From positions 1,369,735 through 1,433,734 of the forward strand of contig NW_011887292.1 of the NCBI RefSeq assembly GCF_000151315.2: a stretch of DNA of 64,000 nt, given 5' to 3'. Below the pieces are notes generated by a model. The model had not been told where the DNA came from and ran no database searches. It saw nothing but the letters and a program-made list of their open reading frames with translations. The first letter of the stretch is position 1. Every line of letters begins with the position of its first letter. Positions 1-64,000 of the stretch are shown piece by piece. The translations under genes and the position numbers were made by a program. The stretch comes from Capsaspora owczarzaki ATCC 30864 (Eukaryota; Opisthokonta; Filasterea).

Positions 1-153
1 CATCTCCAGAAAACCCAAAAACAAATCAAAAACTAGAAACGCAAAAATCGCGTTGCGACCAAGCCCCGCTTTAATTTGTTTGGCTCGACAGAGAAAGAGA
101 CGCGTACGCCCCAATCAACAGGTGGACAGGCACGCCCCTCCAATCACAAAAGC

Positions 154-2007
154 TTAGACGAGGGTGAAGGAAGACTGGGCCTGGGCAAAGACCATCGAGT
201 GGGGGTGCTTGCTGCCGCACTCGCCGTTGCAGATGGCCATCTGGACAATGTACTGGCCGGGGAGCCACTCCTCGCACTCGTCCTGGGTGGGGTCGCAGTC
301 GGGGTCGGGCTTGGCATCGACTTGCCAGCGCTTAACGTACTCGCCGGGGGCGGTGGCCTCAAGAAGGGACGAGTCGCCGAGCTGGAGACCGTCAACAGTC
401 TGGACAACAAGGATAATCTCGCCAGTGCCGGTGCCGTTGATGGTGGACCAGTCAAGATCGAAGGTGAAGGTGGTGCCCTGGGGGCCCGAGACGGGGGAGG
501 TGGTGAACGAGCGGATGGTGGCATCGCCGTTGTCGTTGATGGCGCAAGTGTTGAGGAGCTCGCAGTAGTAGATGGGGTCGAGGTCGGCCTTCTCGATGGC
601 CTTGATGAATTCGGTGATGCCAACGTAGTCGCAGAGCAGGTCGCAGACGAGGCCCTCAGCGCGGCTGTGGGTGCGGTTGGTGAGCAGGCCGCAGACCTCG
701 CCGCAGCTGCCAATAACGCCGACGTTCAAGACCTGAGCAAAGTCAACGTGATGATGATCATAACCGAGTCAGATTTCAATAATGCAGGCTTGATTTTCTG
801 ATTCTGCGCTTTGTCCATTTTGGTTAATTGGTGGTGATTCAAGTGTAAATGAAGGGATTCAATGCGGAGCTTTTTTTTTTTTTTTTTTTCAGCTTTTTGT
901 TTTTCGTTTTGTTTGTTTGTTTCTTCTTCTGCTTCTTCTTCTTCTTCATTCAGCTTTGCTCTGCCTTCCCTGTTCAAAGAATCATTTTTCGCCGAGTTGT
1001 GTCCATCTGTTCGTTTTTTTCTGGGTGTCCTCGTGTTTGCAGAGTGTTCGAAATGGCAAAAAAAAAAAAAAAAATCAAATCCATCCCCAACAAAAAAAAA
1101 AAAAAAAAAAAAAGTCATAAAATGATAAAATAATCATAAAAAATCGAATGGAAGTCGACAAGTATGCATTCCGTCGACTTGTCGGAAAGCGAGATGTGCG
1201 CGACGCAGCATGTTCCAATGCATTGCAACAAACCGTCGCGCCCTTTCCACTCTGCACACAAAGGAAAGCAAAAGCAACCCGACATCGATGCAAAAGTGGC
1301 TGGGTTTTTGGTTTTTCTTTTGTTTTGTTTTGTTTTCTTGTTGTTTTGTTTGAATGGCGTGTTTTTGCGTTTGTTGTTGTTTGGCTTACAATGTTGATCA
1401 GTTCGTTCAGAGCATCGCCAGCAAACTCGACCTATTCCGAAACAACAGCAACAGCAGCAAAAAAAAAAACAGAAACAAAAAGTGAGCGAAAGTGAGCGCC
1501 TTTGACAAGCAGCAGCAAAGCAGCCAACGTGTGGCAGCCACAAAAAGAGAGCGAAAAAGTGTTAAAAATCATTTGTTGCAAAATAAAAAATAATAAATAA
1601 AAATAAAAAAGACGCGCTCTTTTGCTTTTGCTCTTTGGCAATCAACGATGTCACAGCGAAACAGACAGCGGCAAGGGAGGCAGCTTGGGGCCCAAGCACA
1701 ACTGCAAGAAATACTGACAAGGAGCATGCGACCCACCACCGCCCGCTGCCGCTGCCCGCTGTGGGAGACAGACGAAGCCGACAAAAAAAAATGCGACAAA
1801 AAGAAAAAAGAAAAAAAGAAAAAATCAAAAAAGATCGATCGGAACGACTCGACAATGACGAAAAGGGAAAAGGGAAAAAGGCACTCGGCTTGAAGCAGAC
1901 GTGCGGGGGGAATTGCAGAACACTGGCTTGCTAGAACATGAAAAAAAAGAGCGAGCGACGCGGCGCGGACAGAGAAGCGGAAAGACGCAGAGACGATGGC
2001 AAACGGG

Positions 2008-2038
<31 letters not shown>

Positions 2039-2277
2039 GTACGCAAACGGGGCAGAGGTTGGCATCGGGTGACTGGACCTTGCGGGTCAGCTTGTGGTTG
2101 GGGGCAGCAGAGGCGACGCCAAGCACGAGGGCGAGGACGGCAATGGCAAGGAACTGCGGCATGTCAGAGAGACAGCAAAATAAAGGAGAAAATCCGTGAG
2201 CAAAAAGCAAAAAAAAAAAAAAAAAAAAAATCATAAATTATAAAAAAAAAAAAAAAAAAAAAACTCACAGCCTTCAT
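154..2277 (-). CDS. countin-like secreted saposin-fold protein (4 exons)
   Basis: Secreted protein resembling Dictyostelium countin, a cell-counting factor that limits group size. Exons on the minus strand: 2277-2269 (Met-Lys-Ala only), 2153-2043, 1431-1390 and 732-154; about 246 aa, all junctions in phase. Exons 1 and 2 together give the signal peptide MKAFLAIAVLALVLGVASA. A saposin-B-like domain follows with paired cysteines (LCPVC, GSCGEVC, CDLLCDYVG, YYCELLNTC). The C-terminal half is a beta-rich domain ending in CNGECGSKHPHS, a motif I recall from countin. The 42-nt third exon (VEFAGDALNELINI) sits alone between two long introns and fills the gap that countin comparison predicts after CPVC. 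A Met at 2162 (MPQFLAI) is an alternative start if the first intron is not used. Function in this organism is inferred; the family call is strong. Confidence 0.85.
733..2042 (-). other. two long introns of the countin-like gene
   Basis: Introns at 2042-1432 and 1389-733 flank the 42-nt exon. They are dense in A/T homopolymers and short C/T-rich stretches and contain no other supportable exon or gene. The first begins with the donor GTACGT followed at once by a run of about 30 T (sense), plus-strand 2009-2037. Confidence 0.7.
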
Positions 2278-2538
2278 TCTGAAAAAAAAAAACCAGGAAT
2301 GAGAATTGCTTGAAATGACAAACATGATCATGAATTAGTGTGTTGCATTGGAAATTATCTCGTGTGGTCAGCCAGCACCACACTGGTCTTGTGAAAATTG
2401 AGAGTGCGGCGGGCCGTCGCGAGCTAAACAGCATATTGCTCGTTTCGATCAGATTTCAACTTCCGCTAAAAGTTCAGATATCGATGGGGGGGTGTATTAA
2501 GGTGATGAACTAACAATGCGACAGTCTGCGCTTGCTTC

Positions 2539-5196
2539 TCAGTCAATAACAATAACATCGTTGAGGCTGCTGCTCGTGTGCCGCCGAAGCGCTTTCGGAG
2601 TCGCTGGACTGGGTGGAGGTAGGTAGGCAGTTACATGTCGAAACGATTGCGCCAGCCGGATCACAGTCAGTGCGCCGGGATGCTCAGCGCCCATCGCCCA
2701 GGTTTTCGAAAGGTGGAGCGGCAGCGGCGCTCGCTCGTCGGCGCACAGAAAATGGGCCAAGCTCTCGTTTTTCCCTTCCTTGTGAATTCCTTGCGGCGTA
2801 AGTAGGCTGCATGTCGGGGAGGCTACAAGCGCGCGAATGGCGGCGGATAGACAGGTCAGGTAAATCATACGCTCCTTCTCGAGGGCTAGCGAGTCGGACG
2901 GGTTGATGGACAGCGGCTTGATTTTGAGATAGAATCGAAGCAACTTGTCGAGTGAAATGGGCATCGAAAGCAGTGGGTTTAGTGCCATTTCCAAGCGAAA
3001 CACCGGCCGAACCACAGCATCGACAATTTCCATTGCCAGTTGGACATTGCTAGCCTGTAGAGAGCAAGGAGGCAAAAAAAAGGCCAAGTGAAAATCCAAT
3101 CCAAATTCATCCACAGGACATTCCGTGTCCCAAAAAAAAAAAAAAAAAAAAAAAGCAAACAAACAAACAAACCTCAATCATTTCCTTGAAGGCCACGGCA
3201 CCAGGCTTACTGGCCATGGTTTTGGCAACACGTTCCAAGGTCTGTTTGAAGGTATTCTCGGAAACGACGCGCACCTTCCGACGAGTGAACATACCAACCG
3301 TGAAAATCGCAGCTGTAAGCACACAAGCCACGTAGTGTGCCACGAGGTGCCAAACAAAAAGCCACGTAGCTCACCTGCTGCAGCAGTTGCATGAGAAGTT
3401 GTGCGCAAGGCCGACATTGGCAACGGCAAACACCGAATATGGCTGCGTCAAATTCCTCAACCAGCGTTTGTCGTTCGGCTGGATTGCACTCTGTCAGACA
3501 GAGGTGCAGGAGCGATTTGTCTGCCAACATGAGCAAATTCACGAAAAACAAACCCAAAACGGATGAGCCGGCGTTTCAAGCAATACTGCACGAGTTGACT
3601 TGAACTTTTGGGCCCCATACCTTGTGGATTGGATCGTATCGAGGCATCCCGGTGTAGTGTGCTGACTACAAACTGTAGGAACAGCGCAGATCCAGGACAC
3701 TTGCTTGAATGCTTTGGGTCGCTGGGATTCAATGACGGTGCAGCGTGATCGCTTTTCAGCCGTTGGAGCATTTTTGTCAGTACGGCCACGTGTGGAAAGA
3801 GTGCGCGGCGGACACCCTTGTTCTTTTCTTGGAATGACGGAGTGCGGTGTGGAGGGTCTCTGTGCTGCTCGGTTTGCCAAACCTGCTCGCATCCTCGGGG
3901 TGTCGTCAACTGCAGAGTCAGGCGAGATAGAGCCGAGAAAATGCGACATGATATGTCATCAAACATGGGCGGGATCTCAAAGAGCATCTCGATGAGTGTA
4001 TAATAGGAGCTCCTAACATGACGGAGCGGGACAGGCAACACACAAAGTGAGAGCTGGGGGCCGGATGAGCAATTGTTCAACAACCAAAGCATACCATGGT
4101 AGAACGACTTGAAACTGAAGCAGCGTATCGACTGCATTCAAAAAGGTTCGAGCTGCAAGGAGCACAGTTACAGTGGATCGGTGTATGGCAACATGTGCCA
4201 AAATTTGCCAAGCGTCAGCGAATGACCAAACCAAACACGGCCAGAAGCCATCAGTTCAAACTCAGCAAGCAGATTTGCAAGAGGCTTACCACCAGATGGA
4301 TCAACAGGCGCTTCCTTTTCCTTTTCCTTGGAATCCCACGATAAACCATCAGCAATGGACTCCAAAGTGGCGTAGAGATGGTGCTGTGTGTTCAGGTCAG
4401 TGGAAGACACGCTGTCGGCCTGCGCCACCACGTTGTTGTCAAATGGCGCATGACGCTGCTGGGCCTGCGGAAGGACCTCGTCAGCAAGCAGTAAGGGTGG
4501 GAACGGAATCCGGCTGGAAGAAGACTCGGAAAAAGAGTCGATGATTGTGATTGTAGTTTGTGTTTCGGTGACTGGCACTGTGGGCACGGACCGAAACGTT
4601 GGTGCCAGTATGCTCCTCACCTGGATGGGCGAGCGAGCGTGACTGAGTGTCGAGCCAAGCTTGACGGGTGATAGAAACACGGTGTCGTCGTCGCTGCTAT
4701 CGATGCGATCTCGATGGCGGTAACGAGCAACGGGATCCTCCTCCTCCTCCTCGTCGTTGCCGACGTGCCTTGCGGAAGCCGTGATGGCGGAGGTGACGGA
4801 TGAGAGCGAGCTCCAACCCGACGACGCGCTCAGTTGTGCGAGAGACGAGGTCTGCGAGTGTCGATTGCTACTGCTGATGCCACCACTACCACCGGCAGGT
4901 GCAGCACCAGCAGCGGTTGTGGCGCCAATCTCCAGCGTGGAGTGCGACTCGCGCTTGACGGTGCTCGTGGCAGCGTCTGAGAGCGCTTGGCGGGGACTGG
5001 CGATATTCCTGACGACGCTTGCCCTGGGCTCAAAGTACGACGTGATGGGCGGCGTGGACATCTTCTTGAGCTGCGGGCTGCCGTTGCGCGATGATCCCGA
5101 CGATCGCGACAGCTCAGATGGAGGGAGTCTGGCTGGCTCTGAGCTTGACTGCCGCGACGGCCGCTGCTGCTGTTGCTGGTCTGCTTCACTGGGCAT
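2539..5196 (-). CDS. possible SLF2/FAM178-like genome-maintenance protein (7 exons)
   Basis: Exons read at 5196-4290, 4152-4095, 4012-3883, 3672-3621, 3520-3375, 3312-3173 and 3054-2539; about 650 aa. The first third is Ser/Gln/Glu-rich and disordered, with a degenerate PCNA-box-like TPPITSYF and a strong SUMO-interaction-type motif (TITIID followed by a Ser/Glu run). The C-terminal two thirds are alpha-helical, with segments such as YYTLIEMLFEIPPMFDD and KERMIYLTCLSAAIRAL that loosely recall the FAM178 domain of SLF2, which links SMC5/6 to DNA damage. That family call is tentative. All junctions keep phase except 3375/3312, where the obvious sites are one nucleotide out of register, so one boundary is misread or the sequence carries an indel. 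It is divergent from UBE2W with 465 bp between starts. Confidence 0.6.
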
Positions 5197-5661
5197 CCTG
5201 CATCTGGGGATAATGCAGGGTTCTCTGCAGACTTGTTCAGCAATATACAGTCGACCAGCGTCAAGGAGGCGCTCGGTAACAGGTGTGTGGGGATGGGAAA
5301 AATCGGGGACTGAGCGCTCGCTTGCTTTGCCGATCGTCTCAGAACTGACGCATGAGCACGAAATGGAAGACTGCCAAGACCCAAAGCCAAAAAATAATCA
5401 CAATCAAACAAGAGCAACTCGGACAAGTGACGAAAGAAGAAGACTTGGAACGAGCTCTCTCAAAATCCACGCACAGCAAAACCCGGTCTGCACTGCTGCT
5501 GCTGCTGCTGCTGTGTTGTTTTGACAGTATCTGGTGTCTGCGTTTCAATGCAGCAACGATATATCAGTCCATTTGCTTTTCAACCATTTTTGAGCAACGC
5601 AGTCCAAAGTTTGCACTTTTTTGGAGCAACAATAGACGGACGAGCGGGGTAGACGTGCAAC
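5197..5661. promoter_or_regulatory. divergent intergenic region (SLF2-like / UBE2W)
   Basis: A stretch of 465 bp separates two head-to-head start codons and must hold both promoters and 5' UTRs. It contains a short CTG run near 5491-5512. No TATA box or conserved element could be assigned by eye. Confidence 0.4.
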
Positions 5662-6612
5662 ATGGCTGGGAGATTCACGCGCCGGCTGCAGAAGGAGCTG
5701 CTGGACTTGCAGGTTTGGGGGACCCTTGCTTCGTACCACTCTCGCAGTCACTCTCCTCCTTGTCGTTCTTGCTTGTTTGCTCTGGTGGAGTGGCAGCTGT
5801 GTGTTGCAGTGACGAAAGCGTCCATCATGGGGGGGGGGCGATTGGGTCATCATCCCGTCTCGCAATGCCAGTGACAACTGCTGCAGCTTCGTTTGGGAAA
5901 CCTCAGCAGCCCCTCCGACGCTGACTTTTGGCTGTGACGCTGCTGCTGGTTGAACAGAGATCGCCGCCGACGGGCGTCAAGCTCGAGGACAACACGACCA
6001 GGCTTGATCAATGGCGCATTCATCTCACTGTATGCCACACAGCAATTTCGCTTTATGCTCACTTGATACTATGTGGCTTGCCAATGCGACGCTGACATAA
6101 TGTGGCAATCCCGTTATTTTGCTTTTGGGTGCTTGTTGTCAACATCAAAATCGCATTCAGGGCGCTGACGGATCGCTGTATGCCGGAGAGCACTTTGTAT
6201 TGCGCTTCAGGTTTGGCAACAACTACCCGATGGAGGCACCCGAGGTCGTCTTCGAAGGGCCCAACATTCCCATGCACGGACACATTTATTCCAACGGTCA
6301 CATTTGCGTACGTGATTTTTGTTTTGCACAGCTTGTCAAGCTACACAGGTTTTTTGATCTTTTGCTCTAAACTGGAAATTGGATTGGCTGCTCACCTCTG
6401 TGTGCTTCTTGCTTGTTGCACTTTGGTAGCTGAATGTGCTCTACAACGAGTGGAGTCCGGCGCTTTCCGTACAATCCATCTGCCTGTCGCTCCTCTCAAT
6501 GCTCTCGAGCAGCCCTGAAAAGTCTTGGCCACCAGACAACGATACCTACGTTCGTCGTGCCATCGCCTCCCCCAAGCAGACCTCGTGGGCATTCCATGAC
6601 GACACTGTCTGA
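5662..6612 (+). CDS. UBE2W: ubiquitin-conjugating enzyme E2 W
   Basis: E2 enzyme that in animals attaches ubiquitin to free N-termini. Exons 5662-5712, 5958-6029, 6161-6307 and 6430-6612 join in phase to 150 aa, almost exactly the family length. The start (FTRRLQKELLDLQ), the PP-x-GV turn, SNGHIC with the catalytic cysteine, WSPALSVQSICLSLLSMLSS and the C-terminal W-x-F/Y-HDDT all match UBE2W. As in human UBE2W, the usual HPN tripeptide is changed (MHGHIYSN here), consistent with the altered chemistry of this subfamily. The catalytic Cys codon is the last codon of exon 3. Acts in cytosol or nucleus. Confidence 0.95.
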
Positions 6613-6801
6613 GACTATGGTGCTGTTTCTTGTTCTTTTCCTTTGCTGTTTGAGATTTTGAGATTTGTTCAGAATTCAATGTCGAACCAGAGAATTGCCT
6701 CAAGAGCTCGTTGTTCGCCCTACATACCCCCCCCCAAAAAAAAAAAAAAAAACCACTCTCTCTTCAACTCAGACACCCTGTTCAGTCCCCACTTTCCATC
6801 A

Positions 6802-9244
6802 ATGGCGTCTCCAGACAGTAGTTGCGTTCGCGCCAATTCCTTGTTCAAACGTTTTCAATCCTCTCAATGTCCACTTGTTCCACAAACTATCGATCGTTCT
6901 GGTCTAACTTTTTGTTTCCACCCCCCCCCCCATTTTTGTTTGCAATGTCCGACTGCTTGCTTGTGAACAGAGGCTGACGGACTGTCGCTCGGTCCTGATT
7001 TCTTCGATGCTGGAGCCGCCATTGAGATTGCATCCTCGTCCGCAGTGCTCATCCCGACCTCCAAATCGCCGCCGCTCGCCGATTATCGGCACCATTCCCT
7101 AGACTATCTCACGCGATCATCCGACGAGCCATCGAGCTCTGCGGTTGCTGGAGCGGCTGCGTCGTCGTGGCAGCCTTCGCTGCGGTTTCACACCCCGCCC
7201 CTCGACCAGTCTGCCGACGTGGTGCTGCAACATGCCCATCCCATCGTGTATGGAAGCTTCCCGTCGGGTGGTGGTGATAGTGGCTCGGCTGGCGGTTGGG
7301 ATGGCGATGGTGCCGAGATTGTCGCTCGTGCTGATTCGCTCAGATCATTCACAACGGCGCGTTTGTCAACCGGATCAAATGACGCAACATACACGTCAAC
7401 AAGTCCATGGCACGAGAGCTTTTACGACGCCACACCAATCGCGACGACGTCTACTGCGAATATCGAGATTCTGGCTCACAGATTGTCGCTGGACGACGAT
7501 GAGGCATTCGACCCCGATGTGCAGCCGCTCTTGTTTGACAGTTCCAAGAAGGATCATTTTCTTGAAGACGCGTCGCCATTGCCTCGAGCGACAAAAAGTG
7601 CTGTTCCAGCTGCTTCAGGGGCAGACGGCGGTGAAGGAGGGTCGCTTGCCGCTTCGCAAGTGCACGACATCAAGCAACTCGTGCCGCATCGAACGCGCGG
7701 CTTGGTCATCGCCGGCCTGCTGCTATTCGTCAGTGCAATAGAGTATGGTCTTGTCTTTCCCAGCTTGCTCAAGTATCTCCAATCGCTTGGAGAGGATCGT
7801 CAGTACTTTTTCGGCATTGTCTTGGCTTCCTTCAACATTGCACAAATGCTGTGCTCCCCATTTGTCGGGTGGTTGTCAGACCACACGTCCGTCAAAACCA
7901 TCTTGGTAAGGCAGACGGCTGGATTGAGTTTTGATGACGATCGAAACGCCATCTCACGATTGGATTCGTGGTTTTGTTGTTTCGCTGACTTGACGAACAA
8001 ATTGGTTTGCTTCGTTTGTTGTTGGTGTGCTTCAAAATGGACACTCGTAGATGGTCACGCTGGCCGTGAATGTGGTGGGAAACCTCGTGTACTTTGCAGC
8101 CCAAGGTGCTTGGATGGTCTTGCTGGGTCGCATCGTTGCAGGCATGGGCGCTTGCTCGGGTGTCGTCATGTCCTATGTGGTGCGTGTCACCGCAGAGAGC
8201 GAGCGTACCTCCACCATCACCAAGGTCATTGCTGCTCAGGAAGCGGGGCTGTTGATAGGCCCCTCGTTGGCCTTTATCATCCAATACTGCGATTTTGACA
8301 TTGGCCCCTTCCCAGTCACGCCACTGACCTCGCCCGGCTTGCTCATGGTCATTGTACTGTGCGTGAGCATTTTGGTGGTCGCCATTTGGTTTGTCAATCC
8401 GCCAAGCGCGCACTACATCGAGTCCGTGTTGAACGGCCAGAGTGGCGACACCAAACCCGCTTCTTCGCCCGACCCCATGGCCCAATCGGCGCCCCCAAAA
8501 GATGTGTCGAGCTCCAGTCAGTCTGCTTTCAGTCAGCTGAAGGCTCGAGGCCATCTTAAAGACGCCCTGCGTGAGATTGCGCAACTCCACATCGCCACCA
8601 TCTTTCTTGCCCAGTTTGTGCTCTTGTTCAACCAATCGACCCTCGAGACGATTGTCACGCTGCTGACCGACAAGTTTTATCACTGGGGCCAGACAAACAA
8701 CTCGCTCATGTACATGGTCATTGCGGCAACGTTCATCCTCATCTACATTTTTATTCACGCCGTCAATCATCGCATCCAGGACCGCTATCTGATTGTGGTC
8801 GGTCTCATTCTCGAAACGGCAACCTTTGTGTTTGACATGATCATCTTGCCCAACGCAACAGACCTGCCAATGTACCAATTTGTGCTTGCCTGCGGGCTGT
8901 TCATTTGTGGTCTGCCGTTCTTTATGATTGCCGTGCCTGCCCTGTTCTCCAAGTTGACCAGCAAGCGAAGACAAGGGCTCTTGCAAGGCTTGCTGCAAGT
9001 TTGCACCAGTCTCGGCTGCATTTGCGGCCCTCTGTGGGGCGGGAGCTCGTTCAATCGGTTTGAGCTCATGTTTGGCGTCATGCTAGCCCCGATGAGCCTC
9101 CTGATTGTCATGTTTCTTTTGTCATTTCGCAAGCTGGCGCCGCCACCCTTATTGGTATCTGGTTCAAACGCTCTGTTCGAGCACGACGACGACGATGACG
9201 ACGCGAGCACGACGCCTGACGAAAGGCGGCACCTTATTAATTAA
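6802..9244 (+). CDS. MFS carrier of the CLN7/MFSD8 type
   Basis: Major facilitator with a long cytosolic N-terminus. Proposed exons are 6802-6817, 6971-7905 and 8051-9244; the last two are firm, the 16-nt first exon is inferred from an in-phase ATG and splice sites. About 714 aa against about 520 for human MFSD8. Roughly 230 N-terminal residues are Ser/Asp-rich and include DVQPLL, an acidic dileucine of the lysosomal sorting type. Membrane segments start at GLVIAGLLLFVSAIEYGLVF, followed by the MFS loop motif GWLSDHTSVK and RIVAGMGACSGVVMSY, close to the CLN7 equivalent; the C-terminus is acidic. Plant and fungal SPX-MFS proteins share this fold, so CLN7-like is the best but not the only reading. 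The likely site is the lysosome or vacuole; the substrate cannot be read. Confidence 0.8.
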
Positions 9245-9434
9245 GGCTGCAGTAAGGCCACTTGTTTATTGTTTGTCTTTGTTCAGTTTTATCGCTTGCT
9301 CGTTGATGTACTATATCATATATGGAATCCTGCAATCCTTGCTCATTTTAAAATCCAAAAGGGGGAACGTCACATCAAAAGATTGTTCGACCACAGTCAA
9401 AGAACACATGACAGGGGGGAGCGGCTGACATCAT

Positions 9435-11565
9435 TCATTGAAAGTAGGTCAAATTCTCGCGGAACCGATCAAGCCATCGCGAGGCAGTTTCGATCGAGAC
9501 AGCGCGCTCGTCAAAGGAAAGCGTCACGTTCATGAAATGCCCTGCACGCGGGGACCCGGCACTAGCCGTCGGGTCGGAATCCTGCTCGAAGGCAGGCCAC
9601 TTGATGTCAGTGCGAGTTTGGCCCACAGCCAGAATGGCGCACTGCGGCGGATTGATGACAGCGGAGAAGCGATCAATGCCAAACATGCCCAAGTTAGAGA
9701 TGGTGAACGAGCCGCCTTGGAACTCGTCGAGCTTTAGCTTGTTGATGCGGGCGCGCGATGAGAGGTCCTGTGTGGTGGGGCACGACGATTAGAAACTCGA
9801 CGCTAGACTACAACAAAACAAAAATCAACGAAAAAAAACAAAAAAAAAAAAAAGAGGCCCAACTCACCCGAATACCAGCCGCCAATTCAGGAAGATCCAA
9901 ATTGTCTGCACGCTTCACGATTGGTGTGATTAGTCCATTCTCGGTCGCGACAGCAAACGCGACGTCAACGCTGGCGAGTGGCGTGGCCGACTGCGACTTG
10001 GCGTCCCATTGAACGTTCATTGCTGGCACGGAGCGCAGAGCTCGAGCGGCAGCCAAGACCACGTAATCGTTGACCGAAATCTTGGTGGTGGCTGTGAGAG
10101 AGAGAACAAAAAAACGAGACGCATGTCAGTGCTAAAACTCTTCAAAGGTGTACCAGAAACAAACGCGGTCGACCAACATACGGTCGTCTTACCATCACGC
10201 TTTTTCAGCGCAGATCGCGCCTTGATGACGGATGACAAGTCGCAGTCGACCGAAAGATACGAGTGCGGAATGGTCGTCTTGGACTCGGACAGACGCGAAG
10301 CAATAACACGTCGAACTTGAGTCGTTGGCACATCAACCCAGCTGCGTGCCGATTGCGGCGAAGGAGATGCGGAAACAGGGCGACTCGAGCTTGCTGCAGC
10401 AGATCCAGATGAGGCTGATGCAGGTGAGCGGGCGGCGCCAGGGGAAGCCAAGTAGGCAAGAATGTCGCCTTTCGTGACACGACCCTTCGGGCCGGTGCCG
10501 CTCAGCTGGGCAACATCAAGATGGTGCTTGTGCACAAGTTGATACACCGAGGGATAGAGCACATTCGACGCAGGGCCTCGCGAGCCTGGTGCAACTGCAG
10601 CAGGTGCAGGCGCCTTCGCCGGGCCTGGAGTTACAGGTGCTGCGGCTGATGCTGCTGTTGGTGGGGCGGGCGACGCCTTCGGTGCAGCGGCGGCAGGGGT
10701 GGCGGGTGCCGGGGTATCTGCTGCGGGCACTTTGACGGTGGCAATGTCGACGCCTTCGTCAACAATCAAGGCGACAAGTGTGCCGACCGCCAGTGGGCCG
10801 GACGCCTTTGTGTGCAGAATCTTGGCTAGGACGCCGTCTTCGCTCGACTCGACATCGATGGTGGCCTTGTCGGTCTCGAGTTCGAACAGCACTTCGCCCG
10901 CAGCGACCTACAAGCAAAACAAGCAACAAGCAACGAGGGTTGAGATTCACCGCAAATATCACCAACAACAGAGATGTGTGTGTGTATGTGCAACAAAGCT
11001 GCCCAAAATGGATGATGTTGCTCTGCTGTGGAAGCAACGTATCAAGCATAAACCAACAAGCAGAGCGGCAAACGGCCGGAAGGACTGCTCCCCATCGCCT
11101 CACCTTGTCGCCCTCTTTCTTGGACCACTTGAGCACAGTGCCCTCAGTCATTGTGGGTGACAACGCAGGCAGCTTGACGCGCATGGGAGCCGGCGCACGC
11201 GAGGACGCAGCCATAGATGTAAACGCGCGACTGCTGCTGGCGTGATGCAGCTGCTGCAGGGGCTTCCCATGGACTGCGCAGACGGACGCGACACAGCACG
11301 AGTGTGCAGCGAGCGCGGATGGGGTGTATGTGCCACGACGGACGTGCTGCTGAGGCTGGGCGGTGGATGCGGACGCCCGGGTCGCCGAGTGCGCAGCAGC
11401 AGCAGCAGCAGAGAGCGTGCGTGTGGCGAATGGCAGCCGTGCTTGGACGGTGGTGAGCGTCGAGGTCGAGACCGCCGCCACCGCAGCAGCAGCAACGACA
11501 GCACCGCAATGATGGACGCGGGCGAGCAGGGCGCCGCCGACCGTGGCTTGGCGATGCGCGAGCAT
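9435..11565 (-). CDS. PDHX: pyruvate dehydrogenase E3-binding protein (component X)
   Basis: Mitochondrial E3BP anchors dihydrolipoamide dehydrogenase to the pyruvate dehydrogenase core. Exons 11565-11104, 10907-10193, 10091-9868 and 9767-9435 join in phase to 577 aa. An Ala/Arg-rich presequence leads into a lipoyl domain with the lipoyl lysine in FELETDKATIDVES, then an Ala/Pro linker, a peripheral-subunit-binding domain (YPSVYQLVHKHHLDVAQL) and a catalytic-fold domain (VRRVIASRLSESK, GGSFTISNLGMFGID, INPPQCAILAVG). At the active-site position, where E2 enzymes have DHRVVDG, this protein reads DERAVSI, so the catalytic His is missing, as in animal PDHX (SDSRVVD). That makes it E3BP rather than the acetyltransferase DLAT. 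A later in-frame Met before the lipoyl domain is an unlikely alternative start. Confidence 0.93.
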
Positions 11566-11828
11566 TGAGCGAGGGAACGGAGTGGGAGCGACGAGTGGAA
11601 GAGAGAAAGACTGACCCGCGACTGGATCGAGTGTTACGATATTGTCGATGAGGGATGATAATAATAATGATGATGATGATGATGGGCGGAAGGGGTGGCT
11701 GAGAATGGTCGTGGTGGATTGGTCTTCTGGTCTCTTTCATCCTCGATTTGACTCTCCACTCGTCTTTTTTTTTTTTTTTTTTTTTTTTTGGTTCTATTTC
11801 ATTCCATTGTTGCTCTTTGGAACAGTTT

Positions 11829-11859
<31 letters not shown>

Positions 11860-11909
11860 CGGGTGGTGACAAAAAATCAGCAGACTGAAGCGGATAGAAA
11901 CAAAAAGCA
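11566..11909. promoter_or_regulatory. divergent intergenic region (PDHX / exchanger)
   Basis: A 344-bp head-to-head spacer holds a GAT/AAT run (about 11657-11685), a run of about 24 T (11765-11789) and a perfect (GATT)n tract of about 7 units at 11830-11858. No promoter motif could be assigned. Confidence 0.45.
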
Positions 11910-14900
11910 ATGGTGCGACGGTGGCCGTGGATTGCGGCCGACCTCGCAGCAGACGCATCGCAGGACGACCTCCATCAACACGATCAGCCAAAGCAGCAGG
12001 AAACAGAGCAAGTCGAAGCGCAGTATGAGCGCAATGCCAGGACGTTCGCTCGCCGGGTTGCGTCGCAGCAGCGCCAACGGTGGCTCTACTATGGCCGCCC
12101 GCTCGTCTTCCTCGGCCTCCTCCTCATGTTCTGCCTCCTCACGCCAGACGCGCGCCTGGCGACCACAGAGCCCGCATTCACACCCAGCAACGACGACGGC
12201 GGCGGCGTTGTGCTCCAGGGTCGCTCTGCAGCAGTGCACCAGCTGATGGACCTTCTGCAGCCAAACCGCAGCAGCAACAACAACAACAACAACAGCAACA
12301 ACCAGAAGCGCAATGGTGCTGCTGCAGCGGATCAACGCGAACTCGGACTCGAACTCGGACTCGAACTCGACGTTGATGTCGGCGTTGGGCTCAAGAAGCA
12401 AGCCAGCAGGGACCCCAATCGTAAAACCACCACGACCGCTCATGAATCAGAATCTGAATCTGAATCTGAATCTGAACTTCAATCTCAATCTCAATCTGCC
12501 GCTCTGCACCGCAAACTGCTGAGCGACGATCTGGACTTTTACCCGTCGTCGGGCATCTCATACCAAGACCTCAAGAACGGCGGCGTCGTCTTGTACATTA
12601 TCGGCGTGCTGTACATGTTCTTTGCGCAAGCGATTGTCTGCGACGAGTTTCTCGTCCCTTCGCTCGACCTGTTTGTCTCGACACTCAATATTCCAGACGA
12701 CGTCGCGGGCGCCTCCATCCTCGCTGCTGGCCAAGGCGCTCCGGAGCTCTTCACCTCCATCATTGGCATTTTTATTGCTAAAAGCGATATTGGCTTTGGC
12801 ACCGTGCTCGGGTCCTCAGCCTACAAGGCCGTCATGATTATCGGCATTGTTGCCTTCGCTACCCGCAAAATTCTTCGTGTCCGCCGATGGCCTGTCCTCC
12901 GCGATAGTATTTTTTGTAAGTCGTCGCTTCGATTTGTTCCTTGTGCAAAGGCTTGGGGAAAGGTTGGTGAAAAGCGGACAACAACCACCAAATACTCACC
13001 AATACTCACGCTCCTGCTCTTGCATATTGAAACGCAAAACAGACGCCGGCGCTCTCGCCCTGCTATTCATCTTCTTTCGCGACAAGCGTGTGCAGTGGTG
13101 GGAGGCAGTCGTGCTCGTGTCGAGCTTTATTGTCTACGTCCTTTTCATGGCCTTCAACCGAAATTTGGAACGCGCGTACCGTGCCATCATTCGTGCTCGC
13201 CAGCGTGCGATGCGTAAGCGCAACTCGCAGAGATTGACGGCGGAAGGTGCGGGAGGGGTGTCAGGCAGTGGCCGCTCGCCGCGAGCACGTCGCTCCAATG
13301 TCATGGAGAGCTCGGCGTCGACCAGCTCCCAAGCCGCCAGCCCTTCTGTACCGCCGCCGATTGCGCCAGAGCCCAGTCTGCTGACCGTGCCTGGGTCCGT
13401 AGCAGCAGCCCCTTTGTCGCCCTCGCAAAGCTCAACCACTGCCGTTGCCATCGAGGTCGTGCCCGACGACCCGGAAGAGGCCGACTACTCGGACGGCTCG
13501 GTTGCGTCGGATGCCAGTCTTGACTCGTTGGACGACTATGACGGCGAGGAGCAAAACAGTACCGAGTCCCTCAACGAGTTTGAAATGGACGACTATTCAC
13601 AACAAGAGTCGCAGCTCAACCAAGCGGCGCTGCGCCAATTGGATGGGTCGACACCCGCGATTGACTCTTTCGTTGCGGCGGATGGCACGCTGTCACCTGG
13701 ACTGGCGGTGAGCCGTAGCAACCTCAGCAGCAAAGCCGGGTCGATGGCGGGGAGCACACACAGCGTGAATGCGGTCGCTCCCAGTGCCAGCAACCAGCGG
13801 CGAAAGCGCAGAATGCCACGGCTGCGAGACCTGGGCGAGAGTCTACACTTGCTCGGAGGAGTTCGAGGCACGCACGACCCCAATTTCCGCGTGTCCGCCT
13901 TGCGCATTATGCTTCATGGTCTTCCGTCTCCCGTCCAGTACGTCCACGACAAGCTCACCCATCGCCACCACAGCCATGATAAGGAGCAACAACAACAGCA
14001 ACACCAGTTGCAGTCGTCTCAGGCTGATGCAACGGGACCAGGTGCGGCAAATCCGCCTGAGGGCTCCGCTACCTCGACGTTGCCAAAGCGCAGCTCCACG
14101 CTGCCCATGCAACAATCCCCGCCCACCCCTCGTAGTGGCACACTGCCCGCATCGAGCAGCACATCTGCATCGCGCCAGGCTTCTGTGAAGCGTCGAACAA
14201 GTGGCCGCACGTCCACTGGAGCAGGCTACTTGCAAGCCGATCCCCAAGCCATCCCCGCCTTGGCGGACGACACGATCGCCATCACCACAGCCGCCAGTGC
14301 AGCTGAAGCGGAGAGTGTGCCTGTTCCACTCGAACTCGTCAAGGTGCGCGACGACTCTGGTCAGGTGGTGAAAGTGGTTTTGCCCAAGGCCGCTCGACCG
14401 CTGTACCTGCGCTTCCCCGAGACTTTCTTGGCCCGGATTGCCTTCGTCTTTGTCTTTCCCATCACGTTTCTACTCTGCTGGACGATTCCTGATTGTCGAC
14501 TGCCTCGATTCAAACGCCTGTTTGTTGTCACCTTTTTCATCAGCATTCTTTGGATTGCTGGCTTTACCTACCTCGTGGTTTGGTGGACTACAGTCATCGG
14601 CAATGTCCTCGGCATTCCGTCTGCCGTCCTAGGCCTGACGTTCCTGGGAATCAGCTCAAACATGACCGACACGCTGTCTGCCATCATTGTTGCGCGACAT
14701 GGGCTCGGCAACATGGCCTTGTCCTCCTGCATTGGCGGTAGTGTCTTCAACCTGCTTGTTGGCTTGCCGCTGCCGTGGCTCATTTGGACGCTCGTCAACG
14801 ATGAAGATGTCACGTTGAAGGACGTTTCTCTGAATTTCACGCTCTTCATTCAGCTCGCAATGTTGGCTGGCGTGTTGTTAAGCCTGCTCCTGTTCCGATG

Positions 14901-15003
14901 GCAGCTCAGCAAACCACTCGGCGTCATGCTGGTGCTGCTCTATTCCGGATTCCTCGTCTTGAGCATTCTGCTCCAGTATAACAAGTTTTCTGCACCCTTT
15001 TAA
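11910..15003 (+). CDS. Na+/Ca2+ exchanger of the SLC24 (NCKX) fold with a changed K+ site
   Basis: Membrane Ca2+ extruder. Exons 11910-12915 and 13043-15003 join in phase to 988 aa. A basic N-terminus and hydrophobic segment lead to a Ser/Glu-rich stretch with hexanucleotide repeats. The first alpha repeat (about residues 247-320) has GASILAAGQGAPELFTS, keeping the Ca-binding Glu, and is followed by GTVLGSSAYKAVMIIG. A large hydrophilic loop (about 380-790) separates the halves. The second alpha repeat (about 850-912) has LTFLGISSNMTDTLSAIIV and GGSVFNLLVGLPLPWL. It keeps the central Asp but replaces the usual Ser-x-Pro with Asn-Met, and has Asn where NCKX proteins carry the K+-liganding Asp (NIFD-type motif). 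Five hydrophobic segments finish the protein. Family is clear; K+ dependence is doubtful. Confidence 0.88.
12448..12500 (+). repeat. in-frame hexanucleotide repeat (Glu-Ser / Gln-Ser)
   Basis: Tandem GAATCT units shade into CAATCT units inside the exchanger coding region and encode alternating Glu-Ser then Gln-Ser. A related ACTCGG/ACTCGA repeat lies just upstream at about 12335-12370. Length variation here would keep the frame. Confidence 0.8.
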
Positions 15004-15385
15004 GCCGATGGTCTGATTGCTTGTTGTTGTTGTTGTTGCTGTTGTTGTTCTTGTTGTTGTTGTTGCTGTTCTTGTTGTTGCTGTTGTTGTTGTTGTTGTT
15101 GCTGTCGCTGATTGCTTGTCTTGTGGTTGCTGCCCAATTTTTTTTTCTTGGCTGTAGCAAATCGACATTTACCCTCCATTCACTCAAAAAGCATCAGAGT
15201 CGTCGGGAACCTTTTCATTGCTTGGTCGAATACACAAACAACATACGCACACAACCGAAACTGCGCTCTTGGAAATGAGAATGCAGCCGCGGACACAGAC
15301 ACAAACACACAAACAACAAAAAAATAACCGGATTTCAAAAAAATACAGCAAAACGAAAGTAGGGGGAAGGGGAGGGGCACTTTGT
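15004..15385. repeat. convergent 3' intergenic region with GTT/GCT repeat
   Basis: This 382-bp gap lies between the stop codons of the exchanger (+) and importin-5 (-). A GTT-rich trinucleotide tract with interspersed GCT and TTC units spans about 15019-15103. The rest is AT-rich 3' UTR-like sequence. No gene is supported. Confidence 0.75.
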
Positions 15386-15976
15386 TTACTGGCTGGGTGG
15401 GTTGCCGTCTTGAGCCAAGGATTTGTTGAGGGAGCTAAGATTGTCCTTGCCCACTTCGGTCAGCTTGGAGTTGAACAGTTGCATGTCTTCCGCCGAAGCA
15501 CTGCTCGAGAAAGTCTGCAAATGATGAAGCAGCTTGGCTTCCAGCGGCGCATCGAGAGCATCGATTGAAATAACGCTGCAGAAAGCTGCCACAAGAATGG
15601 GGTAGTGCTGCACGGCAATGGGATTTTGCTGGTCAAGCAGATTGGCAATAAACCCGTACACGTCAGGGGCTTCGGTAATGTCGCTCTCAACAGGCAACAG
15701 GTTGAACCAAGCTGGCAGCCAGGTTGACTGATCAACATAACCCGCCTCGATAATCTTGCCCAGTGCAGAGACGACGTTATCAGTTGCAATCAAGTTGTCA
15801 GGAAGGCGCGCGTTGGGGCGTTGGGCCATCTGCAAGAGGAACGGGGGAGTGGCTGCACAAAATCAATGCACAACGGGGGGGGGACGTGAGCGCCAAAACC
15901 CATAGTGACATGGTGTGCGTGAGTGGTAGTGTGTGGTGGTGATGGGGAGGAGGAAGACGAATCTGGCTGTGTTTTC

Positions 15977-16037
<61 letters not shown>

Positions 16038-19000
16038 CAGACATGGAGACTTACCAGCAGCAAACTCTCGGAAGTCGGGGCCGCCAGTCTTGGCCATCAG
16101 ACCGACACCGTACGCGCACGTTTGGAGCACATCGAAATTCTCGTCCTGGATACCGTTGAGCAAGGGCTCAAGGAAGTGCGTGGCGTAGCGCCACGCCACC
16201 GGGCCAAGGAACTCGAGCATGTCGTCGTAAACGCAGAGCGCCCATTTGCGCTCGATGGGCGAGTGATCGCGCCGGATCATCTCGATGAGCTTGGGGGCGA
16301 TAGCCTCATAGAGAATCAGAGCGTTTTCACGCTGGTATTGGAAGAGCACATGGAAGGTTTCGGCAAACTGTCAATCGAGAAGGGAAAGCGAGAAGGGAAA
16401 GCGAGAAGGGAAAGCGAGAAGGGAAAGCAAGAAGGGAGAGCAAAGAAGGTAAGAATGCTGCATCCATGCTCGAACTCGACAATGCAACATCCAAATCAAA
16501 AACGTACGTTTTGCAGGACACCTTGCTCTTCGCGCTCCGTCTCGTTAATACGGTCTGCCATCTCTTCATCATAGAACTCATCCTGACGCTCGCCTGCAGT
16601 GACAATAATGCATCAACGGTCAACTCCCATGTCTATGCAAACCACCCGAAAATCGTCAAGCAACCCAACAAACATTCAAACGCTTAGCTTACGAGCACGA
16701 TCAAGAACTCGCAAATGGTCATACGCCAGCTGCTTAATGAGGGCGTCCGCAAGCTTGCGATAAAGAACGTCGGGGAACGACACGTGCGCACCAGCCGACG
16801 ACAGAGTCTGTGAAAGAAAACAAGTTACAAGGACGATGAGATACCGGCAAACCAAGAAAAGAATGCGAACGAAACAGAAGGGGGAAAAAAAAAAACATGA
16901 CCGACTTGTACTCACCAAATGGAATGAGTCGAGGAATCCAGTGACCATCTGAACCATATCCTTGCTGTGAAGGGAGATGGCTTCAATAAGAGCGTCGTAG
17001 ATCAGCGGGGCGACGACTGCCAGTTGCGTTTGAGCGGCGGCAGAGTTGGCATCCTGCAATTCGACGGCGGAAACAAGGCTGCGAATCAAGAACGGCATAA
17101 TGCAGGCGGCTGCAAGACGCACACCGTCGTGGAAGTAAAAGCGCAGCAGGGGGAGCATGAGCGTAGCAATGTCGCTGACGCGCGGGGCGAAGAGCTCCTG
17201 GAGCTCGCGAGCAATGCAAATCAGCATTTCGCAAGCAGTGGCCTTGTCATCAAGCGTGGAGGTGCGGACGGAGACAATCTGCGAGTCCAAGCGCGCAGAC
17301 TCCCAGCCAGGGCGGTTTTCAAAGTCGGCAGCTTTGGGATCGTCCTCCTCAAAGACCATCAGCTCGGGTTGGATGCTGGCGGCCGCAATCAATGCGGGCC
17401 AGATGGCGTCCAAGTAGACAATGAAATCTTTTCGGAGGACCTTGCAAATGCGCGTGGCTGCGGTCAAAACGTAAGGCAGCTGCGGGTCCTCAACCGAGAG
17501 CGGCTGGGCAACAAGAATGCTCATGACCTCGGCGGCATCTTGTTGGAAGATGTCCTTGCCGACAGCCAGACCAATGAGCGTGATGCACTCCATGACACGA
17601 CCGCGGAGGCCAGCGGCTTCAGGGTCGTGGGTAAGGTCCAGCAGGACGGTGCGCAACAAGGGCATAAAGTTGTTATAGTAGGGCACGAACGACTCTTCCA
17701 CGGCGTCGGCAATGATGCCAATGGTGGTAATGACCTGCTCGTGGATGAAACGATGAGGGGTGCTGAGCAGGTTGAGCAGGCGGGTGAGGATGGCGTCGAG
17801 ATGCGGCCTGAGCACGTCGCCGAGGGTCGAGTCCATTTCCATGGCAGCCTCTGCGGGAATGTCGGTAAAGTTGACGAGCGCAGCGCTGCCGTGGCCTTGC
17901 AGACGCGGGAAGCTGGTCTCATCCAACAAGGGGAGGACGCCGTTCATAAAGAGCTGTGCGTATTGCTCTTGGATGATTGGCGCAAAGTCTGTAGCCATTT
18001 GACCGATCGCGTTGCAGGCGCCGAAGCGAACGCGCGGGTTGGGATCGACAAGGCTGTGCGAGACTTGCGTCAGGATCTCGGGCAGGTATTGCTTGAGAAC
18101 GCCGTGCGCGCCCTCGCCAATGGCAGAAATTGCCATCAATGCACCAAGACGGTGGCGCCAGTCCTGCGACTGGAGCATCTGGGAAATGGGGGCGAGAACG
18201 GCGCTGATCAGCGTCTTGCCGCCGAGCGCAACAGCAATGCGGTCGAGCGCTTGCTCGCCAACAATGGCAGTCTCGTCCTCATCCTCCGCCACCTCAGAGT
18301 TGGACGCCGCCCAAGCCACAGCAGCCTGCTCGCTTTCGTCATACTCGACCATCATTTGGAGCAGGACGGGCACAACAACACCGGCAAAACCCTCAAAGCG
18401 ACGGCACATGCCGGGGTGGCGCTCGGCAAACGTGACCAACAGCTCAACACACAGATGGCGAGTGCCGTCCTCCAGCTGCGCAGTGTTGCCCGCAGCAGCC
18501 ACGAGTGTGTTGACAACCTCTGCAAAGCAGTTGCGGAAGCTGGTGGGGGAATGCTCGGCAAGCTCAATGAGGCATCCGATGACATCGCCAGCGGTAGCGT
18601 CGTCACCACTGGCCATGGCACGCGAAGTAACAGAGAGCATGAGCGGCAGAAGATCTGTAAAGCCGTTGCGCTGCTCGCGGTTCAGGAAGAGCATAAAGCC
18701 GACTGCAGCGCGCACCGCCATTTCCGCCGTCTCCAGGTCGTTCTCGGCGCGCATCTGATCGGCGAAAATACCGTGAACAACACCAATGTAGCGGGCGAGT
18801 TGCGAGCCGAAAACAGTCGGCGTCGCGTTGATGATGGCCAAGGCAGACGTGCGCCTGGTGGCATCCTCTGACTGGATGAGCGCGAAAAGAGTCGGCAACA
18901 ATGCCGCCCACTGAACATCCTCCTCGTCCGAGTCTATCAATGGTACAACAAAAACAACAACAAAAAAACAAGGATGGGAGAGGGATATGGTGAGAATACA

Positions 19001-20158
19001 GGCCCCCGCAACCGACGACCGCAGTGAGCCATTCATTGTGTACCTTGCGCCATGTTGGCAATGTCGCACACGGCATCGACAATTCGTCGACGGACAGCGC
19101 GATCTGTCTCGGTCTGGAGGGCACTGAGGAAGGCAGCCATGACCTGCTCACGCAGCTCGTGCGCCGTGGTCATCCAGAGCGACTTTCGGTCATTGTCCGG
19201 ACCGACGAGCGCAAAGGCTTTGCGACGGAAGAGCGCAATGGCCATTTGACGGACCTCGGAATGAGCGGACTGTGTCATGTACTGAGTGCAGATCGGGAAG
19301 AGCTGCTCGGGAATCAGCGCAATGCGCTCGAAATAGTCCTCCGACGCTTGTCGGGTCTGCAAGGAGCGAGAAAAAAAAAAAAACGAGGCCAACATCAAAC
19401 AGTCGGTTAGTGACCGAGCAAAGCAAAAGGGGGCAAAGCTGAAGGCTCGGCTCGAAAAGATTGAGCAGGATGACGGTTGGTGGTGGGTGGTGGTGGATTG
19501 CGCTGGGGTGGACATTGTACTGCCTCCTGGTAGGACAGGGAAGGGAACCATGTGCAATGCCAAAAGTGCACGCGCGTAGACCGCACACAAAACTTCATCG
19601 CCGACACTGGCGACATTTGCTCTGAGTGTGTGTCTGGGACTGGTGTATTGCAATGGGCAACCGAAGGCCGGCCAACAAGCACCCGGCCGTTTGACATGCG
19701 GGAACGAAAGGAAAGAGGAAGAAAAAAAAAAAAAAAAAAAAAAGTCCACGCGGTGTGCATTTCGGCCACAGTTGCGCCTCTCTCGCGCTGGCTCTGCGAC
19801 CATGCAAAGCCGAGGCACAGCCAAATGCTTCCAGATTGGTGCCACAATGATACGCTCGTGGGTTGCCCTGTAAAAGTGGGCCCCCAGACCCCGCTCCGAC
19901 GGCAGTCAAGCGAAAGCTTTTTCGTCGTTGGCTTTTTTTTTTCATTTTTTGCTTTTTTTTTCTTTGATTTTGCTATTTGCCACTTTAATACTGCGGCATG
20001 CACAAGGTGAAGCACTCGATGTGGTCTCCAAACCACGTGAATACCAAACGTCCCTGACAAATCCCTTCGACTACGAATACGAGAAGGCGAACAAAGCGAC
20101 CAGCCACGGCTGCAGGAACGCGTGAATTGCTGATCGCCTGCATTTTTCCCGCCAAAAC

Positions 20159-20200
<42 letters not shown>

Positions 20201-20393
20201 ACCACATGCATTGAATGCATTGGCCTTTCTTTTCGCTCCTGTCGCAATGGCTGACGTCGAGAAGAAGCTCGAAACAGTCTGAAGACAGGTGCAAAGGCTG
20301 ACTCGTGGACAAGCAGGGAGGCGGAATTCCGGAAAGTGGACTTACAGCGTTCTCAGGGCTGAGCAGGTTGTGAAGCAGCTGTTCCAAATCCAT
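15386..20393 (-). CDS. IPO5: importin-5 (karyopherin beta-3 / Kap121 type)
   Basis: Nuclear import receptor made of HEAT repeats. Seven exons, 20393-20346, 19356-19044, 18933-16916, 16807-16693, 16593-16508, 16367-16055 and 15852-15386, join in phase to 1119 aa (human IPO5 is about 1097). Diagnostic stretches include DLEQLLHNLLSPENA, VRQMAIALFRR, SAIGEGAHGVLKQYLPEIL, GACNAIGQMATDFAPIIQEQ, ECITLIGLAVGKDIFQQDAA and LLRFYFHDGVRLAAACIMPF. The acidic loop DEDETAIVGEQALDRIAVAL matches the Ran/cargo-control region of the family. The last acceptor is at 15852, not the later one before ATGGCC, because only 15852 keeps phase and restores the helix before the final HEAT repeats. Intron 1 is long (about 1 kb). 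Confidence 0.96.
15978..16035 (-). repeat. 58-nt homopolymer in an importin-5 intron
   Basis: An uninterrupted A run on the plus strand is poly-T in the sense of importin-5 and starts about 20 nt after the donor of the last intron. It is the longest homopolymer in the window; its exact length is the least reliable part of any assembly. Confidence 0.85.
16376..16440. repeat. 13-bp minisatellite in an importin-5 intron
   Basis: About five tandem copies of the 13-mer GAGAAGGGAAAGC, the last slightly diverged, lie immediately intronic of the acceptor of the exon starting at 16367. In the sense of the gene it is a C/T-rich repeat (GCTTTCCCTTCTC), so it may double as the polypyrimidine tract. Confidence 0.85.
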
Positions 20394-20637
20394 GTTGAAC
20401 TTTTGAGAGTAGAAATAAAAAAATGTGAAATGATGGATGGCCGAAAGTGGAAGGACCAACAAGGTGAAAGTCTGAGATGTGAAGCGCATAGTCAAACTCT
20501 CGGGCGGAATGTATGGTTGTTTGTCTCACTCAAACAAAAGTTTCATTCAAACATCGTTCATTCACAATCTAGACAAACACAAGGAATAGCAAATGCAACG
20601 TAACAATGCTACAAACTAGCAAGAGAAATCTCTGTTT

Positions 20638-22943
20638 TCACACGCATGTCTCGGCCGAAGGCAATCGGGGCAGGTGCCATGACGGAGAAGCTGATGGAAG
20701 CTCGACGAAAGAGGTGGCCGCGTCTTGAGAAACGGGAGAAACGACGGGTGTTGATGGTGTTGCCGGCACTGGCGCTACGACGGGCGGGGACATTGTGCCA
20801 TCGAGAAAGGGCTCAATGCATTTTTGGAGGACCCCGCGGAAGGCTGAGGCGGTTTCACCGCTGTGTAGCCGATCTGCAATTGCGCAGACAGCGACGAATA
20901 CGGAATGCAGATATTCTCGCTGCTCCGAGTCCTTGGTCGTGTCAAAGAAGGCAGCTCCGCTGCTCGACGACTCGGAACCTTCAGAAACATGCAGAAGGCG
21001 ACTGGCGAGGGCGGACATCTCGTCCTCGGAGAGGACAAGAAGCATTTTGGTCAACGAGTGCAGTGCCGGTCGGTCACGAACAAACCGCGCCAGGCAATGA
21101 TTTTCGAGCCATGAGGATGCAGGCGTGAGAGACTGGCTCGATGGCGGTTGCTGTGGAGTCGCGGGCAGCCACGAGCTGGGAACAACCCGCGATGCGGTTG
21201 CTCGCAACGATTTGACCCAGTTCCCGGAGCGCGACTTTTCTGGTAACGGCGGCGGCGGCGCCACGTGTTCGTCTTGAATGGTCGGTGCAACTACCAGCGA
21301 AGATAGCACGTCATCCATGAACAAGTCTCCAGGCGCGTGTCGCAGAGCGCGGGCGACGGCGAGACGAGGAATGGCGTAAAGCACACCAGGGTCTAGCTCC
21401 TCGAGCTGCTCGATTGTGATGAGATTGCTTGCCAGACCATCAGCGATAGTTTCTTGCAGGAGCGCGGTCATTTCTTCCGCTTGCTCCATGTTGCGAGCGG
21501 ACGGCAGGGCCGGCAGGACCAAGCGCATGTACGACAGCTCAAATTCCACCCAGGCCTTGTCGAAGCGTTCAAACGTAGACTGGATGGAGGCAGGATATGC
21601 GACGCGTGCGCTCGTTGCGTGTGCTCGTAGGCTCTGAGAATTGACAGTCAACAACAACCATAACAACAACAACAACAACAGCAACGACGAGTGAGCACCA
21701 ACATCCAAAACGAAAGTGTAGCAATGAACACAAGTGTGCTCTCACCGTCCGTGCGTCGCCAAAAGACAAGCAGAGAGCCATGGCAGCAGGCTTGAGCGCC
21801 GACAACAGGACTGCAAGAGGGGGCAGCAATGCGAGTGAACAAGTGTGCGCAACCACGATCTTGGCACAAAGACAGCAACACCACGAAATTCATGCAGACT
21901 AGACTCACCACCACCCATGGAAATGGTCGCGCCTGCTACGAGCAGCTCGGCAATGACAACGAGCGTGCCGAGCATGCAGCTGTTGCCATTGGTCACAGAT
22001 GACGGAAATTTCGCGCGATACGCACGGTCGTCAAGGCTGAGGCTCGGGTGCTTGCGGACCATATCGAGCGAGACCAGCTCCAGGATTTCAATGAGACGCT
22101 GCTTGCGCAATAGCAGATGGTGCACGAGGTGGTGGTGCAAAAGCGGGCTAAACTCGCACATGCGGATCAAGTGCACGCAGCGCACAAACTGGTCGTCCGC
22201 CTCGAGGAACTGGCCGAACAGCGTTGTTGGACTGCGGTAATTGGTGTGACATTTTCAGCACACAGGCAACACATACGCACAAAGCAGAGGACCACACGAC
22301 GTGAGTGAAAGCCAAAACGCCAAACCGCAGAGCAACCCAAATCACAAAAATAAGCGTCGTCTGCCGACTGCAAAATTGAGATTGGGTTTTTTTCCTTCCC
22401 CTCATTTTTTTCTGTTTCGCTCCGCAAATTCGCTCAATGACTGTTGGAAGAGGTGGTCAAGCCTTACCGTGTCGGTGTCGGAGCAGCGTCAATGTGAGCT
22501 GGCCCTGTGCTCGAGTTGGTGGCAGGCAGGGAATGGGGCTCGGTCGGCAGGAATGGCGTGCTGAAGCCCAAAGAAGGTGTGTTGGTTTCTGACCGCACCG
22601 CGTCCGCCGCAAATTCAGCGGTGCGAACGCGGTGGCTGCCGCTGTCGGCGCCTTGCTCTGGCGGCTGTGATGGAGAAGTCACCACCGATGAGGATGACGG
22701 TGGCAGTGATGATGATGACGATGGCTGGGGCGCAGACGCATCAGACCCGCGTTCGGTGTTGCCGGAAACGGAATTGGGTCTGTTGCGTTGCGGTGTTTGT
22801 GACGATGTGCGCCGACCGAAAAGGCCGAGCGTCCCTCGCGCTCGTGACGGCTGCTGTTGTTCGCGTTCGTCTGATTGTGCAGCAGAGTCCGGTCGCTGCG
22901 CAATGCCGCGGACGGAACGTTTCAACCGGTTGAGCAGCGTCAT
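20638..22943 (-). CDS. Lst2/ZFYVE28-like protein lacking the FYVE domain
   Basis: Animal Lst2 (ZFYVE28) is a negative regulator of EGFR signalling on endosomes. Exons 22943-22468, 22231-21909, 21810-21746 and 21633-20638 join in phase to 619 aa. The start (MTLLNRLKRSVRG) resembles the Lst2 start. A Ser/Pro/Gln-rich stretch of about 140 residues follows, then the helical Lst2 domain: LFGQFLEADDQFVRC, RAKFPSSVTNG, FDKAWVEFELSYMRLVLPA and LDPGVLYAIPRLAVARAL, each with a recognisable human counterpart. Near the end, YLHSVFVAVCAIADRLHSG matches the conserved helix before the animal FYVE domain. The protein then stops after a Pro/Val tail. No zinc-binding Cys pairs occur before the stop or in the 244 bp downstream. 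Lst2 identity is strong; FYVE absence is read directly. Confidence 0.85.
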
Positions 22944-23527
22944 CGTAAAAAAAAAACAAAAGTGAACGTTTCCCAGCTCCGTTGTTGTTTTTTTCAATGA
23001 CGCGCTCGCTCTTGAAAAAAACAAAAAAAGACGACTGGTGCGATTCGATTGAGATGAGCGCATACTGTAGGATGATTGTTGCGCACAGCTGGAGCAAGTG
23101 ATCGCTTGGCCGGCCAACCCAGAGGCCAAGGGAATTGAGTTGCGCTTCCATGCTACAGTATTACTCATTTTGTTGTTGTTGTTGTTGGAAATCTGATTTT
23201 CGAAGGCGTTCTTTAGCAAAGTAGCTTTTTCTTCTAATACAGTAGTCCAATTGCATGACTGTTGCGTCGCTCATCCGTCAAAGCACAGAGTTGGCAACAG
23301 TCAAACAAGTACAGAAACAAGTTGTGCTCAGAAGAATGAAAAACGGGACTCCTCGCGTCAGCTGGAAAACACAAACAGGACCGTATATCGACAGAAAAAA
23401 TGCACACGAAAAGACAAAGCACAAACCAAAACTACTCAAAGAAAAACCAAAACGCCATCAAGAAAAAAAAAGTCAGAAATTTCAAAGCGGGATTCCGGCA
23501 TCAAACGACGCGGCAGCTTGCAGCTCT
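22944..23527. other. intergenic region between Lst2-like and EML genes
   Basis: These 584 bp lie between two minus-strand genes and hold the Lst2 5' flank and the EML 3' flank. An open stretch beginning with Met at 23151 has no family resemblance and no convincing splice to the Lst2 exon. No gene is called. Confidence 0.5.
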
Positions 23528-26202
23528 TCACGCAACAGTCCACAGCATGATTGTGCAGTCGTTGCCACCAGTGGACACCAAAGACTTGCCATCGCGGGAG
23601 AACCGCACATTGGTGACATGGGCGCTGTGACGAGCACCATACTCTTTGGCAGGAGCCTGCGTTTTTCAGCACCAACCCCCAACGGAAGCAAAAGAAGGAC
23701 AAAAGTTCAAGGTGAGCCAATGAGCAGCACATTCAAATCAACAAATTAAAACCAACTCACCATGATGTTACGGCCGGGTTCCAGAACCGGAATACGGAAC
23801 AGGCGGACAAAGCCGTCGTCGCTGCCAGAAGCAAGAAGGGTGTTGTCGGGTGAGGCGGAAACCGCGTTCACATCCGTGCCGTCGCTGTCTGGGGGCCAGA
23901 TGCCGGCAACGTCCCATCCCAGAACGCAGGTCTGCGAAGCCCAGGTCAGATCGCGCACATCGACAGAGGCGGTCACTTGCTTGCCGGTGAGTGCCTCCCA
24001 GAACAGCAGCTCGTAATCACCACTGGTGCTGCGCAAGAAACGGCCGTCCGCCGACCAGTCAATGTGAGTGATGAAGGAGGAGTGGCCTGTATCAGGGAAG
24101 ATGAAAAGTAGTGACGGAAGTATGAGAAAAGTAACGATGGAGGTTGGAAGAGGAGAGACAAACAAGCAGAGATTTGAGGAACTCAAGTGAGCCAGTCTGC
24201 AACATGACAACATTGGCATACAAACAAAAAAAGACCAAAACGAAAAGCAAAACGAGACCGACTCCTTACCCTTGCAGATGGCCTTGCGCTCAATCGCACC
24301 CGCAGCAACGTGGTAAACATCAATAAAGTTGTCGTGAGAAGCAACAGCAAGAATGGAGGGAACGGTCGACGAGAAGCGAATGTCGGCGATCTCCTCTTTG
24401 CGGTCCTTGCGACCGCCAACCACCTCAAGCGTGTCGCCTTGGAGGACAACAAAGCGACCGTCGTTGAGACCAACAGCAATGAAGGTACCATCCGAGTTGT
24501 ACGACACGGAACGGGCAGCGCCAGGCAGAGCGGTAGTCTGGAGCTGGGCGTGGGTCACAGCGTCAAAGATGGTGAGCTTCTTGTCGTCCGCGGCAGTGGC
24601 AAACTGGGTCTTGGAGGGATGGTGCGCAAGCGCCCAAACTTCGGCGGAATGAGCCGACGTGAGCACAACGCCGGCGCCCTGGACGGTGAGGCCGTCAGCC
24701 GCAAGCTGGAAGAGTTTGGCCGTGTGGTCGACGCCGCCAACAACGAGCCGGGACCCGAGCACGTCAATGGCACGCGCCTCGATGCCGATGGGGGACGATG
24801 CGCCAGCCGTGAGAGTGTCATTCTCAGCCAGCTGCCAGACTTGCGCGTTCTTGAGCTTGTCGGTGGAGATGAACGAGCCAGGGTGTCCGGGAACAGCGCG
24901 CAAGCCGAGGATTGAGTTGCCAGCCTCGCCGACATTGCCGCTGGAGGCCGAGGCGAGCACGGAGGCAGTCGCGACATTCCAGAGCAGAATCTCGCCCGTC
25001 TTGGCGGTGCCCGTGACGGCGCGCGAACCGGATTCGTTGTAGGCAACCGAGACGATGGTCTGCTGGTCGCCATGCTTGCCAAAGATGCCCTTCTTGCGAG
25101 CAAAAGGCTTGTCGTCGACAGCGCCCCAGAAGCTGACGTGGTGCGTGCCCACCGAGATCCAGTTGGTGGACGTGTTGGGAACGGCGCCAACAGCAACCAC
25201 CTTGTCCTGGCCGCCAGGCGCAGTGTACACCTGCGCACGCGTGGCGGCATTCCACACAATGGCCGTATGCTCAGTGTCGTTGCCGATTGACAGAATGTGC
25301 GAACCGTCGGCCGAGAACGCAGCACAGGCGACCGACTGGTCGTGGCCGCCAATGTTCTTGCCACCAAGATGGCCAACGGCAGTGCCCGTGGTCAAGTCCC
25401 ACAAAATCAAGTAAGCCTTCTCGCCCTTGCCCTTGGAGCAGACCTGGCCCGTCACGGCAAACTTGCGCGTGGCATCCACAGCGAGACACGTAATGTCGTC
25501 AGTGTGGCCGAGCAAGTGGCGCTGGCGGCCGGTTTCAACGTCCTGCAAGACCACGACAGCGGCAGTGTTCCAGATGGCGGTACGGCCTTCGTCCACCAGG
25601 AAGAGATTGTTGAACGTGTCGCGTCCACGGAAACCATGAACGTGCGAGAGCGTCAGACCGACCTCTGGGGCGGATGCCGGCTCTGTCGGCTTGACATAGC
25701 CCGTCGGAGGGTGGACGACAATGCGGCGACCTTGGATAAAGTAGTGGTGTGGCTCGGGTCCCGGGACGGCAGCTGCAGAAGAGGCAGCAGGAGCTTTCGC
25801 AGCCGATCCGTTCGTCAGCGGAACGCGACCGCGGGCAGCCGGGCTTCCCGGAGCAGCGGTGGCAGTGGCCGTGGTGCGACGAGCGCCTGCAGCGGGCGCA
25901 GTGGTAGTCGAGCTGGCAGCAGAACGGGCAGGGGACGCGGTTGCCGCCGACGCCGACAAGGATCGCGAAGGCGTTCCAGTCGTCGTAGCAGCCGCCGCCG
26001 CCGTCGCCGGGGTCCTGCGAGCAGCAGCAGCAGCTGGGGATGCACCACCGAGCGTTGAACGCTGCGCAGTGGTCGCTCCTGCAGCAGTGAGCTTGGCGAC
26101 CGTCTGCGTCAAATCTGCGATCGCGGCTTGCTGGCTTTCGACCGTTTGAGCCAGGCGCGCGACTTCGGCTCGCAGCTCGGCCACTTCCTCAACAGTCGCC
26201 AT
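23528..26202 (-). CDS. EMAP-like microtubule-associated WD-repeat protein (EML family)
   Basis: EML proteins bind and organise microtubules. Exons 26202-24270, 24086-23761 and 23656-23528 join in phase to 795 aa. A short N-terminal coiled coil (VEELAELRAEVARLAQTVES-like, residues 1-40) matches the EML trimerisation helix. An Ala/Thr/Ser/Arg-rich basic linker of about 120 residues is followed by the HELP-type segment (HYFIQGRRIVVHPPTGYV; LSHVHGFRGRDTFNNLFLVD) and a tandem WD-repeat array: GHTDDITCLAVD, GHDQSVACAAFSADGSHILS, HSAEVWALAHHPSKTQFATA, ITHIDWSADGRFLRSTSGDY. The final exon (HVTNVRFSRDGKSLVSTGGN) closes the second propeller. HYLGHNDDVKCLAVHP of animal EMLs corresponds closely to the first WD repeat. 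The basic linker likely contacts tubulin. Which of EML1-6 it matches best cannot be judged by eye. Confidence 0.92.
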
Positions 26203-26923
26203 GTTTTGTTTTGTTTGTTTGTTTTGTTTTGTTTGTGGTTTTTGTGATCAGTTGTTGTTGTGATTTTGTTGTGATTTTCAAGAGTCAAAAATCAAACAAA
26301 AGAAACAAACAAGCAAAAAAAAAAAAAAAAAATGGAGTGAAAAAATTCGCTGTCAAAATTTTAAAACATTCCGAAATTTTGATTTTGATTTTGATTTTTG
26401 ATTTTGATTTTGATTTTTGACAAGCTGTGAAAACAAAACGAAAAGAAGAAACTCAGAAGAAAAAAAGTAACAAAAGTGAAGTGAACGGAAGATGAACGGA
26501 AAATGATTTGATCTTGCTGAAGTGAACTGAACTGAACCGAGCTGGATGATGGACGAACTGAACTGGCCTGGATTACGACGGGAAGGCTCGCCATGACATG
26601 CTGCTGGGCGAGTGTTGGGATGGAAATAAAAAGTGGAATCTGGAAATTATGTTGCTGCTGCTGCTGCTGGTTTGTGAGAGGGGGGGGGGGAAGGGATGAC
26701 CGTCACTCCATTGAAATGGAAGTGAATTGAGATTGGATTTTGGAACGAAACTCCTTTCCATGCCGAGAGCAGCAACGCCTTCCACATGCACAGGACAATT
26801 TAAAAACAAAACGACAGACGCCGACCAGAATCCAACTTCTGAGAATCTCAGAATCTCAAATCTCAGAACATCAGTCCTTTCTTGCTTTTCGCAGATCACC
26901 GACCGATTCAACAACGCTCCGAA
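26203..26923. promoter_or_regulatory. divergent intergenic region (EML / MECR)
   Basis: A 721-bp head-to-head spacer. It carries TTTG/TTTTG runs next to the EML start (26204-26235), a run of 17 A (26316-26332), a GATTTT tandem repeat at about 26377-26420, a short GCT run near 26653-26669 and a G run at 26681-26690. No coding feature is supported. Confidence 0.5.
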
Positions 26924-28590
26924 ATGGCAAGCTCGGCCTTCCGCTCTTTCACCACACCAAGCGCTTGGCGCGGAATGTCGGCCTTGTCAAGAACGCACCC
27001 GACGCGCAGATACGCAACGACGACGACCGTCGCCACAGGTCGAGCAGACAACTCGGTCGGGTTTGGCGCCAGTCCAAAGTCGCCTGCCGAGTACGCTGCA
27101 GCGTGGCCGTCCGCCGCTGTTGCTGCCGTGTATGAAAAGCACGGTGCACCCGAGGACATGCTTCGGTGAGCGACGAGACACGCTGCAGACATCAGGCAGC
27201 AGACGCGCCACCAAGTCTCACACAACAAGCGCCGCGAGTGGATCAAACGCACTGAACTGACATGGATTCTGCAATTTGTTGGCCATTGCCATTTGCATAG
27301 TGTGGTGGACTTGCCGCTGGCGTCCCTATCGTCGCTGGGCGAGGACCAAGTTGCCGTCAAGATGCTTGCTGCGCCAATCAACCCGTCCGACATTAATCAG
27401 GTGCAGGGAACGTACGCGGTCAAGCCACCGCTGCCTGCAGTTGGCGGAAACGAAGGCGTCGGTATGGTTGTTGCCGTTGGGCCCAAAGCGCAATCACGCC
27501 TGCGGCCTGGTCAGTGGGTCATTCCTCGGTCATCTGGGCAGGGTAGGTGAATTTTGGAGTGTGTTTATCCCCTCATTGTGATTCACACCCGTACTGTTTG
27601 TTGTTGTTGTTGTTGTCGTTGCGGTAGCTTACCATCGTTCATACTTGAATGCCCTTATGTGGTAGGTACTTGGCGCTCGCACTGGATTGCCAAGGAGTCG
27701 CAGTTTCTCGTCATTCCGAACGATCTGGCCTTGTCACAAGCGGCCACCATCAGTGTCAACCCTTGCACGGCATGGCGCATGTTGCATGACTTTGTGCCGC
27801 TGCAAGCAGGCGACACGGTCATTCAGAATGGCGCAAACAGCGCGGTTGGACTCTGCGTCATTCAGTTGGCCCGCGCGCTCAAGCTGAACACGGTCAACGT
27901 GGTTCGAGACCGCGAAGACATTTCGGCGCTAGAGGGCGAGCTGGTGGCCCGCGGTGCCACTCACGTTGTGACGGACAAATTCCTCGGCTCGTTCAAAATG
28001 GCCGAGTTCTGGAAGCAACACTCCGCATCGCTTTGCCCGCCTCGCTTGGGCTTCAACATGGTTGGTGGGCCGAATGCTACAAATGTTATTCGGCAACTTG
28101 GGTACGGTAGAAGCAGATGGGACGTGGTGGTCGCTCTTGTTTTCATTTCTTGTGCTTGTTTGTTTGTTTGTTTGATGTTTGTTTGTTTGTTTGTTTGTTT
28201 GATGTTTGTGCCCGCACACTTTGTTGATCGCTTGCTCATGTCGATATTCATTTGTCGATTGGTGGTGTTGTTGTTCATGTCTCTTTGCGTAGAAACCGTG
28301 GCGTCTTGGTGACCTATGGAGGCATGTCGCGCGAACCAGTCGTGGCACCAACGGGGCCGTTTATTTTCAACGACTTGCAACTCCGCGGGTTCTGGATGAC
28401 GCGATGGAATGACGAGCACGCTCCTGAAGAGCGCGAGCGGATGCTGCAGGATATTGCCGTGCACATTCGCAGCGGCACGTTGAGCACCAGCTGCCAAGGT
28501 CGCCCGTTGGCGGAATTTGCCGGAGCGCTGACTGCATCGAGGACGGCACTCCAAGCTGCGACATTCAAGCAGGTTCTAACCATGGTCTAA
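26924..28590 (+). CDS. MECR: mitochondrial trans-2-enoyl-CoA/ACP reductase
   Basis: Last enzyme of mitochondrial type II fatty-acid synthesis, reducing trans-2-enoyl thioesters with NADPH and feeding lipoate production. Exons 26924-27165, 27301-27542, 27666-28101 and 28293-28590 join in phase to 405 aa. A Ser/Arg/Thr-rich presequence precedes the MDR-fold enzyme. [16 protein letters not shown] contains the conserved catalytic-site Tyr; [53 protein letters not shown] (cofactor loop), [23 protein letters not shown] and LRGFWMTRW all match MECR/Etr1. Length and domain order are normal. PDHX, whose lipoyl group depends on this pathway, lies elsewhere in the window; the two are not adjacent and no co-regulation is implied. 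Confidence 0.95.
28140..28206 (+). repeat. (TTTG)n in MECR intron 3
   Basis: Interrupted TTTG tandem repeat on the sense strand, close to the donor at 28102. Similar sense-strand TTTG tracts occur in introns of the SGK3-like gene (about 33719-33740) and RBBP5 (about 35967-36033). Confidence 0.85.
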
Positions 28591-28778
28591 TGGCGCCTGG
28601 GGGTCGTGCGATTGCGTGATTGGTTGTGTTTGTTTGGCGCAAGATTGTGGCCGTCAAATACGACCCAACAACAACAACAAAAACAGCTCCAGCAATACAG
28701 ACTCTACTTGTTCCTGTTTCTAATTGCATTCATGCACTTTCGTCCAATCCCAGTCAGTCCAATAGTTGTTTGCTACAA

Positions 28779-29496
28779 ATGTCAGCAACGCATCTGAAGC
28801 ATGTGCTGGCTGTCAAACAGCTGTACCGGCAAATCCTCCAACTGCACCGACACATGCCACCCGCCATGCGCGTCATGGGCGACATGTATGTCCGCGACGA
28901 GTTCAAGCGGCACAAGGGCGCTCAAGCGAGCCAAGCGCAGGTCTTCATGGCCGAGTGGAAGGTCAGCAGCGAACACTGGCTCGAGGGAGGAGGAGGGTCG
29001 AACTCTGTCGCTCGGGCTTTGAGATCGGATGGTGCTGTACATCTATATAGTGATGCTGCAATGTGATAGAGGACTCACTGGGCTGGCTGGCGTCGCGCTT
29101 GCCTGTGTGTTGCAGGGGTACGCCAAGACGCTCCAAGCGCAGCTCGGTGTCGCAGACTCCCCAAGCTCAGGGTCTGGCGATGCAGCGACGCCGATCAGCA
29201 GTACAGGCAAGACCGATGAGCCCGCGCTGGGCACTCTGGGAGTCGCAATGGATCCAAAGCTGCTGGACGCGATGACGGACGAGCAGGTGGGCCAACTGCA
29301 CGAGCTGTTTGTCGAAGCACGGCAATCCCCCGCAGCGTCGCCAGCATCATCTACATCCGCGACAGCCTCCAATACTAGTGCAAGTGAATCGACAAAAGCT
29401 GCTACAGCGGCAGCGAAAGCAAGCGTCGCCCCGCACATTATTGCAAGAGTCACTCGAAAACAGCCAGCATCGAACGCCAACAGCTCGCCACGATGA
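28779..29496 (+). CDS. SDHAF3: succinate dehydrogenase assembly factor 3 (ACN9, LYR family)
   Basis: Mitochondrial LYR-motif factor that helps mature the iron-sulfur subunit of complex II. Exons 28779-28961 and 29116-29496 join in phase to 187 aa (human about 125). The LYR motif appears as KQLYRQILQLHR, followed by MPPAMRVMGDMYVRDEFKRH and the family signature AEWKGYAKTLQAQL. The second conserved block, MTDEQVGQLHELFVEA, matches DEQIGQLQELMQEA of the human protein. The extra length is a Ser/Ala/Thr-rich tail of about 60 residues not seen in animals. The donor is GTCAGC. It follows MECR on the same strand after 188 bp. Confidence 0.92.
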
Positions 29497-30162
29497 CCTT
29501 GTGACGATGGGAGGAGGGGGAAATTGATGACCATGATGGGGACATTGATGTCTGAGAGTTGTCAAACGGCACAGATCGTGCGTGCGTTCATGTAATTTTC
29601 TCATGAGCGTTTTTCACCTTCCAAGTTGTATCGTGTCCAGCTCATGTCAACTCTTGTGGTCAATGAATGCTCATGCAAAGTGAGGTATTTATGTGTCAAT
29701 TGCGTCTGTCTCGTGGACACAGCGTCAGCTTGGGACCCTCTGCCTTTGAAGTGTGTGACTCTGCGCACGTCACGCCGAATTTCGAGTGGAGCGGTTCTCT
29801 CATTCGTGTAGCTCGGTTGATTCTACTCCAACACAATGCCTTTTCCATCAGCTCCTGAATGAACACGCGGGACGATTTTGAAACAATCACATCACAGGTG
29901 ACTCATGAGCGGCTTTTTTGTTTTTTTGGAAATTTCCCACAATCCACAGCCCCCACCGCTTCCTCTGCCAATTCTTGTTCCTCCCATCCCCTTCTTGTCA
30001 AGATGCAAAAATTTCCGCTCCATCAATGTCGTTTCCGTCGCTCTCGTTTCATCGCATCAAAGTGAGACAATTGCAGCCCAATCCCATCCACTCTTTTTTT
30101 TTTTTTTTTTTTCTTTTTTTTTTTTTCTCCTTTTCGTTTTTCCCCGTTTTTTTCTCCAGTCG
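29497..30162. other. intergenic region SDHAF3 / SGK3-like
   Basis: 666 bp between two plus-strand genes. The last part is C/T-rich with a near-continuous T tract (about 30092-30126) ending in CCAG just before the SGK3 start codon, which could be the end of a 5' UTR intron. No gene is supported. Confidence 0.45.
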
Positions 30163-33948
<3,786 letters not shown>

Positions 33949-34503
33949 TCTTCTTCTTCCTCCTGCTCCCTTGTTTTCTTTTCCTTTTTTTCAGTCCTGT
34001 CCAGCATATACTCTATTATCGTGCTCGTTTTTTTATTCTCTTTGCTTTTTTTTTTCTTTTGTTGGTCTGTGTGTATCTGTGATGCCGCTCACCATCGCGT
34101 GTCGTCGGTTGGTGCTCTTGTTTACCATCCTTTCGTCCCCTGTGTTGATCGAAACGAGATGTTCTTTCACCGGTGAAAGCTCGTTTCGTGAAAAACACAC
34201 CTTGGGTTTTGTTGCTGTGTTTGCATTTGTCTGAGTGTTTTTTTGGCTGTTTCTTGTTTTTTTACCCTTGAGTAAAAGTGACCTTTGTAATGCTTCCGCT
34301 TGCTTGTCGTTGTGTATTACTCGAGGGTTGACTGGTTTACTCTTTATTTTTCTTTGGGTGTTTGGCTGAATGAACCTTGAGCTACTTGGTACAAAACCTG
34401 CAATTGCGTTTCACGATGCGTCCAACTCGTCCTTCGCCCCGCGTTCCTTGATTTGTTCATTCATAAATGAAATGACATGCACTGGGTGATCGAGCCGAGC
34501 CAA
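33949..34503. other. intergenic region SGK3-like / RBBP5
   Basis: 555 bp of T-rich sequence between two plus-strand genes: SGK3 3' UTR and RBBP5 upstream region. No open frame with family resemblance is present. Confidence 0.5.
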
Positions 34504-37030
34504 TGGAGGCTGAGAGTCTTGGATCGCCTGCTTTTTTTTTTTTTTTTTGGCGGGAAAACTGTTGCTTCCCGCGCTGCCATCTTTGCGTTCCCCCGATTCC
34601 CACCTCGCGCTGTGCTTGTCAGAAACGAATTGCTGCTGTTCTGACTTTGCTTTTGCTCTGCCTCGTGACTGTCCCTTGGTTGAACAGACTCGGCTGGCCA
34701 GGACTATCCCGAGGTGAGGATCAGCATTTCTCTATACCTCTGCGATGTGACGGAAAGGGCTGTGCCATGTTGGTCGCTGTTGCATCCAACAGCAACAATA
34801 GCAGCGGATGGTGTGGTGGGCTGAGCCGCTCGCAGTGCCGCAGCCGCTGCGATCCGAGCCGCCGCTTCTGGCCGCCACTTCAAAACGATTGTCGTTCCCA
34901 CAGTGTCCTGTTCGTCATGTTGTGGTTATCAATGTTTTCAACCATGCACTGTTTTGGTGTTTCCACTGCCAATGCTAGGTGGTTGAACGCTACTTGGAAG
35001 ACGGCTTTGCGCAAACCTGCGCTTTCAATCGATTTGGCACGCTGCTCGCTGCTGGGTGCAACGATGGTCGTGTTGTCGTTTGGGATTTTGATACCCACTC
35101 GGTTGCCCGTCACTTGACCGGTCATGTTCATCCCGTCAGCTCTGTCAGGTGAGGATTGACGGAGGAGCAAATTTTGCAAAAAATAATTTTGCTTTCGCAG
35201 CAAGTCGTGCAATTCTCTCCCCTCCCAGTACTTACTCCACCAAACTCTGTTTGGTTGCGACGTTAGCTGGACAAGAAACAGTCGATTTTTGCTCTCTGGG
35301 TCCTCGGATACCAACGTTATTCTATGGAATGTCGCCACCGCCGAGCGAATGAAAACCTTCCGATTCAATTCGGCAATCATGTCATGTCAGATGCACCCAC
35401 GCAATTGGTACGTGTACCCGATCGTTGCTTTAAACATCGTGCAACCGTGCAGCAGAGTGTACGACCTGGTTTCTCTCTCGCCGTGTGCTTACCCAAACCA
35501 AAAATGAATGCTACTCGGACAACTGCTGCAGTGATTACTTTATCGCGTGTCCTATCGGCTCTGCGCCGGTGCTTGTAGAGATTGCAACCGACAAGCGCTT
35601 TGAGCTGCCATCAGATGTTGATCCGGAAACGGGCTTGGGCACCAACTTTCACACTTCCAGCGCATCCGCCTCGGCATCGGCAGGGCTCACTCCTGCCACC
35701 TTCGGACGCGGCGGCAAGCGGATATTTGTTGGCAATCCTAAAGGTCGAGTGTTGCTAATCGACACAACGACACGAGAGGTAAGCTGCTAAGCGAGTGCGC
35801 GATTTGGCCATTGTTGGTTTTGTGCAGCCTCGCTCATCAATCATGAATTGTCCCGCTTCTTTTTGCAGCTTCTCAAACATGTAGTAGTGGCCACAAGTGG
35901 AGGGTCTATCAAATCCATTCATTGCAACAAGAAACGAGAGTGTGTCCCTTTTGTGACTGCTGTTTTGTTTGTTTGTTTGTGTTTGTTTGTTTGTTTGTTT
36001 GTTTGTTTGTTTGTTTGTTTGTTTGTTGTTTTGTTTGTTTTCCTCGATCTCGCTCACTCCTCACTCATATGTGTCGCATCAGCTTCGTTCTTGTCAATGC
36101 CAGTGATCGAGTCAGGTGTTGCAAAAGTATCAAGAGACAGTCAATCGAGTGCAATGGAAAACATGCTGCTTCTCGAGCGATGCACAATTTGTCATTGCGG
36201 CTGCCCAGACGTCCGATCGTATTTTCATTTGGGAGCGGGATGCCACAGGACCTTGGATTAAAATCCTCGAAGGTCTCAAGGAACACAACCTGGATGTGGT
36301 GGTAAGTGAAGCGTTTTGCTTGCGGTTGATTGCTGTTGGCGTCCCCCTTTGCGTCCCCTTTGTGTTGTATTGATCAGCAAAACCCCCCCCCACCTCCGGC
36401 ATCGATTTGCTCGACTGACCTGTCGTATGACTGGATGAACATGCTAGTGGCACCCAATGCGCCCCATCATTGTGTCGATTTCATTTTCAGGCACCATCTT
36501 CGTCTGGAACATCAAGCGCGTCGAGAACTGGAGTGCCTTTGCCCCAGACTTTGCAGAGCTCGAAGAGAATGTGGAATATGTCGAACGAGAGGACGAGTTT
36601 GATATTGTAAGTTGGCTTTTTTTGGTGGTTTGTTTGCTTCCTGTCCTTTCTCGCATTTCCAGATGATTCGCACCCTTGCTCACGCAATGTGATTCACGGA
36701 ATGCTGCTTTGCTAGATTGACGAGGAGCAGGTCAAAAAGAAAAAGACTCTCGATGAAGACGAGCTCATTGATGTGGAAACTGTGAAAAAAACCGTTTGGA
36801 GCAGCGACGAGGACGAGTATGGCGAGGAAGAGGGCATCTTTTGCCTTTTGCCGCTTGTCACGACCACGGATGCGACGTTCTCACAAGCTGTAGCTGCAGC
36901 CAAGTCAGCGGTTGAGGAAGCCGAGCGCCAATCGGCGATCGAAAAGCGATCTGCAGACGAGCCCATTCAGGGCGACGCCAAACGTTCGCGCACTGAACCT
37001 GAAGAGTCCATTGCCAAAGCCGAGTCATAG
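34504..37030 (+). CDS. RBBP5: RBBP5 homologue, COMPASS/MLL core WD-repeat subunit
   Basis: Core subunit of SET1/MLL histone H3K4 methyltransferases. Exons: a short first exon near 34504-34516 (inferred), then 34688-34713, 34979-35148, 35267-35407, 35532-35778, 35869-35939, 36083-36115 continuing directly at 36116-36301, 36448-36606 and 36716-37030. SAGQDYPE matches the human N-terminus [77 protein letters not shown] and VEREDEFDI are near-identical to animal RBBP5. The C-terminus is acidic with a basic end. There is no in-phase join between [12 protein letters not shown] and [13 protein letters not shown] around 36113-36116: the two readings abut but differ by one nucleotide. The start exon is the least certain part. 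Confidence 0.88.
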
Positions 37031-37377
37031 TTGCTGCTCAGTTTTTCTTTTCTTTTGATCTGGCCCCCCCCCCCTTTTTTTGATTGGTTTTCTTTGGTTT
37101 TCTTTGGTTTGCTTTGTTTTGATTTTTGTGTTTGGCCGTGCAAGAAAGTTGGTCAAGCAAAACTATCATTCATACGGTACAACGTGACAGACACACTGAA
37201 AAACAGCATCTTTGAAACAAAAACAGAAGTAAAAGCCGAAAACCGAAAACGTAAAAACATGAACAATCACGACAGCAGCACAATAAGGGGAATAATCTTT
37301 TTTTTACTTTGAAGCTTGACCTGCAGTGGAAGAGTTGGAAGACAGTATCTTGTTTTGTGTGGTTGGGTTTGGATTGT
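37031..37377. other. convergent 3' intergenic region (RBBP5 / RhoGAP)
   Basis: 347 bp between two stop codons on opposite strands; C, T and TTTGG-rich near RBBP5 and A-rich towards the RhoGAP gene. No gene seen. Confidence 0.55.
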
Positions 37378-40300
37378 TTAAGCGTGCGATTCAGCGTGGG
37401 GTTCCTTCGCCCCCGCCGCCGCCGCCGCCGCCTCCGCCTCCTGTGGTTGGGAAGGAGAAGCATCTGCAGAAGGCTCGGCCTGCGCGCCTTCTGGATTGGC
37501 CCCCTTCGCTCCCCATGGATAGTACGACCCGAGCACGTACGAAGCAATGCGATCGGCGCCGTTGACAATCTTTTTGACCGAGTCGGGTAGAACAGCAATG
37601 ATGGGCGAGGTCGGCTGGTTGGGATCGGCCTCGCTTGCCTGCGGTGGTGGCCAGTTCATCTGCAACTTCTTTGGCGTGGTGCGGGCGGGGGCAGGCGATG
37701 CCGCCGGGGAGGTCTCGATGGCCACACCCAGACCAGGCGTCTCGAACGATCGCTTGAGCTTGCCAATCGAAATGGGGTTTGCCGAAACGACAGAGCCGGG
37801 CGTAGTAGCAGCGGTCGAGGCCTGCGAAGGCGACGCTGGAGGTTGTGCAGACGAAGGAGGCGTTTGGGGTGCCATTTGTGGAGCTGCCGCAGATTTCTGG
37901 GGCTCGGCAGTGTTCTTGCTGGCCACGACTACCTCCGCTTTGGCTGCTGCGGTCGCGGTCGCGGTCGCGGTCGGGACAGGTGTCACTTCTGGCTCTTCGC
38001 AGTCCTCATTCTCCTCGGCAAGGTTGGCCAAACTGCCCGAGACAGGACTGTGGGAGGTGAGGCCATGCGAGGGGACTGGAGAAACGGACGGGGACAGGAC
38101 AGGGCTCAAGTTCAATGGCGAGCGGTTGACAGTCGGAGACAAGAACTTGGGTGCAGCTGCCGCTGCTGCTGCTGCTGGCGAGGAGTCAACCGGATCTTCG
38201 TCCTCGGCAGACTCGCCAATCATCTCCAGAGCATCAGCATTGCTGTCGAGAGCATTGGCATCTGCAGAATCGCCTGTCGGATGAGCATTCTCGGAGCCTT
38301 CAAAGTCAGTCCGCGCGTCTTCAAACGACTGCAGTTGAGCCGTTTCATCCTCGACGTCAGAGTAGGCACTCGACAGGCGGTTTGCACTGAGGAAGCCATC
38401 TTCGTTCTCTGAATCGTCGGAATCGGCAGCATCGTCCAGGCCAGACACGTTCAAACTCGAGTCCAAGTTCTGCGTCGGGCTACTGGAGACCTCCTCGTCC
38501 TCGCCCGATTCTTCGAGAATAACCGCAAATGCGGCCTCGGCAGCAGCTTCCGCGTTCGAGTCGCCTCCCATCTGCTCGTAGAGCTGGCTGGCACGCACAA
38601 GGCAGCGACGAAGGGCCGGGGTCGGAACACGAACCGTCTCGCTTTGGCTTTCGGGGGCGGGAGCGATCGCCGACATGACTCCGATCGAAAAGCTTTTGCG
38701 CAAGTAGACCAGACTGCCCATTTCACGAAGACGAGAGCGCTGACGGCGACGATCGGCAATCTCACTCTCCTCCTCTCGGCGCCACTCTGGGAAGAGCAAG
38801 TCAAAGTCCTCAATCATCAGTTGGATGAGCATGCACTCGCAGCGACTGAGCGACTGGGCCAACGCGGCAGAGCCGCCAAGTGTGTTGAGGGACAGGCTCG
38901 AGTCGCTCAGTGACGATGAAGAGGTGCCGAGTGCAGACAGGGACATGAGCGAACCAGACGACGGAATCGACGCGGGCGAATCGGCAGAAGGAGCCGTAGG
39001 GCTGGCGGCGGCAGCAGCAGCAGCAGCAGCGACGGCCGCGGCAGCGCTATTGATCGCATGGACGGTGGGCATCACTTCATCGAGGAGCTTGGCCAGCATG
39101 GGAGAGGCAGCATCGCGAGCGCGCAAAAAGTTGGGCGCCCACACAATGGCCAGATTCGAGGATGCCATGCTGGTCTTTTCATGGAAGCCGTTCATTAACG
39201 ACAAGTGACGAAGCAAGTAGCGGAGCGTGGCCAAATGGGCCGGTGGCAGGCGCAACATGAGGTGTTGCAGGGCGGTGACACGCTGCAGCTGAGCTGGAAT
39301 GCCAACGCACCGCAAAAAGCTCTCGTGCTGGGCGGTGGGAATCAGCGGTGTTGGGAGCTCGCGAAGATAGAGCTTGAGAAGGGAGGAGACACAGTGAATA
39401 TCGCTCTGCGGGATGTCATCCAGGTTGACCTTGTCTTCGTTGGCGTCAAAGGCAAAGCGCAACTTTTGCACACGGCTCGCAGTGCCCGAAACACGGTAAA
39501 TGCCCTTGACTTTTCCGAGACGCTCGATGGCATGGACACACTTTTGGATGACAATGGGGACGGTGGGCAGATACTGCAGCTGCGCGACGCCCTGCCACGA
39601 GTAGGCAGCAGGGGCGAGCTGGAGACGCGGGGACGACGTTCCTGCCGCTGTTGTCGGAGAGGATGCAATGGCAACGGAGGGGGACTTGTTGGCCGCGCCC
39701 TCCAACGCTGCTGGCTGGAAGGACTCTTGCAGCACCTCGTTCGCCAGCCGATGGACGTCCGGGTTTTCAAGATAGCGCTGAAGCAGCTCCGAGAGATCAG
39801 CCCCAAAGACGGCATCCTTAAAGATACCCGATCGTCGCAGATGGACAAGAGACGGCGGAGGGTAGGCCACATTCTGCTCCGAATGGCGGTCGTGGAAGAA
39901 GGACCGAAGGAAGGTGACAATTTTGAGCTTGCCGGATGGACGCGGTGAGCCCGACGCAGTTGGGAATGGAGGATAGGAGACACCGCCACCGAGGCTTCCA
40001 CCGCTTGGACTGGAGGCCGTTGGGGACGACGCCTGCTCCATCAAGCTGCTGTCGAGAATGTTCGCACCAGACCAGGTGCCCGATCGGCGGTTTTGGGCCT
40101 TTTCAGAGACGGACAAGTGCTGGATGGAAGGCGACAGGGACGGCGGGCTGGCGGAGGAGGAGTTGGACATTGGCGATGGCGGGCGTGGGTCGGACGCGGA
40201 GGCCGGCGTAATCACCTGGACGCAGTCGCGAGGGAAGAATCCAACCATCTCACTCGCTCCCTTAAAGCCGCGCCACCAGGGTGACTCTTGCGTCGACGGC

Positions 40301-42363
40301 ATGTCGACAATCGAAATGACTTCGCCGGCTTGCAGGGACAGCTCGTCCTCCTCCTGGCCTTCGTACGGGGCAATGACCATGCCAACCGCAACGATTCGCA
40401 GCTTGGGGAAGCGAGCGACGAGCATTTCGTTCGCATTGGCGTTGCTGGGAGCTTGAGGCTCGGGCGTGAGGCTGTCCGAAAACGTGACCTTTGGAACACC
40501 GGCCCCACCCGCGCCCGCACCAGCGCCAGTGCCCGCGCCGTCATCCGACTCGGACGAAACACTGCGCGCTGGAGTGGTGCGTGAGCGCTCGCGCTCCAGT
40601 TGCAGCCGGCGACGCTCACGGAGATTTTTGCGGTACAGCTGCAGCTTGGTCAGGTCGAGCACATTCGAGCCGCGAAGAAGGTTGAGCGACTGCAGGTGGC
40701 GAACGAGCGACGTCGGAATCAGCGTGCCCAGACCCCGCTTGGCCGGCTTGCCTCCTGGAGTGATGTCAAGCCAAGACAGCACAACGCTGCACGTCAGGCA
40801 GCCCGCCGCAATGGTCGCAAGCCGCTTCAAGTACGTCGCAAGCAAGGCGATGGTGGGTTCGACCACGAGTTGCACGGGAATGAGGGAGAGCGGCGTGCCT
40901 GCCGCAACTTGCACGGCCGCCTGACGACTCACAACGGCCGGAGCAATGTCCGACTCGATACATGCCAGCTGGCTGTACTTGCGGTTGAAAATGCAGCGAT
41001 GAAGTTGCTCGTCGATGGCAGAAAAGTCTGCCCAGCTGCGCTGCAACGTCCACGACCGGCGGCCGCTCGTAACACGCACGTCGAAGGTGACTGCGTCGAG
41101 AACCTTCCGAACATGCGCTTCTGTAAAAGGCTTTGCTGCCACGGAAGAAGGTGCTGATGTTGCAGCCGAGGGGTCTGTCGAGGTCGTGGTGGTGGTGGTG
41201 GTGGTGGCGGTGGAAATGGTGGTGGAAATTGCGTCAGGTTGTGCAGTGAGCACGGCGGGCAGACTGGCAGCCACGGCATCAAAGGCAAACTGGTGGTTGA
41301 TGATCTGCACTGAAAAGTTTGGCTTGAACTTGACAAAGTCGTAGTGGAAGTGACGCGCCTTGGACTCCTCCGCGCCTCCGCCTGCCGCACTGGCATTGAG
41401 TGAGCTGGATGAGGACGAGCGCGAGAAGGTGCCTGAGAGCCGTGCCTTAATGCTAATCCGGGAACCCGAGGTTGGAGCGTTGGTCGGGAAATCGGGCGAG
41501 TGCTCCCCACCCGCACCCGCCGCGATACCGTCCATGCGATCACGGTACGATACGGGAGCTGACGGTGCACCGACCGCGCCAGCAGTGGCGACACCCGACA
41601 CGGCGGCGAGCGCAGCAGAGTGCTTGAGCTTCATTCCGCCACGAATGGCCGCAAGCAACTCTGACCTGGGACTGACTTTCTTGACGGTCGCCGAGCGCGC
41701 CATCAGCAGCGGCGAGGACAGGTCGTGGGTGGCATCGACGGGCAGTCTACGCAGCTTTTGCTGGGCGCGCTGGCCCTCGAGGTCGTGCATGAGCCCCGAC
41801 GGCAGGCGCCGGAATGGCTGCTTGACTACATCTCCTGCTCCTCCCGCATTGCCAGCTGAGCCTGCCGGGTATGCCAGCGGCGACGTTGGGCGGACGATCG
41901 CATTGGCGCTTCCAGTCGGTCGCGGCGACATGAGAGCGCGTGCTGGCTGTGCGTTTGAGACGGACGGAGCCGCGCTTGTGACGATGGAAGCGGACTGAGA
42001 CAGCGACGGTGGAGCGGCAGTAGCAGAAAGAGGAGACTGCTGGGGTTGCTGCTGCTGCTGCTGCGGCTGCGCTTCGTGGGCCACCTGAGACTGGGGTTGC
42101 TGCTGCTGCTGCTGCTGGGGTTGCTGCTGCTGCTGGGGTTGCTGCTGCTGGGCGGGCAAAGGCAAAGTCGCAGCTTGTGTTTGCGGTTGGAGAATGACCG
42201 CAGCAGTTGGAATGGCGCTCGAATTGGCAATACCATCGCTATCGCTGGCAGAGACGACCGGCGCCTCGCTCGATGCTGCAGCATGGGCTGCTGTGTCGGT
42301 GGCACCAGGCGGCTGCTGCTCTGGAGCGCTGCTCGCTGCCCCGCGGGCCTCACTGGCATCCAT
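37378..42363 (-). CDS. PX-SH3-RhoGAP protein, ARHGAP32/33 type (single exon)
   Basis: GTPase-activating protein for Rho-family GTPases. One uninterrupted frame of 1661 aa, unusual here since almost every neighbour is split. The N-terminus is Gln/Pro/Ala-rich with CAG-encoded Gln runs. A PX-like domain lies near residues 340-490 (KFKPNFSVQIINHQFAF; WTLQRSWADFSAIDEQLHR), an SH3 domain near 650-718 (AVGMVIAPYEGQEEDELSLQ; PWWRGFKGASEMVGFFPRD) and a RhoGAP domain near 850-1080 with the arginine finger in GIYRVSGTASRVQKLRFAFD, then SLLKLYLRELPTPLIP and SNLAIVWAPNFLR. The GAP domain is interrupted by a disordered Ala/Ser insert. The C-terminal 500 residues are acidic and Ser/Pro-rich. PX-SH3-RhoGAP order is that of animal ARHGAP32/33; the GTPase target cannot be read. 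Confidence 0.93.
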   Translation of the reverse strand: MDASEARGAASSAPEQQPPGATDTAAHAAASSEAPVVSASDSDGIANSSAIPTAAVILQPQTQAATLPLPAQQQQPQQQQQPQQQQQQQPQSQVAHEAQPQQQQQQPQQSPLSATAAPPSLSQSASIVTSAAPSVSNAQPARALMSPRPTGSANAIVRPTSPLAYPAGSAGNAGGAGDVVKQPFRRLPSGLMHDLEGQRAQQKLRRLPVDATHDLSSPLLMARSATVKKVSPRSELLAAIRGGMKLKHSAALAAVSGVATAGAVGAPSAPVSYRDRMDGIAAGAGGEHSPDFPTNAPTSGSRISIKARLSGTFSRSSSSSSLNASAAGGGAEESKARHFHYDFVKFKPNFSVQIINHQFAFDAVAASLPAVLTAQPDAISTTISTATTTTTTTTSTDPSAATSAPSSVAAKPFTEAHVRKVLDAVTFDVRVTSGRRSWTLQRSWADFSAIDEQLHRCIFNRKYSQLACIESDIAPAVVSRQAAVQVAAGTPLSLIPVQLVVEPTIALLATYLKRLATIAAGCLTCSVVLSWLDITPGGKPAKRGLGTLIPTSLVRHLQSLNLLRGSNVLDLTKLQLYRKNLRERRRLQLERERSRTTPARSVSSESDDGAGTGAGAGAGGAGVPKVTFSDSLTPEPQAPSNANANEMLVARFPKLRIVAVGMVIAPYEGQEEDELSLQAGEVISIVDMPSTQESPWWRGFKGASEMVGFFPRDCVQVITPASASDPRPPSPMSNSSSASPPSLSPSIQHLSVSEKAQNRRSGTWSGANILDSSLMEQASSPTASSPSGGSLGGGVSYPPFPTASGSPRPSGKLKIVTFLRSFFHDRHSEQNVAYPPPSLVHLRRSGIFKDAVFGADLSELLQRYLENPDVHRLANEVLQESFQPAALEGAANKSPSVAIASSPTTAAGTSSPRLQLAPAAYSWQGVAQLQYLPTVPIVIQKCVHAIERLGKVKGIYRVSGTASRVQKLRFAFDANEDKVNLDDIPQSDIHCVSSLLKLYLRELPTPLIPTAQHESFLRCVGIPAQLQRVTALQHLMLRLPPAHLATLRYLLRHLSLMNGFHEKTSMASSNLAIVWAPNFLRARDAASPMLAKLLDEVMPTVHAINSAAAAVAAAAAAAAASPTAPSADSPASIPSSGSLMSLSALGTSSSSLSDSSLSLNTLGGSAALAQSLSRCECMLIQLMIEDFDLLFPEWRREEESEIADRRRQRSRLREMGSLVYLRKSFSIGVMSAIAPAPESQSETVRVPTPALRRCLVRASQLYEQMGGDSNAEAAAEAAFAVILEESGEDEEVSSSPTQNLDSSLNVSGLDDAADSDDSENEDGFLSANRLSSAYSDVEDETAQLQSFEDARTDFEGSENAHPTGDSADANALDSNADALEMIGESAEDEDPVDSSPAAAAAAAAPKFLSPTVNRSPLNLSPVLSPSVSPVPSHGLTSHSPVSGSLANLAEENEDCEEPEVTPVPTATATATAAAKAEVVVASKNTAEPQKSAAAPQMAPQTPPSSAQPPASPSQASTAATTPGSVVSANPISIGKLKRSFETPGLGVAIETSPAASPAPARTTPKKLQMNWPPPQASEADPNQPTSPIIAVLPDSVKKIVNGADRIASYVLGSYYPWGAKGANPEGAQAEPSADASPSQPQEAEAAAAAAGAKEPHAESHA
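42047..42152 (-). repeat. CAG/Gln repeat tract in the RhoGAP gene
   Basis: Interrupted CTG runs (plus strand) encode several Gln blocks spaced by Pro/Gln near residues 70-106. Slippage would change length without shifting frame. Confidence 0.85.
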
Positions 42364-43261
42364 TCCAACAAGAAAAAAAAAAAAAAAAAAAAAAGGAATG
42401 CTTTCCTAATAAACAAACAAACAGAAAAAAAAAATGAAAAACAATAAATCACCAAAAGGAAAAATGGTAAAATGATTCAGGATTTTGAAACCAGCGCATT
42501 GAATGAATGAATGAATGAACGGATGAACGGATGAACGATGGAGCGGAGAGGAAGGGGAAAGAGGAAGGAGGTGGGGTAAGCGTCAAACAATCAACCTATG
42601 AGGCGGCTTCAAATTTGGCGAAATTGGATGCTGCGATTGGGCACGATTGGAGCATGCACTGATGACAGAGAAGTGGATGAGGTGCAGTCATGGAAAACAA
42701 AAAGCACACTGCCAAAGCGGGTCAGGTAACATTGGTTGATCTCTTTAGGGAACATCGGAAACTGGGATTTCAAGAACGACAAACCGGCACAACTTGCCAA
42801 TGCACACGTCTCCTGCTCTGTGTGTCGCTGAATGATCATGGGGATCGTTCGAGTGGGTCGAGTTGAATGATTTTGGGGCCCTGTCATCCAGCGTCTGGTC
42901 CCGCAGGTGTTCGCGTGCAAAGAGTGATTCCTGCTTTTGGCTGAAATTTTGAGAAGTCAATCCTCGTCGACCAACGGATGTCGGTTTGTTCTGCGCCTTG
43001 CCGGACGGTTCCAATCGTTGCAACCAAATCAGTCATATCTGACAGAGATTACCGCACCTTGTTGCGCTCCTCGAGGAAAGAGCTCTTTGTGCATTGAAAC
43101 ACGAGAAGGACCACTTTTTATGGGCATTGAAACACACACCCCCCTCACCAAACCAACCCCAAAACCCTTCGGTCCCTATTCTTTTTTGTTTCGGTTTCTT
43201 CTAGTCCACATTTCTCAAACTACTTTGACCTTCGCAACGGATTCAAGCAGCGGGGTGAACA
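42364..43261. promoter_or_regulatory. divergent intergenic region (RhoGAP / BSDC1)
   Basis: 898 bp between two start codons. It holds a run of 22 A (42374-42395), a GAATGAATGAATGAATGAAC-type repeat near 42500 and two overlapping minus-strand open stretches (42609-43023) with no recognisable family and no start context. It may conceal 5' UTR exons; nothing further is supported. Confidence 0.45.
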
Positions 43262-45605
43262 ATGGACTTTGACCCCTTCTTTGGCGCGCCGTCCTTCACG
43301 TCGCCACCTGGTCCCGCCGCCGAGGACGCCAACTCGACCGCGACCCCTGCGCCGGCCGCGCCCACTTCCAAAGTAGCCGCCAGCACTGGCAGCAGCTGGT
43401 TTGGCAGCGTGCTGACCTCTGTTCTGCAATCGGTGCGTCTATGCTTCTTTTTTTCTTTCTTTTTTTTTGGTGCAACCTTCTTGGCCATGGCGCAAACCGG
43501 GCACAACCACCACCGCCACCATGCAAGCCTACGGACTCTAAAAGTCTTTTGCCGTGGTTTGCATTCGACGTCGAGTGCATGAATGCGACCACGCGCTGGA
43601 CTGAGCGAGGCGAGGCGCCGACCAACGTGAACCGATGACGCGAGGTTTCGCTCAGTTCTCCCGGCTTTTTTTTTTTTTTTTTTTTTGGAACGACTTGACT
43701 TGGCTTGACTTGGCTTTGCTTTTATTTTGCCCGCCACCCATTCTGCTGCGAGGAGTGATTGTCGCAATGGTTGCAGTTGAAATTCTCCTCGTTGCCGGCG
43801 TGTTGCCTTGCACGACTCGTGCGTTTCGCTGACATTCTGTCGTGTTTGTTTGTTTGGTTTTTTTGCCTTTTGACCGTCCTAGTCCGAGCAACTCCTTGAA
43901 GCTACGAAGCGCGACCTGTCGGAATTTGTTCACGTCATTCAGCATGACACGCAGCAAGTGGTGGCGGACTCGGCGCAGCTCATTCACGGTCGAATGCAGG
44001 TACAGTGTGGAACGTGGTCGTGTTTCAACTTTCAACGTCAAAGCCTCTCTCTCGCTTTGACGTAATCTTGCTTTGGTCAAGAGGCTCACATTGAGCAATC
44101 GGCTTGGTGGGTGGATATTTGGTAGAAGTTGCAACAGGAAGAAGAACTCGCTCGCGCACAATCAGGCGAAGAAGGCAAGGACGCTGGCAAGTCGCTCACC
44201 TCCACGGTAAAACAGCACCACACCACGAATTGAAGTTGTTTTCGCATGTTTATGTTTGTTATCCTGAAAGAGAGGGTGTGATATGTCCAATGCCGCGTCC
44301 CTCGAGTCTGAAACGACCTTTGCTGCTCTCGACCTACGTTTGCTGAACAATTGTGCACGCTTGTCATTTCAGGTCTCTGGATTTTTTGGATCCATCACGG
44401 CGTCCATTGCCTCGGCTGCAGCTCCGGCTCCAGCGACGGCATTGGCGTCTGGCTCGTTGGGGAGCGCAGGAGCCGCCTCTGGGTCGTCTTTGACTCAAGG
44501 GGCGGCCATGCCTACCTCTCGTGCGGACGCGCTCTTGGTCGCGCTCCAAACCAATCCCGCCACGTATACGGCCGACATTCCGGCGAATCAGCGGCAGCGC
44601 TACGATGCCTGGGTGAGCACGGCGAACGTTGATGCAATGACGGAGCAAATTTCCCAACTGCTGGGCGACCATCCGGAAGTGCGGACGCTGCACACCAAGC
44701 TGGTCCCTTCGACCATTTCGTACACACTCTTCTGGCAACATTACTTTTTCCGAGTGCACTTGTTGCGTGAGGAAGAGCGCAACCGTGCCAAATTGAAAGA
44801 GCGTACGTGAATTGGTTGACTTGCCGGGCTGCTCGCTACTCGCTCTGCAACGACCGACTGACTTACTGACTTGATGATTGTTGTGATCATGTGACGCACA
44901 TAGGAATGGAATCATCCGTGATTGAAGATGTTGATTGGGATGATGATGATGGTGAGCAACTACGACGAGAAGAGGAGGGGGTTTGTTTTTGTTTTGTTCT
45001 TTGTTTTGTTTGGTGTTTTTTTTTTGGAACGACACTGTCTTCACTTTGTCCTTTACTCATCCATCCTTCTCGTTTTGGCAGATCCCACGCCCACTCGACA
45101 AGACACACCTCCAAGCCAAACAGCCCCGCCGCTGAGCCAGGACAGTTCCACTTCGACCTTGCGCACTGTCTTGTCAGCCGTAGAGCAGCCCGCCCCTGCC
45201 CCGGCGGTTACAACGGCACGACAGCGGTCATCTGAGGCGCCCTCTGACGATGACGACGAAATCCACCAAATCTTGCAGACATCAAGGTCGCCTGTCGCTA
45301 CACTCGCTCCAGAACCTGCGGCGCCACCAAAAGCGGCGCCACTGCAGCCCAGTCCATTCAGTGGATTGCCGGCACCATTTTCCTCCGAGCCTGCTTTGAA
45401 CACACCCGCCAGTGCTGTGCTGAGCCATGCCTCTTCACGTTCTACGAGCACGACCTCGACGGAGAGCTTCGAGTTGGTCCTTCCTGGGAACAATAGCGGT
45501 ATGGTAGTAACGACCAATGCGACCGGCACAACGACGCGAGTTTCGCATCCCCCAGCAGCTGTTGGCGGTGACGTGGAGGACGATGATTGGGAAACGTGGG
45601 AGTGA
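43262..45605 (+). CDS. BSDC1: BSD-domain protein BSDC1
   Basis: BSD-domain protein of poorly known function, conserved in animals. Exons 43262-43432, 43883-43999, 44126-44206, 44373-44802, 44904-44951 and 45082-45605 join in phase to 456 aa. The N-terminal helix (LLEATKRDLSEFVHVIQHDT) matches human LEFMKRDLTEFTQVVQHDT. VSGFFGSITASIAS matches the next conserved block. The BSD region has NPATYTADIPANQRQRYDAW, HPEVRTLHTKLVPSTISYT and the FWQHYFFRVHLL signature (Phe-Trp plus HYFF). The protein ends in DDDWETWE, the counterpart of the extreme C-terminal DVEWEDWE of human BSDC1, so both termini are correct. The middle is acidic, Ser/Pro-rich and not conserved. Confidence 0.93.
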
Positions 45606-45926
45606 TTTTTGTTTTTGTTTCCGTCTGTGCGTTGTATTTTGATATCGCGTTTATTTGTTATTTTTGCTGTTGGTGAGCTGCGATTATGTCTTGCTTGTTA
45701 GTATTAGCATTGCTCGTTTTTTTCAACACTTGTCAATTTTGTTGGCGTCCTAACCTAAACCAGCGCTTGCCAGAAAGGGCATTCGATCAATCACACAATA
45801 CCATCTCTCCCATCGCATGCCTGGAGAAGGTCGTGCTGCAAGTTTACGACGCTCTTGCTGCACGTTGTGCCCACGAGACTGGCGTATCAACATCTCACCG
45901 GTGGGGGAGGTGTATTTCTCAAAAAT
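45606..45926. other. convergent 3' intergenic region (BSDC1 / LRR protein)
   Basis: 321 bp of T-rich sequence between two stop codons; no gene or structured element seen. Confidence 0.55.
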
Positions 45927-47633
45927 TCACCAATTAAACATACGCTTCGTAAATCCGACATACAGAGCTTCAAACACCACATAAGTGGCAGTCTTGCTGG
46001 GTCGAACGTGGACTTCCCAACCCTCGCGGATTTGTCGGATGATGGGATGCCTTGCTGGCAAGATTGTCACAAGATCAGTCGAATCGACGAAAGAAGTCGG
46101 TGTCGCAACAAATTCGGATTGAATAGCACCTCGCTCATCCCGAACAATCATCTCGAAAACTTCATCGGTGTTGTAGGGATTTTGCTCCACGTCCCGGAAC
46201 ACGTGAATTGCCTTCACTCGGATCGAAGCTCCATTGACGCCGTGCGGCAGTTTGACTTTCAGAATATGGTCCGGGTCATCAGCACCAAACCACGCTCGTT
46301 TGGTGGAATGCACGTTTTGCCAGTAATAAGCCTCGTCCATGATGCGCTCGGCAATTTCCGCTGGTAGTACTGGCAGATCTACGCACTGATTCTCCACCTT
46401 TGATCCGCCGATTAGCAAGCGGAACACGAGCTGAAGGTCTTCGGCAGTCGATAATCGTGGAGGTAGAGAAAATGCAATTGGGCTTATCTGGTGGTTGGTG
46501 CTGCGAAACAAACACGGGCAGTTAGCAGTGTCTTCGCCAGCGGGTAGGACGTACATTGCATGAGCATGAATGGCTCTCATTGGCAAGGAATCCTTACTCA
46601 ACCTCACAGGTGCGGTCGACTGTGCATGTCTCATCAATGGCTCGAGTACCAACGCTGCCGATGCAATTATATAGGAGCCTAACGCAATGCGAGTCAGGTC
46701 TAGTTGACCCTGGCTCAATGGCCTGTGCTACCAAAGTGCACAGCAACTTACTCGAGCTGAGTCAGGGTCGTGTTTACTTTGAGAGCCTCAGCCAACGCCT
46801 GCGCTCCAACATTGCCGATTTGATTTCCACCCAGACTGTCCGTCCTCCCCATGAATGAGCACTCTGCGACAAAGACTCACTCACATGCATCAGCTCAGAG
46901 TAAGATGACTTACGAGAGCGTAGTTATCGTCGTGTTCACGCTGAGCGCCTGTGCCAATGCCTGCGCTCCAGCATCCCCAATCTGATTGTTCTGCAATCTA
47001 ATTCGCCCCCTCCATCAGTCGGCACTCTTGACATCCTCTGCTGGAATCGCCCACTCACAAGCATCAGCGCGTGTGAGATGACTAACCTGAGGTCCCTCAT
47101 CTCCTTTTTCACTTTGAGTGTTTCGGCAATCGCCTGTGCTCCAGCATCCCCAATCGAATTCTGTTCCAGCCTGTCCGCCCCTCCGTCAGCCAGCACTTTC
47201 CTGCATCACCCCACACACATGTATTAGTCAAGACGAGATGACTTACAAGAGGACAGCCACGGTCGTGTTCACCTGGAGTGCCTCAGCAATCGTATGCGCT
47301 CCGGCATCGCCAATCTGATTCTCACCCAGACTGACCATCCCTCCCATCAGTGAGTCGCTCTGAACTGCCCTCGGCTGAAGTCACTTTCTCACATGCAACA
47401 GTCAAAGTGAGAGGCTTACTCGAGCCACGTCACCGTCGTGTTCAATTTGAGAGCCTCAGCAATCGCATGCGCGCCGGCATCGCCAATCTTCTGGTTGCGC
47501 AAACTGTCTCCTTTTCGTCAACACACACACACGGTCACACCTTCCAATAGTCTCAACTTTTCTTTTCTTACCGAAGCCATCGACTCGCGTTCATGACTTG
47601 ATCATACAACTCGCGCTGCCTCGCAGTCAGCAT
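45927..47633 (-). CDS. leucine-rich-repeat protein with one repeat per exon and an unknown C-terminal domain
   Basis: Exons 47633-47572, then five exons of exactly 84 nt (47503-47420, 47330-47247, 47170-47087, 46997-46914, 46835-46752) and a last exon 46500-45927; 351 aa, all junctions phase 2. Each 84-nt exon encodes one 28-residue ribonuclease-inhibitor-type LRR with consensus L-x-x-N-x-I-G-D-A-G-A-x-A-I-A-E-A-L, for example LGENQIGDAGAHTIAEALQ. The first exon gives a short helix (MLTARQRELYDQVMNASRWL). The C-terminal 190 residues form a separate domain (PPRLSTAEDLQLVFRLLIGG; LPAEIAERIMDEAYYWQNVH; HVFRDVEQNPYNTDEVFEMI) that I do not recognise; the LPxEIxxRIxDEAxYW piece recalls F-box-like starts seen in some fungal proteins. 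The LRR type is that of RanGAP/NLRC3 proteins. Function unknown. Confidence 0.85.
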
Positions 47634-49220
47634 GACTGGTGCTAAATAAATCTATCTGTCTGTCAACAAGTTTCAATCAATGATCGGGTTTCTACTCGCG
47701 CGCTCACCGCTACTGTCCCTTGCCGTCACTCCGATCATCTCTTAGACGCAAAGCGGCGCAGAGCTTCAGGCGGTAACCAAATGCACAAGAAGCGAAGAAG
47801 CAGACGCACTTCAAAAACTGAAAAGCCAGACTGAAACACAGCCGAACGAAATAGGAAGTGAATGAAATGAAACCAAGTGCATGGCAAGTTGGGATGACAA
47901 TTTGGAACATAGAGGAACGAAACACACGATTTGAAACACAGCAACATTGGTGCATGCTTGTATTTCACCGCCGTGACCTGCCTGCACAGAATCTCTTCCA
48001 CGCCCGAGTCTCGCAGAGCGTCGAGCAGTCGCGAGGTACTCGGAACCTTCATTTCCTCGGCGGTTGCCCACCTTCGTTTTTTTTAAGTTCCAGAGATCGC
48101 TCACGGGCATGTATTGCTATAGTGGTGCGCAAGGCGGGTTGGGCAGCACTCGGAGCTCCAGAACGCCAAAACCTTTTATTTTGAGATCGATAATAGGCGC
48201 GGCGCCTCGAACAACTTTAACGTTGGCCCATCCAGTCTCGGTTTTTTGAGTTGTTTTCCCTTCCATCAACTGGTCGAGGCATGGTTTTTTAATTAAAAAA
48301 TCTCTACCCATAAGTTCAGTGGCGTCAGTGGTGGAATTGGAGGAAACCGCATGGGGTCGGCCACCACATGGCTGGGCGCCCTGTCGTGGACTGGTCGCCC
48401 GCGCCCGCCCGGCCGCGCGACTCTTGAGTGCACGGCAACCCCTGGTACATGCTGCTTCATTTCGGGTCCTTTTGGACATCGCGGTGGTGAGCAGGCTTAC
48501 ATCTTGGTCTGCCGTCTTACTTGGGCTGTTTACAGTTCCAAACTCTACAATGTCTCTTCGAGCGTGTGGAAGGCTTTACAGAGACAGGACTTGCTTTTAT
48601 GGCAACGGACGTTGGCTTACGTTCTGCAAAATGCGGCATGTTACAATCCTACTTCGGATACTCAAACAGGGAGAGCGATTGATCGCGTCGTGTGGCCTTT
48701 GCTCGTTTCGGCGAGCTTTGTGTTGCGCCCGGTTGGTGCCGGATATTTCAGTTCGCTCTGCGTGCCTGTCTCTTCGGGGACAAGGGTGGCCACTCTGTGG
48801 CGTTGCAGTTGGGACAAACCATCCAGCATACAACACTTTGCCCTTTTTTTTATTCCTTTTTCTTTTTTTAAAGCTTTGCCTCTCGACTATGACATGACAT
48901 GACAGTTTTCTCTTTGTTTTCAGGACATCGTTCGTGCTGCTGCACTCGAACTCGGCGACTGAACTCTGGTCTACGACCTTGGAAGGTAAAGAGTGCGGCT
49001 TTGTGGCATTCGTGAAAAATCAACAATTAATATTTTAACAAACGATCCTAAAGCAGCGAAAATGCGTACAAACAATCATGTACATGTATCGAATATTTGG
49101 CACCCTCAGCACAAGGGTGAACGCCGACAGGCGGTTGGGCCAGTCGACAGGGAATGAAACATCCATCAAAAATAGGGGGGGGGGTTTGTTTGTTTGTTTT
49201 TTTTTTTTTTTCGTGGCGGC
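47634..49220. other. 1.6 kb without a supported gene
   Basis: Several open stretches exist on both strands (for example plus 48319-48902) but none has family resemblance or a consistent exon chain. A short AG-GT-bounded piece at about 48925-48986 resembles a methyltransferase motif but contains a stop; see the findings. The region is less A/T-homopolymer-rich than the introns around it. A T run lies at 49199-49212. Confidence 0.5.
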
Positions 49221-50346
49221 TTACGCAACAGCATGGGCGACTATGAGCCTCACATAGCTCAAAGCGAATGACAAGGACCCCCGTAGTCCGTGCATGGTCA
49301 TGGGATGCACATTAGGCAAGAAGTGTTGCTTGAACGCGGAAATGAGCTCCAGCCAGTCCATCTCGTCGGTCAGATGGCTTACAAACGACTCCATGGCACC
49401 GTCCATGGCGGCAGCGACAGAGCCAACAAAATCATCCATGTCGTCCAGGAGCTCGACCGTCGGACAGAATGGATTGTCCTCTGTTACGCCGGCAAAGCAG
49501 CCCCAGTCTTCTGACTCGAAATCATAGTCGTCGGGCACGATGACGTCCAAGATTAAGCATGCTAGTAGAATCTGTGTTGTTTCCAAATCATTGTCAGTTG
49601 CGAGAGTTGAACGACTTTCAGCGAACGAAATTTGTTAAAAGCGAAAAAGCGAAAAAGCAAAAAAGCAAAAGATCCAAACGTCAAAAAAAAAAAAAACGCA
49701 AATTCAATCGCACCTTGACTATCCGAGGCGAGAGTCTGTTGAGGATTGGGACGCGGGTGAAGAGCAAGGCGTAGAGCGAGCCGACTATTTGGCGCATGTC
49801 GCGGGTCTGCTCACGCATGGCTGTGACGAAGGGCGACGAGGAGGAGGAAGAGGAGGAGGAGGAGGAGGAGGAGGAGGAGGAGGACGGTGCGGCAGCAGAA
49901 GAGGAATCAGCCGTCGTGGGTTGGCGGTTATTTCGTCGTGGTTTGGCGCGAGACCGCGACTCCGCTGCTGGTGCTGCCGCATCCAACTGCGACGAGGAAG
50001 ATGCGCGAGACGGATGCTGTGCGTGCCCTTGTTCGAGGTCGACTGGCTGGCATGATGAGCTGGTGTCCTCGTCGTCGTCGGCGCTGTCGGAGTTGTCGGC
50101 GTCATTCATTGCAATGGCCACATGCGACGACGCGGTTGCTTGCTCAGCCTCTGTTGCCAGCTCAGCCACCGCCGACTGCTGCCTCAGCTGCTGACGGCGT
50201 GACTCTTGTCGTGAGGCCGACGCTGGCTTGGGTTGCACAAAGGCCGCGGTCTCGCTGTCGTCCAGCCCTTCCAGCCCTTCCAGCGCTTCGAACGAATTCT
50301 GAGTTGGGATTCGCGGCACCACCCGAGCAAACGCTGGAGCGGGCAT
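49221..50346 (-). CDS. unrecognised acidic protein (2 exons)
   Basis: Exons 50346-49714 and 49571-49221 join in phase to 327 aa. I do not recognise the family. The first 175 residues are low-complexity: a short N-terminal motif (NSFEALEGLEGLDD), Gln/Arg and Ser/Asp/Glu stretches and a long Ser run encoded by AGC/TCC-type codons (plus-strand GGA/GAG repeat at about 49838-49890). The C-terminal 150 residues look folded, with hydrophobic helices (MRQIVGSLYALLFTRVPILN; ILLACLILDVIVPDD) and conserved-looking aromatic/acidic segments (YDFESEDWGCFAG; LTDEMDWLELISAFKQHFLP). No signal peptide. An upstream Met at 50523 (MSEIDDSNW) could be an extra 5' exon. It is divergent from the EEF1E1-like gene by only 273 bp. 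Confidence 0.65.
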
Positions 50347-50619
50347 CTTCTGTTTTGAGCTTTTGGGGAAGAAAAAAAACAACAAAAAGAGAGACTGAGT
50401 GTTCAAGCCGCTCAATGCGTTGCTTGCCAGTTGTTTGATCCATGGATGGAGTGCATTGAATGTCTTTTGAACTTGTTCGTTCTGACTTGATGCTATCCAA
50501 TTCGAATCATCTATCTCGCTCATTGCAGTAGTCCAACCCTTTTTGAAGTCACTCTTCACTTTTTTTTTTTTTTTTTTTTTTTTTTTGGTCCAACTCTCAT
50601 CCATTCAGCGAGTGTCATC

Positions 50620-51577
50620 ATGGCTGTCAAGTACTCGGTCCAAGCATCATCGCAAGACGCTGCGTTTCTCTCCGCGCTCGCTGCACATTGGAAACTGAGC
50701 GCAACCGCCGTCGCGTCCAAGGACGACGAGGTCAGACACCCTTCGACTTGTCGAGCTCCAGTCCTTGTGCTTGTGTCGGCCGATGGGTTGTAACGGACGG
50801 GGGGGGATGAGCATCAGAGAGATCCCTGGTTTCACTCTCACTCACTCACTTCGCTTCACTTCACTTCACTTCACTTCACTTCACTCCGTGTTTCAATGTG
50901 CAAATATTGCAGCCGTCCGTCAACGGAGCCATCGGACTCGCTGCTGTCGCCATTGCCCTGCTTGAGGCGTCGCCCGCCGCGCTCGCTGCCGGATGGCTCG
51001 GCGCCTCGGCCGCAGACCGTGCTACAGTCCTCAACTGGACGTTGTTTGCTGTCAATCAAGTGCGCGCCGCAGAGCAGAACGCTGCTCTTCGCACCGCCCT
51101 GTTTGTTGTGAGTTTTGTTGGTTTTGCGGCGAGGTTTCTCAGTTGCTGTGAAGTCTCACGTTTGTGCTGGCACGCAGGATCTCAATGCCGCGTTGCGCGA
51201 GCGAACTTACATTGCTACATCCAGCATTTCCCTTGCTGATGTCCTTCTGCACTTTACCTTGTGGCCGCTCGTGGTAAGCGATGCCAGACACTGTTGTTGT
51301 TGTTTGGTTCTTGCTCAGTTTTCTCACAAGACACCTCCTGTCGCCGTCGTAGAGCGCTCTGGACCACGTCGGCTATCGTCAAGTTCCCCATCTCACTCGT
51401 TGGTTTGACAACGTGCAACGTACGCTGAACGTGCGACCGATCCTGGCGCTGCAACTCAACCAGTTTTACATAGCTCAATCGCTGCCGGTTCTCCGCCTCC
51501 CTCGTGTCCAAGCTGTTGCACCGACCGCTACACCCACACCGGCTGCCGCTGCATCTTCATCACGGCAGGCCAAGTGA
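50620..51577 (+). CDS. EEF1E1/AIMP3-like GST-fold protein
   Basis: Likely scaffold of the multi-tRNA-synthetase complex. Exons 50620-50730, 50913-51107, 51178-51273 and 51353-51577 join in phase to 208 aa. The second exon holds PSVNGAIGLAAVAIAL, corresponding to PSLTGLTTIAAHL of human EEF1E1, then an acidic/hydrophobic loop and VLNWTLFAVNQ (human VQQWLEYRVTQ). The third exon has LNAALRERTYIATSSISLAD, the GST-C N-capping-box region (human LNSYLEDKVYLTGYNFTLAD), and DVLLHFTLWPLV. WFDNVQRTLNVRP closes the domain (human WFCHIQHYPGIR). A Pro/Thr/Ala tail of about 25 residues is extra. Other GST-C adaptors (AIMP2, Arc1p, eEF1B-gamma) are related; AIMP3 fits length best. Intron 1 contains a TTCAC repeat at about 50851-50885. 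Confidence 0.75.
50851..50885 (+). repeat. TTCAC pentanucleotide repeat
   Basis: About six tandem CTTCA/TTCAC units, a C/T-rich microsatellite in the sense strand of intron 1, ending about 25 nt before the acceptor. Confidence 0.8.
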
Positions 51578-51852
51578 GTTTGCGGCAACGTGTTGTCTCG
51601 CGACCAAAAAAATAAAAAATAAAAGGGAAAACGTAACAAAAGAAAACCTTCTGAAATAAAATTACGCTATATTTACTGTAGCATTCAGTTGTTAACAGAT
51701 CAGAATCAAAATATCAGAAAAATAACATACACCAACCGACGTCGAGGATATTGGGGGGGGGGGTTTGGAAGCACTCAGCTTTCATGCCGAGAACTCGTTC
51801 GAATCTCAATCGGGTGTTGTGGAAGGTGCCACAATGTGCCCCTTCCTCAAGC

Positions 51853-53483
51853 TCATACGCGCAAAGCACCTACATCCTCAATGTCATCGTCGTCGGGAGA
51901 CACCTCAGCGGGGCTCGCCGGGAGCAGGGGGCTGCTATCACCTTCCTCGACCGCATCACGGCTCTTTCGGGCAGGACTTGCTTCGGGGACGGGTATCAAG
52001 TTGTACAACGCAAGACCAAAGACGACCAGGGCCAGCGAGACGAAATAGACCCAGCTGAGCTTGTACCCAAACAAAAAGAGACCAAATAGGAGCGTGTAAA
52101 CATCGGCCGTCAAAAACGACAGGTTCATGAAGGTGGCCGACGACAAGACCAGCAAGGTTGGCACCAGCGAGTAGAGCGAGAATAAGCATGCCGAGAAGAG
52201 CAAAACCAGGAGTGCTGTTCATGAAACAATCACAACGACCACAAACAGCGACGAGTAAGCAATCATCATCAGCACCTTTCACAGATCAGAAAACAAAAGA
52301 GCGCGCGATGCGAGGCGATTGCGTACGAATTTGCCAAGCCGAGCCGACAGTAGAAAGCTCGTCGCGCTCAAAGATTGCCCTGTGTCATGGTGATCATCGT
52401 TGGAAACAAGCAACGTTTCGTGAGGGAGAAATCGTGTCAAGCCAGCTCACTTTCACACACCCCCCCCCGAAAAAACAGGGTGGACACGGAATCATTCAGC
52501 TATTTCAACGTACACTTGAACAGCACTAATGACGGTTCCAAAGAGACCCAGCATGGTCAGAAATTCGTAACGATTTTGCGTCTTGACGAGAAATTCTTGC
52601 GAAACATTCGACACTGCGTACAGCAAGGCGCCGCAGAGAGTGAGAATGTCACCCACGGTTGCGTTGCTAGCTGCAAGTGTCCAAAAAAACAACGGGAACA
52701 CGCATGGACATGTGAGAAAACCTGCGCTTTTAGAGTAGTGCAGCAATCAAATCGAAAAGAAGAGTACAAAACCATACCACTCGACGTATCGTTGCCGCCA
52801 AGATCAGAAGCAAAAAGCCCTCCAATGCCCGCTAGGCAGATTGCGACTCCGAGGACATGCAGCGGCCGGAATCGAACACGAAGAAAGTACCATGACAAAG
52901 CCATGACGCACGGGATGGTGAAGCAATCCAGCAACTGAACACTTGTGATGGTCGTGTACTCGTATGCGCGAACAATGAGATAGTTTGCCTCAACGTCCAC
53001 GAAGGCGAGTAGAACATAGCGCCACCAGCGCTGAGCCAGCGCCCTCTTGACCGCGACGGCGAAGGTTGGTGCGGTTTCAGCAGCGGTCGCGTCGGTGGCG
53101 CTCGCCGACCGAGCTTGTCGCCGGGTGTCGTATGCCCACATGGCACCGTAGACGACACAAAGCAAGAGGTAGTTGAGGAGGGACTGCGTGGTTGGGAAAC
53201 TGACCCCGTAATCGCTGACGAGCAGCTGGCTCGAGACAGCCGTTCCGGTGAGCATCATGGCCAAGAACTGGCCCAGCAACAGCGGTCGCCATCCCTGAAG
53301 GACGCGCATACAGTAGTTCGAGCACAGCGCGCTTAGTCGGGCGGAACGAGATCGACCATGCGAGGGGGGCAGCTCTGATGTAACATGTGGTGAATGAACC
53401 GAGTTGGTGCTCCATGCGCGCCCGCTGGTTGCACGGTCGTCGGCAGGGGGAGGCGGTGTGCCCTTGTTGGATAAAAGCGACAT
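51853..53483 (-). CDS. SLC35F1/F2-type solute carrier
   Basis: Multi-pass transporter of the drug/metabolite superfamily. Exons 53483-52778, 52670-52514, 52379-52327 and 52214-51853 join in phase to 425 aa; the 53-nt third exon (AIFERDELSTVGSAWQI) is needed to keep phase and restores the short loop present in human SLC35F2. Hydrophilic N-terminus, then about ten membrane segments with family signatures: LLLGQFLAMMLTGTAVSSQL, LAFVDVEANYLIVRAYEYTT, SVQLLDCFTIPCVMALSWYF, GALLYAVSNVSQEFLVKTQN and SFLTADVYTLLFGLFLFGYK. The C-terminus is acidic with SSPLLPASP. The DVEANYxIVRAYxYTTxTSVQLLDCF block is diagnostic of SLC35F1/F2/F6-like proteins. The substrate of this branch is not readable from sequence. 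Confidence 0.94.
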
Positions 53484-54065
53484 GCGTGAGAGAGACCCGG
53501 GAGAGAGCGCGAGTAGAGATAACGGTTGGTTGGCCGTGTGATGGCTACGATCTGCGTGGATTGGCGGGAAGAATTTCGCTGGCTCGGTTGTGAGTGAATG
53601 ACTTTTGACAAATCTGAAAAAATCAGAGACTGAAAGCTCCCACACAAAAAGAGAGCGAGGATGTGGAGAAATGTACAAGAGCGACGACGGGTGAAACAAA
53701 CAGTTTGGTGGAACACCTCTCTACAGAAACAGCACCGCTCATTCCGACTTCGATGCCAATGACAAGAAACAAATTCAATGGTTCGTATTACAGCGAACAA
53801 CGAGGAGAGCAACGACGTACGAGACAAATTACATGTGCAAACAGACAACCAAAGTACAACCAGGAAGGCTGGGAAGCAAAGAACGGGAAGGGAAGAGAGA
53901 GAGAAAAAAAAACAGCTCGCTGTTTTCGGAAAGTAGAAAATTGAAACTGACGCAGCGCTGCTGAGGGTTGCAGCGCAAACGGGGGGGGGGGAAGAGAAAC
54001 ACGAAATCAACACACATAAAACAAAACAAAAAAAAAAAGAACACCGCGCAACGTCGCCAATCGCT
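53484..54065. other. intergenic region SLC35F / dystroglycan-like
   Basis: 582 bp between two minus-strand genes: SLC35F 5' flank and the 3' flank of the dystroglycan-like gene. A-rich near 53900-54040, with a G run at 53981-53990. No gene supported. Confidence 0.5.
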
Positions 54066-57000
54066 TTAGATCAGGAACTCCTTGTTGTTTCCAAGCGTTG
54101 AGAGGCTTGGCGAGGCCGAGGAGACTGGCGCGGCGGCCGTTGGCCGCTTAACTTCAGGAGCGGGCTCCATTGTGTCGTAGTTTGGCGGGGATTGGTAGGG
54201 TGGTGGCACACGCGCGCGCTCAGCGCCGGAAGGTGCAGCAGCAGTTGCCGAAGGACGGGCACTGGCAGCGGAAGCAGCCGGCGCTTCAGTCCGTGGCAGA
54301 GTGCTGGATGGGGGATAGACAACAGCCTTGACTGCCTTTTCGCCCAGGTAGGGCTCATCGGGACGGTAGGATCCACGACGGCCACGAGCGCGGTAAACAA
54401 TACCCAAAATCACCAAGGCGACAAAGAGGACGACAAAGATCGGGACAAGAATGGCGACCAAGTGATCATCGTCGTCATCTGAGCTGGAAGCGCTGGAGCC
54501 TGCCGTGGCAGTGGAGGTTGAGGTGCCAGCGGGTGTGGCCGAGCTGGCGACGACATCGGACGACGGATTGACAACCTCGGTGCTGGCGGACGGAGCGACA
54601 GTCTCAGATGGGTTGGAGGTCTCGGAAGGGTTGGAGGTCTCCGAAGGGTTGGAGGTCTCGGAAGGGCTGGAGGTCTCGACGTCAGTGGAAGCAGGATTGT
54701 TAGTCGCCGTGACAGTCGCAGTGTTGAGCGGCTCGTCCGTAATCACGGAGGGGGGGGTGTTGGATGAGGCATCAACTGCAGTGTTGGTTCCAGTAACCAC
54801 CTCAGTGGGAGTTGGGGTTGCGATGCTGACATCAGAGGGCGAGGCGAAGCCGAAGGCAATAATGGGGAAGCCCGTCTCGGAGGTGAGGCCCTCCAAGCCA
54901 AGCAAGTACATGGTCTGCCAGTAGCCCAACGCTTGGTTGAGGTCGTTGTCGCTGGTCACAAAGTGAACAATCGTGGAGCCAGAAATCAACTCCCAGATGA
55001 ACAGATCGTCCATCGAGACCGAGAACAGACGAGCCAGCTGGGCAGCAAGGTTGACTTGATCGGTTGGCGTGAAATCGGCAAGCGGGTAGTCGGCGGTGAT
55101 CGAGAGCAGATAGTTCGGGACCAATCCGTTGGGAACAACATCATAGAAGAAAGTGGTGGAGGCCACGTTTCCGTTGTCGTCAATCGCGAGCAAGCGAATC
55201 GCGCCCGAAAAAGCAGTCGAGTTGGCAGGAGCGAGACCGTCGAAAACACCCGAAGTAGGGTCGTAGGAGATCCATGTAGGCAAGTCCAGGAAAGGCGGGC
55301 TGAAAGCATAGACGATGAAGGCAAACGAGCTTGCAAAGGTGTACTGGGGAATATGGAAGTGGAACGGACGGCCAGCAACAATCGTCAGCGCAGGGACAGT
55401 GTTGTTCACCCACGGTCCCAGGCGTGCCCGAGAAGGTAGGCGTCGGAGTTCCAGTGAACGTAGCCGAGGAGACCTCGGGAGTGGCAGACGAAGCTTCAGG
55501 GGTGGCGGACGAAGCTTCAGGGGTGGCGGACGAAGCTTCAGGGGTGGCGGACGAAGCTTCAGGGGTGGCGGACGAAGCTTCAGGGGTGGCGGACGAAGCT
55601 TCAGGGGTGGCAGATGAGATGTCAGGGGTGGCAGATGAGACCTCGGGAGTGGCAGATGAGACCTCGGGAGTGGCAGATGAGACCTCGGGGGTAGCGGACG
55701 AAACCTCGGGCGTAGCGGAGGAGACCTCGGGAGTGGCAGACGAGGGTGTTGGCGTGGCGCTAGATTCCACAATGGGGCGGCTAGAGGAGACAATAGGGCG
55801 GCTGGAGGACTCGACGACGGGACGGCTCGAAGACTCGACAACAGGACGAGAAGAAGACTCGACAACGGGACGACTTGAAGACTCGACAACAGGGCGGCTT
55901 GAAGACTCGACAACAGGGCGGCTTGAAGACTCGACAACAGGGCGGCTTGAAGACTCGACCACGGGGCGCGAAGAAGATTCGACAACTGGGCGCGAAGAAG
56001 ATTCGACAACTGGGCGGGTGGATGACTCAACCACAGGGCGGGTGGATGACTCAACCACAGGGCGGGTGGATGACTCAACCACAGGGCGGGTCGATGACTC
56101 GACGACAGGTCGAGATGACGATTCAACAACAGGGCGAGTGGACGATTCGACAACAGGGCGAGTGGACGATTCGACAACAGGACGAGTGGACGATGCCTCA
56201 GGGGTGGCAGACGAGACCTCGGGAGTAGCAGAAGACGGCTCGGGGGTAGCAGAAGACGGCTCGGGGGTAGCAGAAGAGACCTCGGGAGTCGCGGAGGAGA
56301 CCTCAGGAGTGGCAGACGAGACCTCAGGAGTGGCAGACGAGACCTCGGGAGTGGCAGACGAGACCTCAGGAGTCGCGGAGGAGACCTCAGGAGTGGCAGA
56401 CGAGACCTCAGGAGTGGCAGACGAAACCTCAGGAGTGGCAGACGAAACCTCAGGAGTAGCGGAGGAGACCTCGGAGTGGCAGAAGAGACCTCGGGAGTCG
56501 CGGAGGAGACCTCAGGAGTGGCAGACGAGACCTCAGGAGTGGCAGACGAGACCTCAGGAGTGGCAGACGAGACCTCAGGAGTGGCAGACGAGACCTCAGG
56601 AGTGGCAGACGAGACCTCAGGAGTGGCAGACGAAACCTCGGGAGTGGCAGACGAAACCTCGGGAGTCGCGGAGGAAGACGTTGCAGACGAGGCGTAGCTG
56701 ACGAAGGAGTAGCAGACGAAGGAGTAGCCGACGAAGGAGTAGCCGACGAAGGGGTGACGGACGGAGTAGGAGGGCGTAGCCGACGAAGGGGTGACGGACG
56801 GAGTAGCCGACGAAGGGGTTGCCGACGAGGGCGTAGCCGACGAAGGAGTAGCCGACGAAGGAGTAGCCGACGAAGGAGTAGCCGACGAAGGGGTGACGGA
56901 CGGAGTAGCCGACGAGGGCGTAGCCGACGAAGGGGTGACGGACGGAGTAGCCGACGAAGGGGTTGCCGACGAGGGCGTAGCCGACGAAGGAGTAGCCGAC

Positions 57001-57806
57001 GAAGGAGTAGCCGAAGAAGGAGTAGCCGAAGAAGGGGTCACGGACGGAGTAGCCGACGAGGGGGTTGCAGACGAAGGAGTGACGGAGGGGGTTGCCGACG
57101 AGGGGGTTGCAGACGAAGGAGTGACGGAGGGGGTTGCCGACGAAGTTTGCTGGGGGCAGGGAATAACTCGGCACTCATTGTTGAGGGTCAGACTGCGAAG
57201 CGAAACACCGGAACGAATGGAGTCGCCGCACGCCCCGGTGTTGGTGCAATCATAACCGGCATTGGCAGTCATGCGCAGACGGTAAGCAGAGTACGCGACA
57301 TCGTTGGTGACGCAGAAGGAGCGAGTTTCGTCCGTCTGCCAGTTGAACTCGGCACGGTAGTCCAAGATGGTCCAGGTGCCGCCCAAATAGCCCTCAAACG
57401 TCCAGACACCGGGCGATTGCTGGTTGCACTCGGAGCCAAAGCCGTCGCACGGCCTGGCGGTGTCCGATGAAACAACAGTAATCGAGTAGCTATTGACGAG
57501 AGTTGGTGTGTCACCGGCATACGTGTAGATGAGACTGATTGGGTCATCGGGTGTCGGAGTCAGATACGACACGAAGAAGGACTCGCCAGTGGCATCGTGG
57601 TTGAAGGCCTTCGAGGCATCGTTGTACATGGGATCGACTTCACCAGGGGCTTCAGCGTCAGTGGACCCCGTGCCTGGGTTGAGTGTGGTGTCGATGGATG
57701 TGCCCGGAACGCAGTCGGCAGAAGCCAGACGAGCCAATGCCAAAACCAGCAGCCCTGCAAGCACGAAGCGGCTTGGAGTGGCACGCGTGATAGTCGAACG
57801 CGCCAT
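54066..57806 (-). CDS. dystroglycan-like transmembrane mucin with F5/8-type N-terminal domain
   Basis: Type I surface protein, about 1246 aa in one open frame. A signal peptide (FVLAGLLVLALARLASA) is followed by a Cys-containing domain to about residue 215 that resembles a discoidin/F5/8 fold (WTFEGYLGGTWTILDYR; YSAYRLRMTANAGY). A huge Ser/Thr/Pro/Ala tandem array (about 222-778; SSATPSV, SSATPEV, VESS-x-RPV units) is mucin-like. A cadherin-like CADG-type domain follows (LPTWISYDPTSGVFDGLAP; LLAIDDNGNVASTTFFYDV), then a segment like the dystroglycan MAT-NU module (LLSITADYPLADFTPTDQVN; LAAQLARLFSVSMDDLFIWE), a Ser/Thr stalk, an acidic patch and one membrane helix (VAILVPIFVVLFVALVILGI). The cytosolic tail has VPPPYQSPPNYD, two PPxY-type WW-binding motifs as in beta-dystroglycan. 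An upstream in-frame Met lies at 57854. The repeat array changes register internally (see findings). Confidence 0.7.
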   Translation of the reverse strand: MARSTITRATPSRFVLAGLLVLALARLASADCVPGTSIDTTLNPGTGSTDAEAPGEVDPMYNDASKAFNHDATGESFFVSYLTPTPDDPISLIYTYAGDTPTLVNSYSITVVSSDTARPCDGFGSECNQQSPGVWTFEGYLGGTWTILDYRAEFNWQTDETRSFCVTNDVAYSAYRLRMTANAGYDCTNTGACGDSIRSGVSLRSLTLNNECRVIPCPQQTSSATPSVTPSSATPSSATPSVTPSSATPSSATPSVTPSSATPSSATPSSATPSSATPSSATPSSATPSVTPSSATPSSATPSVTPSSATPSSATPSSATPSSATPSSATPSSATPSVTPSSATPSYSVRHPFVGYSFVGYSFVCYSFVSYASSATSSSATPEVSSATPEVSSATPEVSSATPEVSSATPEVSSATPEVSSATPEVSSATPEVSSATPEVSSATPRSPPLLLRFRLPLLRFRLPLLRSRLPLLRSPPRLLRSRLPLPRSRLPLLRSRLPLLRSPPRLPRSLLLPPSRLLLPPSRLLLLPRSRLPPLRHRPLVLLSNRPLALLSNRPLALLLNRHLDLSSSHRPALWLSHPPALWLSHPPALWLSHPPAQLSNLLRAQLSNLLRAPWSSLQAALLSSLQAALLSSLQAALLSSLQVVPLSSLLLVLLSSLRAVPSSSPPAALLSPLAAPLWNLAPRQHPRLPLPRSPPLRPRFRPLPPRSHLPLPRSHLPLPRSHLPPLTSHLPPLKLRPPPLKLRPPPLKLRPPPLKLRPPPLKLRPPPLKLRLPLPRSPRLRSLELRRLPSRARLGPWVNNTVPALTIVAGRPFHFHIPQYTFASSFAFIVYAFSPPFLDLPTWISYDPTSGVFDGLAPANSTAFSGAIRLLAIDDNGNVASTTFFYDVVPNGLVPNYLLSITADYPLADFTPTDQVNLAAQLARLFSVSMDDLFIWELISGSTIVHFVTSDNDLNQALGYWQTMYLLGLEGLTSETGFPIIAFGFASPSDVSIATPTPTEVVTGTNTAVDASSNTPPSVITDEPLNTATVTATNNPASTDVETSSPSETSNPSETSNPSETSNPSETVAPSASTEVVNPSSDVVASSATPAGTSTSTATAGSSASSSDDDDDHLVAILVPIFVVLFVALVILGIVYRARGRRGSYRPDEPYLGEKAVKAVVYPPSSTLPRTEAPAASAASARPSATAAAPSGAERARVPPPYQSPPNYDTMEPAPEVKRPTAAAPVSSASPSLSTLGNNKEFLI
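54599..54672 (-). repeat. 18-bp tandem repeat in the stalk
   Basis: Four near-identical 18-bp units encode Ser-Asn/Ser-Pro-Ser-Glu-Thr in the juxtamembrane stalk of the dystroglycan-like protein. Confidence 0.85.
55473..57150 (-). repeat. 1.7-kb coding tandem repeat array
   Basis: The array has three zones of related short units. At 57150-56700, 15-bp and longer units encode SSATP and SSATPSVTP. At 56690-56200, 21-bp units encode SSATPEV. At 56190-55780, 24-bp units encode VESSTRPV or VESSSRPV, followed by a return to 21-bp SSATPEV and SSATPEA units down to 55473. On the minus strand more than one frame stays open through the array, and a plus-strand frame is open from 55331 to 56701. The 15/21/24-bp periods indicate growth by unequal exchange or slippage. 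Confidence 0.9.
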
Positions 57807-58072
57807 TGGTGTCAAGAACTGCCAAGGGCCCATCAAAAAACAAACACATATCATTCATCGATTGAGTGAGTACATGGCGAGCACGACAAGACACCCGCTC
57901 GAACAGCTCTCATTCATAGGGCACTTTTTCCATTGCGGTGGAACATGTGAGCTTGCGGTGAGAGCGATCGGCATGTTGAACAAACCCAGCCCAAAAACCA
58001 CTGGTTTTTTTTTTTCTTATTATTATTATTATTAATATTTGAGGTCGCAGTTGTTTCCAAAAAGCACGCTGC

Positions 58073-59180
58073 ATGGCGAAGCGATGGCCGACAGATCCCA
58101 GCGTGGAGAGCTACAAACCACACATTTGCATGGACAAAAGGGCCAGTGCCGCATTCGCACAACAAAGCGGACGAACGGCATCGATGCCCGAGCAATGCGA
58201 TGCGTCACAAAGCAAGGGGCGTGAGAAGCGTTTTTTTTTTCTTTTTGGTTTTTTTTTTTTCAACTTTTTGTAGCTGGTTTTTTTTTTTTCATCTTTTTTT
58301 CTTTTTTTTTTTTTTTCAAAGCAGTTTGAATCCTTTTTATCCATTGTTGCCGCTGTACGAGTCTCGATGTACACGATCATTGACCAACAACCATTGATTG
58401 GCCGAGTCCACTGTGAGCAAGTCGTCAGAGTTTGCATCAAACTGCAAGTGGTCTGCGAATGACTCTTTGAAAGTGCTCTCAGGGGAGCAACGTTCCTTCA
58501 TTGCAGCCTCTTTTTTTCCCTTTTTTTTTTTTTTGATAATCATATATCATTTTCCAGCTTCCCGCATGTCAGGCACTAAAGAGGAGCGTCGAATGCGTCA
58601 TCGCGAGGGTCTGGTCTGCCGCGCCAAGTCCCTCGTGAATGATCTGGCGCAGCACCGTCCGCCAGTTCCCCCTCCATCCGCCCAGCGTGTGCTGCATTGT
58701 GCCTGCCTGTGAAGAATGGGGTCTGCCGAGAACAGGATTGTTAGGCTTTTTCCGCCATTTTTTTTTCCCTCCTTTTTTTTTTTTTTCAAAAACCACATTA
58801 TTGTTCCCAAAGGGATACGCCTTAGCGATGCACCAGTGATCCGCGGTGGCGTTCGTCCTCGCCGGGCGCTTTGGGGCCACGCGCGTCTGCTGGCCATGGG
58901 GATGAAGCTGCAGGCTCTGCACGAGTACAACCGGCTCCGTGATCCACAGCAAGCAAACGGCTCTGGATTTGTTTTTTCTTTTCTTCTTCTTTTTTTTCTT
59001 TTTTTTTTTTTCTTCTTTTTTTTTCTTTTGTTTTTTTTTTTTTTTTTTCTCTGTTCTCTCACGCTGCCTCGCGTTTTTTGGTTCGATTTCACATCATGGT
59101 ACATTGCTCGTGCTGCATCCCTCGTTCAACAGTTGAGGTTTCGGGGAGTCTTGTGCGACTGCGCTGGAATCCACAGTGGT
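58073..59180 (+). CDS. tentative multi-exon gene, unrecognised
   Basis: Plus-strand pieces separated by long T tracts, which in this genome mark sense-strand introns. They are a possible start exon at 58073 (MAKRWPTDPSVESYKPHICM), a piece near 58324-58407 (FESFLSIVAAVRVSMYTIID), one near 58559-58686 (SGTKEERRMRHREGLVCRAK; SLVNDLAQHRPPVPPP) and one near 58812-58937 (IRLSDAPVIRGGVRPRRALW; MKLQALHEYNRL). The last could run into LEVSGSLVRLRWNPQW, ending near 59180. The join from the first piece does not keep phase with the sites I can see, so exon borders are provisional. No family recognised. A small basic nuclear or mitochondrial protein is possible. Confidence 0.3.
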
Positions 59181-59781
59181 AGACCAGGCGATGCAACTCC
59201 AAGCCCCTCTTCGAAGGAAGGAAGGTTGATCGGATTCTTTTAAAAAAAAAAAAAAAGCTTACCAGTTGAAAAAAAAATGGAACAAAGAAGGGGGAAAAAA
59301 AAAAAAAAAAGAAGGAAAAAAAAAAGCAAAGAATGCAGTTTACCCAGTTTGGGACGGCAAAGGAACGAGCCAAAGAGGCAAAGCAGTCCAGAACGACGAC
59401 GTTCACCTCCACCACGCACACAACACTTCGAGACATGTGGGGTGGCAATGCAAGAGAACATGCTCAACAGCGAAAGCAAATAAAATAACAAACAAGCACG
59501 GTGGAGAGAAACGGGAGCCGGGGGTTGGGGTTTGGGTGTTTTGGTTTTGACTTTGCACCTCTGTTGACCCGCCAGAAACCATGAAGAGTCCGGAAAACTT
59601 GGTGCAAGGTGCTCTGGCATGGTGAAGCCATTAAGCACGAATTGCATTCCCTCCCGTGAGGCTCGGATTGGTGAGCAGTACGCGACTGCTCGAGTTTGGA
59701 GCGAACGAAATTGGGCAGCAAGCTTGCTGAAAAGGAACGAAGCGTGTTCGCCCCGTGAAGCGTCAAAGTTTCACAGTAGCA
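59181..59781. other. upstream region of the arginase-like gene
   Basis: About 600 bp with A-rich runs at 59242-59330 and no open frame of note. The T-to-A switch in homopolymer strand near 59240 fits the end of the preceding plus-strand transcript. No gene supported. Confidence 0.4.
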
Positions 59782-61536
59782 ATGATAAAGCAGGCATTGT
59801 ACTCGTACATGCCAAACCGGGCCAATCTGAGCCTCGCAGTCCACATTTGTTCCATTCAACAACGCAAAATGCCAAAGCCTGGAGATCCGCGCCTCGGTGA
59901 ATTAATTCAGCAAGGTACATCGATGACGCTGTATTTTGATTGTTGTTGTCGAACTCGGCATGCGCTTGAGTGAACACGCCGAGACAAGCACAAAGCTGAA
60001 CTGACTGATCGGCGTGATTTGACATGAATGACCGCCGCTGTTTCGGCTTGTCGTCGCTCGCTCGCTCGCTCGCTCCGTAGGCTCGGCTGGTCGTCTTGTA
60101 CTCCTTGGGTTTCCGTTTGACGAAGGTGTTCGACGCAATGGCGGCCGTCTTGGTTCCAAGGACGGTCCAGACTCGGTTCGCAAGTACGCGAATCACGCAC
60201 TGGTTAAGATGTGGCCTTCCAAGACTGCAGTCCCTCGTGAACACACTCACCCTGCGAATAACGTGTGAAATGAATGGCGTTGCAGGTACATCTCAGGCAT
60301 GGGCACGCTCATCAACCCAGAGCTGAACGTGAACTTGAAGTAACTTGTCAAACAACTGCGCTTGGAAGGAAACCCCAAATTTTCACATCATGTCTCTCTC
60401 CTCACTCTGTTGAGTATGAACAACGCATTGTAGTACAATTTCCATTTCCGACGCCGGAAACATTCGAAGCGACATCAAGCTCGAGGACGCCCACCAATTG
60501 CTGTCTTCGAAAGTTGCCGAGTTGATTGGTGCAGGTACGGACGTGCGATTCACGCTGTTGCTGAGATACAGTGTTTGTTGTGAATGTGTTCTTCATTCTG
60601 GCTGTGTGTTGTACTCTCCTTGAACTCTACAGGCTCCATTCCGTTTGTGATTGGTGGTGGCAATGACCAGTCGTATGCCAACGCGCGAGGCCTTATTCTG
60701 CAACGCTCAAAGTCCATCGGCGTGGTCAACATTGATGCTCATTTCGATGTGCGCCCGCTGGAACACGGCACCGTTCACTCGGGCACCCCCTTCTATCAGC
60801 TGTTGCGCGACCCTGAGTTTATCAATGCGGCTGGCAAGTTTGTCGAGTTTGCAGCCCAAGGAAGCCAATGCAGTGCAGAGCACGCCGAGTTTATCCGGCA
60901 GCGTAATCATCGCATTATGTGGCTGAGCGAGGTCAAGGTAATAGTGCAATGCTGTGTGTTTGAGAAGTGACGCAGAGGGCCTTCTCTAGAGGAGGCCCAA
61001 AAAGCTGCACGGTAGTTTTCTCGGCTGACTTGTGTGCTGCCTCGTTCAATAGAGCGCCAAGAAGCAGGCGGGCATGCAGACAGTGTTCAAGAATCTGCTC
61101 GATTCCCTTGGCGATGATCTTTTTGTGTCCTTTGATCTGGATGCCGTTCGCGGAGCCGATGCGCCTGTAAGATTTCCACAAGAGGCTGGATCATGAATCA
61201 TCCCTTTCCCACATTTGTACAAACCTCCATGGTGAATCCCGTAGGGAGTGAGCTGTTCGTCGTGCATTGGGCTGTCTGCACAAGATGCGCTGGACATCTG
61301 CTTTGTGGCTGGTCGACATCCAAATGTACGAAATGCCGCGCTTTTGCACGCGTGTGATCTTGGGTTTGTGGTTTCTCAGCTGTGGTCATGTTCCGCAGGT
61401 GCGCCTCTTTGATTTGTCCGAGTTCAACCCTGCGATCGAGGAATATCGCACCGGTCGATTAGTTGTGATGATGTTCTACCACTTTGCCCTCGGCCTTGCG
61501 CAACGCGAACTGGATCTCAAACAAGCATCGGCTTAG
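59782..61536 (+). CDS. arginase-superfamily protein (formimidoylglutamase-like) with altered metal site
   Basis: Ureohydrolase fold. Exons 59782-59914, 60081-60183, 60286-60339, 60434-60534, 60633-60937, 61053-61166, 61245-61325 and 61399-61536 join in phase to 342 aa. PGDPRLGELIQQG leads to LLGFPFDEGVRRNGGRLGSK and GPDSVRKYISGMGT, as in formimidoylglutamase (HutG) and related proteins. VIGGGNDQSYANARGL is the first metal motif, with Asn where catalysts have His. VVNIDAHFDVRP keeps the Asp-His-Asp ligands and FVSFDLDAVRGADAP keeps the paired Asp. GVSCSSCIGLSAQDALDICF and LFDLSEFNPAIE close the fold. Five of six usual Mn ligands remain. The first Met is uncertain: an internal Met at 59869 is the alternative. 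Activity and substrate are open. Confidence 0.85.
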
Positions 61537-61811
61537 ACCGGCTGTTGGTCCTCCACCTCCGCTTCTTGCTGCCCGCTTCTTTGCCCAAACGGGCAATCAA
61601 CACCTTGCATTGCGTGCGGCGTTTGAAAAAAAAACAGAAGAAAAGAAATTCAAATGAAAACAGATCAACATTAACAACCAAAATCAAAAGACGAAATTGC
61701 CACACAATTCCACCAAAATCGATTGTGTGCACAGAAAAAGAAAAGGCATATTTGAGATGGCACAGCAAGGAGAAGCGCCACGAAAAAAAAAGGAATGAAG
61801 GGGTACAAAAC

Positions 61812-63805
61812 TTAATGCTTGGGCAGACGATCTTTGGCAGTCGTGACATTGCGACCAAGATACTCCCTAAAGCAAGCAAGCAAGCACATGGAGAGGGGAG
61901 TGAGCAACTGCATCGACGAAACTGAGACACTGGATCTGGGCAAGCCAACGCGAGCGACTTACCAGTTGGTAACCATGAGCTTTTGAACGGCAAGCAAAGC
62001 TTCATAGCGAACGTTGTCGTCGCGGTGAGCCATCAAATGCATAACAGCGGTCTTGATGCCAAGAGACTCGAGAGTCCTAACAAAAAGAAAAGAAGTGCAA
62101 CAATGTCAATCGAATGCACAATTCGGGAAGGGGGAAGTGGACACGAGAGAAATAAAAAAAAACCAGCCGGGTGCTTACTTCTTGCCACCATCCACGTAGC
62201 GGACATAGGAGCCGACATCGTGCGCAGCAACAGCAAGCACGGTCGGGTCGGTTGAGGATTGGAGAACGGTAGCAAGTAGCCTGCAAGTTGGATCGGTTGT
62301 TGAAGATCATGAGTCTTATGTTCAGAATTGCCTAATGCTGTAATCCTGGTGCTTACCGGAGCATTTCAAACTTGTTGTCGTTGAATCGAACAGCGTTCTC
62401 GAGCCAGAATCGCTCCGATCGGTGAACGGGGCTCCATTGCAGATTGCCGCTGCGCAATTCTCCAGCGTATTGGTCGAATGAACTGTCAAGCAGCAAAACG
62501 CGCACGAGCGGCAACGATGAGTACATGGCAATGACAAAAATGACACATTCGCCAAACAAGCCAACAAACAAACAAACAAACAAACAAAACAAACAAAACA
62601 AACAAACAAAACAAAAAAGCAAACAAAAAAGCAAAAAAGCAAAAATGCAAAAAAGTAAAAAAGCTGCCCTACCTGAGCTCGTTGACAGCCTTTTGCAGCT
62701 CGTCAAGCACGAATTTGATGTCTTCAACCATATCTTCGTCGGCGTACTGCTTGGTCTGAAGAAGGGTGACGGCCTCAAGCACCTTGGCGCCAATCATTTG
62801 AGCAGCGTTGTGCTTCGAGTCCTTGACCTTCTCCAACAAGTTCTACACGAGGGAACAAGGCGGTGACACTCAGAATTTAGTGCAAAAAAGTAGAAGAAAA
62901 AAAGTCACGGGAAGGAGGAAAGGAACAAAGCTCAAACAATACTCACTCGAAGAGTCGCCAAAATGATGCGAACAACCTTCTCTTTGGTTGTGCCCTTGAG
63001 AATCAAGGAAAGAGTGTTGACGACGGGGTGGATCGTGATGGTGTCAGCAATGCTGGGGGTGAAGGTCAGGAGCCAGAAGCAGAACACGACTTGGTACTGA
63101 ATCTGGAAATTTGGCCGGCGGCGATCGATAACATCAATCAGCAGCTCGACGCCCTTCGTCTCAGAGTAGAAGGCGTTGCGGATTTGCTCCACGGACAGGA
63201 TGGCCTGCAGAGCAGAGAGCACGACCGACAAGCTGCTCTCGTCAGCGCTCGTGAGCTCGTTGGAGAGCCAGGCAGCGTAGAAGGACACGCTCCTGGTCTG
63301 TAAGCATTTTTTGCCCAAATTCCAGTTGTCGATGAGCAAAACTGAGCAAAAGCCAAATACCAAAAGTCCTCTTCCTTCCACTCGACAAGAAAATACCAAA
63401 CAAAAAATGCCAACGTACATCGAGGGGGCGGCCAGTCGACAGCAAAACAGAAAGGATCTTATTAGACGCATAGCGAGTGTATGCATCTGCCAAATAAAAA
63501 GCAAGGCCGCGCCAACGGTAAGTGCTCATCGAAACAATCCAAAAAAAAAATTAAAACAAAAAAAACCAGTAAGCGCGGGCAAACAAACCTCGCGAACGCA
63601 GGAGGCTCAGGAAGGGAGCGTATGGCAACACGCCGTCTGAGGCTGTGTTGCAGGCATGGAAGAGCTTGGCACGATCGCGGCTCTCGGAGAGCAGGTCGTC
63701 GACCAGCAGAATCAGGTATTGGACGGTCTGATCGGCGGTGATCTTGCCAAGCAGGTGCAGGAAGAGTGCTCCGTACTTTTGTCCTTGGGTAGCGAGCAGC
63801 TCGTT
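61812..63805 (-). CDS. ATP6V1H: V-type ATPase subunit H (5' end outside the window)
   Basis: Regulatory subunit joining V1 to Vo of the vacuolar proton pump. Exons 63805-63589, 63486-63419, 63297-62947, 62842-62673, 62482-62357, 62280-62179, 62076-61963 and 61866-61812 join in phase to 400 aa, all except the N-terminal 60 or so. Matches to the family include [132 protein letters not shown] and the terminal EYLG. These form the HEAT/armadillo repeats and C-terminal domain of subunit H. The first exon in view starts at an acceptor in mid-protein ([12 protein letters not shown]), so at least one coding exon lies beyond the right edge. The 63806-64000 stretch reads as intron or upstream sequence. 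Confidence 0.95.
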
Positions 63806-64000
63806 CTGCGACAGATGGGCAGTTAAAAGTGAGCAAGCAGGTGCGGTACGGGGAAGAAGCAAGAGTGCAAAAAGGCAGCCCAGCACAGAACTCGCGTGTC
63901 TCTGTAGTGTTGCTCATGGCTCGCTTAGTATTAACGTCGCAAGCTTCTTTGATTGTTGTTCTTGTTTCTCCTCCTCCCCTTTCTTCCCGGCATCCATGAC

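What the first reader, a model, noticed from the sequence alone, without database searches (positions are those of the whole stretch)
54066..57806. Dystroglycan-like architecture in a probably unicellular organism
Seen: signal peptide, mucin-like Ser/Thr array, cadherin-like (CADG-type) domain, a MAT-NU-like module, one membrane helix and a tail with two PPxY-type motifs (PPPY and PPNY). Known: animal dystroglycan has a mucin region, CADG and MAT-NU modules, a membrane helix and C-terminal PPxY motifs bound by dystrophin WW domains. Inference: this may be a dystroglycan relative or a convergent matrix receptor. The N-terminal F5/8-like, possibly glycan-binding, domain is not part of animal dystroglycan, and the WW ligands suggest a cytoskeletal or Hippo-type partner.
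Basis: partly seen in the sequence, partly recalled or inferred. Interest (0 to 1): 0.75.

Follow-up and report, generated by a model that had tools for sequence, protein, structure and literature searches.

The report
Dystroglycan-like adhesion receptor in Capsaspora
A single-celled relative of animals carries surface proteins built like animal dystroglycan, and its genome also holds dystrophin-type and sarcoglycan-type proteins, which suggests that parts of this adhesion system are older than animals.

Summary
The gene is real and its membrane-proximal half is a distant homologue of dystroglycan (DG). The genome is very probably Capsaspora owczarzaki: a published 100-nt coWts arm matches 100/100, though two coYki sequences were not found. 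The window protein has two paralogues; all three share an IG/CADG domain, a SEA-like (MAT_NU) domain with GST[IV]V at the DG maturation-site position, a membrane helix and [LP]PxY motifs. A profile of the three finds alpha-DG (2e-8) and beta-DG (1.5e-5) best in PDB; the reversed control finds no DG. The C11 paralogue has the DG order IG1, S6-like, mucin, IG2, MAT_NU, helix, tail. The genome also encodes a dystrophin-type WW-EF-EF-ZZ module (9.6e-52), a sarcoglycan-like protein, and GT49 and PMT genes. A 2015 study reported no DG, dystrophin or sarcoglycan there. Against: a SEA-only profile finds no PDB hit, DAG1 stays below cut-off, F5/8 is unsupported, and much of the mucin array is out of frame. 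Function is inferred.

The parts
54066..57806 (-). DG-like gene as given in the finding (the ORF extends to 57854)
57717..57806 (-). signal peptide (30 residues, ending ...ALARLASA)
   Evidence: hydropathy 1.98; boundary by eye
57171..57716 (-). Cys-rich N-terminal domain shared with paralogue L002/L026; no Pfam family
56474..57170 (-). Ser/Thr/Pro/Ala repeats in the ORF frame, with an excursion to another frame at about 56775-56690
55420..56473 (-). mucin-like repeats (SSATPEV, SSRPVVE types) whose Ser/Thr reading is out of frame with the ORF
   Evidence: third-position bias 22/26, 28/37, 45/65
55122..55415 (-). IG/CADG domain
54834..55121 (-). SEA-like (MAT_NU-like) domain
   Evidence: negative:
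54975..54980 (-). Gly-Ser of GSTIV, at the position of the DG maturation site
   Evidence: invariant in three paralogues, aligned with GS of beta-DG; cleavage not tested
54468..54833 (-). Ser/Thr/Pro stalk, in frame
54393..54461 (-). membrane helix, followed by RARGRRG
   Evidence: hydropathy 3.44
54195..54206 (-). PPPY motif
54177..54188 (-). PPNY motif

Best explanation
The gene encodes a type I membrane receptor of a three-member Capsaspora family homologous to animal dystroglycan. Shown by sequence: an IG/CADG domain followed by a SEA-like domain with a conserved Gly-Ser at the DG maturation-site position, one membrane helix, and a tail with WW-binding motifs. Inferred: the SEA-like domain cuts itself at Gly-Ser, leaving a mucin-bearing outer subunit held on a membrane subunit; PMT and GT49 enzymes glycosylate the mucin part; the outer part binds matrix or a neighbouring cell; the PPxY/LPxY tail binds the WW-EF-EF-ZZ dystrophin-type protein, which may reach actin through CH and I/LWEQ-like parts; a gamma/delta-sarcoglycan-like protein may join the complex. 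In the window protein the IG1-S6 pair of DG is replaced by another N-terminal domain, so it is a DG-like paralogue; the C11 paralogue is closest to a full DG.
For: Single-sequence PDB search: DG 4 of 5 hits, best E 0.008. L002 ectodomain alone: one hit, beta-DG, through the Gly-Ser site, E 0.044. Three-paralogue profile: alpha-DG 2e-8, beta-DG 1.5e-5, 8 of 12 hits DG. Four-module profile: alpha-DG 7e-16, beta-DG 2.9e-8, 8 of 19 hits DG. Reversed profile: 7 hits, none DG, best E 0.088. SEA part against the beta-DG segment: 9.6 bits, 0 of 3000 shuffles reach it; 14.0 bits without the window sequence, 0 of 3000. C11 paralogue: N-terminal IG matches alpha-DG at 1.1e-5, 7 of 8 hits DG. WW-EF-EF-ZZ: dystrophin 9.6e-52. 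Sarcoglycan_1 57.4 bits over cut-off 32.5.
Confidence: 0.75

Rival explanations
1. The extracellular core is homologous to DG, but the tail works with other WW proteins: the PPxY/LPxY motifs recruit NEDD4-type ligases or Hippo WW proteins and mainly control endocytosis or signalling.
For: 31 WW matches at E up to 0.001 in the genome, among them four in one 1146-aa frame on C2 with a HECT domain match downstream. LPxY/PPxY motifs are general WW ligands (general knowledge).
Against: A dystrophin-type WW-EF-EF-ZZ protein is present, and the end of the C11 tail aligns weakly with the C-terminus of DAG1 (12.3 bits, below cut-off).
Confidence: 0.3
2. Convergence: a matrix or cell-cell receptor assembled from common parts (cadherin-like IG, mucin, SEA-like domain, membrane helix, PPxY tail) without descent from the DG ancestor.
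For: IG domains of a bacterial adhesin also match; SEA alone finds nothing in PDB; N-terminal domain of the window protein is not that of DG.
Against: DG is the best hit in four searches with different inputs; alignment runs through the Gly-Ser site; a paralogue has both IG-ferredoxin modules around a mucin region.
Confidence: 0.1
3. The window copy is decaying: indels in its repeat array break the reading frame and only the paralogues work.
For: Ser/Thr reading leaves the ORF frame for about 1 kb and for a shorter stretch.
Against: No stop interrupts the 1262-aa frame; the IG-SEA core, helix and PPxY motifs are intact. Repeats are common places for assembly errors (general knowledge).
Confidence: 0.12

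Closest known systems
Animal dystroglycan (DAG1)
   Same: IG2 plus SEA-like MAT_NU module with Gly-Ser, mucin region, one membrane helix, PPxY tail; in the C11 paralogue also IG1 and an S6-like segment in DG order
   Different: Low sequence similarity, below the DAG1 cut-off; the window protein has a Cys-rich domain in place of IG1-S6; three paralogues; many LPxY motifs in the paralogues
Dystrophin WW-EF-EF-ZZ (DG-binding) module
   Same: Joined Capsaspora exons match dystrophin over residues 14-335, 9.6e-52; four Pfam domains over cut-off
   Different: By the hand-made exon model it starts next to the WW domain; a CH domain lies downstream on the same strand, not upstream. Spectrin repeats were not searched for
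Gamma/delta-sarcoglycan
   Same: Sarcoglycan_1 over cut-off; PDB delta 2.1e-8, gamma 2.6e-8; 6 of 9 hits are sarcoglycans
   Different: The PDB match is concentrated on the membrane helix and what follows (residues 27-115); shared C-terminal cysteines are by my recall of the animal sequences, not by a call
SraP serine-rich bacterial adhesin
   Same: Cadherin-like IG domains, 4.4e-9 with the four-module profile
   Different: The match covers profile positions 44-109 of 204 only, that is the IG part

Membership tests
Dystroglycan (window protein) | IG2/CADG domain next to a MAT_NU/SEA-like domain | tested here: met
   Profile aligned to beta-DG over positions 3-160 of 199; shuffles 0 of 3000. 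SEA-only PDB search negative
Dystroglycan (window protein) | Gly-Ser maturation site in MAT_NU | tested here: met
   Sequence present and aligned; self-cleavage itself not tested
Dystroglycan (window protein) | IG1-S6 N-terminal pair | tested here: not met
   Other Cys-rich domain instead. PMC4582122 (passages) says this region varies strongly among animal DGs. Hence filed as DG-like, not as a dystroglycan
Dystroglycan (window protein) | Mucin-like region | tested here: inconclusive
   Present, but partly out of the ORF frame
Dystroglycan (window protein) | One membrane helix and PPxY tail | tested here: met
Dystroglycan (window protein) | Pfam DAG1 gathering score | tested here: not met
   13.9 bits of 23.3
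Dystroglycan (C11 paralogue) | Order IG1, S6, mucin, IG2, MAT_NU, helix, PPxY tail | tested here: met
   S6 by position and alignment only
Dystroglycan (C11 paralogue) | Pfam DAG1 gathering score | tested here: not met
   12.3 bits for the tail piece; no DAG1 match for the whole ORF at E up to 1
Dystroglycan | Laminin binding through glycan on the mucin region | not testable with these tools
   GT49 and PMT genes present
Dystroglycan | Groups with animal DGs in a tree | not tested
   No set of animal DG sequences at hand
Dystrophin | WW-EF-EF-ZZ module | tested here: met
Dystrophin | N-terminal CH pair and spectrin repeats | not tested
   One CH domain lies on the other side of the module; no spectrin search was made
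Gamma/delta-sarcoglycan | Sarcoglycan_1 domain over cut-off with a membrane helix near the N-terminus | tested here: met
   57.4 of 32.5 bits; match through the helix

The most novel reading that the evidence does not exclude
A working dystrophin-glycoprotein-like complex (DG-like receptor with a self-cleaving SEA domain, dystrophin-type linker, sarcoglycan-like subunit, glycosylating enzymes) exists in a unicellular filasterean and predates animals; animals inherited it and adapted it to basement membranes.
Probability: 0.45. Interest if true: 0.95.

Novelty: new variant of a known kind. Interest (0 to 1): 0.84.

Why it matters
PMC4582122 (passages, section 23) places dystroglycan and dystrophin within animals and sarcoglycan in cnidarians and bilaterians. 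If these homologues hold, the receptor, its cytoplasmic linker module and an accessory subunit are older than animals. That paper also says that POMK, B4GAT1 and LARGE1 occur in C. owczarzaki and must have other targets in unicellular organisms; the DG-like mucins are candidate targets. Gene disruption in Capsaspora is published (PMC9170242, PMC10959527; passages seen), so a role in adhesion or aggregation can be tested directly.

Full report
Organism. The window lies in G000, 27.46 Mb in 29 contigs. A 100-nt coWts targeting arm printed in PMC10959527 (passage) matches contig C1 at 100/100, E 9e-46. Two coYki sequences from PMC9170242 (passage) were not found. I take the organism to be Capsaspora owczarzaki, a unicellular filasterean (general knowledge); the missing coYki is unexplained.

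The gene. On the minus strand, 54066-57854 is one ORF of 1262 residues. It reads: signal peptide, Cys-rich domain, Ser/Thr/Pro repeats, IG/CADG domain, SEA-like domain, Ser/Thr stalk, membrane helix (hydropathy 3.44), basic residues, and a tail with PPPY and PPNY. The repeat array is not in one frame: from about 56473 to 55420 the Ser/Thr reading lies in another frame, and differences between repeat units fall on third positions of that frame (22 of 26, 28 of 37, 45 of 65). The paralogues do not show this: their repeats and IG domain share one frame.

Paralogues. The C-terminal half finds 12 places: itself, L002 about 70 kb away on the same contig (E 9.3e-33), L003 on C11 (E 8.0e-4), and nine weaker ones not followed up. 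Reverse searches recover the window gene (4.9e-16 from L002; 6.1e-5 from L003). Gly-Ser-Thr and the following Val of GST[IV]V are invariant in the three. The tails of the paralogues hold five [LP]PxY motifs each (0 of 20,000 shuffles reach this); the motif class was chosen after seeing the tails.

Relation to dystroglycan. The window sequence alone gives DG as 4 of 5 PDB hits, best E 0.008. L002 alone gives one hit, beta-DG, aligned through the Gly-Ser site, E 0.044. L003 alone gives none. The profile of the three gives alpha-DG 2e-8 and beta-DG 1.5e-5; 8 of 12 hits are DG, among them the top five. Adding the N-terminal module of the C11 paralogue gives alpha-DG 7e-16 and beta-DG 2.9e-8; 8 of 19 hits are DG, and a bacterial adhesin scores 4.4e-9 over the IG part. 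The DG entries are a few proteins in several structures, not independent hits. The reversed profile has 7 hits, none DG, best E 0.088. The SEA part alone finds nothing in PDB; scored directly against the beta-DG segment it gives 9.6 bits against at most 7.5 in 3000 shuffles, and 14.0 against 5.4 without the window sequence. That segment was chosen after it had aligned, so this test is lenient.

A fuller dystroglycan. The C11 paralogue is a 1549-residue ORF with a signal peptide, an IG1-like domain (alpha-DG 1.1e-5, best over IG1; 7 of 8 hits DG), an S6-like segment by position and alignment only, a long mucin region, IG2, SEA with CGSTIV, a membrane helix and the tail. The end of its tail aligns weakly with the C-terminus of DAG1 (12.3 bits, below cut-off).

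Possible partners. A gene on C5, joined by eye from ten exons whose nine introns are GT-AG with consistent phases, encodes WW-EF-EF-ZZ. Dystrophin is the best PDB hit, 9.6e-52 over residues 14-335, and WW, EF-hand_2, EF-hand_3 and ZZ pass their cut-offs. A CH domain (3.6e-8) and an I/LWEQ-like stretch (1.1e-5, 26.0 of 27.5 bits) lie downstream on the same strand and may belong to it. On C7 a 273-residue protein matches Sarcoglycan_1 (57.4 of 32.5 bits) and delta- and gamma-sarcoglycan (2.1e-8, 2.6e-8, mainly around the membrane helix). GT49 (the LARGE/B4GAT1 type) lies in three places and PMT in four. WW domains are common in this genome (31 matches), so other partners for the tails are possible.

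Literature. PMC4582122 (passages; [quoted passage not shown] owczarzaki, and sarcoglycan in cnidarians but not other basal animals. PMC8061703 (one passage) places DG at the onset of Metazoa. PMC5395295 (passages) reports dystrophin in unicellular protists. So the WW-EF-EF-ZZ protein is probably the cysteine-rich protein already noted; the DG-like family and the sarcoglycan-like protein appear to be the new parts, as far as the searches reach.

Verdict. Homology of the IG-SEA core to dystroglycan is likely. The window protein is a DG-like paralogue with a different N-terminal domain. Self-cleavage, glycosylation, ligand and linkage to actin are inferences that can be tested.

Noticed in passing
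L061 3267-5700, minus strand (C5:585266-587699): Dystrophin-type WW-EF-EF-ZZ module split over ten exons, with CH and I/LWEQ-like stretches downstream; its WW is cut by an intron and is missing from the WW list.
   Followed up: partly
L064 1288-2109, minus strand (C7, inside 1173400-1174300): Sarcoglycan_1 protein of 273 residues, intronless in this reading, in a genome reported to lack sarcoglycan.
   Followed up: partly
L026 (C1:1491500-1499500): Second paralogue has a signal peptide, repeated SSTLPPxxSSFF motifs, two copies of the Cys-rich domain each interrupted by an intron, then mucin, IG, SEA, helix and tail.
   Followed up: partly
G000 whole genome: Two published coYki sequences are not found although a coWts arm matches perfectly.
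   Followed up: partly
window 37381-42363, minus strand: 1661-aa ORF with SH3, RhoGAP and a weak WH2 match.
   Followed up: no
window 52557-53699, minus strand: SLC35F-type transporter gene just downstream of the DG-like gene, on the same strand.
   Followed up: no
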